Under the pieces are notes generated by a model, which made no database searches, was not told the origin of the DNA, and worked only from the letters and a program-made list of their open reading frames with translations. Positions 1-64,000 of a stretch of 64,000 nt of DNA are shown in pieces (the stretch's first letter is position 1; each line of letters starts with the position of its first letter). The stretch lies in contig NZ_LUKE01000001.1 in the NCBI RefSeq assembly GCF_001592735.1, positions 1,997,184 through 2,061,183 on the forward strand. Reading direction: 5' to 3'. Source of the DNA: Bdellovibrio bacteriovorus. Lineage in GTDB: Bacteria; Bdellovibrionota; Bdellovibrionia; Bdellovibrionales; Bdellovibrionaceae. A program made the position numbers and the translations under genes.

Positions 1-315
1 GCGGCCGGAGGCCACTTCTTTGGTAAAGGCATCATGGTCACTCACGTAAGACATGATGATAATCGAAATGTCATTGTTGTTACGCTCTTTTAAAACCTTG
101 GTGACGACGTCAAAGCCCGAGCCTTTAGGTAAATACTCATCCACCAAAATGGCTTTGGGATGGACGTTATCCAGCTTGTATTTTGTCTCGAACCATTCGG
201 CACTGTGAAAGATTGAACAGTTAGGGAAATTGCGATTTAAAATGTCGGTGCACTTCTGCACGCGCACTTTATCGCCACTGACGATCAAGAACGTGTTCTT
301 TTTTTCCTGTCCCAT
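1..315 (-). CDS. Response-regulator receiver domain protein (C-terminus cut by window edge)
   Basis: The first 105 codons of a minus-strand gene; the rest lies beyond position 1. It reads as a CheY-like receiver domain: a beta-strand (NTFLIVSGD) with Asp15, a phospho-acceptor Asp59 in ILVDEYLPKGSGFDV, and the conserved switch Ser89 at the end of the strand SIIIMS. The first acidic pair is reduced to one Asp, as in some atypical receivers. The ATG at 315 is preceded by GGAAGG at good spacing. No output domain is visible, so whether it is a stand-alone receiver or a longer regulator cannot be told. Confidence 0.75.
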   Translation of the reverse strand, partial: MGQEKKNTFLIVSGDKVRVQKCTDILNRNFPNCSIFHSAEWFETKYKLDNVHPKAILVDEYLPKGSGFDVVTKVLKERNNNDISIIIMSYVSDHDAFTKEVASGR

Positions 316-330
316 CTTAAACCTTCCATA

Positions 331-361
331 ATTAAACCCGTCTCACTTAAGGACGAGTCAA
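331..361 (-). promoter_or_regulatory. Possible sigma-70 promoter of the receiver gene
   Basis: Read on the minus strand there is TTGACT (356-361) and TTTAAT (331-336) separated by 19 bp, just upstream of the receiver gene at 315. The spacing is longer than the ideal 17 bp, so this is a weak call. The rest of 316-465 shows no other gene. Confidence 0.3.
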
Positions 362-465
362 TGGTGACACCTTTTACATTTTCGCTTACTTAGGAACACC
401 TCACAAGGGTAAGGGGTCAGATCGAAACTGAATGTCGTGATTTGAGATTTTAAACTAGGACCTAG

Positions 466-1533
466 CTAATCAAGCCAAGAAGAAATCACATCAAGGGGTG
501 GTAAACTGACAGAGTCAAAACGATAGGAATAAGCAAGACTCAGTTCAGCCAAGGTGCCACCGATTTCCCCATCGCCGACGTTAGAGCCTACGCGCTCAGC
601 TAAAACCTGAAGTCCCACGACATGTTTCTGGCCATTGTAACCGGCACCCATTCGAAGGGTCGAATAAGTGCCCAGATCTTTTTTATTTTCCTGACCGCCA
701 TCCGTACTTTTAAACTGGGCATCTTGATAACCTAAACCTAGCGCCAAGAGTCCCGTGGCATAATATTTTTCTTTGAAAATCAAGATCGCACCAAAGCCCG
801 CTCCACCGGCAAGCGTGAATCTATTGATATCAGTGATATCGGCAAGCGAGCCAAAAGTAGGCGCGGCACTCGCCGGGATGAGGGATTGATTGCCATTCGT
901 GATTTTTGATTGGCTGGCGTGACCGAAGACACTCCAGCCCAAAGCATTTTTACGTTGATGTCCCGCCTGATCAAAGGCCACGGCAAAAGAGAACTCTTCG
1001 TCGTCTAAATTCCAGAAAAAATTCATCCCATAATTTTGAGTTTTTAGGTGGGGATACAGAATTTTTTTATCAGTATTTACATAGGCTGGATCAAGCTCGG
1101 CCGAGTTATCTAAATAGTAGCCATGATAGGACTGGTAAAAGAACTCATAGGTTCTTTTACCATAAAGTCTGAATTGAAAGTCGGTTCCATCACTGCTGCC
1201 TTTGGTGGATTCATCTTCGTGGCTTTGCGCTTGGGTCGTGGAAGCGGTGGCAGAAAGATTGCGATAGCCTAAATTCAAAAATACTTTTGAATTTGCATTG
1301 GGTTCAAATTTCGCTTTGGTTTTGTTTGGGCTATCGAATTCGACACTGTATCTGGGGACTGAAAATCCCGTTTTGACTTTTAATTGATCAGATTTTTGCG
1401 GCTCCCAAAATGGAGTTTCTTGAGATTGGTATTCTTCGGCTAAGATTTCTTGAGTGCTTTTAGTTTCTTCCGCAAAAGTCGTGGCTGAAACAGCTAAAAG
1501 AATCAGGAAAAGAAATCTTTTTAATAAGGACAT
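466..1533 (-). CDS. Secreted, probably outer-membrane beta-barrel protein of unknown function
   Basis: A 355-residue protein with a clear Sec signal peptide (MSLLKRFLFLILLAVSATTFA, cleavage after about residue 21). The mature part is rich in alternating polar/aromatic stretches such as FQFRLYGKRTYEFFYQSY and ends in a strand-like segment (AELSLAYSYRF), which fits an outer-membrane beta-barrel. I do not recognise a named family. Its ATG overlaps the stop codon of the upstream methyltransferase gene (TAATG), so it is the last gene of the gcvP operon and is probably translationally coupled. Confidence 0.65.
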   Translation of the reverse strand: MSLLKRFLFLILLAVSATTFAEETKSTQEILAEEYQSQETPFWEPQKSDQLKVKTGFSVPRYSVEFDSPNKTKAKFEPNANSKVFLNLGYRNLSATASTTQAQSHEDESTKGSSDGTDFQFRLYGKRTYEFFYQSYHGYYLDNSAELDPAYVNTDKKILYPHLKTQNYGMNFFWNLDDEEFSFAVAFDQAGHQRKNALGWSVFGHASQSKITNGNQSLIPASAAPTFGSLADITDINRFTLAGGAGFGAILIFKEKYYATGLLALGLGYQDAQFKSTDGGQENKKDLGTYSTLRMGAGYNGQKHVVGLQVLAERVGSNVGDGEIGGTLAELSLAYSYRFDSVSLPPLDVISSWLD

Positions 1534-2552
1534 TACTTTAATACCTTGATTTCTTGATTCACGCGAAGTTCGTTTGAAACCTTTGGTAAATCCGCGGGCA
1601 GATCAATCAAAACTCCGCGCGGAATTTCTTGGCGTAAGCCTGTTTTATGCAGCCACGCTAGGAATTCCCTTTCGGGACTGCGGCAGACCATCTGGCGGTC
1701 TTTGCCTTTTTCCTCTAAGCGATCACCGACCACGCGAGCCGCCAGGATTTTTGGGGCCGGTGTTTTTCGCATCAATACATAGCTCATAGTCAGCGTGCGA
1801 TTTTTCATCGGCAGTTGCTCTTCCATTTTCAAAAACCAAGAAGGGGCGGCAAAGTGAACGCGATCATGACACCAATCGTGTTTTGATTGGGAATAAAGTG
1901 GGCAAGCTAATTGATGAGTGCAGGGCGCCCAGGCTTGATAGCCCTTATCAATGAGTTTTTGTCTTAAATCTAACAACTTCCGCCCATCTTGCTGGGTGGA
2001 AGGTTCCACCAACATCAAGGCCTCGCAATTGTAAGCCCAATCAGGGATGTCGGAAAGTTCGGTCAAAGAGTAACTGAATAATGCCAAAGTTTTCTTGGGA
2101 TCTTTGAGGTTTTGTTTGCCCCAGGTTTTTTGCCACTCTTCAGCCTTAAACTGTGTGAAATATTTTTCGATCAGTTTTTGCGGTTCTTGGGAACGTTCGA
2201 CCAAGTGAAACTTGAAATGATGCTTTTCTGAAAGCGTCAGGGATGCGGTGGCGAGTCCTGCGCCAAAATCAATCACATGTTCGATACCTTCAAAAAATCC
2301 ACGAGCATCGGCTTCATGCACCAACCGATTTAAGCGCGTGGCATTTAAAGGAAGGAAATAGGCCAGGTAAGCGATCTGCGCCCAAGATTCATGCCACGGC
2401 GTTTGTCCGTCGGGCTTTTGGATAAAGTAATCTGAAAGAGCCAAGACACATTTCGCCAAGGCTTTAGAGTCTTCCAATGTCAGATCAAAGCTTTTTAAAG
2501 CTTCGCGAATTGAGGATTCAAAAGACGGGGGAAAGCTCCAAGATGTGTGCAT
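1533..2552 (-). CDS. Rsm22-family SAM-dependent methyltransferase-like protein
   Basis: 339 residues. A methyltransferase motif I (VIDFGAGLATASLTL, about residues 95-110) is followed by the Rsm22 signature: a cysteine/histidine cluster APCTHQLACPL...DWCHDRVHF (about 210-235) and a later Cys in RQMVCRSPE. In Rsm22-family proteins, which are associated with the small ribosomal subunit, such cysteines bind an Fe-S cluster. The gene starts 4 nt after the glycosyltransferase stop and overlaps the next gene's start by one base, so it lies inside an operon. The substrate in bacteria is not known to me. Confidence 0.8.
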   Translation of the reverse strand: MHTSWSFPPSFESSIREALKSFDLTLEDSKALAKCVLALSDYFIQKPDGQTPWHESWAQIAYLAYFLPLNATRLNRLVHEADARGFFEGIEHVIDFGAGLATASLTLSEKHHFKFHLVERSQEPQKLIEKYFTQFKAEEWQKTWGKQNLKDPKKTLALFSYSLTELSDIPDWAYNCEALMLVEPSTQQDGRKLLDLRQKLIDKGYQAWAPCTHQLACPLYSQSKHDWCHDRVHFAAPSWFLKMEEQLPMKNRTLTMSYVLMRKTPAPKILAARVVGDRLEEKGKDRQMVCRSPEREFLAWLHKTGLRQEIPRGVLIDLPADLPKVSNELRVNQEIKVLK

Positions 2553-2556
2553 GCTT

Positions 2557-3540
2557 TTATAGTGCTCTTAAAGCTTTCAGCAAGTCACTGACTTTGATTT
2601 CAGACATGACTTCCGGCCCGACGTCATCGGGGTCATGCCCTTCGGGCATAAAGATTTGGACTTTATCTCCTCGGGCCGCCCAACGACGCGGATGCTGGAC
2701 GCGCACCGGAGAATAAATTCCTAATACCGGCGTACCTAAAGAGGCGGCGATATGCGCAACCCCCGTGGAAGGAACCACGAGGGCTTTTGCGTGCTTTAAG
2801 ATCAACATGAGCTCTTTGGTGTTAAGCTTATTCTGTAAAATCAAAACACGCGTGTTGTGTTTAAATTTTTCTTTGATTTCTTTAAGCCAAGGTTCATCTG
2901 CCGGCGTGCCAGTGACAACCACTTGGGTCTTTTCAGCCACTTCGGCGATCAATTGCAGGTAATTGGGAATCGGCCAGTTTAAAGCCGACCCCGCCATTCC
3001 AGGATGAACCACGATATATTCTTGCGGCGACAATTGATGCTTTTCTAAAAGTCCTGGGGAGCTAGGTGCGATCAATTTTAAAATTGGCGTCGCTTCGGTT
3101 ACCGGGGTTGCATCAAAAGCATGACCTAAAAGATCTTTATTGTAATCGGCTTCATGCTTATTCGCGATGCTGCGACGTTGGCGTAAGCCTTTATTCAAAA
3201 ACAAAAAGCTGTGCCATTGGGATTTTACACCCGCACGAACCGCTACGCCTTCGGCCCACAGAGCATAATTCACCCACCACGGAGCTTGAAAGCTGACCGC
3301 GATGTCGGGCTTAAATTCCCGAATGAATTGTCTTAAAGCTTTTAAGGACGTCTTCCAATCTTCTTTAGAAATTTCGATGAAAGAGCGTCTAGGATCGGCA
3401 TTTTCAGGGATAAAAGAAAGTCCTTTAGCGATCACCCATTGAACTTCACAATCGGCTAGAAAGCGGACCTGATCGACACACAAAGTGCAGATCAGGTCTC
3501 CGATTTTATCTAGGCGAATCAGCAGAACTTTTTTTGCCAC
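2557..3540 (-). CDS. Glycosyltransferase family 9 (heptosyltransferase-like)
   Basis: 327 residues with the GT9 N-terminus KKVLLIRLDKIGDLICT and the C-terminal donor-binding region VVPSTGVAHIAASLGTPVLG followed by YSP. The middle part VVHPGMAGSALNWP matches the start of the second Rossmann domain. GT9 enzymes usually add ADP-heptose to the inner core of lipopolysaccharide on the cytoplasmic face. The start codon is GTG and overlaps the gcvP stop in the sequence TAGTG, so translation is probably coupled to gcvP. Which core position it serves cannot be read from sequence. Confidence 0.85.
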   Translation of the reverse strand: MAKKVLLIRLDKIGDLICTLCVDQVRFLADCEVQWVIAKGLSFIPENADPRRSFIEISKEDWKTSLKALRQFIREFKPDIAVSFQAPWWVNYALWAEGVAVRAGVKSQWHSFLFLNKGLRQRRSIANKHEADYNKDLLGHAFDATPVTEATPILKLIAPSSPGLLEKHQLSPQEYIVVHPGMAGSALNWPIPNYLQLIAEVAEKTQVVVTGTPADEPWLKEIKEKFKHNTRVLILQNKLNTKELMLILKHAKALVVPSTGVAHIAASLGTPVLGIYSPVRVQHPRRWAARGDKVQIFMPEGHDPDDVGPEVMSEIKVSDLLKALRAL

Positions 3541-6413
3541 TATTGATATTCTTCAATCGATGGGCAAGAGCAAACAAGGTTACGGTCACCGTACGCATTG
3601 TCGACCCGGCCTACAGAAATCCAGAATTTATTTCCGCGCAGCCATTCTAGGGGATAAACCGCTTCTTCACGTGAATACGGATGATTCCACTCTGGTTTCA
3701 TTAACATCTGTGCGGTGTGCGGAGCATTTTTCAATGCGTTGTTTTCTTTATCCATTTTGCCGGACTCTACCGCGGCGATCTCTTTACGAATCGCCACCAT
3801 TGAATCGATGAAACGATCTAATTCTTTTTTAGATTCAGATTCAGTCGGTTCGATCATCAATGTACCCGCAACCGGGAAGCTCATGGTTGGTGCGTGGAAT
3901 CCGAAATCCATCAAACGTTTCGCGATATCTGTCACATCAATCCCCGAAGTCTTCTTCACTTCGCGAGTATCAACGATACATTCATGCGCCACCAGACCGT
4001 TTTTACCTTTGTAAAGAATCGGGTAGTGCGGTTCTAATTTTTTAGCGATGTAGTTGGCGTTCAGCATGCTCACCAAAGTTGCTTTACGTAAGCCTGCCGC
4101 CCCCATCATCGTGATGTAGGCCCAAGAAATTGGTAAAATACTAGCGCTGCCCCAAGGAGCCGACGTTGTCGCTGTGATACCCTCTTTGGGTCCCGCTTCA
4201 GGAACCAAAGAATGCGTTGGCAAGAACGGCGCTAAATGCGCCCCCACGCCAATCGGTCCCACACCTGGTCCGCCCCCACCGTGAGGGATTGAGAAGGTCT
4301 TATGCAAGTTCAGGTGAGAAACGTCAGGACCAAATGTTCCGGGACGGCACATACCCACAAGGGCATTCATGTTCGCGCCATCCATGTAAACTTGTCCGCC
4401 GTTATCATGAACGATTTTGCAGATATCAACGATACCTTCTTCAAACACACCGTGAGTTGAAGGGTAAGTGATCATCAACGCCGCCAAATTATCGCGATGC
4501 TGTTCCGCTTTCACTTTTAAGTCGGCAACGTCCACGTTCCCTTGATCATCACACGCGACAACCACGACCTGCATGCCGACAAGGGCGGCTGAGGCTGGAT
4601 TTGTTCCGTGTGCTGATGAAGGAATCAAGCAGATATTTCTGTGACCTTGGCCACGAGATTTGTGATATTTGCGGATCACTAGCAATCCTGCATATTCCCC
4701 TTGGGAACCCGCATTGGGTTGTAAGCTTACGGCCGCAAAGCCAGTGATATCGGCTAATTTCTTTTCAAGATCGTGAATCATTTCAATCAAGCCCGAAGCT
4801 TGTTTTACCGGAGCAAACGGGTGAAGTTTGCCGATCTCAGGCCATGACACGGGCACAAGCTCTGTCGTCGCATTTAGTTTCATCGTGCAAGATCCCAGTG
4901 GAATCATTGAATGCGTCAACGTCAGATCTTTATTTTGCAAGTGATGGATATAGCGAAGCATTTCAGTTTCGCTGCGATGAGAGTTAAACACTTGATGAGT
5001 CATGTAAGTCGACGTGCGTTCCAACGCCGTTGGGACTTTCACGTCTGCCATGGCGTCATCAATGGACTGAGCCGTAAAGGCCGCAGGCTTACCACCGTTA
5101 AAGGCGGCCCAAATTTGTTCAATGTCTTCTAAAGATGTTGTTTCATTCAATGAAATGCCCAAAGTCGAATCATCCACTTTGCGGAAATTGATTCCTAAGT
5201 TTTCAGCTTGGGTCATAATGGCCGTAAGCTTGTCGGTTTTCACGGTCACCGTATCAAAGAAAGAAGCTTTCACTGTAGGCGTGCCAAGTTTTGCCAAACC
5301 TTCAGCTAAGATTCCGGTCAAGCGTTGTACGCGCAAAGCAATTTTTTTTAGGCCTTGAGGTCCATGATAAACCGCATACATCGAAGCCATATTTGCTAGC
5401 AATACTTGCGCGGTACAAATATTGGAAGTCGCTTTTTCACGACGGATGTGTTGTTCGCGCGTTTGCAAAGCCAAGCGCAATGCCGACTTCCCTTGAGAAT
5501 CCACACTCACACCCACTAAGCGGCCTGGCATCAAACGCTTGTAAGCATCTTTCGTTGCCAAGTACCCCGCGTGAGGACCACCAAAACCCAATGGAACGCC
5601 GAAACGTTGGGAGTTACCCACAACCATATCCGCACCCCATTCACCTGGAGGAGTTAAAAGAGTCATCGCCAACAAGTCTGTTGAAGCGGTGACTAAGGCG
5701 CCATGCTCTTTATATTTTTTCGCAATCGCTGAATAATCCTCAACCGCACCGCGAGTGTCTGGGTATTGGAAGAACACGCCGAATACGGGTTTAGAGAAAT
5801 CGTATTTCGCCGGATCCATGATGATCATTTCAAAACCCAAAGGCTCAGCCCGTGTGCCCATAACCTCAATCACGTGAGGATGCATGTTCGGCGAAACCAC
5901 AAAAGCGTTTGCTTTATTTTTGCAAAGGGAATGTGCCATGAACATGGCTTCTGCTGCAGCGGTGCCTTCATCAAGCAATGAAGCATTGGCGATCTCCATG
6001 CCGTTCAAATCAGAGATCATTGTCTGGAAATTCAAAAGCGCTTCCAAACGACCTTGAGAAATCTCTGGCTGATAAGGAGTGTAAGCCGTGTACCACACTG
6101 GATTTTCAAAGATATTTCGTTGAATTACCGTCGGCGTGATTGTGTCGTGGTAACCCATGCCGATGTATGATTTGAAAACTTTATTTTTCGAAACCATGCT
6201 TTTCAGTTTGTTCAAAAGATCGTATTCAGAAATCCCTGAACCCACATCTTCAAAAGCGTGTTGGGTGCGGATTTGGGCCGGAATAACTTTATCGGCCATT
6301 TGATCGAGTGAATTAAAACCTAAAGTTTTCAACATCTCGTGGATGTCGCTGTCAGTAGGTCCAATATGACGGGGGATGAATTCGTTCTTAGCAGAAAGAT
6401 CAGCAATTTTCAT
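3540..6413 (-). CDS. gcvP: Glycine dehydrogenase (decarboxylating), P-protein of the glycine cleavage system
   Basis: 957 residues, the usual length of the single-chain P-protein. It starts with the family N-terminus [17 protein letters not shown], contains [13 protein letters not shown] in the second half, and carries the pyridoxal-phosphate lysine in [18 protein letters not shown] at about residue 705. It decarboxylates glycine and passes the aminomethyl group to lipoyl-GcvH. The partners gcvT and gcvH are not in this window. Instead gcvP heads an operon with a GT9 glycosyltransferase, an Rsm22-like protein and an outer-membrane protein. No glycine-riboswitch-like structure is evident in the roughly 100 bp upstream. 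Confidence 0.97.
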
Positions 6414-6511
6414 AGATACCTCGAGGATACGGGCTTTGCGCGATAGCGTAGCACACCCATTACGACTATGAAAGATCTGTAAGGACTGCGGATAGGCTAA
6501 TGCGAGGCGTC

Positions 6512-7228
6512 CTAGAGATGTTCACATTCTGCGCGCAGTTCTTTGGCGGGACGAAGTCCTTTTTGGCAGCTTTGAATGAGCTCTCGGAAGCTTTGGATTC
6601 GATCTGACTCTTTTTTGAGCTCGTCCCATTTTTCAGGCAGGTCGGGCAGTTCGGCCAGGGCCGCTCCTTCGAAACGCAGGGACCAGGCCATTTTCTGGGT
6701 CCAACGAGGTTGGGACTCGCGATTTTGTTCCACATCCCTCCAGACACTTCGAAATGAAGTTGGGAACATTTCGGACAGAATGCTAAGCTCGCGCATCTTT
6801 AATTGGAAGGTCGGATCTTGCAAAGCCTTCGCGCCATTTTGGCGATAATAGTTTTGCAGATAAGGGGTGCGTTCTTCGAGCATACGATCTTTATCAAAAG
6901 AGCTGCCGTTACAAATAATTTCACACAAACGCGGTGACTTATGCGAACTGAGTTCTGTTTTAAGTTCATCAAATTGATTCAGCTCCGAAGCATACTGATC
7001 ACCCACGCGAATCACATCTAAGATGTTGGCATTAATCCAGGTGTCTTCCGGAACAGCTTCGGGATCGACTTCTTTTTTGGATGCAGGTTTTGCTGGGGTT
7101 AGTGGCGTTGCTAATGTCAGATGCTCGACAGCGTAATAAGACACCGCCGTTAACGTCACGAAGGTCGCCAAGAGAGCGCCTAAGACAAAAGCTATTATCA
7201 ATTTTAAGAATGTTCGCAAGTACCGCAT
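6512..7228 (-). CDS. Membrane-anchored protein of unknown function
   Basis: About 238 residues from the ATG at 7228; an in-frame GTG at 7246 would add six residues, and neither has a strong ribosome-binding site. One N-terminal transmembrane helix ([20 protein letters not shown]) is followed by a largely helical, charged domain with two close cysteines ([11 protein letters not shown]) and a third near the C-terminus ([11 protein letters not shown]). The topology suggests a periplasmic domain tethered to the inner membrane. I do not recognise the family. Confidence 0.6.
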
Positions 7229-7389
7229 GAAGATTGAATTTAACACGAAGGGTACGGTCGAGAAAAGTCCGTCCGCACCTAAGAAGGTGCCCTCGCAGCC
7301 GCTTCGTCCTTGGATCTTCCATCCGAGGATTTTATGTCCTTTCCTTAGTCCAGTACCTTGATGAAAAAGGAGAGATTTAGACCATCAAA

Positions 7390-7497
7390 TTAGTGCAGTT
7401 CTTTAATCAATCTTATAATCATTAAGATGATCGCGAGAATTTGCTTAAGAATTCTCAAGATCATCCGAAAAGACCTATAATAGTTGTTTTTGGTCAT
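7390..7497 (-). CDS. Small hydrophobic cationic peptide (35 aa)
   Basis: A 35-codon frame from an ATG at 7497, preceded by AAGGAG at 7 nt spacing, a strong ribosome-binding site. The peptide begins MTKNNYYRSFRMIL, continues as an Ile/Leu-rich amphipathic or membrane helix (about residues 12-31) with Arg and Lys spaced along it, and ends IKELH. The same frame could extend upstream to 7581, but that start has no support. Size, composition and the structured leader resemble type I toxin peptides or small membrane-binding peptides. This is an inference; no family is recognised. Confidence 0.5.
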   Translation of the reverse strand: MTKNNYYRSFRMILRILKQILAIILMIIRLIKELH

Positions 7498-7534
7498 TTC
7501 GGACTCCTTCGGATAAATCCGGACGGGAGCTCCT

Positions 7535-7570
7535 AAAAAAGCGAGTCTGCGAGAGCAAGATTCGCTTTTT
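7535..7570 (-). terminator. Terminator-like hairpin in the leader of the 35-aa peptide gene
   Basis: A 13-bp stem with one mismatch or wobble position runs from AAAAAGCGA (7536-7544) to TCGCTTTTT (7562-7570). On the minus strand it is followed by six Ts. It lies about 40 nt upstream of the 35-aa peptide start. It could end read-through from the histone-like gene or act as an attenuator for the peptide gene. Confidence 0.5.
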
Positions 7571-7613
7571 GCATTTAGCATTCCAATGTTTTTGAATTGA
7601 TGTGCTCAAAATA

Positions 7614-7643
7614 AAAAAGGGAAGTCGAATGACCTCCCTTTTT
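7614..7643 (-). terminator. Intrinsic terminator after the histone-like gene
   Basis: A hairpin of AAAAAGGGAAGTC and GACCTCCCTTTTT with a four-base loop and one mismatch or wobble pair. It is flanked by A and T runs, so it can work in both directions. It sits 22 bp after the minus-strand stop at 7666. Confidence 0.75.
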
Positions 7644-7665
7644 ATTTAAGCTCGAATAAAACTAA

Positions 7666-8103
7666 TTACTTAGCTTTTTTCGTCGCTTTGCGAACGGTCT
7701 TTTTTGCCGCTTTTTTTACAGTGGCTTTTTTCTTAGAAGTTTTTGCGCTCATTGTTTTGTTGAAAACTGATTTTTCCCATTTTGCTTTTTGGGCAATCGC
7801 TTTCTTTTTGTAAGCCGCGATATTTTTTTCTAAAGAATCAGCAGAAGCTTTTACGTTCTTAATTGTTTTGTTCACTTCTTTTTCGATCTTCTCTTCAGAA
7901 GCGCTTAAAGCTTTGATGATTTCTTGGTACTTCTTCCAAGCCATCTCAATTTTTTCGTCACGTTGTTGATCAAAAGCAGTTTTTAGTTCTGTTTCTTTCT
8001 TTTTGATCTCGTCGTTCAATTTTTGGAAACCTTCAAGAAGATTTTGAACACCTTTTGAAGCCGTTAAGTCTTGAATCATTTTTTGGAATGTTGGTGTAGC
8101 CAT
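7666..8103 (-). CDS. Histone H1-like / AlgP-like lysine-rich DNA-binding protein
   Basis: 145 residues from the ATG at 8103, which has AAGGAGG just upstream; an in-frame start at 8127 lacks this. Residues 1 to about 115 are predicted helical and coiled-coil with many Lys and Glu (LNDEIKKKETELKTAF). The last 25 residues form a basic tail of KKA/KKT repeats (KKATVKKAAKKTVRKATKK) like eukaryotic H1 tails and bacterial AlgP/Hc1-type proteins. A nucleoid-binding role is inferred from the tail. It has its own terminator downstream. Confidence 0.65.
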   Translation of the reverse strand: MATPTFQKMIQDLTASKGVQNLLEGFQKLNDEIKKKETELKTAFDQQRDEKIEMAWKKYQEIIKALSASEEKIEKEVNKTIKNVKASADSLEKNIAAYKKKAIAQKAKWEKSVFNKTMSAKTSKKKATVKKAAKKTVRKATKKAK

Positions 8104-8178
8104 AGTGGCCTCCTTCTTTAAAAACAACCTACAGGGCGAACATACACTTCAAAGTGCAGAAATGAAAGCCCCGGTCTG

Positions 8179-8502
8179 CTATTTAACCGTAAAATTACGA
8201 GTTTCTAACCAAACTTCACGTTGTGCAGAAAATTGGCCTGGGAATTTCTCTAAGCCTTTTTCGCGGGTTTTCATTGCGTATTCAGTCATGTAAGTTTTCA
8301 TGGCCTCTTCGTTTTCAACCTTGTAACTGATCATTACATCTTTGCTGGAAGCTTCCATGCTGCCCCCTTTTCGCAAGCAAAGATCAGCGGTAACGAAGCC
8401 CGGTAGAGCTAATACTTCAGGAATGTGTTCGGCTTTTGCCCATTCGACAAACTGCTCATAAACTTCATGACGGACCATAAAACGCACAAGATAAGTAACC
8501 AA
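8179..8502 (-). CDS. DUF4286-like small protein
   Basis: 107 residues with the pattern of the DUF4286 ferredoxin-like fold: an initial strand (VTYLVRFMVRHEVYEQF), EWAKAEHIPEVLALPGF, a central strand, and a helix ending in KFPGQFSAQREVW. Members of this fold are often small monooxygenase-like or sensing proteins, but the function is unknown. It sits 9 nt after the PmbA stop on the same strand, so it is probably transcribed with tldD and pmbA. Confidence 0.6.
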   Translation of the reverse strand: MVTYLVRFMVRHEVYEQFVEWAKAEHIPEVLALPGFVTADLCLRKGGSMEASSKDVMISYKVENEEAMKTYMTEYAMKTREKGLEKFPGQFSAQREVWLETRNFTVK

Positions 8503-8511
8503 GGAACACTC

Positions 8512-9849
8512 CTAAAGCGTGAATTTGAAATCTTTGACTAACATGCCCGGAACCTTTTTGCCACCGAAAGAACGGCTTTCATAAGTTCCAACTTGAGGAT
8601 CGGTTTCTTGGAAGTCCGTAACCCCTAAAAGATTTTGCCCCAAGCAGTCATACAGGTTTTCGTCAAACCGCAGATCTTTAATGGGACCTACGATTTCGCC
8701 TTTTTCGACCCAGAAGCAGGCATATCGAGTCATCCCGGTAATACGAGCATTCAAACGATCTGACCAATTTAAATAGTGCAAATTCGAAAGATAAAGGCCG
8801 GTGTCTAGTTGCTTTAAGATCTCGGATTCTTTCAAAGTTCCTGGCAAGACTTCCATCGCGCGGGGACCTTCCCAGCCCTCGGCAGCGTTACCGGTGGTGG
8901 TGTATTCTTTGGCTGAACGCGTACTGACTAAGAAGCTTTTAAGTTCGCCCTTAGAAATTAAATCCAAAGTTTCGGGAGCCAACTCGCCCAAGGAGTTAAA
9001 TCGGTGAGTCAGGCCCAAGCCGTAGTTTTCACGAACTGAAAACAAAGGCGATAAGGTTTTTTCTTTATCCGCGAGTTTGGCAAGACCACAAGCCCCTTGT
9101 TTGTAGGCATTATAACTTAAAGCCCCCCAAGCCAGCATCGATGTGAGTTCGGCCACGGCTCCCGGTGCCAGATAGGTGCGATAGGCCCCCGGTTTAAGTT
9201 CCACCTTGGGCCGATTCATAAGGGCCAGCTGTCTTTGGGTGTGGGTAAGGTTGGCTGCGAAATCCTTTTGGTTCCACTCTGTCCCCGCGTAAACGGCTTT
9301 GACCGCCTTTTCGCCCATGTACAAAGAATAATCCATAAAGAAATTTTCATTGGCAAACCAATGGCTTTGACCCATTGAGTTTTTATTAGCGGAAATCAAA
9401 GGACCCGCACAATAAAGACCTGCAAGGTCTGAACCCGCAGCTGGTGTTGTGATGGCTTCAACGACGTTGGCAGGATCTAAAAGTTTCCCTTGGAAGCTGT
9501 GATCACTTTGTCCGTTGTTTTGCAAAGGCACTTGAAATGGATCTTCAGGAAGTAAATCACACTCCGTGCGCGCCATTTTCAAAAACTGATCGGCGCGTTT
9601 TTTATCGTCTTCGATGTTCCCTGTGATTGAAAAGCTCAGGTTGATAGAACGGCTATTTTTTTGGAGCAATAAAGACAGTCCGCGCTGTTCAACTTGTGTA
9701 TTCTGACGAACTTTATTGTTGTTAAAGCGAATGAAAGTTGAATCTTCTGCATGCAAATTGATGTTCGCGGCTTCGTTGTTTTGCAATTGATCTAAAATGT
9801 GATCGGCAACTTTGTTAAATCCATCTTTGGTTTTTTCGGTGAAGTTCAT
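8512..9849 (-). CDS. pmbA: TldE/PmbA, non-catalytic subunit of the TldD-TldE metalloprotease
   Basis: About 445 residues with the U62/TldE architecture, ending in a typical C-terminal strand region (VPGMLVKDFKFTL). It lacks the HExxxH metal motif that its neighbour carries, as expected for the TldE partner. Two ATGs overlap the ribosome-binding site AGGAG. The second (9849, MNFTEKTKDG) has ideal spacing and was chosen; the first is at 9855. The two subunits form a heterodimer that degrades unfolded peptides and matures some modified peptides. The gene lies 3-9 nt after tldD. Confidence 0.9.
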   Translation of the reverse strand: MNFTEKTKDGFNKVADHILDQLQNNEAANINLHAEDSTFIRFNNNKVRQNTQVEQRGLSLLLQKNSRSINLSFSITGNIEDDKKRADQFLKMARTECDLLPEDPFQVPLQNNGQSDHSFQGKLLDPANVVEAITTPAAGSDLAGLYCAGPLISANKNSMGQSHWFANENFFMDYSLYMGEKAVKAVYAGTEWNQKDFAANLTHTQRQLALMNRPKVELKPGAYRTYLAPGAVAELTSMLAWGALSYNAYKQGACGLAKLADKEKTLSPLFSVRENYGLGLTHRFNSLGELAPETLDLISKGELKSFLVSTRSAKEYTTTGNAAEGWEGPRAMEVLPGTLKESEILKQLDTGLYLSNLHYLNWSDRLNARITGMTRYACFWVEKGEIVGPIKDLRFDENLYDCLGQNLLGVTDFQETDPQVGTYESRSFGGKKVPGMLVKDFKFTL

Positions 9850-9858
9850 GCTCATCTC

Positions 9859-11283
9859 CTAGGCCCCAAACACTTCAATGTTCGCGAAAAGACAATAAGG
9901 TGTTGTATGACCCACACGGATCACTTGATTTGGCTCGCCCTTACCGCAGAACGGGGACCCGTAGGTTTCACGGGCTTGGCTGACGGCTTTTAAGCTGTTC
10001 CAGAAGGGCACCGTGATGCCGCGATAGTTAGGATTTTTCAAAGTCTTCGTCAATTGACCGTTTTCAATGAGTTTGGCGTACTCGCAACCGAATTGGAATT
10101 TATTGCGGTAGTCGTCAATTGACCAAGATTTATTCGCCATCATAAAGACGCCACGCTCAACAGAAGCGATCATGTCCTCGAGGCGAGATGTGCCTGGCTC
10201 TAAATTGATATTGGCCATGCGATCAATTGGCGCACGATTCCACGAGGAAGAACGCGTGTTCGCCACTCCCGGAAGTTTTAAGCGGGCTTGAGATTCTAAA
10301 CCCCCCAGGCCACGTTCTAACTTTCCTTCGCGGATTAAAAATTCTTTGGTCGCTTTGTTGCCAGAATCATCAAACGCGTAAGAGGCCATCGCATCTTGCA
10401 CCGTCGGATCGAAAGTGACGTTCATAAGTTTTGATCCGTATTGCAAAGTGCCGAAGTCTTGAGGCTTCACGAAACTCCAACCAGCATAGTTGCGCTCATC
10501 ACCTAAAATGCGATCGTATTCGAGTGGATGACCGATGGACTCATGCACTTGCAAAGTCATTTGGTCCGGCGCCAACAACAAATCCATGGTTTCATTTGGG
10601 CAGTTTTCTGAAGTCAAAAGTTCGACGGCTTCTTCAGCCACACGACGGCTGCGCTCTAAAATAGAAACACGATCAAAGATTTCCGCGCCGACTTGGAAAC
10701 AACGGGCTAAGCCCCCATTTTCGGTGCGAGTTTGAAACTCACTGCCTTCGGCCGCCGTGGCTGAAAAGTCAGTACTGACGATGGAAAAGTTTTGTTCCAT
10801 TTCAGAACCGGACGAAGAAATAGAATAGAAATGAGTTTCCACGATCATCGCGGTTGCCTGTCGGCTGACAATTTTATCTGAAACCTTCATGGCTTTATTG
10901 GCATCAACAAAGATGTCTGAAATCTCTTTTGCTGAAAAACTATCTAAAGGCTTGATAACAGGAGATTTATAGCGACCTTGTGACTGGGGTCTTTGCTCTA
11001 GTGTGAAGTTAAACGCTTTTTTGTCCACGGCAGATCTTGCCATCAAAACCGCTCTGTCAGCGGCTTTGCGGATACCGGCGTCAGAAATGTCACTGGTGCC
11101 AGCATAGCCGAAATGACCGTTCACCAAAACTTCCACCATGACACCATCATCGTAAGAGATCTGATTTCGGTCCGGTTTTTCATCGCGGTAAGAGCGAAGC
11201 GTAGTTTTTTCTGTAACGTGGCGTAGACTGATCCAATCAGCGTGGTTTTTCACGGATTGCAGAGTGCGTTGTAGATCCATCAT
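9859..11283 (-). CDS. tldD: TldD metalloprotease catalytic subunit
   Basis: About 474 residues. The zinc-binding HExxxH motif appears as LQVHESIGHPLEYD near residue 250, with a conserved C-terminal part (GCEYAKLIENGQL...NYRGITVPFWNSL). It pairs with the downstream PmbA/TldE subunit. The ATG at 11283 has AGAGAGG upstream at good spacing; a start at 11301 is possible but less supported. No ribosomally made peptide precursor was recognised next to it, so its local substrate is unknown. Confidence 0.93.
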   Translation of the reverse strand: MMDLQRTLQSVKNHADWISLRHVTEKTTLRSYRDEKPDRNQISYDDGVMVEVLVNGHFGYAGTSDISDAGIRKAADRAVLMARSAVDKKAFNFTLEQRPQSQGRYKSPVIKPLDSFSAKEISDIFVDANKAMKVSDKIVSRQATAMIVETHFYSISSSGSEMEQNFSIVSTDFSATAAEGSEFQTRTENGGLARCFQVGAEIFDRVSILERSRRVAEEAVELLTSENCPNETMDLLLAPDQMTLQVHESIGHPLEYDRILGDERNYAGWSFVKPQDFGTLQYGSKLMNVTFDPTVQDAMASYAFDDSGNKATKEFLIREGKLERGLGGLESQARLKLPGVANTRSSSWNRAPIDRMANINLEPGTSRLEDMIASVERGVFMMANKSWSIDDYRNKFQFGCEYAKLIENGQLTKTLKNPNYRGITVPFWNSLKAVSQARETYGSPFCGKGEPNQVIRVGHTTPYCLFANIEVFGA

Positions 11284-11441
11284 TCGGAAAACCTCTCTCA
11301 AAAAATGAGCAATAGGTGCTTTGTACTGGTGACAAAATAACTTGGCAAGGCCTTTGCTTTAACAGATTTGCAGGGAAAAGTGGGGACGATTTGGCGCCTC
11401 TGCTTAGAGCTTCGGCTTGGCCGAAGTAGGACGGGGATTTT

Positions 11442-11684
11442 ATGAGAGTATTTTTAGCAGCTTTAGCCACCATAGCAATTGCACTTTTTACACAATTTAA
11501 CATCGCCCAAGCGATGACGATGGATGAAACTCCGGCGTGCTTTGTTGCGAGTGAAGGAATTTATCGCGGATCATGGGTGAAGCACCGCATTTATGTGAAC
11601 GAGGACGTGGTTTTTGGCGCCAATGATCTTGGTTCCATCCTAAATCAGCTAGAAAACTTGCGCGGACAGGGGACTTGCCGCTAA
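11442..11684 (+). CDS. Small secreted protein of unknown function
   Basis: 80 residues with a signal peptide (MRVFLAALATIAIALF, cleavage after about AQA) and a short mature part with two cysteines that could form one disulfide (ACFVASEG near the start, GQGTCR at the end). The ATG is preceded by AGGACGGGG. A short hairpin (CTTCGGC/GCCGAAG, 11410-11426) lies in the presumed leader. No family recognised. The downstream ligase gene follows after 10 nt, so the two may be co-transcribed. Confidence 0.6.
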   Translation: MRVFLAALATIAIALFTQFNIAQAMTMDETPACFVASEGIYRGSWVKHRIYVNEDVVFGANDLGSILNQLENLRGQGTCR

Positions 11685-11694
11685 AGTCTGCCTG

Positions 11695-12918
11695 TTGAAC
11701 AGAGCAGAATACCTTTCCCATCATTGGACTTCTTATCCCGCCATGCCTTCCGAAGTGAAAGTGGCGGGAAGGATATATAAGATCGAACGCGAAGAAGGTT
11801 TAAAACTTCAACTTATTCGCGATGAAAAGATCCACAAAGTTTCGTTTCAAATAGCACCGCCACATTCTGAACATCTGATTGAAGGTGATTTGGTCGCAGT
11901 GACTTCAGCTGAAGAAATAGTTTTACTCTCACCGCAATTAACGGCGCTGCCGTTAAGACATTTCGATAAAGTTTTTTTGCAAGAATGGTCAGCTTATTTA
12001 AATCAAATTCGCGAGTTCTTTAAAAAGAAAGAATTCGTGGAGGTGAAAACTCCAAGTCTGGTGCGTTGCCCGGGAACTGAGCCGAGCTTAGATGTGTTTA
12101 CGACTTTGTTAGTTCAAGGTTCAAGACAGGAGCGCCTTTACCTCCCGACCAGTCCGGAACTGCATTTAAAAAAAGCCTTAGCCTTGGGCGGAGAGAAAAT
12201 TTTTGAACTGGCCCCCTGTTTCCGCAATGGGGAAATCACCCAAAGACATCAGCCCGAGTTTTTAATGTTAGAATGGTATCGCGCTTACGAAGCGTTGCCA
12301 GCGATCAAAGATGATGTCGTGGCTCTTATTGGGCATATGGTAAAATTTCTTAATGTTGCAGCACCGGTCTCGGTTCATACTTATAGTGTCGCGGAACTTT
12401 TTAAAATATATTGCGATTTTGATTTCACGCCGCAGACTTCGGCCATTGATCTAAAAAATTTGGCGGATCGTTTAGAAGTCGATGTGCAAAGTGCAGAAAG
12501 CATTGATGATCTGTTTTTCCTGATCTTTATGGAAAAAATTGAATCACAGTTACCACCGGAAGATTTAGTTTTCGTAGAAAAGTATCCACCTTATCAAGCA
12601 GCCTTAGCGCGACTCACTGAAGACGGATGGGGTGATCGGTTTGAAGCTTATTGGAAAGGTTTAGAACTGGCCAATGCCTTTAACGAATTAAACGATCCCT
12701 ACGTTCAGCGCCACCGAGCTCAAGAAGACCTCAATAAGAAAAAAGAAAGTCATCGCGAGCCGGTGTCTTTAGATGAAGAGTTTTTTCGCTGCCTGGAAGC
12801 GGGGATGCCGCCATCAGCGGGGATCGCCTTGGGAGTCGAGCGGCTCTATATGGCTTTAAAAGGCATCTCTGACATCGAGGACTTGCGTCTTTTTCCACAA
12901 TTAAATTTGCGCTGGTAG
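11695..12918 (+). CDS. epmA: EpmA/GenX-like class II lysyl-tRNA synthetase paralogue (EF-P lysine ligase)
   Basis: 407 residues from a TTG start; an ATG at 11743 is an alternative. Class II motif 2 is seen in LAPCFRNGEITQRHQPEF (about 176-193) and motif 3 in AGIALGVERLYMAL (about 373-386). EpmA attaches beta-lysine to elongation factor P and lacks the anticodon-binding domain. Here an extra N-terminal stretch of about 90 residues, strand-rich (VKVAGRIYKIEREEGLKLQL), looks like a shortened OB fold. The protein is thus intermediate between EpmA (about 325 aa) and full LysRS (about 505 aa). No efp or epmB is in the window. Confidence 0.8.
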   Translation: MNRAEYLSHHWTSYPAMPSEVKVAGRIYKIEREEGLKLQLIRDEKIHKVSFQIAPPHSEHLIEGDLVAVTSAEEIVLLSPQLTALPLRHFDKVFLQEWSAYLNQIREFFKKKEFVEVKTPSLVRCPGTEPSLDVFTTLLVQGSRQERLYLPTSPELHLKKALALGGEKIFELAPCFRNGEITQRHQPEFLMLEWYRAYEALPAIKDDVVALIGHMVKFLNVAAPVSVHTYSVAELFKIYCDFDFTPQTSAIDLKNLADRLEVDVQSAESIDDLFFLIFMEKIESQLPPEDLVFVEKYPPYQAALARLTEDGWGDRFEAYWKGLELANAFNELNDPYVQRHRAQEDLNKKKESHREPVSLDEEFFRCLEAGMPPSAGIALGVERLYMALKGISDIEDLRLFPQLNLRW

Positions 12919-12984
12919 TCACATAACTTATAGCGTCACGTGTTTGTGTTGAGACATACTTCGGACCCCGATAGGGTTACGAAC

Positions 12985-14505
12985 ATGAAATGTAAGCATC
13001 CAACAATCATTCAAGGTGGCATGGGTATCGCGGTTTCTAACTGGAACCTGGCAAAAACCGTTTCCATGACGGGGCAACTGGGCGTGATTTCTGGAACAGC
13101 TATCAATTCTGTTTTAGTTCGACGTTTGCAAGACGGAGATCTTGAAGGTCATGTTCGTCGCGCAATGCGTGCATTTCCATCGCAAACTATCGCCAACAGA
13201 ATCTTAGAGACTTATTTCATCGAAGGCGGCCGCCAAAAAAATCAAACCTATAAAAGATCGCCTTTATATTCTTTAGAGTCGCCGCTGGCGCTACAACAAT
13301 TAACGGTGGTGGCGTGTTTTGTCGAGGTGTGGTTAGCGAAAGAAGGCCACGACGGTGTTGTCGGTTTAAATCTTTTAGAGAAGGTTCAGCTTCCGAACTT
13401 GGCTTGCCTTTATGGTGCGATGCTTGCTGATGTGGATTACGTCATTATGGGGGCGGGTATTCCGCGCGAAATCCCGGGGGCGTTGGATTTATTAAGCGAA
13501 AATAAAACGGCCAGTTTGAAAATTTCAGTCGTAGGTGCTTCTGAAGAATCACTGACCTACTTCCACCCGCACCAAGTGATGGAAGAAACAGAGTTAAAAC
13601 CTTTAAAACGTCCGTTCTTTTTTCCGATTGTCTCTTCAGCCGTACTTGCGGCGAACTTAAAGAAAAAATCCACGGGCCGCGTGGATGGTTTTATCGTCGA
13701 AGGCCCTTTGGCGGGCGGGCACAATGCTCCGCCACGGGGGCCGATGAAGCTGACTGATCAGGGCGAGCCGATTTACGGTGAACGAGATGTCGTTTCTTTA
13801 GAAGACATGAAGGCGTTAGAACTTCCATTTTGGATGGCGGGATATTATGCAACGCCAGAAAAGATGGCCGAAGTCCAAAGCTTGGGTGCTCACGGCATTC
13901 AAGTGGGAACATTGTTTGCGTTTTGTGATGAATCAGGAGTCGCGCTTGAGCATCGTGAACGCGCTATTGCTGATATTTTGAAAAAACAAGCCCCGGACGG
14001 AAGTTGGATTTTTACAGATCCACGTTCTTCACCAACAGGTTTTCCGTTTAAAGCGGCAAAATTAGATTGGACCGTTTCCCAAGAAACTCTTTACGCGCAA
14101 AGAAAACGTATTTGTGATTTAGGTTATCTTCGTCATGCTTATCAAAAAGAAGATGGCAGCGTGGGGCAGCGTTGTCCGGCAGAACCCGTGAAAGACTATG
14201 TTCGTAAAGGCGGCTTAGAAGAAGACACCGTCGGGCGCAAATGTTTATGTAATGCTTTGATGGCCGATATCGGTATGGGACAGATTCAGGCCGGTGGCAT
14301 TGCAGAACTTCCGCTTTTAACTGCAGGTGATGATTTGAATAACGTGGCTCGCATGCTAAAGCCCGGTAAAAAATCTTACGGCGCCAAAGATGTGATTAAC
14401 TATCTTCAGTCGCCGTTAGCCGTAACCGTTAAAATTAACGATGATAATAAGTTTCCGTCACGCCCCCACAACGACCGTGGTGAGCAAAACGCTGAAATTT
14501 TTTAA
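12985..14505 (+). CDS. Nitronate monooxygenase / 2-nitropropane dioxygenase family flavoprotein
   Basis: About 506 residues from the ATG at 12985. The N-terminus TIIQGGMGIAVSNWNLA is the family's FMN-binding start. The TIM-barrel phosphate-binding region is VEGPLAGGHNAPPRG, later IQVGTLFAFCDESG. A C-terminal extension contains paired cysteines (GQRCPAEP, GRKCLCNAL), making it longer than typical nitronate monooxygenases (about 330-380 aa). It resembles the PfaD-like, long branch of the family. The substrate is unknown. The 3' end overlaps the small membrane gene on the other strand. Confidence 0.8.
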   Translation: MKCKHPTIIQGGMGIAVSNWNLAKTVSMTGQLGVISGTAINSVLVRRLQDGDLEGHVRRAMRAFPSQTIANRILETYFIEGGRQKNQTYKRSPLYSLESPLALQQLTVVACFVEVWLAKEGHDGVVGLNLLEKVQLPNLACLYGAMLADVDYVIMGAGIPREIPGALDLLSENKTASLKISVVGASEESLTYFHPHQVMEETELKPLKRPFFFPIVSSAVLAANLKKKSTGRVDGFIVEGPLAGGHNAPPRGPMKLTDQGEPIYGERDVVSLEDMKALELPFWMAGYYATPEKMAEVQSLGAHGIQVGTLFAFCDESGVALEHRERAIADILKKQAPDGSWIFTDPRSSPTGFPFKAAKLDWTVSQETLYAQRKRICDLGYLRHAYQKEDGSVGQRCPAEPVKDYVRKGGLEEDTVGRKCLCNALMADIGMGQIQAGGIAELPLLTAGDDLNNVARMLKPGKKSYGAKDVINYLQSPLAVTVKINDDNKFPSRPHNDRGEQNAEIF

Positions 14506-14728
14506 GCTTCGAAAATTTCCCGTACTTATAAAAAGGACGGTGAAAGTGGTGCGGGAAGATCATCATGATGACGATCTTCCATAACACAAAAGCCCCCGCG
14601 ATATGCCAGAATGGAATGTCCAAATACTGAGCGGGCAGCTGCGAAAGATAAATCGGGGACAAGTAATTCCATAAAAAATAAACTGGAAGCGCCCACACAA
14701 CAGGTCCAATAAGTCTAAATAATCTCAT
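14435..14728 (-). CDS. Small membrane protein, third gene of the DUF2089 operon
   Basis: 97 residues from the ATG at 14728, with AAGGA at 9 nt. Two hydrophobic helices are visible (LIGPVVWALPVYFLWNYL and IAGAFVLWKIVIMMIF), then a basic His-rich tail (HHFHRPFYKYGKF). It starts 12 nt after the beta-helix gene. Its 3' end overlaps the convergent nitronate-monooxygenase gene by 71 bp, so a shorter true coding region cannot be excluded. Confidence 0.5.
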   Translation of the reverse strand: MRLFRLIGPVVWALPVYFLWNYLSPIYLSQLPAQYLDIPFWHIAGAFVLWKIVIMMIFPHHFHRPFYKYGKFSKLKKFQRFAHHGRCGGVTETYYHR

Positions 14729-14740
14729 CTGCAAAGTTCC

Positions 14741-15868
14741 TTATTTGTTTAAACCAAATGCTTTTAAAAAGGCCTCGTTACCGTCGATTTCGATATCTGA
14801 TAGGTGAACGTTTATAATTTTTAAATCTGACAAAGTGACGTTGCTGATCTTGATATCCGTCAGCGAGCAATCGCTGAACATCACTTTAGTAAGGTGACAG
14901 TTATCAAGCTTCATATCGGCAAAGCCTTTCTTTTTTAGAATCCATGTTCCTTCAAAAGAAATGATCACCTCATTAAGTTGCGAATTTATAAATTCGACGT
15001 CTTGAAAGCTGGCGCCTTTGATCACGCAGTCCTTAAGGGTTGATGATACAAAGTGCACGTCGTGAAAGGACACACCATGGGTTTCAAGGCCATCGATGGT
15101 GGATTGTCCCAAGGCCACATCCTTTAAAGAAGTGCCATGTAAAACCGAATCTTTAAACTGGGACTTTCCTTCAAAGTGAACATCATGAATCACGCAGCCA
15201 TTGCACTCAAGATTATCTATCGCACTGCCTTCTTTGATAGCCACGTCGCTTAACTTGCATCCGTGAAAGTGCGTTTCAGACAGGGTCGCGTTTCTCATCT
15301 GCAAGTCACTGATTGAACTGCCAGCGACGCCGAGGTGAGCGATTTCGCTATTTTCGATATCCAGATCGCTGACCTTGCTGGCATCAATGCGGTTGTTGTT
15401 CATTTTAGAATTTTTCAAAGCAACGTCCGAAAAAGACGACACCGTGATCGCATTTTTATTAAATTCAGACTGCGGTCCGCGAGGGGCTTCGAATTTTGAC
15501 ATGGTGATAGAGTTCCCCTCGCCCGTATCTTGGCCGAAGGGACCGCCCATAGCTTCGTGCATTTTTTCGTGGATTTTATCATGAATAAAAGACGCGAAAT
15601 GAGGAGGACCTCCGCGGAACTCGCGCGGTCCATGAGCCCAAGGACCACGGCGACCACGGCGTTTGAAGCGTTCATCGTGATGGTGATCATGACGTTCATG
15701 ACGGTCACCGCGACGATCGCGTTCATCCTCCTCATTTTGTGAGTTGGCTTGGGCCGAGCCCTCAGCTTGGGCCTTCTTCATCAACTCCTCGATAAGGGCG
15801 GTGGCCTGATCATCGGTGAGTGCGCCAGATTTATTCATTTCTAAAACTTTTTTGATTTGTTCGTTCAT
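14741..15868 (-). CDS. Beta-helix (pentapeptide/DUF4097-like) protein with N-terminal SHOCT-like motif
   Basis: About 375 residues. The first 35 (IKKVLEMNKSGALTDDQA) form a short helical SHOCT/YvlB-like motif. A His/Arg-rich hydrophilic linker follows (about 45-90). From about residue 130 to the end there are roughly 20-residue repeats of the type LKDV-x-I-x-G-x-S-F-x-DVHF, which read as a right-handed parallel beta-helix. No signal peptide or membrane segment is seen, so it is probably cytoplasmic. Start ATG and the upstream stop overlap (TGATG), so translation is coupled to the DUF2089 regulator. Confidence 0.65.
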   Translation of the reverse strand: MNEQIKKVLEMNKSGALTDDQATALIEELMKKAQAEGSAQANSQNEEDERDRRGDRHERHDHHHDERFKRRGRRGPWAHGPREFRGGPPHFASFIHDKIHEKMHEAMGGPFGQDTGEGNSITMSKFEAPRGPQSEFNKNAITVSSFSDVALKNSKMNNNRIDASKVSDLDIENSEIAHLGVAGSSISDLQMRNATLSETHFHGCKLSDVAIKEGSAIDNLECNGCVIHDVHFEGKSQFKDSVLHGTSLKDVALGQSTIDGLETHGVSFHDVHFVSSTLKDCVIKGASFQDVEFINSQLNEVIISFEGTWILKKKGFADMKLDNCHLTKVMFSDCSLTDIKISNVTLSDLKIINVHLSDIEIDGNEAFLKAFGLNK

Positions 15869-16269
15869 CACTTTGAGCCTTTCTTGATCTGTTTCATAGC
15901 CTGATCAAAAGTGATCTCGCCTTTTTCAAGACGAGAAAGAACTTCTTCGGTCGCATTTGCCGAAGAAGCGGGTTTAGGTTTTTCTCCCACTTCGCTTTCT
16001 AATCCGACGGCGAGCTTATTTTTTAGCTGGGTCAAACGATTGCGGATGGTGGGATAGCTCAGACCCAAAGCGGGTTCCATGTCGCGGACTCTTCCTTCGC
16101 ACTGAATGAAGATTCGCAAAAAATGTAAGTCTTCCGGTGGCAAGGTCGCGAATTCATTTAACTGAAAAGGGCCTTCCACGCGGATGTTACAGTGACCGCA
16201 AGACAAGACTGTTGGGCTCAAAAAGCCATTGCAAGCGGGGCATAGAATGTTTGAATCGATATTGCTCAT
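15868..16269 (-). CDS. DUF2089 family zinc-ribbon/HTH regulator
   Basis: 133 residues. A four-cysteine zinc ribbon (ILCPACNGFLSPTVLSCGHC) is followed by a sigma-like helix-turn-helix (LPPEDLHFLRIFIQCEGRV...LGLSYPTIRNRLTQL), the DUF2089 arrangement. The C-terminus (LSRLEKGEITFDQAMKQI) repeats the SHOCT/YvlB-like motif also found at the start of the next protein. DUF2089 proteins commonly sit next to YvlB/DUF4097-type envelope-stress genes. There is no ribosome-binding site before the ATG, and the promoter position predicts a leaderless transcript. Confidence 0.8.
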   Translation of the reverse strand: MSNIDSNILCPACNGFLSPTVLSCGHCNIRVEGPFQLNEFATLPPEDLHFLRIFIQCEGRVRDMEPALGLSYPTIRNRLTQLKNKLAVGLESEVGEKPKPASSANATEEVLSRLEKGEITFDQAMKQIKKGSK

Positions 16270-16313
16270 ATTCACATTTATAGCGCTTTTTATTTAAAAT
16301 ATCAATATCGATT
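16254..16313. repeat. 11-bp inverted repeat flanking the DUF2089 promoter
   Basis: AATCGATATTG (16254-16264) and its exact reverse complement CAATATCGATT (16303-16313) are 38 bp apart. One arm lies in the first codons of the DUF2089 gene and the other overlaps the upstream edge of the -35 element. This geometry fits a pair of operator half-sites for autoregulation, which is an inference. Confidence 0.5.
16277..16305 (-). promoter_or_regulatory. Consensus sigma-70 promoter of the DUF2089 operon
   Basis: On the minus strand TTGATA (16300-16305) and TATAAA (16277-16282) are exactly 17 bp apart. The expected start of transcription falls at or one base from the A of the ATG at 16269, so the mRNA is predicted to be leaderless. 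This agrees with the missing ribosome-binding site. Confidence 0.7.
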
Positions 16314-16420
16314 TTAATATATTAAAAATTACATAGAAATACTAAGAATTTTAAGGGGTTATGGAAGGCCCCTTGAAAGTCGGCGCGATTCAAGATTTTC
16401 GGGTAATTAAAAATAAAAAA

Positions 16421-16438
16421 GGCTGCTCACGAGCAGCC
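16421..16438 (-). terminator. Intrinsic terminator of the IHF/HU gene
   Basis: A 7-bp GC-rich stem (GGCTGCT / AGCAGCC, loop CACG). On the minus strand it is followed by TTTTTTATTTTT. It lies 30 bp after the stop of the IHF/HU gene. Confidence 0.85.
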
Positions 16439-16467
16439 TTTAGTTTTCTAAGCTTCTATCAAAAGAC

Positions 16468-16752
16468 TTAGTTTTTGCCTTTATTGATGTCTTCTTTAAG
16501 TTCTTTTCCTACTTTAAAGAAGGGAAGTTTTTTCTCTTCGACATTGATGATTTCACCCGTGCGAGGATTGCGTCCTTTATAGGCGCCATACTGACGATTG
16601 ACGAATGAACCAAAGCCACGAATTTCAATGCGGTCGTCACGCATCAAAGCTTCCACCATAGAATCAAAAATGGTGTTCACCACAGTCTCCGCTTTTACGC
16701 GAGTGATGCCTGCTTTTTCCGAGATCAAATTTATTAAATCCGCTTTCGTCAT
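16468..16752 (-). CDS. IHF/HU family nucleoid protein (IHF-beta-like)
   Basis: 94 residues, the normal size. N-terminal dimerisation helices (MTKADLINLISEKAGITRVK) precede IEIRGFGSFVNRQYGAYKGRNPRTGEIINV, the beta-arm with the Arg-Asn-Pro-Arg-Thr-Gly tip that inserts into the minor groove. The Tyr/Gly-containing arm and C-terminal helix (FKVGKELKEDIN) resemble IHF-beta more than HU, but the distinction is not certain. It bends DNA as a dimer. It is transcribed alone, between its own promoter and terminator. Confidence 0.93.
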   Translation of the reverse strand: MTKADLINLISEKAGITRVKAETVVNTIFDSMVEALMRDDRIEIRGFGSFVNRQYGAYKGRNPRTGEIINVEEKKLPFFKVGKELKEDINKGKN

Positions 16753-16784
16753 GCTGGTTCCTTAAAGTATTGATAACACTCTCG

Positions 16785-16808
16785 ATTATACAGAGCCTGG
16801 GGGCTCTG
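16785..16808 (-). promoter_or_regulatory. -10 element TATAAT and adjacent hairpin upstream of the IHF/HU gene
   Basis: On the minus strand a perfect TATAAT occupies 16785-16790, about 32 bp before the IHF/HU start. Directly upstream lies a 7-bp inverted repeat (CAGAGCC/GGCTCTG, 16791-16808). A TTGATA is found 20 bp from the -10, a suboptimal distance. The hairpin may also end transcripts from the glycosyltransferase gene whose stop is at 16833. Confidence 0.4.
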
Positions 16809-16832
16809 ACTATCAAAATCCCTGGTTTTAAC

Positions 16833-18089
16833 TCATTGCTTCTTATACAAACCGGTATTAATCAGGATTTTACGATAAGCATCAAGGGTTGCCTGGACCA
16901 TTTTGGGCGTATCGAACAGATCAACCACTTTTTGGCGGGCTCTTTCGCCTATTTCGTCCGCCGAAAGAGTGCCGGAAAAAATCTCTACCAGCACATTGGC
17001 CATGGAATCTGAATCGGCAGGTCTTAATAAGAACCCATCACGTCCGTCTTCAATGATATTGGCAATCGGGGACACTTCCGAACCCACAACCACCTTTTTT
17101 TGCGCCATCGCCTCTAAAGTCGAAGGTTCAAAACCCGTCGTGCGCGAGCCCATGTTTACAAAGACATCACCCAGGATGATATAATCTTCGATTTCCTGAG
17201 CCGGAACCGCGCCGGTCATTATCACGCGATTACCTAAGGCGAGGTTTAGAATCTCAAATTCAATATTTTTAAATTTGGGACCATTGCCGACAATCATCAA
17301 ATAGCTATTAGGCTTTTTTAAAGCGACTTTCTCAAAAGCTCTTAAAACCGGCAAAATTTCTGCTACTTCCGTCATGTCTGAAATAGTCACGGCGACGTGA
17401 GCATTTTCGGGAATAGCTAATTTTTTTCTTAGCTCTAAAGACTTTTCTTTCGGAGTTAAGTCCCCCAATTCGATTCCGTAAGGAACCGTGTAGGTGTGAA
17501 AATCAGGGTAAAGATAATAGCGCTCTAAGATAATTCTTTGCTGAGGATTGGTGACAAAGATTCCGTCGGCGGTTGATAGCAAGCGACGATCGCCGCCGTA
17601 ATAAGTCGTTAAAAACTTATAAGCGGTCGCCAGTCCCGTGGAAAGCATGCTTCCTAAGGTGTCTTGTTTCATGGCTAAGATCGCAAAAAGTTGTGACATT
17701 TGTGTCGCTTCCACGTCGTATGCGATCGCCACATTCAGATTTTTTTTTCGTGTGCCAATACGATAGCCTGATTTATCGATGCTATGAACGATATGAAAGG
17801 GCTCTTCTTTATGAAGCTGGGCAAAGCGTTGGCGCACGGCCATTTGGAAGTTTAAATGCGAAAGATTCTTGGCACCTTCGTGTAAGAAAAAAACGCGGAC
17901 ACCATCACGCACCACTTCAGGTTTCTTTAGTAAAGAACTTGCAGCAAGAACCGTAACCTTATGCCCTTCTTTGGCTAAACCTTTAGCAATAGGCCAAAGA
18001 AAGCCATGATCGGTTGCACGACTTAAAATCGGGAACCGATGAGACGTCAGACAGATGTTTAAAGATTCCGGCAAAGCCTTTTTAGCCAT
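16833..18089 (-). CDS. Glycosyltransferase family 4 (GT-B fold)
   Basis: About 418 residues from the ATG at 18089 (MAKKALPESLNICL). The N-terminal domain contains KEGHKVTVLAAS. The C-terminal domain has the GT4 signature: VAVTISDMTEVAEILPVLRAFE, NSYLMIVGNGPKFKNIE, then FVNMGSRTTGFEPSTLEAMAQKKVVV, where Glu in FEPSTLEAMA is the E-x7-E nucleotide-sugar motif. It probably builds envelope or exported polysaccharide. Last gene of the gdhA-pyrD-Nudix-GT-GT operon. Confidence 0.85.
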   Translation of the reverse strand: MAKKALPESLNICLTSHRFPILSRATDHGFLWPIAKGLAKEGHKVTVLAASSLLKKPEVVRDGVRVFFLHEGAKNLSHLNFQMAVRQRFAQLHKEEPFHIVHSIDKSGYRIGTRKKNLNVAIAYDVEATQMSQLFAILAMKQDTLGSMLSTGLATAYKFLTTYYGGDRRLLSTADGIFVTNPQQRIILERYYLYPDFHTYTVPYGIELGDLTPKEKSLELRKKLAIPENAHVAVTISDMTEVAEILPVLRAFEKVALKKPNSYLMIVGNGPKFKNIEFEILNLALGNRVIMTGAVPAQEIEDYIILGDVFVNMGSRTTGFEPSTLEAMAQKKVVVGSEVSPIANIIEDGRDGFLLRPADSDSMANVLVEIFSGTLSADEIGERARQKVVDLFDTPKMVQATLDAYRKILINTGLYKKQ

Positions 18090-18146
18090 ACTAATCCAGT
18101 TCCGCGGGCCGAGCCCGCCGCACCTCTTACGGCGCAAGCCGCCAAT

Positions 18147-19259
18147 CTATCTTAAGTGATTGAGGGCTCGATTGTACAGACGATTGAGTTCATTTAAGGA
18201 CGAATCCATTAAGTGACGCTCTTGAGAAAATTGTTCGGAAAGTGTTTCGGCAAGCTTCAGGCTTGGTTTGGCCAAAAGTTTTATGAGGTCTTTTTGCAAC
18301 TGTTCATGCTGCAGGACCCAACAGTTCACGCCGTTTTTCCAAAGATCGGCATGGATGCTGGATTGTTTTGAATCCAAGACCAGGACGGCATGGGACTGAA
18401 TCGCCCGCATTACGTATTCGGTCATTTCAATCGGGGTCAAAGATTGGCCAGCTAATACCAAAGCCGTGCTTTTTTGTAAAAGGGTGCGACTGATGGAAGG
18501 TTCAAGTTCACCGGTGACAGCCCAGTTGCCCGCGCATTGATGGGCTTCCATCCACGCGGCGAATTTTTTTCTATCGCGCAAGGACCAGTGAGAATAAGAC
18601 CCCCACAAGATCACTTTAAATTTTGCAGCGATGGTTCTAAGACGAATGAAGGCGTCGGAAGAAGGTTTAAATCCTGTTTCTCGAAACGGAATGACGATAA
18701 ACTCTCCTTGAGTCAGGCTATCGACAAAACGCAAAACTTCTTCGTCACTTGTGATAATCTCTGAGGGGTGTTGCAGATCCAAAACCGGTGGTAAGATGCC
18801 GCGTCCTTGCCGCCGAGAACTGACATTAAGACCACGCAATTGGCCAAGGTTTTCAACGGTCGGACAAGTGATGATGTCACTTTCTTCCACCAAATAGCGC
18901 ACGGGATTTCGACGTGTCAGTCCGTGTTTAATATTTAAAAGCGAGGTTGTAAGAACGCAAGAGGGATGAGATTTGGCGAATGTGGAAAGCACAATTTGTG
19001 CTCCATTCATGCGATCTTCTTCTAAAAGCAGATGGAAAATCTGGGGCTGTAAGCCAAAAAGTCCCGGAATGATTCTTAATCCTTCAAGGGCGCTCCAGCG
19101 ACGAAAATAAGCCATGATTTCAATGCCGTTGCTGTTTTCTGGAGGCACTTCTCCATAACTGGTCATCAAGACGACTTCGTGCTGTTGAGATTTGAGGGCT
19201 TTCGCCAATTGCCAAGAAGTCGAGTTGATATGCTGACTGGCCAGAATTATTTTCGCCAT
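18147..19259 (-). CDS. Probable glycosyltransferase (GT-B-like), divergent
   Basis: 370 residues. The start AKIILASQHINSTSWQLAKAL and the following KSQQHEVVLMTSYGEVPPEN look like the first Rossmann half of a GT-B enzyme. The second half has KVILWGSYSHWSLRD and an ALVLAGQSLTPIEMTEYVMRA segment in the place of the usual donor-binding Glu motif. It overlaps the Nudix gene by 13 nt and precedes the GT4 gene, so a shared role in glycan synthesis is likely. Activity is not certain because classical motifs are weak. Confidence 0.55.
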   Translation of the reverse strand: MAKIILASQHINSTSWQLAKALKSQQHEVVLMTSYGEVPPENSNGIEIMAYFRRWSALEGLRIIPGLFGLQPQIFHLLLEEDRMNGAQIVLSTFAKSHPSCVLTTSLLNIKHGLTRRNPVRYLVEESDIITCPTVENLGQLRGLNVSSRRQGRGILPPVLDLQHPSEIITSDEEVLRFVDSLTQGEFIVIPFRETGFKPSSDAFIRLRTIAAKFKVILWGSYSHWSLRDRKKFAAWMEAHQCAGNWAVTGELEPSISRTLLQKSTALVLAGQSLTPIEMTEYVMRAIQSHAVLVLDSKQSSIHADLWKNGVNCWVLQHEQLQKDLIKLLAKPSLKLAETLSEQFSQERHLMDSSLNELNRLYNRALNHLR

Positions 19260-19708
19260 TCAAGTCCAAGGGCTTTATAGATTTTATCTAAGATTTTACG
19301 ATTCGCTTCAGGGATGTTGCGATGGCGCAGTTCTTCAGGGTGAATCCATTCCAACATCATGTGATGTTTGGCTTTGGGTTGTCCCTTCCAATACAGAATT
19401 TCGTAAAATAAAATCAAAATGCCGACGTCACCAAAAGAGTGAGTGCAAGCAAGCTTTAGGTCGCCGACCTCGGCTTCGATACCCAATTCTTCATTGAGCT
19501 CGCGAGCTAAGGCTTCTTCGGGAGTTTCGCCAGATTCGATTTTGCCGCCAGGGAATTCCCATTGACCCGCCAGCGAGTTATTTTCAGGACGTTGACCGAC
19601 CAAGATTTTACCGTCTTTGCGCAAAAATCCAGCGACCACGGGAATCCAGTGGCCTTTCCTAATTTTCGACTTTTTCGGCTTTACCTCGACCGCATTATCG
19701 TCCGTCAT
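19247..19708 (-). CDS. Nudix hydrolase, MutT-like (8-oxo-dGTP diphosphatase type)
   Basis: About 153 residues from the ATG at 19708, which has GAAGG upstream. The complete Nudix box is present: the stretch beginning GGKIESGETPEEALARE and continuing LNEELGI fits GX5EX7REUXEEXGU. The segment QWEFPGGK before it is typical of MutT. These enzymes remove oxidised nucleoside triphosphates. A longer frame reaches 19810 but would lie inside pyrD. The chosen start overlaps the pyrD end by 14 nt. Confidence 0.88.
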   Translation of the reverse strand: MTDDNAVEVKPKKSKIRKGHWIPVVAGFLRKDGKILVGQRPENNSLAGQWEFPGGKIESGETPEEALARELNEELGIEAEVGDLKLACTHSFGDVGILILFYEILYWKGQPKAKHHMMLEWIHPEELRHRNIPEANRKILDKIYKALGLEWRK

Positions 19709-20678
19709 TAAACCTTCTCGCGACTTCATGGAAAAAATCGGGGCCATGAAATACAAGCGCACTATAAATTTGAACAAGATCTGCGCCCATTTGCAATCTT
19801 TCAAAGACATCTTCTGCGGATAAGACGCCTCCAGCGCTGACTAATAGTAATCCCTCTCGTTTTTTGCCTAAACTTTCAACAGCAATTTGCAAAGCGCGCT
19901 TTGAAAGGTCTTTCAAAGGTGCTCCGGAAAGACCACCTTCTGCAGGAAAATGACAGCCAGCGGGACGGGATAAAGTCGTGTTTGTTAACACAAATCCGTC
20001 AATGCCCAACTGTTGGCAGTGCTGCACAGTTTCGGAAAGAAGCTCTTCCCCCATATCCGGAGAAAGTTTTACGAGAACGGGTGTGGGTTCGAAGTGAGAG
20101 ACTTTTTCTAAGATCGGACCCAGCAGATGGCTTAGATTTTCTTTGCTTTGTAAATCACGCAGACCTTTGGTGTTCGGACTCGAGATGTTAACCACAAATG
20201 CGTCGGCAAAAGGTCTGAATTTATCTATCAGGGTGACATAATCATTCACTGCCTCTTCATTGGGCGTGTGACGATTTTTCCCGATGTTTACAAAAATCGG
20301 GGTGCGATAGTTGGGTGCATAGCCCGCAAGATTAAAAAAAGTTTCGTCAGCCCCCGCGCTGGGAAATCCCATCTTATTCCACATCGCTTGCAGATGCAGA
20401 TCGCGATCCATAATTTTTCCCGGATTGGGATCTTGGGGGCGAGGAGTGACGGTGCCGACTTCAACAAAGCCGCAACCAAGTTTCCACCAATCATTCAGAT
20501 GATCGGCATTTTTATCGACGCCCCCGGCAATTCCCAAGGGGTTTGCAAAGTGCAGGTCACGCCAAGTGAAACTTTTCCAGTGCGGAGTTTTTTGTCCGTA
20601 AATTGCGGAGTAGAGAGGAAGAGCCAGTGAGCTCAAATCATGAGCCCACTGGGGTGGCAATAAAAGCCAAGGACGCAT
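19695..20678 (-). CDS. pyrD: Dihydroorotate dehydrogenase (quinone), class 2
   Basis: 327 residues, near the usual 335. FMN barrel motifs are clear: NPLGIAGGVDKNADHLND, CGFVEVGTVTPRPQDPNPG, the catalytic-loop Ser in VVNISSPNTKGLR, PVLVKLSPD, and the phosphate-binding LVSAGGVLSAEDVFERLQMGA. The N-terminal helices (LLLPPQWAHDLSSLALPLYS) are the class 2 membrane and quinone-binding part. It makes orotate in pyrimidine synthesis. The gene lies 7 nt after gdhA. Confidence 0.95.
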   Translation of the reverse strand: MRPWLLLPPQWAHDLSSLALPLYSAIYGQKTPHWKSFTWRDLHFANPLGIAGGVDKNADHLNDWWKLGCGFVEVGTVTPRPQDPNPGKIMDRDLHLQAMWNKMGFPSAGADETFFNLAGYAPNYRTPIFVNIGKNRHTPNEEAVNDYVTLIDKFRPFADAFVVNISSPNTKGLRDLQSKENLSHLLGPILEKVSHFEPTPVLVKLSPDMGEELLSETVQHCQQLGIDGFVLTNTTLSRPAGCHFPAEGGLSGAPLKDLSKRALQIAVESLGKKREGLLLVSAGGVLSAEDVFERLQMGADLVQIYSALVFHGPDFFHEVARRFNDGR

Positions 20679-20685
20679 ATCAGTC

Positions 20686-21960
20686 CTATCTTGGGTAAAG
20701 ACCGCGAAGAAGCATCGCTTTTTCTAGACGTTGAACTGAAACCGCCATTGCCGCAGATCTCATGTCGACGTTTTTTTCTTTAGAAAACGCGTAACCTTTA
20801 TCGAAAGCCTTGGTGATAATACCTTTTAGACGACCGTTCACTTCATCTTCATCCCAGAAGTAAGACATAACGTCTTGAACCCATTCGAAGTAAGACACGA
20901 TCACGCCACCGCCATTGGCGATAACGTCTGGAGCGATGAAAACTCCACGTTTATGAAGAATTTTTGTCGCGGAGTTTGTGATAGGTCCGTTGGCACCTTC
21001 GCAAATAATTTTTGCCTGGATTTTTTCCGCATTGTGCGTGTCGATTTGATTTTCAAGCGCGCAAGGGAAAAGCGCATCACATTTTACTTCAAGCAATTCT
21101 TCATTCGAAATCGGTTGAGCTTTTGGATAGCCTTTAAGGACTTTGTGAGTTTTTACATATTCCATGACGTCGGCGATATCTAGACCATCACCGTTGTGGA
21201 TACCGCCTGAAACGTCGCTCACGGCCACGATGCGGGCGCCACGTTCGCTAGCAAATTTTGCCGCGAAAGATCCTACATTACCGAAACCTTGAATCGCGAT
21301 TGTCGATCCGCGCATGTTCATGCCGCAAACTTCGAAAGCTTTTTCGGCAACGTAAACAACACCCAAACCTGTGGCGTGGTTGCGACCCAAAGATCCACCG
21401 ATTTCCACCGGCTTCCCTGTCACAACACCGGGTTGTGCAAAGCCACCTTGTTCTTGTGAGTACGTGTCCATGAACCAAGCCATGGTTTGCGGGTCTGTGC
21501 CCACGTCAGGAGCTGGAATATCTTTAGTGGGTCCGACGAAAGGTCCAATTTCAGAGGCGTAACGACGAGTTAAATTTTGTTTTTCAGTGCGAGACAGTTT
21601 GGTTGGGTCAACAGTGATACCACCTTTTGCTCCACCTAAAGGAAGGCCCAAAACAGAATTTTTGAAAGTCATCAAAGCCGCAAGGCCGACAACTTCCGAA
21701 AGATCTACGTTTTGGTGATAACGGATACCGCCCTTGTAAGGGCCTAAAGTCGGAGAGTATTGAACACGGTAACCAGTGAACACTTTCACACTGTAGTCAT
21801 CCATGCGCACCGGCACTGAGACGGTGATAGCACGACGAGGTCTTTTTAGACGCTCAAGAACGTTTGGATCGCAGTTGATAAGTTTTGCACCTTCTTCAAG
21901 AGTTTGAAGGGCGTTTCTAAAAAGAGGCCCGTCATAGAGGGGCTCAATTTTGTGTTCCAT
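20686..21960 (-). CDS. gdhA: Glutamate dehydrogenase (Glu/Leu/Phe/Val family)
   Basis: 424 residues. The substrate-binding half includes GPYKGGIRYH and the catalytic lysine region LGLPLGGAKGGI. The Rossmann half has IAIQGFGNVGSFAAKF and CEGANGPIT. It interconverts glutamate and 2-oxoglutarate, important for an organism that lives on amino acids. The length and the GPFVGPTKDIPAPDVGTD stretch match the hexameric small-subunit form. It is first in an operon with pyrD. GGAG lies about 9 nt before the ATG. Confidence 0.95.
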   Translation of the reverse strand: MEHKIEPLYDGPLFRNALQTLEEGAKLINCDPNVLERLKRPRRAITVSVPVRMDDYSVKVFTGYRVQYSPTLGPYKGGIRYHQNVDLSEVVGLAALMTFKNSVLGLPLGGAKGGITVDPTKLSRTEKQNLTRRYASEIGPFVGPTKDIPAPDVGTDPQTMAWFMDTYSQEQGGFAQPGVVTGKPVEIGGSLGRNHATGLGVVYVAEKAFEVCGMNMRGSTIAIQGFGNVGSFAAKFASERGARIVAVSDVSGGIHNGDGLDIADVMEYVKTHKVLKGYPKAQPISNEELLEVKCDALFPCALENQIDTHNAEKIQAKIICEGANGPITNSATKILHKRGVFIAPDVIANGGGVIVSYFEWVQDVMSYFWDEDEVNGRLKGIITKAFDKGYAFSKEKNVDMRSAAMAVSVQRLEKAMLLRGLYPR

Positions 21961-22098
21961 GATTTTGTATCTCCATTTATTGAGTCTTCTGTGCGGAATT
22001 AGTCACAGTAAGACGGGAAAAGTTTATTGAAGTAAATACTCAAAGTCACCCCGGAAAAAGCTTGATGACTCAGTGGTTCTTTTTCGATATGAGGACCT

Positions 22099-23829
22099 AT
22101 GCTTCAGTCGTGTCTTTTGACTCTCTTTTTATGCTTTTTGTCCCTGACGCTCACGTCAAAAACGTCGGCCGCCGCGGGAATCGTCTCTGAGCAGCGGGCC
22201 TTTATCGAACAATTTGCTAGTTCGCGCTTTTCAATACCCTCTGAAACATCTCCGTTGATTGACAACCCAGGGCGTTATCCGCAGCCCTTAAACTTCCTTT
22301 TTCAAAACGTTTTTGCTTGGACGCCGACGGGTGAAGCGCCCGAGTTTAGCGACGCTTGTTCCCGTGAAAAATGGCAAGAACATATGATGGATCCGCGTCT
22401 TGCTAACTCATTGCAGTTGCAGGGCGCTTTGGTGGAAAAGTACTTTAAGGACTGTCGTAAAGAGTTGGAAACCGGCTCTCAGAACACGTTGATCAATGCC
22501 TTACAAATCATGTCGCTCAGCTATGAGCCGCAAACTCATCCGTTCTTGCGTCGGGTGATCATCAACTTACCGGGGAACATCAAGCTGAAAGGTCTTTTGG
22601 CATTAAAGGGAGATTTGAAGCGCCGTCCGATGGTGGTGGTGCGCTTAGGAATCTTTTCGAATGTCGAAGACTTTAGACCCGAGCGTGGGTGGCTGATGAT
22701 GCTCTTTGAACAGTCCCCATTTAATGTTTTGGTTGTTGAAAACATGACCAGCAATGATTTCATCACAAATAACACCCAGTTTTCTTTCGGTGGATATGAT
22801 GAAGGGATTCAAAATATTCATATCGCAAAATTACTGACCAGTCCCGATGAGCCTTTGTCAAAGCTCGTCCAAAGTGTGCACATGTTTGGTATTAGTCTTG
22901 GCGGCCACGGCGTTTTGTTTTCATCTTTGCTGAATAAGTTTAATTCCTCGGCGAAGGACAATCTAATCAACAGTTTTACAGCGCTGTGTCCGGTTGTGAA
23001 TTTAGAGCCGACCATGCGTAATATCACCGAAAACGGTTGGCGTTCGGCTTTGGTGGATGTTTGGAGTCAGCAGCGCCTTTCAGGTTTGGATGAAAAAGTT
23101 CCCAGCTTAAAGCAGTACGAGATGTTTCATTTCATGAGCAAAACCGTCAGCGAAATCGCTCGCACTTATAAAGGGGGGCTTTCTTATGTGTCGACGATCA
23201 AGCTTCCACCTGGTATGAAAGATCGCGGGGACTTTTGGGCGCTGAATGATTTTTGGAGCTATTATCAGGACGTTAAACAGCCCGTTGTTATCTATGCAAC
23301 TCAGCAAGATTCTGTTGTTCCGTTTAATTTAAATTCAGAAAAAATTCGTGACGGCGCAATGAAAATCACCAGCAAAAATCTGCACGTGATTGATTTCCCA
23401 CAGGGCTTCCACTGCACTTTGCCCATTCCTTATGACTGGTCGGCATTAACCACGATGTTCCAATCGTACATTTTGTCTCATTCGCCCGGATTTCAGTTAG
23501 AAGAAAAAACTTTCGAAGTCGATTTAAGCGATGAAGAGTGGAAGGGTTTTTTTGATCAAGGCACTCACGTGAAATTCAAAGTGCAAGAGCCTTCAACCAA
23601 AGATAAATTTGTAACCATCGCCTTTACGGTGAAGAACTCTAAGAACGCGGAAAAATCCATGCGCTTAAGTTTGCCGTTATCGGGTTTTGATTTTCAGTTT
23701 AGAAATGCCGAGCTTTCGCAGTCTGAAAAAGACATGATCGTGCGTTGGGTGAATCAAAACTTAAAAACGCGTATGACCGTTAAAGCCGGTAAACCCGTGC
23801 TTGTGGCTTCTTGGAAGATCGCGCAATAA
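22099..23829 (+). CDS. Secreted alpha/beta-hydrolase-fold protein
   Basis: 576 residues with a Sec signal peptide (LLTLFLCFLSLTLTSKTSA). The nucleophile elbow is MFGISLGGHGVLF (G-x-S-x-G, about residue 275). The other triad members are likely Asp in YATQQDSVVPF (about 403) and His in FPQGFHCTLP (about 435). About 130 C-terminal residues form a separate strand-rich region. It is probably a periplasmic or exported esterase or lipase of unknown substrate. Its stop codon directly abuts the stop of the convergent AlkB-like gene. Confidence 0.7.
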   Translation: MLQSCLLTLFLCFLSLTLTSKTSAAAGIVSEQRAFIEQFASSRFSIPSETSPLIDNPGRYPQPLNFLFQNVFAWTPTGEAPEFSDACSREKWQEHMMDPRLANSLQLQGALVEKYFKDCRKELETGSQNTLINALQIMSLSYEPQTHPFLRRVIINLPGNIKLKGLLALKGDLKRRPMVVVRLGIFSNVEDFRPERGWLMMLFEQSPFNVLVVENMTSNDFITNNTQFSFGGYDEGIQNIHIAKLLTSPDEPLSKLVQSVHMFGISLGGHGVLFSSLLNKFNSSAKDNLINSFTALCPVVNLEPTMRNITENGWRSALVDVWSQQRLSGLDEKVPSLKQYEMFHFMSKTVSEIARTYKGGLSYVSTIKLPPGMKDRGDFWALNDFWSYYQDVKQPVVIYATQQDSVVPFNLNSEKIRDGAMKITSKNLHVIDFPQGFHCTLPIPYDWSALTTMFQSYILSHSPGFQLEEKTFEVDLSDEEWKGFFDQGTHVKFKVQEPSTKDKFVTIAFTVKNSKNAEKSMRLSLPLSGFDFQFRNAELSQSEKDMIVRWVNQNLKTRMTVKAGKPVLVASWKIAQ

Positions 23830-24735
23830 TTATTTTAATTGTTCTTTAAAGAATTCAGATTTTTCCGCAAGCTTTTCTACGTAGCCGCGCACATCCTCTT
23901 GGGCGGCGGCGCCCAAACGTGAAAACGGCACGATGTGATCATCGGGCACATAGCGGAAGGTGAGGTTGATTCTGCGGGTGTTAAAGTTCTCAATCTCGTT
24001 CAACTTAAAATTCAGATCTTCTTTTTCTTCCACGCGTTGGACGCGGTGAAAAAGATGTTTTTTAAACTTATCCCCGCCAAAGATTTGCAGCGAGCGATCT
24101 TCCAACCACTGTTGTAACACGACTTCTGATTTGGATTCGGTGCCGCGGCTTGAAACAAACTGAAACAAGGCGCGCTCTCCAAAAGAAACGGATGCGACCG
24201 GTCCCGGTTCAAAGTCTTTGTGTTCACCCACGCGGGCACAATCAAGCTCTTTGCCTTCGGGGGTGACCTGATTGCCGTAATAGTTGATCAAACAGGTGTT
24301 CAGATGCCAACCGCGAGGAATATCGCGAGCTTCAAAACTTTCATGCACCAAGGCTTCGATCTTTTGAACTAAGTATTCCAAAATGGGGGGATAAGGTTCG
24401 GCCGTCACACAACGGTCATACAAGCCCTTCGGCGGATGATAATAATTCAAGCACGCAAATTGCCAGTTTCCTAACCAATAAACGGGGCGCAAAAGGGGGC
24501 GCTGCTTTTGGTTTTCTGGGGGAGGATTGTTTTTAGAATAGCGCATTTCCCAAATCGGAAATAGCGAAAGAAGGTATTTTAAAATCTCCTCTTTTTCGCG
24601 CAGGGAGATATAGCCTTGTTTATAAACCAAGCCGCGGGCCTTCGGCGGACCTTTTTGGTTCCCAGCACCAGCAGTGGCGGAAGCTCCGGAGCGGGGTTTG
24701 TGAGAAGATGGAAAACGTGATTTGGGCTTAAACAT
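23830..24735 (-). CDS. AlkB-like 2-oxoglutarate/Fe(II) dioxygenase
   Basis: About 301 residues from the ATG at 24735; upstream GTG starts up to 24780 remain open because the ribosome-binding site is unclear. Iron ligands are visible as His-x-Asp in RVGEHKDFEPGP and His in KKHLFHRVQRV. The 2-oxoglutarate-binding Arg lies in RRINLTFRYV, the AlkB R-x5-R pattern. NTCLINYYGNQV is the substrate-lid start. A basic, low-complexity N-terminal tail (about 50 residues) is unusual. AlkB proteins reverse methyl damage on DNA or RNA. Confidence 0.8.
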   Translation of the reverse strand: MFKPKSRFPSSHKPRSGASATAGAGNQKGPPKARGLVYKQGYISLREKEEILKYLLSLFPIWEMRYSKNNPPPENQKQRPLLRPVYWLGNWQFACLNYYHPPKGLYDRCVTAEPYPPILEYLVQKIEALVHESFEARDIPRGWHLNTCLINYYGNQVTPEGKELDCARVGEHKDFEPGPVASVSFGERALFQFVSSRGTESKSEVVLQQWLEDRSLQIFGGDKFKKHLFHRVQRVEEKEDLNFKLNEIENFNTRRINLTFRYVPDDHIVPFSRLGAAAQEDVRGYVEKLAEKSEFFKEQLK

Positions 24736-24841
24736 GAGCGGCGGTTTTACCACACGGGGGCCTCCCAAGCCAAGTGCCACCGCTTAGAGAGTGACATTGG
24801 GGTTCCTGTCGGCTAAAAACAAGCGTGGGGAGGATGAAAAA

Positions 24842-25870
24842 ATGACAACTCCAGTGAAAGCAAATGTAGGTCCTCAGGAAAAACAACTTCTTATAAATCA
24901 GATCCCAGCCCTTAAAGGGAAAAAGATTCTGATTGTCGGTGACGTCGGCCTTGATGAATACCTTATGGGTGAAGTCCGTCGCATCAGTCCTGAAGCCCCG
25001 GTGCCGGTTCTTGAAGTCGACTCTGAAGACATGCGTTTGGGTTTATCCGCTAATGTCGCGCAAAATGTGGTGAGCCTCGGTGGCGAAGCCATGCTGGTGT
25101 CGGTGGTGGGTGATGATACTGGTGCCAGCCTATTAAAAGATCTTTGTGAAAAAAATGGTGTGAGCTGGGAATACATGATCGTGGATAAATCTCGTCCCAC
25201 GACCCGCAAAACACGCGTGATGGCGAAGCACCATCACATCGTTCGCGTGGATCATGAAATGCGTAAATATCTTTCTTCGGAAGCCGAGGCGCGCTTGATC
25301 GCTGCGGTAGAAAAAAATGTTTCTAAAGCCGATTGTGTGATCATGGAAGATTATGCCAAAGGCGTGATCTCGGGTCCGGGTGTCGCCAAGATCGCGGAAA
25401 TTTGTCATAAAAATGGTAAAAAACTTTTAGTCGACCCACATCGTAACAATCACGCGGCCTTTTATTCGGGCGTGGATTTAATTAAACCCAATTACGATGA
25501 AGCCGTCATCATGGCTGGTCTTGATTTCAATGAATTGCGCGAAAATCCAAACCAGGTGGTGCAAGTCGGTCGGGCTTTACAAAAAATCACGGGCGCAAAA
25601 GAGCTGGTGGTCACTCGTGGTAAAGACGGGATGACGATTTTTTCTGGCGATCAAGTCACAGAAGTTCCGACTTATGCACGCAAAGTGTTTGATGTCACTG
25701 GGGCTGGCGACACGGTGATTGCTGCGTTGGCTTTGGGGTTGGTGTCCGGTCTGTCACTTGTGCATTCTTGCATGTTAGCTAACTATGCTGCGGGTGTGGT
25801 CGTCGGCAAGGTGGGTTGTGTGCCTTGTGAAATCCCTGAATTGATTGAGTATATCAAAACCGCCCATTAA
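24842..25870 (+). CDS. rfaE1: D-glycero-beta-D-manno-heptose-7-phosphate kinase (PfkB family)
   Basis: About 342 residues from the ATG at 24842, preceded by GGGGAGGA. The HldE/RfaE domain I signature is present: KILIVGDVGLDEYLMGEVRR, SPEAPVPVLEV, LGLSANVAQNVVSLGGEA, and the catalytic anion hole DVTGAGDTVIAALAL. It phosphorylates heptose-7-phosphate in ADP-heptose synthesis for LPS core. Only the kinase domain is present; the nucleotidyltransferase domain is separate. It fits functionally with the GT9 heptosyltransferase at 2557-3540. Confidence 0.88.
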   Translation: MTTPVKANVGPQEKQLLINQIPALKGKKILIVGDVGLDEYLMGEVRRISPEAPVPVLEVDSEDMRLGLSANVAQNVVSLGGEAMLVSVVGDDTGASLLKDLCEKNGVSWEYMIVDKSRPTTRKTRVMAKHHHIVRVDHEMRKYLSSEAEARLIAAVEKNVSKADCVIMEDYAKGVISGPGVAKIAEICHKNGKKLLVDPHRNNHAAFYSGVDLIKPNYDEAVIMAGLDFNELRENPNQVVQVGRALQKITGAKELVVTRGKDGMTIFSGDQVTEVPTYARKVFDVTGAGDTVIAALALGLVSGLSLVHSCMLANYAAGVVVGKVGCVPCEIPELIEYIKTAH

Positions 25871-25923
25871 TCTGGTAAATGACATGTGGCCGCCAGACCG
25901 TGCTTTGTAATAGATTGGAATTT

Positions 25924-27459
25924 ATGAAGATCGTGGTCTGGAGCTTTTTGATATTTGTACTTACAGGACCTTCCTGCCAAAGCATTCCAAAAAATTTTAA
26001 TGCGACCCCCAGCTACCATTTTTTAGACACTGAAAACACTTACTGGGGAAAGTACTTCGCGAAAGAAATAAAATCTAAAAAGGACCAATCCGGTTTTCAC
26101 CCGTTGGTGGCGGGCACCGACGCCTTGGTGGCGCGATTGGAATCCATTCGTCATGCGGAAAAATCTTTAGATGTTCAATATTATATCTGGCACGACGATG
26201 ACACCGGTAAACTCATGCTCAGTGAGATTATTAAGGCCGCGGATCGCGGCGTGCGCGTTCGACTGTTGTTGGATGATCTTAATATCGGCAAATATCAAGA
26301 TTCTTTATTGGTTATAGATTCACATCCCAATATCGAAGTGCGAATGTTCAACCCTTTTGCGAACCGGACATGGAGAATCTTTGAAGTCTTTCGCTTTGGC
26401 GAAATCAATCGGCGGATGCACAATAAGTCTTTGATCGCCGATAACCAGACCGTGATTATTGGTGGTCGTAATATCGGCAACGAATATTTTACTGCCAGCA
26501 GTGAAGCGAACTTTGGTGATTTTGACGTCTGGTGTTTTGGTCCTGTAGTTAAGGAAGCTTCCCAAAGTTTTGATCTGTATTGGAATGACCGATTGGCCAT
26601 CCCCATCGCAGAACTTTATAAGCGCTCTCTGCGACCCGAGGACCTGTCTCAACTCAAAGAGGCTCTGAACGCCGATGCCAAGTCATTGGCCGCTTCCGAA
26701 TATCAAAAAAGTCTGAACGAGGCTCCCTTGAGCGTTTTTTTGAAAACGGAAAAACTTAAGACATTTTGGGGCCGGGGCAAGATTGTTTCTGATTCGCCGG
26801 CAAAAATTCGTGGCGATGAAAATGCGGGCCCACCTTTAAATCAGGTCACGGGGTTACCGATTAAATCTCAAAAAGAAATTTTCATCGTCTCTCCGTATTT
26901 TATCCCAGGAAAAAATGGCGTTGATTATTTTGCAAAAAAGGTCAAAGCGGGTGTCCAGGTTGATGTGTTTACGAACTCTTTAGCCTCCAACGATGTGGGA
27001 TTGGTTTTCGCCGGTTACAAAAAATATCGTAAAGGACTTATCAAGGCGGGAGTTCGCCTTTATGAGATGAAACCCAAGGTGCGCATTCCGCAAGGTTCTA
27101 AAAGTCGCATGGGCATCACCTCCGCGGGGCGCCTTGGTTTGCATGGAAAAGTTTATATCTTTGATCGACGGGTGATGTTCGTGGGATCCATGAACCTTGA
27201 TCCACGGTCCGTGGATTTAAATTCGGAATTGGGGGTTCTCATTGAAAGCCCCGAGCTTGCCGATCTTTTTGTGACGAATTTAAAGCGAGAGATGTCTGAA
27301 CTCGCCTACCGTGTCACCTTGGATGAAAAAAATAAACTGCGCTGGGAAACTCGAGAGGATGACCAGGATGTGGTGCTCACCTCGGAACCGGAGGCCTCGG
27401 GGTGGAAAACTTTTACTTCCGGATTTTTGGGACTTTTCGTTCCCGAAAGCCTGCTTTAG
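25924..27459 (+). CDS. Phospholipase D-family lipoprotein, ClsC-like cardiolipin synthase
   Basis: About 511 residues from the ATG at 25924. The N-terminus FLIFVLTGPSCQS is a lipobox-like signal. Two HKD motifs occur, MHNKSLIADNQTVIIGGRN (about 165) and LHGKVYIFDRRVMFVGSMN (about 408), each with HxKx4D. The order and spacing match the ClsC/YmdC branch that joins phospholipids into cardiolipin. Being a lipoprotein is less usual and suggests a periplasmic location. Its stop abuts the stop of the convergent dgkA gene. Confidence 0.8.
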   Translation: MKIVVWSFLIFVLTGPSCQSIPKNFNATPSYHFLDTENTYWGKYFAKEIKSKKDQSGFHPLVAGTDALVARLESIRHAEKSLDVQYYIWHDDDTGKLMLSEIIKAADRGVRVRLLLDDLNIGKYQDSLLVIDSHPNIEVRMFNPFANRTWRIFEVFRFGEINRRMHNKSLIADNQTVIIGGRNIGNEYFTASSEANFGDFDVWCFGPVVKEASQSFDLYWNDRLAIPIAELYKRSLRPEDLSQLKEALNADAKSLAASEYQKSLNEAPLSVFLKTEKLKTFWGRGKIVSDSPAKIRGDENAGPPLNQVTGLPIKSQKEIFIVSPYFIPGKNGVDYFAKKVKAGVQVDVFTNSLASNDVGLVFAGYKKYRKGLIKAGVRLYEMKPKVRIPQGSKSRMGITSAGRLGLHGKVYIFDRRVMFVGSMNLDPRSVDLNSELGVLIESPELADLFVTNLKREMSELAYRVTLDEKNKLRWETREDDQDVVLTSEPEASGWKTFTSGFLGLFVPESLL

Positions 27460-27816
27460 TCATCCCGCGATAAGAGAACCGCAATAAAGAGCGAAAACCA
27501 CAAGCGAAGCGATGCTGGCGATTAGCACAGCACCCGCAAGGCAGTCCTTGGCAAAGCCAATTTCAGTGTCATGCCCGGGGTGAAGCTTGTCCATCAAAGC
27601 TTCAAGGGCGGTGTTAAGTAATTCCAATACCATCACGCCGCTTGCAGCCACCGCAAAAAGAGCGCACCAAACAGCGGGTGGTCTTTGAATCAGGCAAAAT
27701 AATAAAATGAAGAGAGTGGCAGCGATATGCCATCGAAAACTGACTTCACGGCGAAAAGCGCCCGCGATTCCGGCAAAAGCAAAGCTCATTCTTTTGGTGA
27801 AGCTTAAGTTTTTCAT
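27460..27816 (-). CDS. dgkA: Diacylglycerol kinase (DgkA type)
   Basis: 118 residues with three membrane helices and the catalytic motif LELLNTALEALMDKLHPG followed by FAKDCLAGAVLIAS, the E-x-x-N-T-A-x-E and K-D-x-x-A-G-A-V pattern of DgkA. It recycles diacylglycerol or undecaprenol into phosphorylated lipid. It lies tail-to-tail with the phospholipase D-family gene, which may be functionally linked through phospholipid turnover. Confidence 0.92.
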   Translation of the reverse strand: MKNLSFTKRMSFAFAGIAGAFRREVSFRWHIAATLFILLFCLIQRPPAVWCALFAVAASGVMVLELLNTALEALMDKLHPGHDTEIGFAKDCLAGAVLIASIASLVVFALYCGSLIAG

Positions 27817-27952
27817 TCGTTGATCGTATATGGCTGTCTCTTAGAGGGTCAGCTCCTATTTGTGGAAGCGGCGCTTCTTCAATCGAGGTGAGTCTTTTTT
27901 AGTGTGGCAAGTCACGCTGAATCTGTTTATGTTTTCGCTAAGAGGAAAAATA

Positions 27953-29497
27953 ATGACGACAGAACAAAATACGGATGCCGCTCAAGAAGGAAAACTGTAC
28001 CGCTTTTTATTAAAGGTAGAAAAGGTGGGAAATGCATTACCCCAACCGGCCTTGATGTTTTTGGCTTTATGTCTCTTTGTCATCATCTTTTCGGCCTTGG
28101 CCACAGCCTTTGATATGCAAGCGGTGCATCCGGTGACTAAAGAAGTCATCAAACCCGTGAATCTTATGTCGGCCGCGGGTCTTAGTAGCATCTTGACAGA
28201 CATGATTAAGAATTTCACGGGCTTTGCTCCGCTTGGAACCGTGCTGGTGGCGATGTTAGGTTTTAGCTTGGCGGAAAAAAGTGGATTGCTAGGAACCGTA
28301 TTGCGTTCCATTTTAGTTAAATCACCCCGAGCTTTAATCATTCCGGCAGTTTTATTGGCGGGAATCATGTCGCACACGGCGGGGGATGTCGGATATGTGC
28401 TTTTGATTCCTCTTTCGGCAATGGCTTTTCACAGTGTGGGTTTGCATCCCTTGGCGGGTTTGGCGATTTGTTTTGCCGGGGTTTCGGGCGGATTTTCAGC
28501 AAACTTTATTATCAGTGCGCTGGATCCTTTGCTTTCAGGTCTTTCTCAAGAGGCGGCTCGTATCATTGATCCACAATACTCCGTCACACCTTTGGTAAAC
28601 TGGTATTTTATGTCGGTGTCTTCGATTTTGATTATTGCGGTGGGAACTATCGTCGCGAAGAAAATCACTTTGCCATTTTTAGGTGAATACAAAGGGGATG
28701 CAGAAAGATCTGAGCCGGCCCCATTGAGTGCTTTAGAAAAACGCGGTCTTTTGTGGGCCGGTATTGTGGCCTTCGTGCTTATTGTGGCGATCCTCATCGG
28801 TACTGTTCCCGAATCAGGTTTCCTGCGTAATCCTACCAACGGATCGTTGTTAGACTCTCCCTTTTTAAAAGGGATCATCGCGATCATTTTCTTTTTTGCG
28901 GCGCTGACGGGTCTGGTTTATGGGTGGGGAGCTAAAACTTTCCGTTCACAGAACGACGTCACAAATGCGATGCAGGAATCTATGGCGACCATGGCGCCTT
29001 ATTTGGTGATGGTGTTTTTTGCCGCGCAGTTTATTGCCTTGTTTTCGATTTCTAACATGGGCTTAATCATGGCCGTTCATGGTTCAGACTTTTTAAAGAG
29101 CATGAACCTCAGTGCGGTGCCTTTAATGATTGGGTTTATTATTTTAACATGTGTGCTGGATATTTTTATCGGCAGTGCATCCGCGAAGTGGGCTTTGATG
29201 GCGCCGGTATTTGTGCCGATGTTTATGATCTTGGGTTTAGCACCTGAATTAACGCAAGCGTCCTACCGCATTGCTGATTCCGTGGTGAATATTATTTCCC
29301 CACTGATGCCGTACTTCCCGTTAATCTTGGCATTTGCGAATAAATACGATCCGCGCGCCCGTGTAGGCACATTGATCGCGTTGATGCTTCCTTATTCGAT
29401 TGCTTTTTTGATCTCATGGTCGATCTTGTTGTTTATTTGGATTGGTTTTGAATTGCCATTAGGACCGGGCGCACATTTGAAATATATCATGCCATAA
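27953..29497 (+). CDS. AbgT-family transporter (p-aminobenzoyl-glutamate/antimetabolite type)
   Basis: 514 residues from the ATG at 27953, preceded by AGAGGAAAA. About 11-13 membrane segments are evident. Family features include ALPQPALMFLALCLFVII near the start, SHTAGDVGYVLLIPLSAMAF, CVLDIFIGSASAKWALMAPV and NIISPLMPYFPLIL. AbgT proteins import p-aminobenzoyl-glutamate or export antimetabolites such as sulfonamides. For a predator, uptake of prey-derived folate breakdown product is a plausible inference. A hairpin follows immediately. Confidence 0.93.
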   Translation: MTTEQNTDAAQEGKLYRFLLKVEKVGNALPQPALMFLALCLFVIIFSALATAFDMQAVHPVTKEVIKPVNLMSAAGLSSILTDMIKNFTGFAPLGTVLVAMLGFSLAEKSGLLGTVLRSILVKSPRALIIPAVLLAGIMSHTAGDVGYVLLIPLSAMAFHSVGLHPLAGLAICFAGVSGGFSANFIISALDPLLSGLSQEAARIIDPQYSVTPLVNWYFMSVSSILIIAVGTIVAKKITLPFLGEYKGDAERSEPAPLSALEKRGLLWAGIVAFVLIVAILIGTVPESGFLRNPTNGSLLDSPFLKGIIAIIFFFAALTGLVYGWGAKTFRSQNDVTNAMQESMATMAPYLVMVFFAAQFIALFSISNMGLIMAVHGSDFLKSMNLSAVPLMIGFIILTCVLDIFIGSASAKWALMAPVFVPMFMILGLAPELTQASYRIADSVVNIISPLMPYFPLILAFANKYDPRARVGTLIALMLPYSIAFLISWSILLFIWIGFELPLGPGAHLKYIMP

Positions 29498-29520
29498 ATG
29501 CGGCATCAGGATGCCGCATT
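29497..29520 (+). terminator. Hairpin directly after the AbgT gene
   Basis: AATGCGGCATC and GATGCCGCATT form an 11-bp perfect stem with a two-base gap, overlapping the last base of the stop codon. It is followed by only a short T-containing stretch (ATTTC), so termination may be weak or the structure may protect the 3' end. Confidence 0.55.
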
Positions 29521-29573
29521 ATTTCAGTACGCGACGCTTCGGTAATTAGGAGCGGGCACTTTCAGAGTTACGA

Positions 29574-29615
29574 TAACGCAGTAGTGCTACCTACGTAGGT
29601 AGCACTAGCGCGTTA
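29574..29615. repeat. 42-bp inverted repeat with a perfect 26-bp palindromic core
   Basis: The core 29582-29607 is a perfect palindrome with half-site TAGTGCTACCTAC. After two mismatched bases on each side, TAACGC (29574-29579) and GCGTTA (29610-29615) extend the symmetry. No T-run follows in either direction. The surrounding 29521-29715 shows no gene. Confidence 0.8.
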
Positions 29616-29715
29616 AGCCATGAGCCTTAAAAATGCTTTGGTTATTACGACGAAAACTCCGCCGACGCGGGAACTAGCTGTGCAATGTTACGGACATGCT
29701 TTAAAAATTTCTAAA

Positions 29716-30366
29716 TCAAAGATGCCGCAAAATTTCTGGAAGCTCTCGCATATCAGAAAACACCTTGGTTGAGCCTAGCCCTTTAAGAGTATCCGAGTGA
29801 CCCAGCTGAATATGTTGTCCCCCGGTAAAGCCCAAGACTCGCATTCCCGCAGCGAGGGCGGCCTGAACACCCGCAACACTGTCTTCGATTACAATACAAT
29901 CCTGTGGCTGCCACTGCAGGGTCTTTGCCGCATACAAAAATAAATCGGGTGCGGGCTTTCCTTGGCGCACCATCTGACTGCTAAAAATAGATTTAGGAAA
30001 ATGGGGCAGCAGGCGAGTGAACGCCAGTTTGCGCACGATGGATTCTAAATCACTGTTTGAGGCGACACATTTGGGAAAGTGTAATTGATTTAAGGTTTCA
30101 TGAATTCCCGAAATGGCAGAAAGTTCTTGTTCATAAACTCTTTGGATGCGCTTGTCGACCACATCTAAATAATCGTCGGGCAGACGTGACAGCTCTTCTT
30201 TCACTAAGGGATGATTTGTCGCAAGGCCCGTAAACTTGGCGATATGATCTTGAGTTGAAATGGGAAAGCCTAGCTCTGTTTTATATTCCGCTTCCACGCG
30301 GTTGGCGATGATCTCGCTGTCGACCAGGACTCCATCGCAATCAAAAATAACGTATTTAGGTTTCAT
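29716..30366 (-). CDS. HAD-superfamily hydrolase, beta-phosphoglucomutase/phosphatase-like
   Basis: 216 residues from the ATG at 30366, which has AAGGA upstream. Motif I is VIFDCDGVLVDSEI, motif II KCVASNSDLES, motif III QGKPAPDLFLYAA, and motif IV CIVIEDSVAGVQAALAAGM, the subfamily IA pattern with a helical cap. The substrate is probably a small sugar phosphate, but this cannot be fixed from the motifs. It stands alone, with about 320 bp of non-coding DNA upstream. Confidence 0.88.
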   Translation of the reverse strand: MKPKYVIFDCDGVLVDSEIIANRVEAEYKTELGFPISTQDHIAKFTGLATNHPLVKEELSRLPDDYLDVVDKRIQRVYEQELSAISGIHETLNQLHFPKCVASNSDLESIVRKLAFTRLLPHFPKSIFSSQMVRQGKPAPDLFLYAAKTLQWQPQDCIVIEDSVAGVQAALAAGMRVLGFTGGQHIQLGHSDTLKGLGSTKVFSDMRELPEILRHL

Positions 30367-30688
30367 TCCTAAATCCTTTCGTGATCGCATGAAAACAGGA
30401 CGCACCAATGCCTTGGGGCGAAACGCCTTCGCGCGAAAATGTGCAGATGTTATGGTTGATCACTTTGAAAACAGATTTAGGAAAAAGATATTTTCCTGCT
30501 TGGTGAATTTCTTTGTCGCCACCGTTGCCAATGGTTTTTAAAATTCACTTCAAAGGTCTAAGCCAACCTTCAGGGTACCCGCCGAGTGTTTCGATAATCC
30601 CTGTTCCTCGTCACCTGTCTGCAAAGCCAGGCCTGGCGCTCATGATCAGAATTTATATCTCATTTTTTACTGCGGTTGGGAAGTTCTT
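30367..30688. other. Non-coding interval of about 320 bp
   Basis: No convincing gene is seen. A minus-strand frame of about 60 codons upstream of the HAD gene (around 30370-30555) is open but has no ATG, GTG or TTG with a ribosome-binding site. Plus-strand frames here run into neighbouring genes and look like shadows. The interval may hold the HAD promoter. Confidence 0.5.
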
Positions 30689-32260
30689 TTATCTAAGGCT
30701 GATGCGAACGTCGTGGTCTTTGTCTTTAAGCTTATTGAGCTCGGTGAACAAAACCGTCATGCGATCATAAGTATCAATGGAAGAGTCCTGCCATGGATTT
30801 TGAAGGCGAGCGCCATCCGGGTTAAGTTCAGAGACGACTTGTCCATTGCGCGTGCGCAGAAAGATTTTATTTTTGGTGTCGATTTCAATGTCCGCGTTTA
30901 ACAGTGCGGTTAATTTTTTGGTACGTAAGTAGGTCGCCGCCGAACGAATGAAATGGCGTTCAAACTTATCGGCAAGGTCTTCAGGAGTTAATTCAACATC
31001 TTCTTGGCCTTGCTCATCCATCGAGACATTGGTGTCATTGGAGCATTCCTCCAAATTCTCTTCGGCCTCTTCTGCCAATTGACGATACCAATTTAAACCC
31101 ACCGCCAAAATCGAACGAACCGAGGTGAAAGTTTCCGGTTCAAAGCCATGCCGTTCGCAGAACAGTTGAAAGCCGGCCTTTAACAATTCAGCATCAAGAG
31201 GTTCATAGAACATATGTTCATCAAAGCTGGGCGAGCGTAAGGAAAGGCTTAAACGTAAGATAGAATCTAGTGCCATGGCGTTGGAAAAAGGACCGATGAC
31301 ATGCTCTTCATCTGCTTGATTGCGCATGGACGTGAAATCGCGATTAAAAAAAGCCAATTCACGACGGCCGACTTTCAAGCTGATATTGTAAGGTGGGTTC
31401 CACTTTTTTATTTCATCAGTTTCTAACAAAGCAGACTCTAAGGGACTGCCCACCACGGTCACGCGCAGATCCCATACTTGGGTGAGCATTTCTAATTTTT
31501 TGGAATCCCGATTTTTCTGCCCGCGGAAATAACTGTTCACACGATCATGCAAGGAAGTCGCTTTACCGACGTAAAGGATTTCACCCCAACGGGAGAGCAT
31601 GCGATACACGCCGGGCTGCTTTGGCAGGCCGAGACGTTTTTCTTTGGGCAATGGGTATTCGTATTTTCCACGAGCCGTTTTCGGAGTTTCCGCCAGCCAT
31701 TCATGAATAGCTTCAAAAGTCGAAAGGCCTTTTTCTTCTAACGCGGCCATAAGACCCTGCCAGATCACCTGCGTGGCTTGCACGTGGCCTTCAGCGCGCT
31801 TTAATTCGCCAGAAGGGCAACCAAAGTAACCGGCTAAGCCCTTAATGCCGCGAGTGGGAAGGTTCGGGAAAAGACGTTTGGCAATTTCATGGGTGCATAA
31901 AATCTGAAATGGCATTTCTTCGCCCAGCTTTTCGAAGGCATCCATCAAAAACGGGCGTTCAAATTGGGCGAAGTGAATGATCGCCAAAGGTTTTTCTTCG
32001 TTCAAAGATTTTAGTGATTCTTTAAAGTCTGATAAGACTTCTGGTAAAGTTTTTGATGCCAGCATGACTTCGTCTTTAATTCCCGTAATAAGTTGAATTC
32101 TTTTGGGAATTAATTCGTCATTTGGCAATTTCACCGTACGCGAATGCACGGCTTCACCATGCATAAAGGACCAAGCCATTTCTAAAATATGAGCGGTGTC
32201 GGGTTTAGCGCCCGTGGTTTGTAAATCTAAGAAAATAACATTCTTAAGTTTAAGCGCCAT
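30689..32260 (-). CDS. DnaQ-like (degenerate) exonuclease domain fused to GIY-YIG nuclease
   Basis: 523 residues. Residues 1-175 have the RNase T/DnaQ fold, but key acids are replaced: motif I reads FLDLQTTG (Gln for Glu), motif II HFAQFERPF (Glu for Asp), motif III GHVQATQV (Gln for the final Asp). A UvrC-type GIY-YIG nuclease follows at about 210-290 (GVYRMLSRWGEILYVGKATS, LHDRVNSYF, LLETDEIKKWNPPYN), with Tyr, Arg and Glu intact. The last 230 residues are unassigned. The architecture resembles Cho/DnaQ-UvrC fusions. It overlaps the helicase gene by 11 nt. Confidence 0.8.
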   Translation of the reverse strand: MALKLKNVIFLDLQTTGAKPDTAHILEMAWSFMHGEAVHSRTVKLPNDELIPKRIQLITGIKDEVMLASKTLPEVLSDFKESLKSLNEEKPLAIIHFAQFERPFLMDAFEKLGEEMPFQILCTHEIAKRLFPNLPTRGIKGLAGYFGCPSGELKRAEGHVQATQVIWQGLMAALEEKGLSTFEAIHEWLAETPKTARGKYEYPLPKEKRLGLPKQPGVYRMLSRWGEILYVGKATSLHDRVNSYFRGQKNRDSKKLEMLTQVWDLRVTVVGSPLESALLETDEIKKWNPPYNISLKVGRRELAFFNRDFTSMRNQADEEHVIGPFSNAMALDSILRLSLSLRSPSFDEHMFYEPLDAELLKAGFQLFCERHGFEPETFTSVRSILAVGLNWYRQLAEEAEENLEECSNDTNVSMDEQGQEDVELTPEDLADKFERHFIRSAATYLRTKKLTALLNADIEIDTKNKIFLRTRNGQVVSELNPDGARLQNPWQDSSIDTYDRMTVLFTELNKLKDKDHDVRISLR

Positions 32261-34616
32261 GGGCCTCCCAAAACAGTTTTACGTCTTGGAGGATTTGTCG
32301 TGATACTAATTCTTGCGGGGAAGTTTCAAACCAGCCTTCGGGCATAGTCTCAAAATAGCTATTTTGTAAGAAGCGAGAATCCAGCATCACAATCACGCCG
32401 CGATCACTTTCAGAACGAATCACGCGGCCCGCAGATTGAATGGCTTTCGCCATCGCCGGATAAACGTAGGCATAATTAAAAGCATGATCTTTGCCGTAAC
32501 GCCTTTCATAGTACGAACGTATCTGTTCACGTTCAAAATCAAAGCTCGGCAATGCGGGCCCCACAATAAAGGCGCCAATCAACATGTCACCTGGAAAGTC
32601 GACGCCTTCGGAAAAAACGCCGCCTTGAACACCGAATAAAATCGTCGGCTCTTTAGCCGCTTTTAACTCTTCAAGATATTCTTGGATCTGCGATTGCTTC
32701 ATCTCGCGCTCTTGCACTAAAAGCTTAAACTGCGGCAGGACCAGTTTATCTTGAGCCATGCGCATGAACTCAAAGCTTGGAAAAAGCGCAATATAGTTTC
32801 CGGGCTTCACCGAAGAAATACGCTGAATAGTTTCTGCAATTTTCCCGGCACTTTGATGTCGGTCCGAAAACTTCGTGGAAATTTGTGGAATTATTAATAG
32901 TTTCCGATTTTCTTTTTCAAATGGCGATTGGAATTCCACTTGTTTGGCGTCTTCGTCAAAACCCAAAAGCTCTTGGTAGTAACGAAAAGGTTTTAATGTC
33001 GCCGAAAAAGCCACCACATTCTTAAATTCGTCATAAGCGAGCTTCAAATGTTCAGAGGCATCACAGCAGGTGATCTTGATCATCTCGTGATGATTTTGGC
33101 GCTGATACGTTTGAAAAAACTCTTCCCCAGCAAACTGAATGGACGCTGTAAAGTCCGTCCACAAGTTCATCAGTCGCAAGATCGGATCTTGGGATAAGAT
33201 TTCCACATCTGAATCTAAATAATCCGTGGTCAAATCGCGGATGTCTTTTTCTAAATCTAAAATAGGTTCAAACTCGACTTTGATAATTTTTGAAACACCA
33301 TCTGTACCGTAAGATTGAATCAAACGCCGGGCCCGAGCCGTTAAGCTGTGCGCTTGTAACGCATACTGGGCGGGCAATTTAACAAAATCTTTTTCCAAGA
33401 TATTAAACTGCAAGGTGGAAAGAGTCGGGGAAAAGTAGTCTTGAGAACGTGAAGGCAGGTTGTGGGCTTCATCAATCACCAGATTTGCTTTTTGATCCGG
33501 TTCGAGCAAAGGCAAAGCCAAGCGGCCTACCAAGCTGCGCGGGGCAAAGACGTAATTGTAATCACCAATCACGACATCGGCTTGTTCGATGGCCTCAACC
33601 GATAGCTCAAACGGACAGACTTCAAACTCTTCGCCCATTTTTTTTAGCTTCTCGGAATTCAAACTGCGGAGGCGGGACATCTTATTTACCAAATCATGCG
33701 TCGCCACTTTGGCGTAATAGTCTTTAGCAAATTCACAATATTTCGGATTGCACAAAGGTTCGTTCTTAAGGCACATCTTGCTTTTGGCCGTGATAGTCAG
33801 TGAACGGACTTTGCAGCCTTGCTCTTGAATTTTCTCGACCGCTTCTTCGGCCACTTGGTGCTGGGAATTTTTCGGCGTCACGTAAACAACCTTTTGCCCT
33901 CGCGACAATGATTCTTTAAGTGAGGGATAAAGGATGCCCGCAGTTTTTCCTAAACCCGTCGGCGCTTGCACCAACAATGCCTCGCCACCTGAAAAAGAAT
34001 CCGTGATTGTTTGCACTAATTCTTTTTGACCACGACGAGGGGATGAAAATGGAAAAGTCATTTCTTCAGCCATGGCCACGCGTTTTTTAAATAGCTTTTC
34101 TTTCACTTTAGTTTCTTCAAGCAACTCTTTTAAACGCAATCCCAACCAGAACTCATAGGACTCAATATCCAGATCAATTGACAAAGTGTGGGATTTAAAA
34201 TTTCGCGATGAGACCAAATGCAGATTTAACTTGGGGACCACGCCGGTTTCTTTATAATGAATGTATCCATAGGTGCGCAGTTGCCAAACGTAAGGGTGAT
34301 CGGGCTCAAAGCGCATTTTTCTTTGCAGCTCTTCGACGTCAAAAGCTGATTTGATTTCTTCAATCATGGCGGGTTCAGCGACAAAGCCATCCGCGCGACC
34401 AGAAACGACAAACTCATAGGGACCAGACAAAAAACTATAAGATAATTTTTTTTCTGCTTCATATTTTGGATTTTCGCGCAGGCGCTGACGTTGCACAGAC
34501 TGATGAATTTCTTGCCCACTGGTCGGCGCATTGCCATAGCCAGAGTGGGTTTCGATACTTCCCACTCGTGGACAAGGCAGCGCGAATTGTTTAACGTTCA
34601 GGGCAATTTTTCTCAT
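32250..34616 (-). CDS. PD-(D/E)XK nuclease fused to XPD/DinG-type helicase
   Basis: 788 residues. The N-terminal 150 carry a RecB/Cas4-like nuclease: EIHQSV, SGRADGF, MIEEIKSA (the ExK) and YVWQLRTYGYI (Q-x3-Y). The superfamily 2 helicase follows with Walker A QAPTGLGKTAG, DEAH box LVIDEAHNLPS, and a C-terminal motif VI region IQSAGRVIRSESDRG. Four cysteines between motifs Ia and II (KMCLKNEPLCNPKYC plus EVCPF) match the XPD/DinG Fe-S cluster. It probably unwinds 5'-3' and cuts DNA in repair. It starts 1 nt after the radical SAM gene. Confidence 0.85.
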   Translation of the reverse strand: MRKIALNVKQFALPCPRVGSIETHSGYGNAPTSGQEIHQSVQRQRLRENPKYEAEKKLSYSFLSGPYEFVVSGRADGFVAEPAMIEEIKSAFDVEELQRKMRFEPDHPYVWQLRTYGYIHYKETGVVPKLNLHLVSSRNFKSHTLSIDLDIESYEFWLGLRLKELLEETKVKEKLFKKRVAMAEEMTFPFSSPRRGQKELVQTITDSFSGGEALLVQAPTGLGKTAGILYPSLKESLSRGQKVVYVTPKNSQHQVAEEAVEKIQEQGCKVRSLTITAKSKMCLKNEPLCNPKYCEFAKDYYAKVATHDLVNKMSRLRSLNSEKLKKMGEEFEVCPFELSVEAIEQADVVIGDYNYVFAPRSLVGRLALPLLEPDQKANLVIDEAHNLPSRSQDYFSPTLSTLQFNILEKDFVKLPAQYALQAHSLTARARRLIQSYGTDGVSKIIKVEFEPILDLEKDIRDLTTDYLDSDVEILSQDPILRLMNLWTDFTASIQFAGEEFFQTYQRQNHHEMIKITCCDASEHLKLAYDEFKNVVAFSATLKPFRYYQELLGFDEDAKQVEFQSPFEKENRKLLIIPQISTKFSDRHQSAGKIAETIQRISSVKPGNYIALFPSFEFMRMAQDKLVLPQFKLLVQEREMKQSQIQEYLEELKAAKEPTILFGVQGGVFSEGVDFPGDMLIGAFIVGPALPSFDFEREQIRSYYERRYGKDHAFNYAYVYPAMAKAIQSAGRVIRSESDRGVIVMLDSRFLQNSYFETMPEGWFETSPQELVSRQILQDVKLFWEAHGA

Positions 34617-34617
34617 T

Positions 34618-35721
34618 TTACTCTATGTTAAAACTAAGTTGGCCATGGCTTCGACTCGGGTCCAAGTGGGCTGGGGGTCTTTTAAAATGCGCCACGGACA
34701 GATTCAAGTCTTTCATGTTCAAACCATATTTGCGAGTGTAAAGCTTAAACATCTGCGCCATGGCGTCGGCTCTAGGGCCTTCTCCGCGCATCCTAGAGCC
34801 AAAATTAGGATCATTCAGCTTTCCACCGCGGATATCACGCACATAGTTAAGAACTTTATCTTTTTTTAATGGGTCGTGAACTTCCAGCCATTCCGTAAAA
34901 ATCGGTAAAACCGTTGAAGGAAGGCGCAATGGAGTAAAACCTGCCGACGTCGCCCCCGCATCTGCTGCGGCTTTTAAAATTTGCGGCATTTCATGATCAT
35001 TTAAACCGGGAATACAAGGAGCGACATTTACGCCGACAGGCACACCGGCTTTGGCTAAAGTTTCAATGGCTTTAAGGCGTGCTTCGGGATGCGACGTGCG
35101 AGGTTCTAAGCGGCGTGCCAGGTCTGGATCTAAAGATGTAATAGAAAGATAAACTTTGGCGCCACTCCACGCCGCCATTTCTTGCAAAATATCAACATCA
35201 CGAGTGACCAGGGCATTTTTGGTGATCATGCCCACGGGGTTTTTAAATTCAGCCAGCACTTTCAAGCACCCGCGGGTCAGTTGCATTTTTCGCTCTAAGG
35301 GTTGATAGCAGTCCGTGATCCCACTCATAAAAATCACTTCTGGCTGCCAAGATTTTTTCATCAAAGCTTCGCGCAACAACTGGGGTGCTTCTTCTTTCAC
35401 AAAAATCTTAGATTCAAAATCAAGCCCTGGCGACATGCCCAGGTATTCGTGGGTAGGGCGCGCATAACAATACGAACACCCATGCTCGCAGCCGCGATAA
35501 GCATTGATGGAATAGCTAAATCCAATGTCCGGACTTTTATTGCTCGTGATAATAGTGCGTGAGGAGTCCTTGAAAACTTGCGTTCTCAACACCGATTTTT
35601 CATCTTCTAAATAATTATCGAAATCTTCCTCAGTAGCCTCGTAAGCCAGGGAATCATAGCGGTTGCTGACGTTGCTACTGGCACCACGACCACGAATGTC
35701 CTTGCGAAACTCTCGTGTCAT
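34618..35721 (-). CDS. PA0069/Rv2578c-family radical SAM protein
   Basis: 367 residues. The radical SAM CX3CX2C motif appears as YRGCEHGCSYCYARPTHEY, with the family-specific N-terminus (TSNKSPDIGFSYSINA) and VGMITKNALVTRDVDIL. Members are distantly related to spore photoproduct lyase, and their reaction is unknown to me. It is the first gene of an operon with the nuclease-helicase fusion and the GIY-YIG protein (spacing 1 nt and an 11-nt overlap), which suggests a nucleic-acid repair role. Confidence 0.85.
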   Translation of the reverse strand: MTREFRKDIRGRGASSNVSNRYDSLAYEATEEDFDNYLEDEKSVLRTQVFKDSSRTIITSNKSPDIGFSYSINAYRGCEHGCSYCYARPTHEYLGMSPGLDFESKIFVKEEAPQLLREALMKKSWQPEVIFMSGITDCYQPLERKMQLTRGCLKVLAEFKNPVGMITKNALVTRDVDILQEMAAWSGAKVYLSITSLDPDLARRLEPRTSHPEARLKAIETLAKAGVPVGVNVAPCIPGLNDHEMPQILKAAADAGATSAGFTPLRLPSTVLPIFTEWLEVHDPLKKDKVLNYVRDIRGGKLNDPNFGSRMRGEGPRADAMAQMFKLYTRKYGLNMKDLNLSVAHFKRPPAHLDPSRSHGQLSFNIE

Positions 35722-35789
35722 AGGGAAATTATCACCTATTTACACATTATTTACACCAAATAACTTTGCGAGTCGAGGTAGAAAAAGAA

Positions 35790-36941
35790 CTATTTAGCGG
35801 TCTCGCGATGAAAAATAAATCGGTATGAGTTGATCATCACAAACGACAGAACCACGAAACCCAATCCCGAAAGAATGGCATTCTGAATTCCAATTAAATC
35901 CGTTACTTTTCCGATCGCTAAATGCATGACGATCAACATCAACGAATCCGTCGCCATCATGTAAGACACAACAGTGTCGAGATCTTGAGGGAACTCTGAC
36001 GAAATCCAAGAAATGGACAGCGGATAAAAGGGGGCGATCGTAAATCCACCGAAGGCTAAAAACAGAGGGTGAATGTAAACACCCAATAAAATAGCAGCAC
36101 CAGTTGAAACAATCGAAGTCGTAAGTAAAAACCGTGCGGATTGTCTGAAATGCACAAGAGTGAAAAGACCGCGACCCAGCATCATAAAGATAAAAAAATA
36201 AGAAACATACAGGCTTGAAGTTTCCATGTCATAGTTCCACACCCGTTGCATGTACAAGGCCAATCGTGAAGACAACATCAGCTCCGTCGCCACGGCAAAG
36301 CTTAACATCAAAGCCAAAAAAATCTGCGGCTTAAAGTTTTTGGCTTTGTGAGCTTTATGTTCTTCGGGCGTAAAGGTCGAGCGAGTGTGCAAGTTTTTAT
36401 GACTGCCGTGAAAGCTGTAAGCTAAAAGTGAAATCGGCGCCAGCATCGCCACCGCAAAAGTCCATCGCCAGTTGCCTGCAACGAGCTCAACCCCGGCCGC
36501 CAAAAGAGGGGCCATCAAACTGGCAACCCCATACATCGTGTGCAGGCCCGAAAGCATTTGCTGCTTGCGGTGCGCGCTGGAACCTAAAGACACCAAGACA
36601 TTGGGAATCAACCCGATGACCCCTTGGCTGAGGCCGAATGTAAACGCAAAGATCAAAAAGACCCAAAAATAAGGCGCAATAGCTAAGCCCAAAAGTGAAA
36701 AGATCAATCCGATAGCGCCCCCGCGCAAAACAGTCAGGCGGTCATAGCGACGCAAAAGGTGGCGACATGCATAACTTGAGATCAACCCGGAAATATTTCC
36801 CAGGGCGAAAATGAGTGACCCCATAGAGTCGCTCACCGCAAAGTGTTTCATAATCTCAGGGAAAAGGGGCCCTCGGATGTTGTCGCTTAAGCCGTAAACC
36901 AGAAGACTTGCGTAGGAAATGATAATAAAGGGCCAAACCAT
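35790..36941 (-). CDS. Major facilitator superfamily transporter
   Basis: About 383 residues, with roughly 12 hydrophobic segments. The N-terminal half contains GLSDNIRGPLFPEIMKHF and the loop 2-3 region LLRRYDRLTVLRGG; the second half has FLAFGGFTIAPFYPLSISWI. This resembles the FucP/NNP or sugar-transport-like branch, but the substrate is not clear. An ATG at 36941 or GTG at 36947 may be the start; neither has a strong ribosome-binding site. Monocistronic as far as can be seen. Confidence 0.8.
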   Translation of the reverse strand: MVWPFIIISYASLLVYGLSDNIRGPLFPEIMKHFAVSDSMGSLIFALGNISGLISSYACRHLLRRYDRLTVLRGGAIGLIFSLLGLAIAPYFWVFLIFAFTFGLSQGVIGLIPNVLVSLGSSAHRKQQMLSGLHTMYGVASLMAPLLAAGVELVAGNWRWTFAVAMLAPISLLAYSFHGSHKNLHTRSTFTPEEHKAHKAKNFKPQIFLALMLSFAVATELMLSSRLALYMQRVWNYDMETSSLYVSYFFIFMMLGRGLFTLVHFRQSARFLLTTSIVSTGAAILLGVYIHPLFLAFGGFTIAPFYPLSISWISSEFPQDLDTVVSYMMATDSLMLIVMHLAIGKVTDLIGIQNAILSGLGFVVLSFVMINSYRFIFHRETAK

Positions 36942-37155
36942 GGACACACTTTAGCGGGCGGGCGTGGGGATGACAAGGACGGCCCCCAAAAAGGTCTGGA
37001 ATACGAGCCCATGTATTTTTTCATTCCGTTGAAATCGCTAGGCAATATGGGGTCCCTATGCTAGAAACCACCCCACATAAACATCCTTAACTAACAAGAT
37101 CACCAAGATCTTTGCTGTAACAAGCACGGCTGTGAAAAGCCAAGGAGCCCCGAAG

Positions 37156-38382
37156 ATGGAATTAAAGACTGAAATCACCGCCGATGGTGTTTCTACTGCG
37201 CCTTTTAACTATGCTGACGACGACGTCGCTAAACCTGTCGAAAACAAACCCGTCAATTTCTATTCACTGACCTTAGATGATTTGAAAACTTACCTCAAAG
37301 GTAAAGGTAAAGAGCAATTCCGCGCTCAGCAAATTTTCAAATGGGTTTACGAACAGCGTATCACTGACGCTGAACAGATGACGAATCTTTCAAAAGATTT
37401 CCGTCAAGCTTTACCGCAAATTTTGACTTTCGAATTACCGCCTATTTTGACTCACTTAAAATCGGTCGATGGCACGCAAAAATTCCTTTTTGATATGGGC
37501 AACGGTCAGAGTGTAGAGTCCGTCGTGATTCCTTCTGAAGGCCGTCAGACGCTTTGTATTTCCTCTGAAATCGGATGTAATATCGCTTGTAAGTTCTGCT
37601 TTACGGGAAAACAAAAACTAAAACGCCGATTGCGCACTGAAGAAATCATCGGTCAATACATGCAAGTGGCCGATCGCATGCCGGAAGGTCAACGCATCAC
37701 CAATATCGTATTCATGGGTATGGGCGAGCCACTGGACAATCCAGAAGCAGTATTTAAAACCATCGACGTTCTTCATTGCCAATGGGGGATTAACCTTTCC
37801 CGCAAAAAAATTACGGTTTCAACTTCAGGTATCGTGCCTGAGATGTGGCGCATCGCTGAAGCCAAAGTGCGCTTAGCGGTAAGCCTCAATGCTCCCAGTG
37901 ATGAGATCCGCTCGCAAGTGATGCCTATTAATAAAAAATGGGACACAAAACAGTTGTTAGATGCGTGTAAAGACTATGCTCGTAAAACGGGCGAAAAAAT
38001 CACGTTTGAATATGTTTTGCTTAAAGGTGTGACGGATCAAATTGAACACGCGCGCCAGTTGGTGAAGCTGGTTCACGGTGTGCCTTGTAAGATCAATTTG
38101 ATTCCGTTCAATGAACATCCAAGTTCTGGGTACGAACGTCCTTCGGACCAAGCGGTTCAAGATTTCCACACAGAATTAAGCCGCCTGGGGGCACATGTGC
38201 TTTTACGTCGCTCTATGGGTCGCGATATTTTTGCGGCGTGTGGGCAATTGACAAGTCAGGTACCTAATAAGCCATTATCAATGGATATTTCAAATTCAGA
38301 AATCGGTGGTTTGCCAAAATTCAGACGTGAGCAAATCAAACAAATGCATGCGGCCGCAGCGGCTAAAGCACAGGAGCAATAA
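37156..38382 (+). CDS. rlmN: Dual-specificity 23S rRNA A2503/tRNA A37 C2-methyltransferase
   Basis: 408 residues from the ATG at 37156, with AAGGAG 9 nt upstream; a longer frame from 37132 lacks this. The radical SAM motif is SEIGCNIACKFCFTGKQ, preceded by the RlmN N-terminal domain (KGKEQFRAQQIFKWVYEQ). The resolving cysteine lies in SMGRDIFAACGQL near residue 360. RlmN methylates adenine at C2 using a methylated cysteine. The next gene begins directly at the stop codon. Confidence 0.95.
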   Translation: MELKTEITADGVSTAPFNYADDDVAKPVENKPVNFYSLTLDDLKTYLKGKGKEQFRAQQIFKWVYEQRITDAEQMTNLSKDFRQALPQILTFELPPILTHLKSVDGTQKFLFDMGNGQSVESVVIPSEGRQTLCISSEIGCNIACKFCFTGKQKLKRRLRTEEIIGQYMQVADRMPEGQRITNIVFMGMGEPLDNPEAVFKTIDVLHCQWGINLSRKKITVSTSGIVPEMWRIAEAKVRLAVSLNAPSDEIRSQVMPINKKWDTKQLLDACKDYARKTGEKITFEYVLLKGVTDQIEHARQLVKLVHGVPCKINLIPFNEHPSSGYERPSDQAVQDFHTELSRLGAHVLLRRSMGRDIFAACGQLTSQVPNKPLSMDISNSEIGGLPKFRREQIKQMHAAAAAKAQEQ

Positions 38383-39291
38383 ATGTCAGAAATCTTAGTT
38401 GTCGGCAGCGTCGCTTACGATTCAATCACAACCCCATCAGGAAAAGCCGAGCGCGCACTTGGTGGATCTGCGAATTACTTTTCGTTAGCGGCGTCTTTGT
38501 TTTCAAAAGTCCGCGTTGTTGGTGTTGTTGGTGAAGATTACGATCAACAAGACATTGATCTTTTAAAAAACCGTGGCGTTGACTTAGAAGGTCTTTCTAA
38601 AGCTCCAGGTAAGACTTTTCACTGGGAAGGCTCTTACGAAGGCGATTTGAACGAAGCAAAAACTTTGAAAACAGATTTGAACGTGTTTGAACACTTCAAT
38701 CCCCAATTGCCAGAGTCGTATAAGAACTCGTCATTCGTATTTTTGGCTAACATCGCTCCTGAATTGCAATTGCAAGTTCTTGAACAAGTCAAAGCGCCAA
38801 AGTTTGTGGGCATGGATTCTATGAACTTGTGGTTGACGATCAAAAAAGAAAAAGTCATCGAAGTTCTTAAAAAAGTGGACCTAGTTTTGATCAACGAAGG
38901 TGAAGCAAAAATGTTGACGGGTGCTGCGAATGCGATTGCGGCGGCTCCGTTGATCACGGATATGGGACCTCGCGCGGTGGTTATCAAACGTGGTGAATAC
39001 GGTTTTGCGATGTACTCGCGTGAACAAGGTTACTTCATCTTGCCGGCAATGCCGATTCGAACGGTGATTGATCCAACGGGCGCGGGTGATACTTTTGCTG
39101 GTGGTTTCTTTGGATATCTTGCGGCTCAAAAAGAAGTGCCGACAGTGGCGCACATGAAACAAGCTTGTATCATGGGTTCGATCATGGCCAGCCATACGAT
39201 CCAAGATTTCTCGGTTCGTGCTTTAGCTAAAGTGACTTTGAACGATTTAGAAGCGCGCTTAGCTGAATATCGTAAAGTTATTACGATTTAA
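38383..39291 (+). CDS. PfkB-family sugar kinase
   Basis: 302 residues with ribokinase-family motifs: ILVVGSVAYDSI, the glycine-rich RALGGSANYFSLAAS, and the C-terminal catalytic site DPTGAGDTFAGGFFGYL. The ATG follows the rlmN TAA without a gap, so the two are co-transcribed. The substrate is unknown; nucleoside or ribose-type sugars are usual. Its TAA overlaps the stop of the large convergent lipoprotein gene. Confidence 0.88.
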   Translation: MSEILVVGSVAYDSITTPSGKAERALGGSANYFSLAASLFSKVRVVGVVGEDYDQQDIDLLKNRGVDLEGLSKAPGKTFHWEGSYEGDLNEAKTLKTDLNVFEHFNPQLPESYKNSSFVFLANIAPELQLQVLEQVKAPKFVGMDSMNLWLTIKKEKVIEVLKKVDLVLINEGEAKMLTGAANAIAAAPLITDMGPRAVVIKRGEYGFAMYSREQGYFILPAMPIRTVIDPTGAGDTFAGGFFGYLAAQKEVPTVAHMKQACIMGSIMASHTIQDFSVRALAKVTLNDLEARLAEYRKVITI

Positions 39292-42200
39292 TACGCCCAT
39301 CCTTGAGAGCTGACTCGCATCATGCGATTGCGGGTCAGTGCATTGTAGTCGGTAAATGTTCCCCCGATAATGACATCTCCCGAACCATCCGAAACATTCG
39401 CGATAGAATGGACCACTCCCGTTTTCGCTGAATAAGCCACGCTGCCATCAGAATAGAAGGCCGCAAGACCTGCCGTCGTACTTTGCAAATTTAAATAACT
39501 GAAGTGACCACCAACCACAATCACTCCATCGGGCCGTTCTTTTAAAACATATCCATAGCCGAAATGGACGCTGTCTGAAACGGCGGTGATCGAATTGGCA
39601 TAAAAGCTGGTATCAATAGCGCCCGTGTTCTTTAAGCGAGCGATACCCATCGCAGGAAGTCCGCGATAGGAGGTCATGATCCCCGTGATATAGAGCGTGC
39701 CGGGAACCGCTTTGGAAATCTCGATGTCATAGACGGACATGGTCCCCTTGGTGGTTGTGACACCGCTGCCCACCACAAAACCCGAATCAACTGTCCCGTC
39801 AGGGTTTAGTCGAACGATGCCTGATCTTGACGTTCCGTTGTATGCGGTAAAGTTTCCGCCTACATAAATATCCCCACTGCCGTCATCTGGCTGAGCCATA
39901 GACCACACCGTATTATTAAATCCGGAACCATTGTTAAAGGTGGTATCAAATCCGCCCGTTTTTAAAAGCTTCACAATCCGTGCGTTGGCCACGCCATTAA
40001 TGGTGGTAAAAGAACCCCCTACGAATAGCGATGTTTCTGTTAATAAAATTCGCGTGACAGTGCTATTAGCACCAGTCGTGGCGAGAGGATTGATGAAAGT
40101 CGTGTCTAAAGTACCATCCGGATTTAAGCGAGCCAGGCGATTGACGTTCGCGGTCCCATTGTATGTGGTAAACGTTCCGCCAACATAAATTTTTCCAGTC
40201 GCGGCATCCGCTTTGATAGTATAGACGGTCCCGTTAAAGCCGGCGCCGGAAATAAAGCTAGAGTCCATTGATCCGTCTGCATTTACACGTACAATTCTAT
40301 TAACTGTGATATTTTGATAAGTGGTGAATTGACCGCCCACGTACAGGCGACCGCTATCGTCCGGCATGGGTTCAATGGTTTCGACATAATTATTAAATCC
40401 AGAAGCAACGTTTAAGGCGATATCTAAAGTTTCCGAACCGTCGACTCCATTGACGCGAGCAAGGTAAGGAGTTTCAGCCGCCTGGAATGTGGTGAACTGT
40501 CCGCCGATCCAGATTTTATGAAAAGGATTTAAAAGCGTGCTTCCTACTAAAAGGGCACGAACTACGCCGTTAACTCCTTGGACCGTACTTCCGCTGGATA
40601 CAGCAAAATCCGGATCGGTAGCCGTCATTGCGGTGCCAGAGGAAGGATAACTTAAAGTCACCACGCGGTTGGCGTAAGTTTGGCCACCGCAGGCGGTGAA
40701 GGAGCCTCCCGCTACGTAATTAGTTTTTCTTTTTGCTAAGGTATAAACAGTGCTATTACAGCCTGATGTATATTGTAAACTGCCGTTCGTAGAGTTTACC
40801 ACGACATAGTATGCTCGCGATGCTACGGCTTGGTAAGTGGTGAAAGTGCCGCCAACGTGCACGCTTGCTCCATCAATTAATAGGTCATAAATGATCGGAG
40901 TCCCACCCGTAAACCCCGTGCCGTAAATATTTGCTACGGTGCCATTGGACTGAAGGCGGACGATGTTTCCTAAAGATGCGGTTCCGTTATAGGCCGTAAA
41001 TTGCCCCCCTACATGCAGGTATCCCGATCCGTCATAAGATAATGCGTAAACACCTCCGTTAAAGCCGGTCCCGATGGTAAAATCAGTGGTGTTCAGGGTA
41101 CCGTCAGCACGAATGCGCGCAATACGGTTTGTGGTGACGCCGTTATAAGTTGTGAAAGTTCCGCCCACTATGATGTCAGTAGAAGAAGGGACCTGAATAA
41201 TTTCCCATACGTCACCATTGAGTCCCGTGCCCATCGCAAAATCGGTGTCTATAGTTCCGTCTGAGTTCAGCCGCACTAAGCGATTGGCCGTGTTGCCATC
41301 GTAAGTTGTAAAAGCCCCACCGACGTAAACTTTTCCTCCGGTGATCGGCAAAATGCTGTAAACGGAAGCGGAGAAGCCCGCCCCTGTAGAAAAAGAAGTA
41401 CGGACGCTTCCGTCTTGCTGCATTTTTATCATTCGGTTAATGCCCACGTCGCCATAAAGCGTGAACGCCCCACCAATAAAAACATCATCTGTGCCGTCTT
41501 CAGCCGAAGCTAAAGCGTAAACATGAGAATTTAATCCCACACCACTTGTTTGCAGAGCTGGTGAATAGTTGAAATTACGGACCACCGAACTTGCGTTCCC
41601 CGCAAAAGTTCTTGAGACGGTCACCTGCCGTGCGCCGTTGTTACCTGTTAAACTTGCAATTAAAGAATATCGTCCTTCGACACAAGTTGGATTCGTGGGG
41701 CCACTCACTCCGGTTCCATAGACCACGGACATGATCGATCCATTTTCACAAGCGCCTTCTATTTCTCTTTGCGAAGCTAAGGCGTATTCACCTTCGGCGG
41801 GGGATGAAAGTGTAAGTGAAGGACTTGAAGTGTCTACCGTCCATCCATCACCGTAGGCAATCAAGCTTGAATTTCCTAAGTTATCGATCGCGCGAACGCT
41901 AGCAAAATAGGTCACGCCATCAATCAGCATCCCTCCAGAGGTGACTCCGGAAACGTTTGCTAAACCTGTAAGTCCCGTTTTTGAAAAACTATAAACCGAA
42001 CCCGCCGACAACCATCCGTCGGTATTACCCGGAATAAGATTGGAAAGCTCTTTTCCTCCCGAAGTGATTCCGAAGGCTACCTGGAACTCTTTGAAACCAC
42101 TGCCGCCGTCGGGTCCGCCGCCACTCCATAAAATCGTGGGCGTGATGGTATTACTGCCAAATAGGGCGCCATCGTCGACAGTTAAGGGACTTACCGGTCC

Positions 42201-44687
42201 TAAATTATCGTGAAGGAATGTGGTGAAATAGGAACACACCGAAGACTTCGTAGCGCCCGAATTAAAGGCTTTAATGTAAATCCCCGTGGAAGTATTGGCC
42301 GTAAGATTTACCGTTATACCAGTGCTTAGAAAGTTTGCGCGAGTTTCCGACCCCAACACGGAAGTACAGGACGAGTCACTGTAAAGAGTCACATTCGCCA
42401 CAACACTGTCGGCCGATCCTCGAATCGAAGGTGTTGTCGAAACCTTGCTTGGAGAAGAGGGGATGGCGGCGTTAAATACTGGCACGGGTATTTGAACATC
42501 GAGATGAAACGGTGCGGAGCCTGGAACTACAGTTTCATTCCCTGCTGCATCGGTGACTTTCATATTTACGTAATAATCGGCACCGTCCACCAGCGAAAGT
42601 CCGGTCACCGTGAAAGGCGTGGTGGTTACAACCGTCCAGTCGGCGACATCGTTGAGGGTTGCACCCGATGTTCCGGATCCGACGGCGTAAAGATATGTGA
42701 TCGCGGAAGTATCTGCCGCATTTCGACTGTAAGTGACGGAGGGTGAAGAGATTGTAGAAGTCGATAGAGTGGCATAACTCAGACCGGGTGTTCCCCAGGC
42801 CGGTAATACCGTATCCAGTCGTACAGGGTTTGAGTCTACCCGAGAGCTGATGTTTCCCGCGGCGTCGCGCACCCAAAGGCTTAAGGTTTTGACTGTTTGG
42901 GCCGCAGTGACAGAGTAAGCGGAAGGTAAAGGGAATGCCTGCCAGCTGCATGAATTAGAATCTATATTGTTTTCTAAAAGGCACCAATGAGTGGCGCTTC
43001 CAGCCACAGAGCCGATATTAAGATTGTAAGTCGTGCTATTCGTCGGGTTGGTATTTGTGATTACCAGTGTGGCTAGTGTTGGTGGTTGGTTGTCGTGAGT
43101 GAATGAAAATGCAGATCCTGAACAAGAAGAAGCATTCCCGGCGTTATCAAAAGCCTTAGCATAAATTTGCGTTGTAGTATTTGCAGTCACGGAAGTCGGA
43201 ATGCCAGCCCCCATGAAATCAGTTCGAGAGCCCGCGGAAATTTGCACAGTACAGGAACTGTCTGAATAGAGCTTTATGGTGTGGGTGTCCGCCGTCGCTG
43301 ATCCGATCACTGAAGGAACAGAGGTGATTCTGGACGGGCTTGTGGGATTAGTAGAAGTAATTGTCGGGGCACTTGCCGGCCCAGTTGCATCCACGAGCCA
43401 AGAAGCACTGGCGGTAGAAGAAATATTACCAGCCAAGTCTATTACTCTCATATTTAAGTAATAAGTTGATCCGTCTACCAAAGTGAGACCGGTAACATTT
43501 GCGACCGTCGGTGTTGAGGTCAGGGTCCAACTTTTAAGATTACTTGCCGAAGCCCCACTCGTTCCGCTTCCAAAAGCATATTCATATCGAGCAATACCGC
43601 TGGCATCCATCGCATTTTGTAAATAACTAAAAGATGGAGAGGAATTGAGAGAGTTGCTAAGACCTGCCATCGTCATGGAGCCTGACCATGAGGGGGCAAC
43701 GTTATCGTGTTTATAGGTCGTCAAGAACGTGCATGGGGTGCTCGCCGAAAAACTATCAAGACCTTGGCCATAAATAGTTGTCGTCGTATTGGTATTCACC
43801 GAGGCGACTATGCCCGTACCGGTGAAATCGCTTTTGGAGCCGTTCCCAATTAACGTCGTGCAAGCAGAATTAGCGTAAAGATTGACACTGGCGATGTCTG
43901 ACGAAGTCCATCCTACGATATTAGGTGTATCATTGTTCGCAGGTGATGTGGGACTAATGGAGACAAACCCCACACTTAAGGTGGCTCCGCCAGATATAGA
44001 GTGAACGTAGGAAGTTAAAAGATCGCAATTTGAGCTATTGCCTGCTTTGTCTTGAGCTTTGGAATATATAGTAGTGGAAGAGTTTGCGCTTACGACAATC
44101 ACCACTCCGCTGGAGGAGAATTGCTCTTTAGTTCCGTAGCCCAAGGGGTTTGCGCAAAGTGCATCAGAAAATAATTGTACGACATTCACATCGGGATCCA
44201 CAGCGCCGCGAACCAATGCAGTTAACGAGTTAGAAGGAGATGTTGGGTTTGTTAGTCCGCCTGTGGGGGGCGCTGGAAGGGTCGTATCGATGACGACTTG
44301 GTTTGAAATCACAATAGAGCTTTTCAGACCGCTTTCATTTTTCACCCAAGCTGAATAGCGCAGAGGCCCATCTGTTAAGCCATGAGTCACGGTCGCAGGC
44401 AATGGCCAATCCATCCAAGAGCAGTCTGAGTCATCCGTCGAATTTAGCTTTAAGCAATATTGGGTGGGGGATCCGAGCGCGCCAGCTACATGTAAATTTA
44501 AAGTAGCTTGATTTGTGACGGTCTCTCCAAGAATGGAGAGACCTGCAAGTCCTATAACGGCCGGACCTGATGATTCTTGAGAGGGCAAGGATGTAGGATC
44601 GGTGACGGAGAACATACCTTGACCGCAACCCAATAGGATTGAAGAAACTAGCATTAGAGCTATACCGGTTTGTACCATCACGTTCAT
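39288..44687 (-). CDS. Giant lipoprotein with Ig-like repeats and 14 delta-60 propeller blades
   Basis: 1,799 residues. The signal peptide ends in a lipobox (SSILLGCGQG), so it is lipid-anchored. Residues of about 40-1020 are repeated Ig-like modules of 90-200 residues (SPSRITSVPSVIGSA, IKLYSDSSCTVQISAGSRTDF, TTQIYAKAFDNAGN). The C-terminal 750 residues contain 14 copies of IYVGGxFTTYNGxxxNRIVRLN-DGT, the delta-60 repeat of a beta-propeller. Fourteen would make two seven-bladed propellers. Likely a surface or adhesion protein. A sigma-28-like promoter and a hairpin overlapping the ribosome-binding site precede it. Confidence 0.8.
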   Translation of the reverse strand: MNVMVQTGIALMLVSSILLGCGQGMFSVTDPTSLPSQESSGPAVIGLAGLSILGETVTNQATLNLHVAGALGSPTQYCLKLNSTDDSDCSWMDWPLPATVTHGLTDGPLRYSAWVKNESGLKSSIVISNQVVIDTTLPAPPTGGLTNPTSPSNSLTALVRGAVDPDVNVVQLFSDALCANPLGYGTKEQFSSSGVVIVVSANSSTTIYSKAQDKAGNSSNCDLLTSYVHSISGGATLSVGFVSISPTSPANNDTPNIVGWTSSDIASVNLYANSACTTLIGNGSKSDFTGTGIVASVNTNTTTTIYGQGLDSFSASTPCTFLTTYKHDNVAPSWSGSMTMAGLSNSLNSSPSFSYLQNAMDASGIARYEYAFGSGTSGASASNLKSWTLTSTPTVANVTGLTLVDGSTYYLNMRVIDLAGNISSTASASWLVDATGPASAPTITSTNPTSPSRITSVPSVIGSATADTHTIKLYSDSSCTVQISAGSRTDFMGAGIPTSVTANTTTQIYAKAFDNAGNASSCSGSAFSFTHDNQPPTLATLVITNTNPTNSTTYNLNIGSVAGSATHWCLLENNIDSNSCSWQAFPLPSAYSVTAAQTVKTLSLWVRDAAGNISSRVDSNPVRLDTVLPAWGTPGLSYATLSTSTISSPSVTYSRNAADTSAITYLYAVGSGTSGATLNDVADWTVVTTTPFTVTGLSLVDGADYYVNMKVTDAAGNETVVPGSAPFHLDVQIPVPVFNAAIPSSPSKVSTTPSIRGSADSVVANVTLYSDSSCTSVLGSETRANFLSTGITVNLTANTSTGIYIKAFNSGATKSSVCSYFTTFLHDNLGPVSPLTVDDGALFGSNTITPTILWSGGGPDGGSGFKEFQVAFGITSGGKELSNLIPGNTDGWLSAGSVYSFSKTGLTGLANVSGVTSGGMLIDGVTYFASVRAIDNLGNSSLIAYGDGWTVDTSSPSLTLSSPAEGEYALASQREIEGACENGSIMSVVYGTGVSGPTNPTCVEGRYSLIASLTGNNGARQVTVSRTFAGNASSVVRNFNYSPALQTSGVGLNSHVYALASAEDGTDDVFIGGAFTLYGDVGINRMIKMQQDGSVRTSFSTGAGFSASVYSILPITGGKVYVGGAFTTYDGNTANRLVRLNSDGTIDTDFAMGTGLNGDVWEIIQVPSSTDIIVGGTFTTYNGVTTNRIARIRADGTLNTTDFTIGTGFNGGVYALSYDGSGYLHVGGQFTAYNGTASLGNIVRLQSNGTVANIYGTGFTGGTPIIYDLLIDGASVHVGGTFTTYQAVASRAYYVVVNSTNGSLQYTSGCNSTVYTLAKRKTNYVAGGSFTACGGQTYANRVVTLSYPSSGTAMTATDPDFAVSSGSTVQGVNGVVRALLVGSTLLNPFHKIWIGGQFTTFQAAETPYLARVNGVDGSETLDIALNVASGFNNYVETIEPMPDDSGRLYVGGQFTTYQNITVNRIVRVNADGSMDSSFISGAGFNGTVYTIKADAATGKIYVGGTFTTYNGTANVNRLARLNPDGTLDTTFINPLATTGANSTVTRILLTETSLFVGGSFTTINGVANARIVKLLKTGGFDTTFNNGSGFNNTVWSMAQPDDGSGDIYVGGNFTAYNGTSRSGIVRLNPDGTVDSGFVVGSGVTTTKGTMSVYDIEISKAVPGTLYITGIMTSYRGLPAMGIARLKNTGAIDTSFYANSITAVSDSVHFGYGYVLKERPDGVIVVGGHFSYLNLQSTTAGLAAFYSDGSVAYSAKTGVVHSIANVSDGSGDVIIGGTFTDYNALTRNRMMRVSSQGWAY

Positions 44688-44690
44688 GAA

Positions 44691-44716
44691 AAACTCCGAT
44701 ATATTTATCGGAGTTT
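44691..44716 (-). promoter_or_regulatory. 11-bp hairpin overlapping the ribosome-binding site of the giant lipoprotein gene
   Basis: On the minus strand AAACTCCGATA and TATCGGAGTTT form a perfect 11-bp stem with loop AATA, ending 3 nt before the ATG at 44687. The ribosome-binding site GGAG lies in the 3' arm. The arm is followed by TTTTTC, so the same element could be an intrinsic terminator for the upstream gene. See also the overlapping promoter. Confidence 0.7.
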
Positions 44717-44732
44717 AGGGTGCGCCACTTTA
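44705..44732 (-). promoter_or_regulatory. Sigma-28 (FliA)-like promoter of the giant lipoprotein gene
   Basis: Minus-strand TAAAGT (TAAA at 44729-44732), then 16 bp, then TCCGATAA (44705-44712), close to the FliA consensus TAAA-N15-GCCGATAA. The -10 lies inside the 5' arm of the hairpin at 44691-44716, so transcripts started here would lack that arm. Confidence 0.5.
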
Positions 44733-44805
44733 TAAAAACGCCTAATTTTGTCAGGAATTTGTTTTAAAAAGAGAACAATTAGGACCTTCGAATTGTTGGT
44801 AGCCC

Positions 44806-45438
44806 TTAGAAAGTCCCGTGCAAGCCAATCTCTAATCCCGACAATAACACTTCTTCGTTGGAATTGGTCTGCTTCATGTAAGTGTACCCCGCATCAAGAC
44901 CCACGTTTTTCGTCATTTGTAAGCCCGCGCTGGCTTGCACGCCAATGTTTGGGTTGTAGTCATCACGCATACGGGCCGGGATCACGAATTTGCTTAAGTT
45001 GAGGCCGGCTTTCACGTTCAGGTTTTTTTCAAAACCATAACCGATGTTTGCATCCGTGCGAATCACGCCGTATTTTTCGCCGGCTTCAAAAATTTCAATA
45101 TAGGTGCCGTTTGCCGTCCAGCCGATTTCTTTGTAAGGAAGATTGGCATAGCCGAACGAAAATCCAAAGGTGTTATCCAAAGTTCTTTCATTTTGGTTTC
45201 TATCTTGGTCCTTAACTTTCATGGTTAGGACGGGTTTAAAAACAGAAATGCGCACACCCTTTGGGGCAACGTCATAAGCCGAAGGACCCGGCATTTTGAT
45301 CGAAGATGTCGTCGTGCTAGAAGATTCCGTCACAGTCGGAGTCGAAGCAGCAGAGCGAGCCTTGATTTTAGAGCTAGGAGCAGCAAAAGCCGAGAAAGAC
45401 GCAATACTAAGAGACAAAACGATCCATTTCGAGTTCAT
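44806..45438 (-). CDS. Outer-membrane beta-barrel protein
   Basis: 210 residues with a signal peptide (MNSKWIVLSLSIASFSAFA). After a Ser/Thr-rich linker it shows alternating strands typical of small eight-stranded barrels: FSFGYANLPYKEIGW, NIGYGFEKNLNVKAGLNL, ASAGLQMTKNVGLDAGYTYM, and the final LSGLEIGLHGTF with C-terminal Phe, which is the usual BAM recognition signal. The function is unknown. No sigma-28 motif was seen upstream. Confidence 0.75.
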   Translation of the reverse strand: MNSKWIVLSLSIASFSAFAAPSSKIKARSAASTPTVTESSSTTTSSIKMPGPSAYDVAPKGVRISVFKPVLTMKVKDQDRNQNERTLDNTFGFSFGYANLPYKEIGWTANGTYIEIFEAGEKYGVIRTDANIGYGFEKNLNVKAGLNLSKFVIPARMRDDYNPNIGVQASAGLQMTKNVGLDAGYTYMKQTNSNEEVLLSGLEIGLHGTF

Positions 45439-45532
45439 GAGAATTCCTTCAGTAATGTTTAGAACGATGTACTAAACGACTTCACGGAACTCAAGTGGCA
45501 ACAGTTTTTTGCGTTGCGCCACCCTGAATTGG

Positions 45533-46525
45533 TTAATTCAGGGATTCGGCCGTAGCTTTTATTTCTTTAAATCTAAAAGAAGCTTTAACCAGCAATCGCG
45601 GTTCTAACGTCATAAATTTCGTAAGATAAAGACCCATCGGATTTAAGAAAAGGCTTCCGGTAGTTTTTTTGGGAATCTCGGGGCACGCGTCGGACAGGCA
45701 TTTTTTTTCGCAAGAAAAATCCTGCACGCATTCCGCGGCTGCGATTAACTCCTGGAAATTTTCATAAATCGTATTTTGGGTGGCTCCTTGATTATAAAAA
45801 AGAAATCCAATTTGATCCCAGATTGTTAAGGACAGGCCGCCTTTTTTTTCCTCTAAACCCAAATCACTCAGCTTAAAATTTTTAGATAGTGCCAGCTGTG
45901 ACTCAAGTTCCCCGACAAGCGCATTTTTGGTGGCGATCAGTCGCGCATCAGCGATTTCTGCCAACAGTTTTTTAATTGTCTGATAGCGATGCGCGGAAGT
46001 TGATGACTGCAGCTTGTACCTCTCTGGGGTTTCATCCAGATATTTAGCAATAGAATTAACAATCGCCAGTTCGACACTGAACTGGATAAATGCGATTTTT
46101 TGGTTCAGCAGATTTTGAGATAATTTTAATGAGGCTTCCATGTACGCCAGTTGTTCATCAACGCTCAAGCCGGAAAAAGAATTCAGGGTTTCGCGATTAA
46201 GGGCAAAACGATGGCTAAAAAAAGAAGTGATCGCCAGTAGAGGTCGAATTGTGGGGTAGTCATTATTAGCGATGATGAGTTTACGATATTTTTCTAATGT
46301 CGCAAGGGGCACGGGAGTTTGCATCTGATCAAAATCTTGGACGAAACGGAAAAACTCATTGGGCCAATCCGGTTTTTGGCGAATCCAGTCTCCATCGTCA
46401 GCCGAGATGGCTGTGATTTCCTTAAGGGGTTCTGACTCTATCTGATTCAGTCCTACCCACGCGATAAGAATTACGGCCAAAAGAAGAAACGCTTTAATTA
46501 GTATCTGCATTACTTTGTGCGCCAT
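45533..46525 (-). CDS. Membrane-anchored helical protein of unknown function
   Basis: 330 residues with an N-terminal membrane anchor (ILIKAFLLLAVILIAWVGLN) and a mainly helical periplasmic domain. A cysteine cluster (AECVQDFSCEKKCLSDACPE, about residues 270-290) suggests two disulfides. The ATG is preceded by AGGAG. I do not recognise the family. It is transcribed away from the coiled-coil gene at 46703. Confidence 0.6.
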   Translation of the reverse strand: MAHKVMQILIKAFLLLAVILIAWVGLNQIESEPLKEITAISADDGDWIRQKPDWPNEFFRFVQDFDQMQTPVPLATLEKYRKLIIANNDYPTIRPLLAITSFFSHRFALNRETLNSFSGLSVDEQLAYMEASLKLSQNLLNQKIAFIQFSVELAIVNSIAKYLDETPERYKLQSSTSAHRYQTIKKLLAEIADARLIATKNALVGELESQLALSKNFKLSDLGLEEKKGGLSLTIWDQIGFLFYNQGATQNTIYENFQELIAAAECVQDFSCEKKCLSDACPEIPKKTTGSLFLNPMGLYLTKFMTLEPRLLVKASFRFKEIKATAESLN

Positions 46526-46680
46526 CGTGATCTCCTAGACCTTTCGCTTAGTTTTCAAATATCAATAAATCGGGATTGAAGCTAGCGAGTTCGTAGGAAC
46601 GCGTATCAAATTGAGATGGCCTGGACCTAGATCCTGATCTGCCGTTCAGGACGCAATACCCTTAAAGAGGTCGAGGGAAA

Positions 46681-46710
46681 ATGCCGATATTTCCGAATAG
46701 ATATGAGTAA
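46681..46710 (+). CDS. Nine-residue upstream ORF overlapping the start of the coiled-coil gene
   Basis: MPIFPNRYE, with purine-rich GAGG sequences just upstream. Its TAA (46708-46710) overlaps the first codons of the next gene, which lacks a ribosome-binding site of its own. Translational coupling is plausible. Confidence 0.35.
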   Translation: MPIFPNRYE

Positions 46711-47983
46711 AAAGAAACCGAAATCTTCAGCTGCAGAAAATCTGATTGAGTCCTTGATGGAGGACTTAAAGGATATCAATCCTGAAGAGAGCTATGACGG
46801 TTTGCCTTTAGATAGCGATCAAGACAATCGCGTGGAAAATACCTCTATCAAATCAAATAGTCTTTGGGACAATTTAGCTAACGACGTGGATAGCAATGAG
46901 TTGGATCAATCTGAATTCAGCGGTGGCGCTGCAGAGTCTGACTCAGAGTCCGAATACGAAACGGACGATGAACCTGTAGCAAGCGATTATGAAATGCCAG
47001 AGGGTTTTGGCTCTGATTTGCCGGCTTCAGAAATGTTCATGATGCCAAGTGTGGATGAAGATGAACGTTATGACGGTCCTTCAGCTGATGGTGGCTATCA
47101 ATCTAATGATGATTTAGCGGATGATTCCACGAAGCCTATTATGGGCCCAGGCATGTCTTCCGCTAAAGGTGGCGAAGATAAAACTGTTTCTATCCAACAA
47201 GAATTAAATCTGACTTCTTCGGTGGGCAGCTCGGGTATGACGGATGCTGAAAAAACCGTGGCGGTCGATGGTTTCGCGAACGCCCGCTTGGGTGTTCGTC
47301 GCAGCAGACCTGATGTTGATGTGAAAGTCAGTGTGGGTAACTTCCGTGGTGGTGGCCAGCGTGGGTCCGCCAACGTGATGACTTCCGTTGATGCAAGCTT
47401 AGCGCAAGCGGAAAATTTAAAAATTGCTCAGCAACGCATCTTAGAACTTGAAAGAGAAGTGGAGCACTTACGGGCCGAAAATGAAGAACTGGCCTCCGCC
47501 GGTGAAATTATTCGTTCGCGCACCGACGAGCTGGGTGTGCGTATCACCGCGGTAGAAAAAGAAAAAGCCGAAGAAAGAGAATCTTACCAAAGCGAGATTT
47601 TGATTCTTAAAGGCAATCTTCAGTACAAAGAAAATGAAGTGGCGAAAGCTCGTATTAAAGTTGACGAGTTAGAAACTCGACTTAAATCTGACTTTAAAAA
47701 GATTCGTGTTCGTGAACGGGAGCTTGAAAATCGTTTAGAGCTTTTGCGTGCGGAAAAATCCGCCCTTGTTCGGTCCAAAGATGAGTATATCTTAGAACAA
47801 AAAAGAAAGATTGATCAGCTCTCTCAGGAACTCGATAATTATCGTAAGAAGTGTCTTGAGCTTAACAAGACTATCGAGGCCAACCAAGATCAGGTCAAAC
47901 GTACCGAGCGCGCTCTACGTTTAGCATTGACGAACTTGGAAGCCAAAGAGGAGAACTTAGTTCCGTTAAAGAAAGCTGAGTAG
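46703..47983 (+). CDS. Acidic, coiled-coil cytoplasmic protein of unknown function
   Basis: 426 residues. The first about 190 are very acidic and low-complexity (DLKDINPEESYDG, SDSESEYETDDEP). The rest is a long coiled coil (LAQAENLKIAQQRILELERE onwards to the C-terminus). No signal peptide. Thr-containing segments such as KTVSIQQEL and KTVAVDGF resemble phospho-Thr sites read by FHA domains; the dgcB gene three places downstream encodes an FHA protein. A scaffold role is an inference. It starts the run with the metallophosphoesterase, pgi and dgcB. Confidence 0.65.
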   Translation: MSKKKPKSSAAENLIESLMEDLKDINPEESYDGLPLDSDQDNRVENTSIKSNSLWDNLANDVDSNELDQSEFSGGAAESDSESEYETDDEPVASDYEMPEGFGSDLPASEMFMMPSVDEDERYDGPSADGGYQSNDDLADDSTKPIMGPGMSSAKGGEDKTVSIQQELNLTSSVGSSGMTDAEKTVAVDGFANARLGVRRSRPDVDVKVSVGNFRGGGQRGSANVMTSVDASLAQAENLKIAQQRILELEREVEHLRAENEELASAGEIIRSRTDELGVRITAVEKEKAEERESYQSEILILKGNLQYKENEVAKARIKVDELETRLKSDFKKIRVRERELENRLELLRAEKSALVRSKDEYILEQKRKIDQLSQELDNYRKKCLELNKTIEANQDQVKRTERALRLALTNLEAKEENLVPLKKAE

Positions 47984-47984
47984 T

Positions 47985-49097
47985 ATGGAAGCCGCTCCGC
48001 CAGAGCAACCGACCCCCGTAAAAAAAATCAAAGTGATCATCAGTGATCTCCATTTGGGGAAGGGTCGTCTTTTAGAAAAAGGCGGAATCAATTCTTTAGA
48101 AGAATTTTACTATGGGGAAAAGCTTGTGGAGTTCATCCACTTCTATTCCACAGGTATTTACCGTGATTATGAAGTCGAGCTGATCATCAACGGTGACTTC
48201 CTTAACTTTTTGCAGTGCGATTACAAAGGCCATTTTCTTTCGGTTATCACGGAAGCGGTCACTTTAGAAATTCTTAAAGACTGTGTTAAAGGACATATGA
48301 ATGTCTTTAAGGCCCTTTCAGAGTTTGCCGCCAAACCTGGCAATACCATCACCTACATCGTGGGTAACCATGACCAGGGGATGTTGTGGCCCGCGTGTCG
48401 CGCTTATTTGAACCAGGTTATTGGCACTCCTATCCGCTATAAAAACATCGTCTACTTCTTTGATGGCGTTCATATCGAGCATGGCCACATGCATGAAGCG
48501 GCCAATCGTATGGACCCTAAGAAATTCTTTTTAAAGAAGGATCTGGTAGAGCCGATCTTGAATTTACCGTTTGGCTCCCATTTCTTTTTAGAAGTGGTCT
48601 TAAAAATTAAGCAGTTCTATCCGCATGTGGATAAAATCCGACCGTTTGGTAAGATGGTGCGTTGGTCCATCGTCAATGAAACTAAATTGATGATTAAAGC
48701 TTTCTTTATGGCCGTCGGCTATTTCATGAAAAGTGCTTTAATTAAAGACCCTCGTCGCAGTTATCCACTTAAAAAGATCATTAAAGTCATTGCAGAAAGT
48801 GCCATCTTTCCGGATTTAAGTGAATCAGCGCGTAAGATTTTGGGCGATGAGCGGGTGCATACGGTCATCTTTGGGCACACCCACGTTTATCAGTATCGCC
48901 AGTGGTCAGAAAATAAAGAGTATTTTAATACAGGAACATGGACGGAGATCACTTCTTTAGATATCGTGTCTTTAGGAAAGATCACGAAGTTGACCTACGT
49001 TCTGATTGAATACCCCGAAGACGGAGCAAGACCGCGCGGCCGCTTAAAAGAGTGGCGGGGATATCATCGTATTGAGGAAGACGTCGCGATCTCATAA
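47985..49097 (+). CDS. Calcineurin-like metallophosphoesterase
   Basis: 370 residues with all five metal-binding blocks: VIISDLHLGKGR (D-x-H), LIINGDFLNFL (GD), TYIVGNHDQGM (GNHD), HIEHGHMHEAAN and TVIFGHTHVYQY (GHxH). The central part with basic and aromatic helices (KKIIKVIAESAIF) could bind membranes, as in UDP-diacylglucosamine or phospholipid-related esterases, but the substrate is not known. One base separates it from the coiled-coil gene and nine from pgi. Confidence 0.85.
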   Translation: MEAAPPEQPTPVKKIKVIISDLHLGKGRLLEKGGINSLEEFYYGEKLVEFIHFYSTGIYRDYEVELIINGDFLNFLQCDYKGHFLSVITEAVTLEILKDCVKGHMNVFKALSEFAAKPGNTITYIVGNHDQGMLWPACRAYLNQVIGTPIRYKNIVYFFDGVHIEHGHMHEAANRMDPKKFFLKKDLVEPILNLPFGSHFFLEVVLKIKQFYPHVDKIRPFGKMVRWSIVNETKLMIKAFFMAVGYFMKSALIKDPRRSYPLKKIIKVIAESAIFPDLSESARKILGDERVHTVIFGHTHVYQYRQWSENKEYFNTGTWTEITSLDIVSLGKITKLTYVLIEYPEDGARPRGRLKEWRGYHRIEEDVAIS

Positions 49098-49106
49098 GGA
49101 GTCGCC

Positions 49107-50324
49107 ATGTTAGAAATTTCTCAAGCAAGTCATAAATTAAATGATTCAGTTGTTCAAAAGTGCCAAGAGTCTTTGAAGTTGTTTTTGCAACGTAAAGACA
49201 TTGGCTTTCCGCAGTTGGTAGAGCGTATCGCTCTTTGGCAGCAATCACATAAAGTAGGTCAAGAGTTTCGCGAAAAGTTTCAACAGATCGTGATTGTGGG
49301 TTTGGGCGGAAGCTCTCTTGGGAACCGCGTGATCGCTGAAATCTTCCGCGCTAAAAATATGTTCTTCGTTGATAACGTCGATGCACTTGAATTTGAAACC
49401 TTGATGGAAGAACTTGGCGATCTAAAAAAAGTGGGTTGGGTCTTTATTTCTAAGAGCGGCACGACCATTGAGTCCCTGTGTGCCTTAGAGTTTGTCGAGC
49501 AAATGTACAAACAAGAGCAACTAAATCTTGGCGCACAAAGTGTTGTGATTTCTGAACCTAAAGATAACACTTTGACCGCGTGGGCAAAACGTCACCATAC
49601 ACCGACCTGTGAAATTCCTTTAGATGTCGGAGGACGTTTTTCTGTATTGAGTCCGGTGGGAATGATGCCGGCCGCATTTTTGGGTTTGGATTTAGAAAAA
49701 ATTCGTTTGGGTGCGCGCAAAGCAATGAATGACACTTCTTTGGTGACGCAAACCATGGCGCAGGTGGCGCAAAGTTACGAGCGTGGTGAGTGGATTTCTT
49801 TATTATGGTTCTATAATTCACGTCTTAAAAACTTTGGTGGATGGTTTCAACAATTGTGGGCAGAGTCTTTAGGCAAAGCGCAATCTCGTTCGGGTGGAAC
49901 GGCTGCTCGTGCTAGTACGCCGATGTACGCGATTGGTGCTTCAGATCAGCACTCGATCTTGCAGCAGGTGATGGAAGGTCACAAAGACAAGTTTGTGATG
50001 TTCTTCCGCGTGGAAGAATCAGAAGGGGGCGCGCAACGTTTGCATACGTCTCAATTCAAAGAAACCAAGGATCTTGAAGGCCGCACGATGGGTGAGTTGT
50101 TAAAAGCAGAAGCTTTAGCGACCCAAGAAGCTTTGACGGCCAATGGAGTTTCGACGATGACGTTTAAGACTAAAGTCTTAGACGAACAAACCCTAGGATA
50201 TCTATTTATGTTCTGGGAACTTGTCGTGGCTGGAATGGGTGAGTACATGCAGATTGATGCCTTCGACCAACCAGGTGTCGAGCTGGGCAAGAGACTAGCC
50301 AAAGAAAAATTGAAGAAAGCTTGA
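49107..50324 (+). CDS. pgi: Glucose-6-phosphate isomerase
   Basis: 405 residues, the short bacterial form. Motifs: QIVIVGLGGSSLGNRVIAEI, FISKSGTTIESLCALEF (phosphate binding), catalytic Glu region LWAESLGKAQSRSG, and GASDQHSILQQVMEGHKDKF with the ring-opening His. It interconverts glucose-6-phosphate and fructose-6-phosphate. AAGGAG precedes the ATG. Its place beside dgcB is probably conserved in Bdellovibrio, though this is from memory. Confidence 0.93.
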   Translation: MLEISQASHKLNDSVVQKCQESLKLFLQRKDIGFPQLVERIALWQQSHKVGQEFREKFQQIVIVGLGGSSLGNRVIAEIFRAKNMFFVDNVDALEFETLMEELGDLKKVGWVFISKSGTTIESLCALEFVEQMYKQEQLNLGAQSVVISEPKDNTLTAWAKRHHTPTCEIPLDVGGRFSVLSPVGMMPAAFLGLDLEKIRLGARKAMNDTSLVTQTMAQVAQSYERGEWISLLWFYNSRLKNFGGWFQQLWAESLGKAQSRSGGTAARASTPMYAIGASDQHSILQQVMEGHKDKFVMFFRVEESEGGAQRLHTSQFKETKDLEGRTMGELLKAEALATQEALTANGVSTMTFKTKVLDEQTLGYLFMFWELVVAGMGEYMQIDAFDQPGVELGKRLAKEKLKKA

Positions 50325-50361
50325 TTGTCAGGTGTCGGGGGGGAGTTTTATACTTCTCCTT

Positions 50362-51294
50362 ATGGCTCAGAACGACGACACGAATGAACATTTAGAAAAA
50401 ACCAGTATTGTTGCCAGCGACACGTTCCGTGGTCGCTTAAAAGAGGCGGACGAAGTTCCGCCGGCCATCGTAGTTCTTATTGGACCTCCCGGCTACGTGG
50501 GAAAGCAGTATCTTATCACGGCCAATGACATTGTGATTGGTCGTTCCGTTGAAAGCCAAGTTTACATCGATGATAAAAGTTTAAGTCGTTCGCACGCTAA
50601 ATTCGCGGTGAATGGCGGTGATGTATCGGTGATCGATTTGGGTTCAACCAATAAAACAGTGGTGAACGGTCAAACCATTCCTCCGTTATCGTCATGTCTT
50701 TTGAAAAACAATGACCAGATTAAAACCGGCAATGTGATTTTTAAATTCCTTGAAAAAGGAAGTTTAGAATCCATGACCAATGCGGCGATGTACGAGCGTG
50801 CCCACAAAGACGCTTTAACTGGGGCGCACTCTAAAGGCGCGCTTTTAGAAAAAGGCCCGGAAGCGGTGAAGCGTTCGGAGCTTTTAAATGAGCCGTTGTC
50901 GCTAGTGACTTTTGATATCGACCATTTTAAAAAAATTAACGATACGTATGGCCACCCAGGTGGAGACTACATCCTGAAGGAGCTATGCCGTATCGTGATT
51001 ACTAAACTGATTCGTGCCAATGACTTCTTTGCCCGTTATGGCGGGGAAGAATTTGTTTTGCTTCTTTCCGGTTCTCCGCTAAAGACCGCCGGAGAAGTCG
51101 GCGAGCGTATTCGTCACACGATTGAATCCCATGACTTTCAATGGGAAGGTAAAAAAGTGCCCGTGACTATTTCCGTAGGTGTGGCAACGAAGCTTGCAGC
51201 AGAAACGGAATGGACTCAATTGTATGAGCGTGCGGATAAAGCCTTGTATCAATCAAAACAAGGTGGCCGTAACAAAGTCACGGTCGCGTCTTAG
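50362..51294 (+). CDS. dgcB: FHA-GGDEF diguanylate cyclase, DgcB-like
   Basis: 310 residues from the ATG at 50362. A 30-residue tail with Thr14 (HLEKTSIVASDTF) precedes an FHA domain (IVIGRSVESQVYI, SLSRSHAKF, DLGSTNKTVVNG). A GGDEF domain follows with FDIDHFKKINDTYGHPGGD and the active site ARYGGEEF. An RxxD inhibitory site (RAND) lies five residues before GGEEF, so product inhibition is expected. In Bdellovibrio bacteriovorus, DgcB is required for prey invasion, and its FHA domain is reported to bind its own phosphorylated N-terminal tail. Confidence 0.92.
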   Translation: MAQNDDTNEHLEKTSIVASDTFRGRLKEADEVPPAIVVLIGPPGYVGKQYLITANDIVIGRSVESQVYIDDKSLSRSHAKFAVNGGDVSVIDLGSTNKTVVNGQTIPPLSSCLLKNNDQIKTGNVIFKFLEKGSLESMTNAAMYERAHKDALTGAHSKGALLEKGPEAVKRSELLNEPLSLVTFDIDHFKKINDTYGHPGGDYILKELCRIVITKLIRANDFFARYGGEEFVLLLSGSPLKTAGEVGERIRHTIESHDFQWEGKKVPVTISVGVATKLAAETEWTQLYERADKALYQSKQGGRNKVTVAS

Positions 51295-51296
51295 TT

Positions 51297-52019
51297 TTAT
51301 TTTTCTTGAATCAAACCGGTCATAGACCAAATCAAAGGGACCCCGTAAGCAAAAGACTGCAGGTCCCTTTTACTTTGAGGGCGGACCCGGAACACCTTCA
51401 TCGAACCTTCTTTGGTCTCTTCAAGTTTTAGGCGAGTCAGATAGGTTGGGTTTTCAGGATCAATAACCAGGATCTGATCATCAATAGCACCTACTTTTAA
51501 AACATAGTGGGCTCCGGAGAAGGGGATTTTAAAGTCGTCACGATTTCGGCCTGGCATATAGCGCACGACTTCTGAATATCGCAGCATCAAAATTTGAGGC
51601 TTGTTATTTAAGATGTCGAGGGGCTGAAGCTCTCCGCGATTGACGTAAACATATTCAGAGTTTTCTTCTAAGTACGAGTTGTATATCTCTAAGAATTTTA
51701 AAAGCTGTGGTTCGGTTAAACCATTGTTGATTTCAACTCTTTGGGCGCGCAGGTCATTACCAATTAACTGTACGAATTTGACGAGCTGAATTTTCGAATA
51801 AGCATTTTGGTGTCGCAGTTGGAGCCAGTTCATCACCGAAGTGGGGCCACAAAGGGAACTTGTTCCACTGGCGGTGGCAATAACTCCCTCGCTGTAAAAC
51901 AGAGGATCCTTTTGGTCTAGCATATATGAAGGCAAGGAAGACTCGTCTAAGAACAACGAGCTTTGAGCTGAGGCGTGGCCGAACATTATATATATAAGAC
52001 AGAAAATAATTGTGCGCAT
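51297..52019 (-). CDS. Secreted C39-like papain-fold protein
   Basis: 240 residues with a signal peptide (IIFCLIYIMFGHASA). The catalytic Cys is in TSSLCGPTSVMNWL (about residue 57), and His and Asp in GAHYVLKVGAIDDQILVIDP (about 165-185), the C39/peptidase-C39-like arrangement. These may cut peptides or act on cell-wall material. It converges on dgcB with only 2 nt between stops. The ribosome-binding site is weak. Confidence 0.7.
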   Translation of the reverse strand: MRTIIFCLIYIMFGHASAQSSLFLDESSLPSYMLDQKDPLFYSEGVIATASGTSSLCGPTSVMNWLQLRHQNAYSKIQLVKFVQLIGNDLRAQRVEINNGLTEPQLLKFLEIYNSYLEENSEYVYVNRGELQPLDILNNKPQILMLRYSEVVRYMPGRNRDDFKIPFSGAHYVLKVGAIDDQILVIDPENPTYLTRLKLEETKEGSMKVFRVRPQSKRDLQSFAYGVPLIWSMTGLIQEK

Positions 52020-52343
52020 GTGTCACTGTCTTAGCAGAATTCATTCCACTCGCGGAAAGTTTCTAACGTCGTTGTAGAAGCTTTAAAAACGAAAACCTAG
52101 ACCAACATCCTGCCCCATAAGAAAGTCTAATAGGAGGCATAAGTATTTTAAGAATTCCTAAGATATTTCGCATATTTAGAGTCATTTTGTCCTTTCATTT
52201 TCGGCACTGTGATTGCATAAGATATTTCCTGAGAGACGGCGGGTTTTAGGGGAGAATTTACCGCAGTCTGGAGGGGGGCTCGATGGCCTTTCTGGAAAAA
52301 AATTCAAGACACTAACCGAATTTAGACAGAAACGAGTCAAAAT
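52020..52343. other. Regulatory interval between the C39-like gene and the ECF sigma operon
   Basis: About 320 bp, AT-rich in the middle, between divergent genes. It holds a short upstream ORF (52283-52315, listed separately). AGGAGG occurs at about 52131 without a start codon in range. No convincing -35/-10 pair was singled out. Confidence 0.5.
52283..52315 (+). CDS. Ten-residue leader ORF upstream of the ECF sigma gene
   Basis: MAFLEKNSRH, with a strong GGAGGGGGG ribosome-binding site 5-6 nt before the ATG. It ends 28 nt before the sigma-factor ATG, which itself has only a weak site. It is in a different frame, so it is not an N-terminal extension. A translational control role is an inference. 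Confidence 0.35.
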   Translation: MAFLEKNSRH

Positions 52344-52964
52344 ATGCAGAGAGATCTCAACGTAACGGATCTTGAACTGGTAGAGAAAGTGAAGTCGGGG
52401 GACAGACGCTCATTTTCCGAACTCGTGAAACGACATCAAAGAAGTGTGCTGCGGTTGAGTTTGAGGTTTGTCAAAGATATGGACGCTGCGGAGGATGTAA
52501 CTCAAGAAGCGTTCATCAAGGCTTATGAAAAGATGCATTCCTTTGAAGGAAGAGCGTCTTTCAAAAGCTGGTTATTCCAGATCGCTGTGAATACCGCGCG
52601 CAATAAGTTGCGTGAATGGAAGCGGAACACGGTTGATATTGATGATGTGCATCTTGCCGTCGATGCAGAGGCGGAAACAACATTGGTGCACACATCTGTT
52701 GCGGACTTGCTGCATAAGGAAGTTGAAAAGTTACCAATTAAACAGAAAACAGCGCTGGTCTTACGTGTCTACGAAGACCTGAGCTTTAACGAAATTGCGG
52801 ACATCATGGAATGTCCTTATGACACGGCGAAAGCCAACTACCGTCACGCTTTGCTTAAACTTCGTCAGACGTTTGAGACCCAGGCAGAGTTGAAAAACTG
52901 GACGGAAGATGTCGGAGGATTCTTTACCGAGATGAACCTTAAATACGCAGAAGCAGAAGGATAG
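52344..52964 (+). CDS. ECF (sigma-70 family) RNA polymerase sigma factor, RpoE-like
   Basis: 206 residues. Region 2: ELVKRHQRSVLRLSLRFV, DMDAAEDVTQEAFIKAYEKM, FKSWLFQIAVNTARNKLRE. Region 4: VEKLPIKQKTALVLRVYEDL, FNEIADIMECPYDTAKANYR. About 35 extra residues follow region 4. The next gene, 3 nt away, encodes a membrane protein that fits an anti-sigma factor, and the third a small periplasmic protein. The set therefore looks like an envelope-stress switch. Confidence 0.93.
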   Translation: MQRDLNVTDLELVEKVKSGDRRSFSELVKRHQRSVLRLSLRFVKDMDAAEDVTQEAFIKAYEKMHSFEGRASFKSWLFQIAVNTARNKLREWKRNTVDIDDVHLAVDAEAETTLVHTSVADLLHKEVEKLPIKQKTALVLRVYEDLSFNEIADIMECPYDTAKANYRHALLKLRQTFETQAELKNWTEDVGGFFTEMNLKYAEAEG

Positions 52965-52967
52965 TGC

Positions 52968-53447
52968 ATGGATTTCTTGGATCAGAAAGGTCGGTTGGAT
53001 AAAGTGCGGCAAGGCCTTAAAGATGCTGACGACTTAGAACTGCCAATGAGTGAGGAGTTTTTCGATAGATTGCATGACAAGATCATGGCGGAAGTGGAAA
53101 AAACCGAGATCGCGCCAGCGACACCATTGATTGCCTCACGCAATCTGTTGCGCAGACATTGGCGGAGTTGGCTTTACCCCGCAGGTGGCGTGACCTCGTT
53201 ATTTTTGCTTTTAATTTTTGCTATGCCTCAGGTTTCAAAAATCACCGAAGGAATGCAAAGGGCTGGTTTGGTCAGTGATGGCCAGGAACGAATTGCGGCG
53301 AGGGCCATTACGACCCCCGAAGAGCTGGTCCAGACTTTCATCTCCTCACAAAGTGATTCTGACTTTTTGATAGACGTAGCTAGCGAATCATTCGAAAATT
53401 TATCCATAGCTCAATTCAATAAAATCATGGGTGACAAAGTACATTGA
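52968..53447 (+). CDS. Probable anti-sigma factor, single-pass membrane protein
   Basis: 159 residues. A cytoplasmic N-terminus (about 1-60, DLELPMSEEFFDRLHDKIM, with the look of a sigma-binding helix) is followed by a membrane segment at about 66-86 (WLYPAGGVTSLFLLLIFAMP) and a periplasmic C-terminus. No zinc-binding HxxxCxxC is present, so it is not of the ZAS type. The assignment rests on position after the ECF sigma gene and on topology. Confidence 0.65.
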   Translation: MDFLDQKGRLDKVRQGLKDADDLELPMSEEFFDRLHDKIMAEVEKTEIAPATPLIASRNLLRRHWRSWLYPAGGVTSLFLLLIFAMPQVSKITEGMQRAGLVSDGQERIAARAITTPEELVQTFISSQSDSDFLIDVASESFENLSIAQFNKIMGDKVH

Positions 53448-53466
53448 TCACCCTTGTGGGTGAAAC

Positions 53467-53940
53467 GTGCGGCTTTGGATTACCATCTTACTTCTTTTTA
53501 ACTTATTCTCCGCGGCTTCTTTAGCTGCGGAGAAACGCAATCAGCTGGAAGAACTGCTGATTTGGAAAATGAGCGATGAACTGAATCTGTCATCGATCGA
53601 AGAAAAAAAGTTCGCCGAAATTCTTAAAAATCTGAACGAAGAAAAAGCAAGTTTAAATCAAGCATTGCAGTCCTCTGTCGAAGCGATGGGAAAAGCTAGT
53701 ACCTCTAAGACGAAGGAAGCTGAGCTCGCCAAATACAAGCGTTTAACGCAAAATTACGGCAAGCTTGGTGAGCAAGAGATCGATCGTTTAAAGCCGCTGT
53801 TGGGCGTGGATCGCTTGGTTCAGTACCTGAACATCAAGCAAGATCTGACAAATAAAATCAAAACTCTTTTAAGTTCTGAAAATAGCGGCGGCAAAAATGC
53901 GAAACCTTTGCCGTCACCGAAAATCATCGAAGAAAAATAG
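53467..53940 (+). CDS. Periplasmic helical protein, Spy/CpxP-like
   Basis: 157 residues from a GTG, with a signal peptide (LWITILLLFNLFSAASLA). The mature part is helical and charged, with KMSDELNLSSIEEKKFAEIL resembling the LTxxQ-type helices of Spy/CpxP/heavy-metal-sensor proteins. Located third in the sigma/anti-sigma operon, it could be the signal sensor. The similarity is by pattern only. Confidence 0.55.
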   Translation: MRLWITILLLFNLFSAASLAAEKRNQLEELLIWKMSDELNLSSIEEKKFAEILKNLNEEKASLNQALQSSVEAMGKASTSKTKEAELAKYKRLTQNYGKLGEQEIDRLKPLLGVDRLVQYLNIKQDLTNKIKTLLSSENSGGKNAKPLPSPKIIEEK

Positions 53941-53955
53941 TTTTGGCCAAAAGGC

Positions 53956-55998
53956 TTATGGCAGATTAATTCGCATGACCCCATAATTGGCTGCAAGATA
54001 AAGCTTTCCGCCAGAGATGGTCATAGAAGTCACCATTCCTAACGTGGGCGTAGCTCCCGTTTGATTTTTTATGACGTTGCTCGTTCCTAGGACCGTGGTG
54101 ACAACGCCTGCAGGAGTGATTTTACGAAGCAATCCTGAACCGGAGTCAAAAACATAAAGATTGTTTGTTGCTGGATCTATAACCATAGCACCCGGTTCGG
54201 TAAAACGGGCGGAGGCGCCTGTCCCGTCATTGATTCCGGCTGCTCCTGAAGACCCAGCGAAAGTGGTGACCACTCCGCCAGGCAATGTCATCTTTTTGAT
54301 CGTGTGATCCCACGAATCAGAGATAAAAAGATTTCCGGATGAATCTATGGCAAGCCCTTTAGGATTTCCAAACTTAGCGGCAGTTCCAGTGCCATTTGTC
54401 GGAGAGCAATCCGAAGCCACCCCTGCGATGGTCGACACCACACCTGCGGAAGTGATTTTACGAACCACGCAATAATCCGTCATGGTCAGGTAAATATTTC
54501 CGGCGGAATCTGCGATCATGCTCCCCACAGAACCAAATTGTGCAGCGGCGCCCGTGCCATCGGCACTTCCTTCTGCGCCTCCCGCGATGGTAGATACTAC
54601 TGCGCTAGGGCTAATTTTTCGCATTCTGTAGCTAACGCTATCATATACGTACAAGTTTCCGCTGTTATCAAAAGTCATCGAATAAGGGCCATCAAAAGTG
54701 GCAGCAGAGCCCGTGCCGTTATCAGAGCCAGAGTCTCCCGATCCAGCAAATGTGGTAACAACCCCGCTGGAGTTGCTTCGTCTAATAAGATTATTCATTG
54801 TATCCGCTATATAGATATTACCGCCGATGGCCGCGATAGAGTTTATATCTAGAAACTTTGCGGCCGTGCCGTTGGCATTTAGCATACCTCGATTTGGTGG
54901 ATGACCAACAAATGTGGTTACCACTCCGGCAGAAGTTACTTTGCGAATGGCGCCAAAATCTGCCACGTAAATATCACCATTGGTATCAAAATCGAAATCT
55001 TGGATAAGTCCAAATTCTGCGGCAGTCCCGGTGCCATCTTTATATGCCAGGTTTGAGGTGGGTATTCTGCCGGCAACGGTGGTGACTACGGCACCTGGCG
55101 TGATTTTTCTTAAAACAGTATAGTTTGTTACAAAGAGGTTTCCAGAAGGATCTACTTTCATTTTCATCATTACCATAAATCGCGCGGCAGCGCCGGTGCC
55201 ATCGACGATGCTGAATCCTGGCGTCGTGGTGGGCCCCGCAAAATGCGAAACGGTGTTGCTTGAGGCCAAGTCGATACGTTTTATGTGGGTGTAGGCTTCG
55301 TCATACACGTAAAGATAGTTGGGGGCAGCAAAGGCGATAAATTTAGCTCCGGCAAAACGAGCAGCCGTTCCTACACCCACCGCATTGCCCGCCGTGGTTG
55401 AACCCGCGATGGTGGTGACGACTCCGGCGGGCGTGATTTTGCGGACTCTGGTGCCATTATCTGTGACATAAATATTATTTGCAGAATCAAAGGTCATTTC
55501 TGACAAGGACGTAAAACTTGCACTCGTGCCGGTTCCATCGGCCGTACCAGGAATTGATCCAACAAAGGGCATGAATGTAGACCCGTCATATTTTAAGATG
55601 GAGTATGAAGTTAATAAATATTTATTACCGGCGAAATCCTCTCCGGTCATCGTCACCTCAGGATTCGCACTTAAGCTCGACATTGCGATGTCAGAGTCTG
55701 CGGTAAAAGTTCCAGATAAAGTAGATACATTTCCTGCAGTATCCACCTTTCTTGAAAGGGCTAAATCTTGAAAGAATATCTCTCCGGAGTTCACTTTTAT
55801 TTTCATGGGAAAAAAAACACGGGCCGTTGTCCGATAACCATCCAGATACCCGATTCCATCTGGGTCCCCCACAAAAAATTCCAATGCACCTGCGACCACA
55901 GCCACTGCTTTTTTTCCCAAGCGCATGGCCGTCATCCCCATGAAGGACTGGGCGGGAGTGGTGATTAAAATAATCATAATAAAAATAAGATTACGCAT
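53956..55998 (-). CDS. Secreted NHL-repeat beta-propeller protein of fibre cassette 1
   Basis: 680 residues from the ATG at 55998, which overlaps the fibre stop codon (TAATG). A signal peptide (LIFIMIILITTPAQS) and about 70 non-repeat residues are followed by roughly 10-11 NHL repeats of 50-60 residues: GTGTAAxFG, then a strand, NLYVADxxxxxIRKITPAGVVTTIAG. NHL propellers usually bind protein or glycan partners. Its strict coupling to the fibre gene suggests that the products act together at the cell surface. Confidence 0.8.
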   Translation of the reverse strand: MRNLIFIMIILITTPAQSFMGMTAMRLGKKAVAVVAGALEFFVGDPDGIGYLDGYRTTARVFFPMKIKVNSGEIFFQDLALSRKVDTAGNVSTLSGTFTADSDIAMSSLSANPEVTMTGEDFAGNKYLLTSYSILKYDGSTFMPFVGSIPGTADGTGTSASFTSLSEMTFDSANNIYVTDNGTRVRKITPAGVVTTIAGSTTAGNAVGVGTAARFAGAKFIAFAAPNYLYVYDEAYTHIKRIDLASSNTVSHFAGPTTTPGFSIVDGTGAAARFMVMMKMKVDPSGNLFVTNYTVLRKITPGAVVTTVAGRIPTSNLAYKDGTGTAAEFGLIQDFDFDTNGDIYVADFGAIRKVTSAGVVTTFVGHPPNRGMLNANGTAAKFLDINSIAAIGGNIYIADTMNNLIRRSNSSGVVTTFAGSGDSGSDNGTGSAATFDGPYSMTFDNSGNLYVYDSVSYRMRKISPSAVVSTIAGGAEGSADGTGAAAQFGSVGSMIADSAGNIYLTMTDYCVVRKITSAGVVSTIAGVASDCSPTNGTGTAAKFGNPKGLAIDSSGNLFISDSWDHTIKKMTLPGGVVTTFAGSSGAAGINDGTGASARFTEPGAMVIDPATNNLYVFDSGSGLLRKITPAGVVTTVLGTSNVIKNQTGATPTLGMVTSMTISGGKLYLAANYGVMRINLP

Positions 55999-58277
55999 TA
56001 GTATTGAGCTGCCACTCCACAATAAACTTTCACGCCACTGCTATTCATGACTAGGCAGCTGATGATACTTGTGGTTCCAGAGTTGACCGCAAAGCCGCTG
56101 TAACTCGCGCCTCCTGACCCACCAGTTGAATTTTTATCCCAATAAACGCTGCTAGTAGCTCCGTTATAAGAAATGTTAAACACACTTGCTGTTTGGCCCG
56201 TAACAAAGAAAGTAACGTTCCAAGACATACTTCCTGCGGGCCATCCTGTGATGGTGGGAATATTTAATGTCGTTGTACCCGACGCGCAGGCAGTGACTGT
56301 ATAAATATTTGTGGCATAACCCGTGATATTGGTCGCACCACAAGACAAGGCCCCAAGATCACCCACTTTTTCAAAGTACGCTTTGCGCAATGTCATGGCT
56401 TGATCCACATCAAGACCTGTCTCCGGAGTGGCCGTTCCGATTCCCACGTTGCCCGCGCTGTAATGGATTCTTGAAGAGCCCCCATCCTGCCACATCGAAG
56501 CTCCCGCAGGAAGACGGGCAGAAGCAATTGTGCCTCCTGTAATTGCCGACGCATCTAACGATCCGATGTTTTGACATTCAAACATATCAGTCAACGATGA
56601 CCACTTTACAGTTTGATTAGCATCACAGGAATTCGTATTGAACGCGGACGCTCCCAAACTATTTTTAATGTCAGAAAATCGAATGTCTGCGCCCGCCCAA
56701 GAAGTGCCGTTCGATTTAAGATACTGTCCTGAGGCTCCGGAAGCGGAAGGAAGAGATGTCACGGAATTTGTCGAAATCGCGGTGACTCGGCCTTTATTAT
56801 CAACGGTGATACTTGGAATTAAAGTGGAAGAGCCATACACACCCGCTGTCAAACCACTCACAGTTTCTAATTTGGCTGCTGTCACGGCCCCATCATTTAT
56901 TTTTGCGGTTATGACAGAGTTCGCAGCAAGCTCTGTTGATGTCACTCCACCGGAAGAAATAGAAATTGTTCCTGATGTCGTGATGCTACCCCCGTTAAGC
57001 CCTGTTCCGGCAGTGATTGAAGTCACCGTTCCGCTTCCGCCTCCAGATGGCGCGGGGGAACAAGACCATCCATTTGACGTGGTCCAAATTAGCATTTCAT
57101 TGTCATTGCAGGATTTATTAAAGAACTGAGTGCCATTACGAACTATGAGGCCACTGTTTGACGTCATACTTCCGGCGAAATTAAGATCCGCGACACCGAC
57201 AGCGCCATCTAAGATTTTGGCACTGGTCACAGAATCCGCGGCGAGGGTTGGGGCGGCCCAAGAAACATTGGTTCCGTCCGATTGCAAATAAAGACCGTTG
57301 TTCCCAAATTGCGAAGGTAAAAGATTGTTGATGGCTGCACCCTGCGAAGTGGCGCCGGTCCCGCCTTTGGTGATCGGAACTGTTGCTAAGGTCAAAGAAT
57401 TAGATCCCGCGGACGACGTGACGTCCCCCGTGAATGCCGGGAGGGATGCTGTGGGTAAGCTTCCAGAACTTATGTGCGAGGCATTTAAGTTCGTCAGATT
57501 GGATCCGTCGACAGACGGAAGTTTATCTCCGACACCCACTTGCAAAATTTTTCCGGTCGTGGTTCCAACATCGACACTCAACGTTCCCGTGATCGAAATA
57601 GTTCCTCCCAGAAGTCCCGTTCCGGCCGCGACGCTGGTGACGGTCCCGGAACCACCACTTCCGGAAGCGGGAGTGACAGGGGTGAACTTCGTACCATCAA
57701 ATGCCAGAACTTTTCCTGATGAATTGCCGGTCAAATCCACGGGCACCCCTTTGATCTTATCCACCGAAACGGAAGATTGGGTGCCGCTGACGTCTCCTGC
57801 AAGCAGGCCTGTAAAGCCATTCGCAAAACCGGCATAGGGAACAGTGCGTATTTCGCTGTCTGGTGACAACATCTTCCATCCCGAGCCATCCCAAAAAGAC
57901 ACACGCAATAGACGCCCAGCATGTAAAGGGAGTGTGACGCTCGAACCGCCTTGGCAAGAAAGGGGAATGCCATTTTTTAATGAATCCAAAACCGAAAATA
58001 CACCCGAGGCGGGGAAAGACCGAGTGCCAGAACCAATGGCCGTGTCAAATAGACCTTTGGAGTGAGTCATGTCGTAGCCGCTGACTTGTTCCTGATAAAT
58101 TATACAAGATCCGCCTGGATCAGTGATCTGAAAAATAAAACTGACATTATGGTATTGAAGAGGCGTACCATCGCTTCGAAGAATACGGCCCTGGTAGGTC
58201 AGCAGTGCCGGCGTTGCTTGCACCTGTGAGCTTAAAAAGAATATAGATAGCAACAGAAACGTCCAAACTTGTTTCAT
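55998..58277 (-). CDS. MAT-like fibre protein 1 (phage-tail-fibre-like surface protein)
   Basis: 759 residues. Signal peptide (VWTFLLLSIFFLSSQVQA), then a globular N-terminal domain TPALLTYQGRILRSDGTPL to about residue 150. A long fibre shaft of tail-fibre repeats follows (GTVTSVAAGTGLLGG, VPITKGGTGATSQGAAINNL, SAKILDGAVGVADLNFAG). The collar SRIHYSAGNVGIGTATPETG at about 625 precedes a tip domain of about 130 residues with several cysteines (LSCGATNITGY, ISCLVMN, VYCGVAAQY). This matches the mosaic adhesive trimer type described in Bdellovibrio. About 60% identical by eye to fibre 2 up to the tip. Confidence 0.8.
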   Translation of the reverse strand: MKQVWTFLLLSIFFLSSQVQATPALLTYQGRILRSDGTPLQYHNVSFIFQITDPGGSCIIYQEQVSGYDMTHSKGLFDTAIGSGTRSFPASGVFSVLDSLKNGIPLSCQGGSSVTLPLHAGRLLRVSFWDGSGWKMLSPDSEIRTVPYAGFANGFTGLLAGDVSGTQSSVSVDKIKGVPVDLTGNSSGKVLAFDGTKFTPVTPASGSGGSGTVTSVAAGTGLLGGTISITGTLSVDVGTTTGKILQVGVGDKLPSVDGSNLTNLNASHISSGSLPTASLPAFTGDVTSSAGSNSLTLATVPITKGGTGATSQGAAINNLLPSQFGNNGLYLQSDGTNVSWAAPTLAADSVTSAKILDGAVGVADLNFAGSMTSNSGLIVRNGTQFFNKSCNDNEMLIWTTSNGWSCSPAPSGGGSGTVTSITAGTGLNGGSITTSGTISISSGGVTSTELAANSVITAKINDGAVTAAKLETVSGLTAGVYGSSTLIPSITVDNKGRVTAISTNSVTSLPSASGASGQYLKSNGTSWAGADIRFSDIKNSLGASAFNTNSCDANQTVKWSSLTDMFECQNIGSLDASAITGGTIASARLPAGASMWQDGGSSRIHYSAGNVGIGTATPETGLDVDQAMTLRKAYFEKVGDLGALSCGATNITGYATNIYTVTACASGTTTLNIPTITGWPAGSMSWNVTFFVTGQTASVFNISYNGATSSVYWDKNSTGGSGGASYSGFAVNSGTTSIISCLVMNSSGVKVYCGVAAQY

Positions 58278-58299
58278 GACCCCTCAAATTCTTTTGATC

Positions 58300-58326
58300 T
58301 TATCGGAATAAGCTATCAGGAGTTGA
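58300..58326 (-). promoter_or_regulatory. Sigma-28 (FliA)-like promoter of fibre gene 1
   Basis: Minus-strand TCAA (58323-58326), 15 bp, TCCGATAA (58300-58307), against FliA TAAA-N15-GCCGATAA. The start of transcription would lie about 17 nt before the ATG at 58277. An AATAATTTGAGT stretch just upstream is shared with fibre gene 2. Confidence 0.5.
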
Positions 58327-58438
58327 AGACTCAAATTATTCAGCGTTAGGATCACGAGGTTTATATTAGTTTAGAGGAAGATAAATTGAAAAACTGTTTA
58401 CAGGAAATTCTCTCGGTTAACGCTTCCTCACATGATAA

Positions 58439-61168
58439 TCACGGACGAGGGGTAAAAATGTACCTAGCTGAACTAGGTCCAGAGACCGAAGCCCAAGTTG
58501 CTCCGTCCGGGGAGCTATAAAGCTGATTTGTTTCCGTGGAGGCGTAAAAGCGGGCGCCATTCCAAACAATCGAAAGCCCGTCATACGAGGCGTTAGCAAT
58601 TTGGTAGCGGGTCCATGTCGAGCCATCAGTACTGATGTGACAATAAAATTTGCTAGAGCCCGCACTCAGAGCGCAAAAAAGAGAACCATTCCAAGAGATG
58701 GCCCGATAGTCATAGTTGGTTATGGAACTTGAAGACCAGTTCACTCCATCAGGGGATGTCATCTTGATAGTTCCCCCGCGGGCTAAAGCCAAAAATTGAG
58801 TTTGATTCCAGACTAAGCAGCTCCAGGAGGCATTGGGTAAGGTGACTTGAGTCCACGAAACTCCGTCTGAAGAAATGGCACCGACAGTTCCGGGAGCAAT
58901 GGCGCAAAAAATGCTGCCATTCCAAACTATGGAATTCCAGTCTGCCGAAGCTGGTAAAGTTTGTTGTGACCATGTAACACCATCAGCGGATGTGACGGCG
59001 ATGTTTCCGGCAGAGGCAATAGCGCAAAAAATGCTTCCATTCCATGCCATCGCAGACCATGAAGCCGCCACCGGCAAGGTGCTTGGGCTCCACGTGGATC
59101 CGTTGGTAGAGTTTGCAGCTGTGGATGAGTCGGCGGCGAGGGCTACGGCTAATGAAGAGCTTGAGGCCACTGCGGTCCATCGACCCGTGCCGGGGCTTTC
59201 GGGTAAAGAGCCTAAAGCGCTCCAAGAGGTGCCGTCGTTGGAAATTGCGGCGCGATTGGAAAGATTTCCCACAGCAAAAAACTGATTCGATCGAGATGAA
59301 ATCCCCACCCAGCTTTGCGAACTGGGCATGACTGTCGGGGTCCAAGATGCCCCGTCATCAGAATAAGCGGCGGACGTTCCACTTCCCACGGCGCCAAAAC
59401 GCGTTCCTTGGGCAGTTATGGACCAGTCAGAACTTGAAGGCATGGTGGATGTTTTCCAGGATCTTCCATCGGTAGAGGTCGCTAGCTTGTTGGTGCCACT
59501 CTCAACGGCGGCAAAAACGCTTCCGTTATGAGCCATGGAAGACCAGTTCGCTTTCTCAATACCCTCCACGAACCATGTCACACCGTCTGCGGAGGTCGCC
59601 ATCAAACTAGAATCACTGGTTTTCGCGACATAGAAGCTTCCCGTCCAAACCACCGACGTCCAAGTTGCCGAAAGTGGTAGGGTTGCCTGGGACCAAGAGG
59701 TGGCGTCCGTGGAAGTCAAAAATGTATTGTCGCCTAAAATGATAAAGAGGCTATTAGCATAAGTGACGCAGCTCCAGTTCGCGCTTGAAGGCAAGGTGAC
59801 CGTACTCCAGTTCGCACCATCATTTGTGGAATAAAGACATGTGCCGGAACCAGGGGTCACCGAAAGGTATCGACCCGAGCTTCCTAGAAGAAGGCTGACT
59901 GAACTCATGCCGCTGGGGATGGAAAGGGTGGTCCACGTAATCCCATCGACAGATTGATAAAAGATATCACCGCTCATCCAATAATTGCCTAATAAAAGAA
60001 AATTGGAGCCATTGGAAGTCAGTTGGTACCATTGACCGGTCGCTGGTAAATTGGATTGGGTCCAAGTTGTCAGGTCCGTGGAAGTGATGACCTTGTTATC
60101 GCCAAAAGGACTAAAAATACTGTTGCCAATAAGACAAGCAACACTTCCGTTCCAGGCCAGTCCGTTCCAAGTAAAAGTATTAGGAAGACTTCCGCTTGTC
60201 CAATTGATTCCGTCAGCGGATCGTATGAAGCGATTTCCTCCGGTTGTGCCAGAGTCTACCGCTATGTAATAGCCATTTATGAACTGAAAAAGCTTCCACG
60301 TACCCGAAGGAAGAGTGTTGTTGCGGGTCCACGTTGAAGCGTTCGTGGAAAAATAGGTATCGCCATTTAAGAAAGAGTTTGATGCGGGCAAAATGACGTT
60401 AGAGCCGGATATTAGAAAGGGTTGGTCCGATTGCACAGGCAAGGATGCTGTCGACGACCAATTTATTCCGTCGGGCGAGGTTATTACGATGTTGCTGTTC
60501 TTAGCCACGACGGAAAATAGGGATCCACTCCAGGAAATCGCAGACCAATTGGCCGTGCTCGAAAGAGTTCTCGCGGTCCAACTAACACCATCTGTCGAAG
60601 TCATGCCGCGGTTGGACCCTGTCGCAACCGCGCAAAAAACAGTGCCGTTCCACGAGAGGCATGCCCAGTTGGAAGCTGAAGGGAGAGTATTGGTTTGTGT
60701 CCACGTGATGCCATCATTCGAATGAGCGCCTCGGTTGGCAGCGCTCGCGATAGCAACAAATTTTGATCCATTTGTGGCTAACCCCGTCCATGTCTGTGAA
60801 GAAGGCAGAGTGCGCAATGTCCACGTCGTGCCATCCGTCGACGTGGCCACGTTATTTCCTGGAGAAAGCAGGACAACATAAGTTGAACCATTATAAGCGG
60901 TGAGCGCCCAAGAACCTTTTTGATTGTTCGCGGACGGCATTGTTCCATTAGTCCAAGTGGCTCCAGTGGCGGTTGTGGTGCTTCGACCGTTAGACCCGGA
61001 ATCCACCCCGATCATGCGAAGATAAGCGATGGCAAGGTTTTTGGATTTGCGCATGCGGGTTGCCACCCACGCCCAAGAATTTGAAGATGTGAGGGTCACT
61101 GCCGTTGACAAGAGTCCCACGGAAGTCAGGGCTTTGATGAATTCGCGGCGCTTTAGTTTTTGGTTCAT
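58439..61168 (-). CDS. Tat-exported 21-repeat beta-propeller protein of fibre cassette 2
   Basis: 909 residues from the ATG at 61168 (AAGGGGC upstream), 11 nt after fibre 2. The N-terminus LKRREFIKALTSVGLLSTAV is a twin-arginine signal. The mature protein is one repeat of about 42 residues, W-NGSxFxAIA...TSxDGVxWT-xTLP, found 21 times counting the DGxxWT motif. Twenty-one fits three seven-bladed propellers. Trp/Asn/Ser-rich surfaces suggest glycan or peptide binding, as in sialidase-like or BNR propellers. No catalytic site was recognised. Confidence 0.75.
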   Translation of the reverse strand: MNQKLKRREFIKALTSVGLLSTAVTLTSSNSWAWVATRMRKSKNLAIAYLRMIGVDSGSNGRSTTTATGATWTNGTMPSANNQKGSWALTAYNGSTYVVLLSPGNNVATSTDGTTWTLRTLPSSQTWTGLATNGSKFVAIASAANRGAHSNDGITWTQTNTLPSASNWACLSWNGTVFCAVATGSNRGMTSTDGVSWTARTLSSTANWSAISWSGSLFSVVAKNSNIVITSPDGINWSSTASLPVQSDQPFLISGSNVILPASNSFLNGDTYFSTNASTWTRNNTLPSGTWKLFQFINGYYIAVDSGTTGGNRFIRSADGINWTSGSLPNTFTWNGLAWNGSVACLIGNSIFSPFGDNKVITSTDLTTWTQSNLPATGQWYQLTSNGSNFLLLGNYWMSGDIFYQSVDGITWTTLSIPSGMSSVSLLLGSSGRYLSVTPGSGTCLYSTNDGANWSTVTLPSSANWSCVTYANSLFIILGDNTFLTSTDATSWSQATLPLSATWTSVVWTGSFYVAKTSDSSLMATSADGVTWFVEGIEKANWSSMAHNGSVFAAVESGTNKLATSTDGRSWKTSTMPSSSDWSITAQGTRFGAVGSGTSAAYSDDGASWTPTVMPSSQSWVGISSRSNQFFAVGNLSNRAAISNDGTSWSALGSLPESPGTGRWTAVASSSSLAVALAADSSTAANSTNGSTWSPSTLPVAASWSAMAWNGSIFCAIASAGNIAVTSADGVTWSQQTLPASADWNSIVWNGSIFCAIAPGTVGAISSDGVSWTQVTLPNASWSCLVWNQTQFLALARGGTIKMTSPDGVNWSSSSITNYDYRAISWNGSLFCALSAGSSKFYCHISTDGSTWTRYQIANASYDGLSIVWNGARFYASTETNQLYSSPDGATWASVSGPSSARYIFTPRP

Positions 61169-61179
61169 GCTAAAGCCCC

Positions 61180-63450
61180 TTAGTTTTCTTTCCACACCAT
61201 CGAACCGTACCACACAGTCTCATCAGCGGCCTTGATGAATTGCAATATGGTGATGGAGCCTGAGGCCGTCGCGATTGTCGGCGCCACGTTGGAATCCCAT
61301 TTCACGGAGTCTCCAGATGCGGTGAGAATAGAAAGTGCTCGATTTCCGGTTCCATCTTGTTTAACAAAAAGAGTGAGGCTGTACATCTTTCCCGGAGGTG
61401 ACGTCATCGCCGGCAGGCGAATAGCGGAGGTCGCGGAACTTAACGTCAATCGACGAATATTAACAGACGTGTCAGGGATGGTGTAGCTTGCGCCGGTATT
61501 GGTGTAGGCACTGACGCCTTCAAAACTAGAATTGACTGCGGCCGCCCCATTTACGTCTAAGGGTGTCGAGGCGGTGGAGGTTCCGATCCCCACATTTCCT
61601 GCACTGTAATAAATGCGTGAAGAACCACCGTCTTGCCACAAGGTCGCACTTGCGGGAAGTCGGCCCGCGGCGATGGTTCCAGTGGTGATAGCCGCGGCAT
61701 CTAAAGAAGCAATATTTTGGCATTCAAACATATCAGTCAACGCGGACCATTTGACGGTTTGGTTTGCGTTACAAACCCCAATATTAAATGCCGAAGCGCC
61801 CATGCTATTTTTTATGTCGCTAAAACGCACGTCCGCTCCACTCCAGTTTGTTCCGTCGGATTTTAAAAATTTTCCAGAGCTTGTCGAGGCCGTGGGAAGA
61901 GTGTTGATCGATTGAGTCGAAATTGACGTCACGCGACCTTTCGTATCCACAGTGATGTTGGGAACTGCCGAAGCAGAGCCATAGGTTCCGGCGGTGAGTC
62001 CGCCCACGGTCTCAAGCTTAGCTCCGGTGACAGCACCATTTGCAATTTCCGTCGTATTTACACCCCCGGCCGCAATCGAAATCGTTCCCGAGGTGGTGAT
62101 GGATCCTCCATCCAATCCGGTTCCGGCCGTCACGGATGTCACGGTTCCGCTCCCCCCAGCCGACGGAAGAGCACTGCAAGACCAACCGTTAGAGGTGTTC
62201 CACACCAAAATTTCATTATTGCTGCATGTCTTATTGAAAAACTGTGTTCCGTTACGGACGACCACACCGGAATTTGCCGTCATCGTACTGGCAAAATTGA
62301 GATCAACGACCCCAATGGTTCCATCTAATATTTTGGCGCTGTTCACGGCGTCTGTCGCAATGGTGGCGGTGGAGGCCCCCGGCCCTGAAGCAGTTACATC
62401 TCCCGTTAAGGAAGCAATACCTGTATTCGGGGTGGCTACCCACGACGCGTCGGTTCCATTGGTTTGCAAAAAGAGACCGGAATTACCTGTTTGATCAGGT
62501 AAAAGATTGTTAAGAGCATTTGCTCTTGAAGTGGCGCCGGTTCCGCCTTTAGAAATGGGAACTGTGGAAAGTGTTAAGATAGATGAGCCCGCAGAAGAGG
62601 TAACATCGCCGGAAAATGCGGGCAGAGATGAGCTTGGCAAAGATCCCGTGGTGAGATGACTGGCATCAAGATTGGTCAGATTAGAACCATCGATAATTGG
62701 AAGCTTATTACCTGTCGCTACTTGAAGAATTTTTCCGGTCGTGGTCCCGACATCGACACTCAAGGTGCCTGAAGTGGTGATGGTACCACCCACCAGTCCT
62801 GTGCCTCCGGTCACGCTTGTTACGGTCCCCGTGGTTCCTGTTGCGAGAGTTGCAGGAACGAATTTCGAACCGTCGAACGAAAGAACTTTTCCAACCGAAT
62901 TGCCCGTTAAATCTACGGGTACGCCTTTGATTTTGTCGACGGAGGTCAAAGTTTGCGGCCCACTCACGTCACCTGATAACAAACCGGTAAAGCCCGTCGA
63001 GAATCCTGCGTAAGGAACTGTGCGGATTTCGGAGTCAGGAGAGATTAACCTCCATCCCCGCCCATCCCAGAAAGAAACTCTTAAAAGTCTTCCGGCGTGT
63101 AAAGGCAACGTGACAGTGGATCCACCTTGGCAGGAAAGGCTCACGCCATTACGTAAGGAATCTAAAACCGTGAATACCCCCGTAGCGGGAAAAGAACGAC
63201 TTCCAGATCCAATCGCGGTATCAAAAATACCCTTAGAGTGAGTCATGTCATAGCCGTCAACCTGTTCTTGGTACACCACGCATGCGCCGCTGGGATCAGT
63301 GATTTGAAAAATAAAACTCACACTGGGATATTCAAGGGGGCTTCCGTCACTTTTGATGATACGCCCTTGATAAGTAAGCAAGGCTGGCGTCGCGTATGCA
63401 GAGAAACTTAAAAGTAATGCACCTAAAACAAACGTCCCAAATTTGTCCAT
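61180..63450 (-). CDS. MAT-like fibre protein 2
   Basis: 756 residues from the ATG at 63450 (GAGGG upstream). Layout is as in fibre 1: signal peptide, TPALLTYQGRIIKSDGSPL domain, tail-fibre repeats (VPISKGGTGATSRANALNNL, SAKILDGTIGVVDLNFAS), collar SRIYYSAGNVGIGTSTASTP. It then has a different tip of about 120 residues (SFEGVSAYTNTGASYTIPDT to WYGSMVWKEN), without the cysteines of fibre 1. An inserted segment around residue 360 (GIASLTGDVTASGPGAST) is absent from fibre 1. Confidence 0.8.
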   Translation of the reverse strand: MDKFGTFVLGALLLSFSAYATPALLTYQGRIIKSDGSPLEYPSVSFIFQITDPSGACVVYQEQVDGYDMTHSKGIFDTAIGSGSRSFPATGVFTVLDSLRNGVSLSCQGGSTVTLPLHAGRLLRVSFWDGRGWRLISPDSEIRTVPYAGFSTGFTGLLSGDVSGPQTLTSVDKIKGVPVDLTGNSVGKVLSFDGSKFVPATLATGTTGTVTSVTGGTGLVGGTITTSGTLSVDVGTTTGKILQVATGNKLPIIDGSNLTNLDASHLTTGSLPSSSLPAFSGDVTSSAGSSILTLSTVPISKGGTGATSRANALNNLLPDQTGNSGLFLQTNGTDASWVATPNTGIASLTGDVTASGPGASTATIATDAVNSAKILDGTIGVVDLNFASTMTANSGVVVRNGTQFFNKTCSNNEILVWNTSNGWSCSALPSAGGSGTVTSVTAGTGLDGGSITTSGTISIAAGGVNTTEIANGAVTGAKLETVGGLTAGTYGSASAVPNITVDTKGRVTSISTQSINTLPTASTSSGKFLKSDGTNWSGADVRFSDIKNSMGASAFNIGVCNANQTVKWSALTDMFECQNIASLDAAAITTGTIAAGRLPASATLWQDGGSSRIYYSAGNVGIGTSTASTPLDVNGAAAVNSSFEGVSAYTNTGASYTIPDTSVNIRRLTLSSATSAIRLPAMTSPPGKMYSLTLFVKQDGTGNRALSILTASGDSVKWDSNVAPTIATASGSITILQFIKAADETVWYGSMVWKEN

Positions 63451-63476
63451 GTTCCCTCGGCTTCCCAATGGACGTC

Positions 63477-63504
63477 TTATCGGAAGTAGGATTTTGAAAA
63501 TTGA
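63477..63504 (-). promoter_or_regulatory. Sigma-28 (FliA)-like promoter of fibre gene 2
   Basis: Minus-strand TCAA (63501-63504), 16 bp, TCCGATAA (63477-63484). It is in the same place relative to the fibre start as in fibre gene 1, and an AATAATTTGAGT block lies just upstream in both. Confidence 0.5.
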
Positions 63505-63619
63505 GAACTCAAATTATTTAGTGATGAGTTAAGGGTGCATATAGGGGACTTGAAATTTAAGAAAACAAATAGTGTTTACTCAAAAAAATATCAGCGAACA
63601 GGACTCCTTAAGTGGGCAG

Positions 63620-64000
63620 TTACTGCTGCAGATCCATGACATGGCTTAATTTCTTCTTCATCTCGGTGGGGTTAAGTGTTGTGAACAAAATCCCGGTAAT
63701 GTAACGAGCGTTGACTGAGTCCGTTTCGTTCTTTGTTTCTCGCAGCATGAGATAGATTGCTTCATGAAAAATAAGGGCGGCTTTATTTATAGCCGCAATT
63801 TTTGATGAATACCAAAGCTGTTCACTGATCAAAATCCGCCCGTCCACGGTGAAGTTCGCGAACTGGGTGTATTTTATGTTCTCGGTAAAACAAAAGTCGT
63901 AACCGGGCTCGATGCGATTGTAAATATCTTCAATGGAGCGAAGTTTCGCATCAACGAAGTGAATATTTTTCTGAACTCTCTCAAGATAGGGCCTCAATAA
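63620..64000 (-). CDS. Unknown protein, 5' end beyond the window
   Basis: At least 125 C-terminal residues; the frame stays open to position 64000, so the start lies outside. It contains KAALIFHEAIYLMLRE, which recalls the HExx helix of metallopeptidase-like proteins, but the second His is missing (HEAIY), so no enzyme claim can be made. It ends 170 bp upstream of fibre gene 2. No family recognised. Confidence 0.55.
   Translation of the reverse strand, partial: LLRPYLERVQKNIHFVDAKLRSIEDIYNRIEPGYDFCFTENIKYTQFANFTVDGRILISEQLWYSSKIAAINKAALIFHEAIYLMLRETKNETDSVNARYITGILFTTLNPTEMKKKLSHVMDLQQ

Follow-up and report, generated by a model that had tools for sequence, protein, structure and literature searches.

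A helicase-nuclease gene pair of Bdellovibrio bacteriovorus with a probable role in excision repair apart from UvrABC

In Bdellovibrio bacteriovorus, an EndoDinG-type helicase is encoded next to a protein that joins an inactive DEDDh domain to a UvrC-type GIY-YIG endonuclease. The pair is conserved and spreads horizontally, its linkage goes beyond chance, and the two genes are supported as a real functional unit by what we observed of their domains, the conservation and loss of catalytic residues, linkage, co-inheritance, alternative partners and repair-gene context. The two proteins probably act together to excise lesions at which the strands cannot be separated, crosslinks or bulky adducts being the likeliest. 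Our best reading of the function, which we infer, is a module additional to UvrABC that serves neither defence nor a need specific to predation.

The window, a stretch of 64,000 nucleotides, carries three complete open reading frames on its minus strand in the order radical SAM, helicase, nuclease. These are a PA0069-family radical SAM gene (34618..35721, minus strand, 367 aa), the helicase-nuclease gene of the EndoDinG type (32250..34616, minus strand, 788 aa), which is the upstream member of the pair, and the pseudo-DEDDh/GIY-YIG nuclease gene (30689..32260, minus strand, 523 aa), its second member. A single base (34617) separates the radical SAM and helicase genes, while the helicase and nuclease genes overlap by 11 nt, in agreement with the positions and spacing given in the original prediction. 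An MFS transporter gene (35790..36947, minus strand) lies upstream on the same strand and serves as context only.

The helicase begins with a PD-(D/E)XK nuclease domain (34077..34616, minus strand; residues about 1-180) bearing H38, E55, D76, E87 and K89, followed by an XPD/DinG-type SF2 helicase (32268..34049, minus strand; residues about 190-783) with Fe-S cysteines C282, C289, C294 and C334. Pfam recognised DEAD_2, Helicase_C_2 and HBB; the first two, together with the N-terminal PD-(D/E)XK residues, bear out the earlier description of a nuclease fused to an Fe-S XPD/DinG helicase. E55, D76, E87 and K89 were present in 81/81 alignment rows and H38 in 80/81, with a gap in the other row; the Walker A and DEAH motifs were conserved, as were the cysteines, in at least 80/81 rows. 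A full-length sequence match to PDB entry 9kqh_A was also obtained (E 1.6e-92). The N-terminal PD-(D/E)XK domain with H, E, D, E and K, the four Fe-S cysteines and the DinG motor domains are those of EndoDinG, a subgroup of DinG-like helicases named in 2025 in the review by Cheng, whose type protein comes from B. bacteriovorus HD100; the residue pattern in section 3.7 of that review recurs in this helicase (PMC11981726). The review, the only literature on Bdellovibrio DinG that we found, refers to an endonuclease activity for the protein from B. bacteriovorus solely as unpublished data. Its main text does not mention GIY-YIG, UvrC or radical SAM proteins; what we describe here adds to it both kinds of partner nuclease and the spread on plasmids. 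Classical DinG and YoaA were considered as identities and rejected since the NCBIfam equivalog cut-offs were missed (162.5 versus 598 and 150.5 versus 680, respectively). A type IV CRISPR CasDinG was likewise rejected: cas_csf4 scored 26.6 bits where 400 are required, and no CRISPR-like repeats were found in 30 kb around the locus.

The third gene had been described as encoding a GIY-YIG nuclease. Such a domain is present (Pfam match of 27.6 bits, cut-off 22.6), but an N-terminal DEDDh-type domain had been overlooked (RNase_T, residues about 9-147, 31.8 bits, cut-off 24). This DnaQ-like domain (31733..32242, minus strand; residues about 7-176) is degenerate. An active DEDDh nuclease has four acidic residues and a His that precedes the last Asp by 4-5 residues (PMC11194089). 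By that standard an active exonuclease was rejected: D12 alone is kept, E is replaced by Q14 and D by E101, and both the His and the Asp of motif III are missing. Q14 and E101 were found in 38/38 rows of pair-type nucleases, position 154 was never His, and position 159 was His in 32, Gln in 5 and Asn in 1; a few of these genomes were fetched twice (L038/L056 and L047/L062 look identical), and the independent number is therefore lower. Three distant homologues that have no helicase neighbour retain DxE, D and HxxxxD. The catalytic set of GIY-YIG enzymes is Y, Y, K, R, E and N. In the UvrC-type GIY-YIG endonuclease domain of the partner (31370..31642, minus strand; residues about 207-297) these are Y219, Y230, K233, R240, E280 and N292, and all six were intact in 38/38 rows. 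The domain matched UvrC 1yd6 at 62.1 bits, and Foldseek found the same structure. The C-terminal domain (30692..31315, minus strand; about 208 aa) has a fold that was not recognised, with no PDB match at E <= 0.001 for its model (m1880ce029f2c, pLDDT 83.5); the model of the nuclease (m46f96c0f2667) had a mean pLDDT of 86. Full-length UvrC and Cho were rejected as identities because their NCBIfam cut-offs were missed (82.4 versus 285.45 and 31.7 versus 367). The best NCBIfam match, PRK07883 DEDD-GIY-YIG (NF005906), also fell short, scoring 157.8 bits where 495 are required; proteins of that type share the DEDDh and UvrC-N order, but the protein described here differs in its dead DEDDh, its own C-terminal domain and its helicase partner.

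Co-occurrence elsewhere had been named as the check on the original three-gene association; when this check was run, the association of helicase and nuclease passed and that of all three genes failed. Across 144 genomes of the phylum, 17 gave a strong nuclease match, and in 16 of these the nuclease adjoined the helicase; 13 of 14 genomes of the window's genus carry the pair. Wider sampling used loci picked by two helicase peptide patterns, and among the best 80 of 159 confirmed loci the nuclease was adjacent in 22. The nuclease was not adjacent in the other 58, and for 32 of these the whole genome was searched; a full-length nuclease was encoded elsewhere in 2 (G149 and G173) and in none of the other 30. 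The pair was found in Bdellovibrionota, in Melainabacteria-type lineages and in Legionella, and its presence in the last two argues against the predation-specific need once proposed for it. Both gene orders occur, the nuclease coming first in L062 and L129 and also in L046 and L047. Legionella is patchy, with the nuclease in 9/45 and the helicase in 10/45 genomes; all 9 nucleases lie beside the helicase and the flanks differ. Helicase and nuclease distances were correlated (r = 0.86 for 23 pairs), a value reached in 0 of 2000 permutations; the helicase tree was made with FastTree, and the nuclease tree was built quickly and has a long branch for L062.

The PA0069-family identity of the radical SAM protein was confirmed (NF033668, 483.7 bits, cut-off 360), and its CX3CX2C motif reads CEHGCSYC. 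A spore photoproduct lyase identity was rejected at 18.8 bits for Pfam SPL (cut-off 27), a weak similarity that would nevertheless suit the earlier three-gene unit if the radical SAM protein detects or reverses damage before helicase and nuclease take over. Of the 13 genomes of the genus that carry the pair, 7 have the three genes in one adjacent run, as does locus L057, and this also speaks for such a unit. However, the linkage was confined to the Bdellovibrio genus, and L057, a Bdellovibrio, is the only locus among the best 80 of 159 that combines radical SAM gene and pair. Within relatives the gene is unlinked in G048, where it lies beside aconitase, and in G069; no match was found in G065, G073, G118 and G130, which keep the pair, and in L052/L053 it is cleanly missing from the same site, where an MFS transporter relative touches the helicase directly. 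We thus judged the radical SAM gene to be an incidental operon neighbour outside the system, and a three-gene unit is extremely unlikely. No relevant literature, as judged by title, was found on 'PA0069 family radical SAM' or Rv2578c. If our reading is right, a misleading lead is removed, and the radical SAM gene needs no explanation by this repair system.

An alternative partner was found in a TIGR04122 ligase-associated damage-response exonuclease. Among the best 80 of 159 loci, its gene immediately precedes the helicase gene in 26 and never occurs together with the nuclease, which adjoins the helicase in 22. Since neither partner was nearby in 32 of these best 80 of 159, the helicase is probably able to work without them; some loci, L066, L074 and L111 among them, were truncated near the gene, which makes this count an upper bound. 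A third conserved neighbour was sought among the best 80 of 159 loci, but no candidate exceeded 3 loci. The exonuclease family belongs to the ligase-associated damage-response cluster (TIGR04120-04123), on which Ejaz and Shuman reportedly published in 2018/2019 in papers cited by PMC8301817; the helicase of that cluster (TIGR04121) is of another family, and the full cluster lies separately in the window's genome, where a sister of the exonuclease adjoins a 'cisplatin damage response' ligase. Three annotated plasmids carry the pair among SOS and translesion genes, with varying sets of Ku, UdgX, DinB, UmuC-like, UmuD and SRAP on 3/3, and locus L102 has the order lexA-dinB-helicase. The queried repair genes were present in only 3/10 Legionellaceae loci. 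A shared pathway need not be the reason that repair genes cluster on plasmids. No literature was found on the pair in a plasmid or SOS context. The box TTACN3GTAA, a LexA motif of Bdellovibrio, had 0 matches in the window versus 0.60 expected by chance, too small a difference to bear on SOS control. The genome already encodes UvrA (2 loci), UvrB and UvrC, so the pair must contribute something extra.

The lesion type, the order of steps and a physical interaction between the two proteins are what we infer, as follows. The helicase, of the 5'-3' XPD/DinG type, would load on single-stranded DNA near the blocked site and, by comparison with XPD, its Fe-S/arch channel would stall at the lesion. The partner may then dock through its inactive DEDDh domain, which would bind a DNA strand or end but leave it undigested. 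The partner's GIY-YIG domain, whose residues are intact, would nick beside the lesion in the manner of UvrC and Cho. The helicase would unwind the nicked stretch, the PD-(D/E)XK domain would cut or trim it, and the gap would be filled, in some hosts perhaps by translesion polymerases whose genes lie alongside. The ligase-associated (SNM1-like) exonuclease may replace the GIY-YIG partner in other lineages. A literature search for phenotype or biochemistry of this helicase-nuclease pair returned none.

By analogy, this scheme would be similar in principle to crosslink repair by MrfAB and SaDinG. MrfA belongs to another helicase family. It is a 3'-5' helicase (PMC12345164), unlike the 5'-3' type here. 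MrfAB of B. subtilis is likewise a two-gene pair of helicase and DEDDh-fold protein that acts independently of UvrABC, but MrfB has an active DEDDh domain and carries TPRs, with GIY-YIG not mentioned (PMC11194089), whereas the DEDDh domain here is dead. SaDinG, an ExoDinG, likewise joins a 5'-3' DinG helicase to a nuclease, and S. aureus becomes more sensitive to both mitomycin C and formaldehyde when it is deleted, a crosslink-specific phenotype (PMC12345164). There an active DEDDh is fused to the helicase; here a dead one sits in the partner and the helicase carries PD-(D/E)XK.

A general repair or recombination pair that processes forks, flaps or D-loops like Dna2 or RecBCD/AddAB, with no special use at crosslinks, is possible though unlikely. 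The combination of PD-(D/E)XK domain and helicase does resemble Dna2/AddAB logic (structural parallels in PMC11981726, section 3.7), and Ku is nearby on 2/3 plasmids; the alternative TIGR04122 partner, the location of its sister next to the 'cisplatin damage response' ligase and the SaDinG phenotype instead link the helicase to crosslinks. A Cho-like role, in which the nuclease helps UvrAB and the helicase is simply in the same operon, is very improbable: the UvrC-type domain with all six residues and the presence of UvrABC would allow it, but the UvrC and Cho cut-offs were missed, the nuclease travels with the helicase, and among the matches listed for loci searched for repair genes there is no separate UvrC.

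Anti-phage or anti-plasmid defence, with helicase and nuclease degrading invading DNA nicked by GIY-YIG, is also improbable. The patchy spread in Legionella and the match of the helicase to the PADLOC typeIV_DinG model (402.6 bits) are in its favour. Against it, the pair is nearly universal in the window's genus, no relative was found in viral contigs, the recurring neighbours that could be identified are repair genes, the cas_csf4 score is far below its cut-off, and no CRISPR-like repeats (direct repeats of at least 20 bases, spacings up to 200) occur in the 30 kb from window positions 20000 to 50000. The repair-or-defence role of the original prediction is thus narrowed: SOS/translesion and damage-response neighbours make repair likely and leave the defence half unsupported.

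We tentatively suggest a broader possibility, namely that a mobile excision repair apart from UvrABC combines an XPD-type helicase and its PD-(D/E)XK cutter with interchangeable nucleases. The partner would be an SNM1-like exonuclease or a GIY-YIG enzyme guided by a pseudo-exonuclease that now reads DNA ends. Such a system may do in bacteria what crosslink unhooking does in eukaryotes, and conjugative plasmids may spread it together with SOS polymerases. Eukaryotic unhooking offers parallels in an XPD/FANCJ-type helicase, the PD-(D/E)XK nuclease FAN1, the GIY-YIG nuclease SLX1, SNM1A and translesion polymerases. The conserved catalytic loss in the DEDDh domain offers a clear example of a nuclease that has probably become a binding platform. 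If the proposal is right, EndoDinG helicases, whose function is left open in the review (PMC11981726), would be linked to a partner protein and to a pathway open to experiment, and there would be a repair module, separate from UvrABC, that moves between bacteria with SOS polymerases.

On the minus strand, the PA0069-family radical SAM gene (35721-34618) is separated by a 1-base gap from a helicase gene (34616-32250), which in turn overlaps a nuclease gene (32260-30689) by 11 bases. The radical SAM protein scored 483.7 bits, passing the family cut-off of 360, and has a CX3CX2C motif. In the helicase, DEAD_2, Helicase_C_2 and the XPD helical/beta-bridge domain are recognised, and PDB entry 9kqh_A aligns along its length (E 1.6e-92). 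The nuclease protein has two nuclease-type domains, RNase_T/DEDDh (residues 9-147) and GIY-YIG (residues 216-292). The C-terminal domain that follows (window 30692-31315, residues about 316-523) was modelled by AlphaFold2 with a mean pLDDT in the eighties; this confident model has no recognisable PDB fold, as no PDB match was obtained at E <= 0.001. A conserved DRM.VL-type motif lies near the end of this domain.

The original prediction had joined all three genes in one repair or defence unit. Gene-neighbourhood surveys revealed that the unit is the helicase and nuclease pair. Within the phylum Bdellovibrionota the helicase was found in 34 of 144 genomes and a strong nuclease match (E < 1e-60) in 17, all of which also encode the helicase; the two genes lie side by side in every one of these except G102 (16/17). 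When a scan of species genomes was analyzed, the nuclease adjoined the helicase in 22 of the 80 best loci for the helicase; these 22 belong to Bdellovibrionota, Melainabacteria/Obscuribacterales, Legionellaceae and two unassigned genomes. The nuclease comes first in L046, L047, L062 and L129, and the helicase in the rest. Genome-wide searches for 32 of the loci without an adjacent nuclease located a full-length nuclease elsewhere in 2, and none in the other 30 whole genomes. Pairwise distances of helicase and nuclease were correlated (0.86, 23 pairs), a value reached by 0 of 2000 permutations. Three pair loci (L112, L121, L130) share a conserved small protein of 133-154 aa, encoded immediately upstream of the helicase.

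In Legionella the pair is patchy, with flanking genes that differ from genome to genome: 9 of 45 genomes have the nuclease and 10 the helicase, and all nine nucleases adjoin a helicase. Three Legionella genomes (G206, G209, G212) contain extra and truncated helicase copies, one helicase having an internal stop, which suggests gain and decay on mobile elements.

The pair can dispense with its radical SAM neighbour, as indicated by the scarce linkage and by the clean absence of the radical SAM gene from two loci. Among the same 80 loci it is adjacent in L057 alone, a Bdellovibrio, so that of the three proposed members this one did not hold; in L060 it is on the opposite strand, at a distance of about 0.8 kb. 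L052 and L053 retain the order RlmN-MFS-helicase-nuclease without the radical SAM gene; the MFS and helicase genes there share 4 bases (RlmN is the name we assume for the gene flanking MFS). The pair is present in 13 genomes of the genus of the window, and the radical SAM gene adjoins it in 7 of them (G000, G061, G086, G092, G104, G112, G142); in the others (G048, G065, G069, G073, G118, G130) it lies elsewhere in 2 and has no match in 4. Outside the genus, 12 genomes of the phylum have the radical SAM gene; the helicase is encoded in 4 of these and adjoins that gene in none. At the search cut-off, a relative of the exonuclease family TIGR04122 (ligase-associated DNA damage response) occurs in exactly those 7 operon genomes and not in the other 6, a pattern uncontrolled for relatedness.

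By sequence, the helicase belongs to a named kind, EndoDinG, which passages of a 2025 review of DinG-like proteins define by an N-terminal PD-(D/E)XK domain (PMC11981726). The example there is a B. bacteriovorus HD100 protein, whose endonuclease activity is given as unpublished data. All the residues that these passages list (H38, E55, D76, E87, K89) are found in the window's helicase and are conserved in 80 or 81 of 81 aligned helicases, as are the four Fe-S cysteines and the helicase motifs. A term search of the available text of PMC11981726 returned neither GIY-YIG, UvrC nor radical SAM. Distant EndoDinG-like helicases, with about 30% identity, occur in Bacillota (L165 and Listeria/Acetoanaerobium plasmid-collection records); the one record opened had no adjacent nuclease partner.

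In the partner nuclease, the exonuclease domain looks dead and the GIY-YIG domain does not, judging from conserved residues. Throughout 38 aligned pair-type nucleases, DEDDh motif I is DxQ rather than DxE, motif II ends in E rather than D, and motif III in no case has His where it is expected or Asp at the last position (position 159 is H in 32, Q in 5 and N in 1), while six GIY-YIG residues are invariant. DxE, D and HxxxxD are preserved in three distant homologues, which were weak matches in the phylum survey (E about 1e-21 to 1e-24) and whose loci of 12-13 kb each contain no helicase of the EndoDinG kind. Since the replacement residues are themselves conserved, the domain is retained for a purpose different from normal DEDDh catalysis, and the simplest guess for it is DNA binding.

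The helicase also has an alternative partner. A TIGR04122 relative is the gene directly upstream in 26 of the 80 loci, and a GIY-YIG nuclease is beside the helicase in none of these 26. When the 34 helicase genomes of the phylum were divided by hand from coordinates, 16 had the adjacent nuclease, 11 the adjacent TIGR04122 relative and 7 neither. Four changes of the nuclease label are needed on the helicase tree, indicating that partners were gained or lost several times. We take TIGR04122 to be of the SNM1-like metallo-beta-lactamase type. A separate TIGR04122 gene in the window's genome lies in a full cluster with a 'cisplatin damage response' ligase, a DEXH helicase and the PdeM endonuclease; this genome also encodes its own UvrA (two loci), UvrB and UvrC.

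Full-length pairs were found on three plasmid records, all from Legionella, two of them typed conjugative. All three have umuD and a UmuC-like polymerase around the pair; dinB and SRAP peptidase are each annotated on two, with fragments and tblastn pieces, respectively, on the third; Ku is present on two and UdgX on one. Such repair genes occur at 3 of 10 Legionellaceae loci (L138, L139 and L141, the last being the same L. lytica plasmid counted among the plasmid records) and were not seen at the other 7. In a Desulfuromonadaceae locus (L102:1-4543), the helicase stands in one run with lexA and a Y-family polymerase, pointing to SOS control there.

A role in defence, for which the PADLOC typeIV_DinG model matches the helicase at 402.6 bits, is the weaker alternative: the pair is near-universal in the window's genus, and neither CRISPR-like repeats around the locus nor viral relatives were found. 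EndoDinG helicases and proteins of DEDDh-GIY-YIG architecture are already known as separate entities, and we found no paper joining them in the open-licence literature. Passages of PMC12345164 describe SaDinG, a fusion of DinG helicase and DEDDh exonuclease that shields S. aureus against mitomycin C and formaldehyde, both activities being required; in B. subtilis, according to passages of PMC11194089, the helicase MrfA and the DEDDh exonuclease MrfB clear mitomycin adducts independently of UvrABC. In the pair the same parts are rearranged: the helicase bears the PD-(D/E)XK cutter, whereas the DEDDh fold, inactive, sits in the partner with the GIY-YIG cutter. Because of these precedents, the partner from the damage response and the neighbouring SOS genes, the most economical reading is that the pair may excise crosslinks or bulky adducts, a process whose lesion, steps and interaction we infer.

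Follow-up and report, generated by a model that had tools for sequence, protein, structure and literature searches.

The window analysed here is a stretch of 64,000 nucleotides of the Bdellovibrio bacteriovorus genome, and four open reading frames follow one another on its minus strand (where all features listed for the four genes lie) in the order fibre 1, partner 1, fibre 2 and partner 2. All four are present as ORFs, and an ORF check placed the coordinates of the original prediction correctly to within a start codon. Fibre 1 (61180..63450, 756 aa) ends in a TAA stop codon followed, after 11 nt, by the ATG of partner 1 (GGGGCTTTAGC; 58439..61168, 909 aa); after a further 161 nt comes fibre 2 (55998..58277, 759 aa), the end of which shares the sequence TAATG with the start of partner 2 (53956..55998, 680 aa). 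The tight coupling that had been claimed for both pairs is borne out, as is the placement of each MAT-like fibre gene directly 5' of a large propeller gene, on the evidence of the ORFs, Pfam and AlphaFold2 (AF2). Elsewhere in the window (50332-51294) lies a protein with FHA-like and GGDEF regions, recognised by inspection, an arrangement like that of the Bdellovibrio protein DgcB, which is linked to predation.

Both fibres belong to the mosaic adhesive trimer (MAT) family, with scores of 179.5 bits (fibre 1) and 179.0 bits (fibre 2) against the NCBIfam model NF053851, Bdello_MAT_N (cut-off 60), and the match, which spans residues 12-152/153, corresponds to the beta-rich MAT domain of ~130 aa that comes immediately behind the signal peptide. 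Other MAT fibres of B. bacteriovorus are trimeric and surface displayed (Caulton et al., 2024, PMC10769870), and the window fibres share with them the N-terminal MAT domain and the general plan of a common head and variable C-terminal tips. The two fibres are 78% identical over the first ~200 aa and remain alike up to about alignment column 650, after which the tips diverge. Both are of the NS74 type: the S74 motif (SDxxxK-type) was looked for in both and not found, and the tips are of two other kinds, type A in fibre 1 (61183..61527, ending in ETVWYGSMVWKEN) and type B in fibre 2 (56001..56375, ending in VKVYCGVAAQY). A phage origin of the fibres was considered and rejected, almost no phage match being found.

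Several features of MAT genes in related genomes are recorded here in their own right. Small lipoproteins (83-116 aa) adjoin several of these genes (loci L110, L305, L316, L318, L320 and L321, in genomes G004 and G035), mostly upstream and often overlapping, and most of them have a CS[ML]EA[SN]-like lipobox region; they are candidates for a surface anchor of the MAT head. Two MAT genes of G007 (L220 and L222) are apparently split by frameshifts into a head and a remainder, which makes them either pseudogenes or phase-variable genes.

The two partners are both secreted beta-propeller proteins of different repeat families, in agreement with the claim that their repeats are not homologous. Partner 1 matches PF19755 (DUF6242) with 64.7 bits (Pfam cut-off 29) and contains 21 SxDGxxW-type (WT/Asp-box) repeats ~40 aa apart, a count that includes a degenerate first repeat; the 21 repeats would make three sets of seven. 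A segment of seven repeats is modelled by AF2 as a propeller (pLDDT 84, pTM 0.84), and the PDB matches of this model found by Foldseek are beta-propellers such as Ycf48. By inspection, partner 1 begins with a twin-arginine-like signal (KRREFIK); PF10518 has no match in this protein but matches the partner in another locus (L344). The body resembles Asp-box/DUF6242 propellers and phage proteins with similar repeats, although most of the phage contigs inspected have these repeats within large proteins and not in a coupled secreted partner. Partner 2 matches PF01436 (NHL) with 65.4 bits (cut-off 20) and TEN_NHL with 80.5 (cut-off 27), and its AF2 model (pLDDT 78, pTM 0.80), in which residues 1-34 are not ordered, is likewise identified as an NHL beta-propeller by Foldseek. 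The nearest solved structures by sequence are teneurin-like proteins; the NHL/teneurin-type propellers compared outside Bdellovibrionota, in contrast, have neither an upstream fibre gene nor an N-terminal tail comparable to the one described below.

The pairing of fibre and propeller is not a general property of MAT fibres. The next-gene tabulation shows that most MAT genes lack a propeller neighbour, and the notion that all of them have one is rejected: among the 24 MAT genes of the window genome, the only two with an adjoining propeller among those read are the pair in the window, and in the HD100-like genome G004, where the 21 MAT matches agree with the published count for B. bacteriovorus HD100 (PMC10769870), a propeller adjoins one of the 20 genes with a readable neighbour (an NHL protein behind a MAT of 1959 aa). 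The simple cassette rule of the original prediction therefore fails. The pairs themselves nevertheless recur in other genomes: an NHL partner directly follows a MAT fibre in G004, G007, G009, G022 and G119, and a WT partner follows a fibre in G054 and, frameshifted, in G117. In a control set of NHL propellers with a close upstream gene on the same strand (79 named loci), only the one from Bdellovibrionaceae follows a fibre. The recurrence supports the idea of a two-part surface device, but the partner need not be a propeller and is predicted by the tip domain of the fibre. The expectation that no propeller dedicated to MAT fibres had been described holds, in that the text of the MAT paper (PMC10769870) discusses neither propellers nor operons nor neighbouring genes, and a search covering few subscription papers found no literature that names MAT and propeller together.

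The presence of a partner appears to track the C-terminal tip of the fibre, as suggested by comparison of the encoded sequences. Clustering of fibre C-terminal ends revealed, besides types A and B, a third partner-associated type, C, a small tip with the C-terminal sequence (V/C)Y(V/I)(S/T)WxxGF (in short, VYVSWxxGF). A coupled secreted neighbour is almost invariably found with type C tips but is lacking for S74, coiled-coil and most other tips. The type C profile has matches in 60 of the 141 genomes of the order; the context could be read for 71 distinct tips, of which 57 are followed by a coupled ORF and 14 are not, and a signal peptide is found in 36-47 of the 57 coupled ORFs, depending on the rule applied. 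Within the MAT-head set, a coupled secreted next gene accompanies 11 of 14 docking tips, compared with 7/49 S74 tips and 6/31 other tips, some of the calls in the latter two groups being false and the tip types having been partly defined after inspection of the data. Type A tips with 48-60% identity occur in G117, G119, G054, G072 and G037, where partners with the same tail follow; in these five genomes and in G073, all type A relatives have a secreted partner as the next gene, and in G014 the tip is present with no partner behind it. Type B rests on two pairs, the one in the window and one in G024, where a tip 76% identical to that of fibre 2 precedes a Kelch propeller with a similar tail. 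A homology of the window tips to type C tips was considered and dropped, the profile comparison not being significant.

Some arrangements lie outside this scheme. Three S74-tipped MATs (L195, L188 and L041) are closely followed by, respectively, an LVIVD propeller (1372 aa), a fibrinogen-C-like protein and an LCCL protein, and a MAT fibre of G035 (L322) contains the type C tip twice, once internally and once at the C-terminus. In G073, the chain continues past the tip into an in-frame Gly-rich domain, behind which the partner gene lies. Tip and Gly-rich or lectin-like domain are joined within one ORF in G073 and G038; these chains look like fibres with a fused head, and they speak for the docking reading proposed below.

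The partners could be independent secreted adhesins, merely co-expressed with the fibres and working beside them with no contact, given that tight translational coupling alone would serve co-expression and that the partners have stand-alone relatives. We regard this as unlikely; it leaves unexplained both why partners follow certain tips and why, as described next, the start of the partner follows the tip.

The bodies of the partners are diverse. Propellers are the commonest kind among the partners scanned (NHL, Asp-box, DUF5122, RCC1, Kelch, SBBP and lactonase-like), yet the rule is wider, non-propeller bodies including LamG, TSP1, DUF285, Gly-rich, FGE-sulfatase-like and DUF1554 domains. The ~14 residues that come directly behind the signal peptide, here called the tail, match the type of the tip and not the body, with the motifs AWxGxRxRKxK for type A, FxGx6GK for type B and mostly GFWK-like sequences for type C. 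The tail of partner 1, AWVATRMRKSK (aa 33-43; 61040..61072), is of a kind common to type A partners with unrelated bodies, the others being AWIGFRARRP, AWTSRSQRQAK, AWVGTRIRKSK, AFTGQRMRQAK, AWTGTRMRKAI and AWQSARRSQGR. That of partner 2, SFMGMTAMRLGKK (aa 18-30; 55909..55947), matches AFNGRSMSVIGKR of the G024 partner as FxGx6GK[KR], although one body is NHL and the other an unrelated Kelch. Type C tails are mostly aromatic (for example, GAFWQKK, VGFWQ, IGFWKS, SFFKRR and GLWRKR); many lack the strict motif F[WF][KRQN] within 18 aa of the cleavage site, and three have a different start (such as DVSWTGVTQSPGDYTS), but the motif is found in 17 of 47 type C partners against 6 of 232 other secreted proteins (Fisher p 2e-10, an optimistic value for related genomes). 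WT, NHL, DUF285, Kelch and Gly-rich bodies each occur with two tip types, and the tail changes with the tip. With the numbers to be read as guides, because the tail boundaries were set by eye and partly after inspection of the data and because relatedness of the genomes makes the p-values optimistic, the mean local tail score is 18.7 for pairs with the same tip and different bodies, 13.5 for the same body and different tips and 12.8 for pairs that share neither (with a permutation p of 0.0002 for the tip and of 0.23 for the body), and for 22 of 24 tails (11 expected) the nearest one on another body goes with the same tip.

Such covariation might be the result of hitch-hiking, if recombination of the bodies leaves the 5' part of the partner gene linked to the tip, with tip and tail separated by no more than about 100-200 nt. 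The same-tip effect ratio is 1.53 for tails, but 0.94 for signal peptides and 0.95 for the next 40 aa, i.e., no effect, and the signal peptides even switch between Sec and Tat. Simple linkage is unlikely because both the segment between tip and tail and the 40 residues beyond the tail show no influence of the tip, and we give hitch-hiking hardly any credence.

The tail could also act in sorting, by addressing the partner to a machine for outer-membrane export or surface retention that recognises the tip as well; such a role would fit the position of the tail directly behind both Sec and Tat signals. In G035 (L166-L179), the pattern PF[GAST]FWK has 17 matches against none in the reversed control, and most of the proteins read are secreted ones (RCC1, Kelch, LamG and Gly-rich) that carry the motif immediately behind the signal peptide and do not adjoin fibres. 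As a universal surface-sorting motif, PFxFWK was discarded, being strongly enriched only in G035 and absent from the window genome, where a search for the FWxK pattern at the DNA level gave no signal over control; the more general sorting reading was kept as a rival. A common signal should not vary with the tip of the neighbouring fibre, whereas the A, B and C tails differ, and docking on shared type C tips is conceivable for the stand-alone tail proteins too, so that sorting appears a decidedly unlikely explanation.

We hypothesize instead, on the strength of the sequence comparisons, that the partner tail plugs into the tip, which acts as a docking socket, such that the partner is shown as a head at the end of the fibre for prey recognition, and consider this reading probable. 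Each cassette would then encode a two-part surface adhesin in which the MAT protein is the fibre, with its N-terminal MAT domain at the predator surface and its C-terminal tip (type A or type B in the window) acting as the socket. The downstream gene would supply a secreted head (a triple WT/Asp-box propeller for fibre 1, an NHL propeller for fibre 2), and the first 10-14 residues of the head after signal cleavage would serve as a flexible plug, fitting the tip of the fibre encoded in the same cassette, presumably with one head per fibre. The head would be displayed at the fibre end, outside the cell, and bind prey there; tip and plug would be kept as a matched pair, and heads swapped freely. 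The roles originally proposed, with the fibre recognising prey and the propeller helping, may thus be reversed, in that the fibre would hold the partner, and the partner, as the head, would do the recognising, while the notion of a two-part device stands. The difference from the published MAT fibres is that the adhesin there is the tip itself (PMC10769870), whereas here the tip appears to hold a separate protein.

Two precedents make the plug-and-socket arrangement plausible. In T2-type phages (S16, PP01), the N-terminus of the tip adhesin gp38 seats on the trimer of the long tail fibre protein gp37 and must match it (PMC12892980), and in the crystal of the Bd2133 tip trimer an N-terminal peptide is bound 1:1 per trimer (PMC10769870). 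The latter is an analogy only, because the likeness of type C tips to Bd2133 lies mainly in the stem, and homology of the two tips was rejected for the same reason. The likeness to gp37/gp38 extends to an adhesin gene directly downstream of a trimeric fibre gene, to the covariation of tail and tip and to the Gly-rich heads of some relatives. On the other hand, the plug here has ~14 residues compared with a region of ~110 residues there, the heads are of many unrelated folds, and the carrier is a cell and not a virion; phage tblastn and Pfam searches gave no match for kinship of head or tip with gp37/gp38. The gene order gp37-gp38 is shared with phage T4 too, where gp38 acts as a chaperone and is let go once assembly is complete (PMC12892980), and the partners might by analogy be folding or assembly helpers of the fibre tip. 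That they are secreted, reach up to 1400 aa, comprise many unrelated adhesive folds and differ on closely related tips makes such a function very improbable.

More broadly, there is about an even chance that Bdellovibrionota possess a modular system of adhesin display, in which a few socket tips on trimeric MAT fibres and a short N-terminal plug code would serve an open-ended range of unrelated heads (NHL, Asp-box, Kelch, RCC1, DUF5122, LamG, TSP1, DUF285 and Gly-rich), and in which stand-alone plug-bearing proteins may dock on shared fibres, resulting in combinatorial prey recognition. MAT fibres are the main candidate for the means by which predatory bacteria recognise very different prey. 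If some of these fibres hold exchangeable heads, single-fibre deletions and tip structures give only half of the picture, and the heads would be the proteins to test for prey specificity. A fibre-propeller pair is present in the HD100-like genome, so that the hypothesis lends itself to a direct test in the model strain. Protein display in general would gain a tool as well, namely a short peptide plug by which any folded domain can be mounted on a trimeric fibre. For the predators themselves, docking of this kind would mean that they could swap prey-gripping heads on a common fibre.
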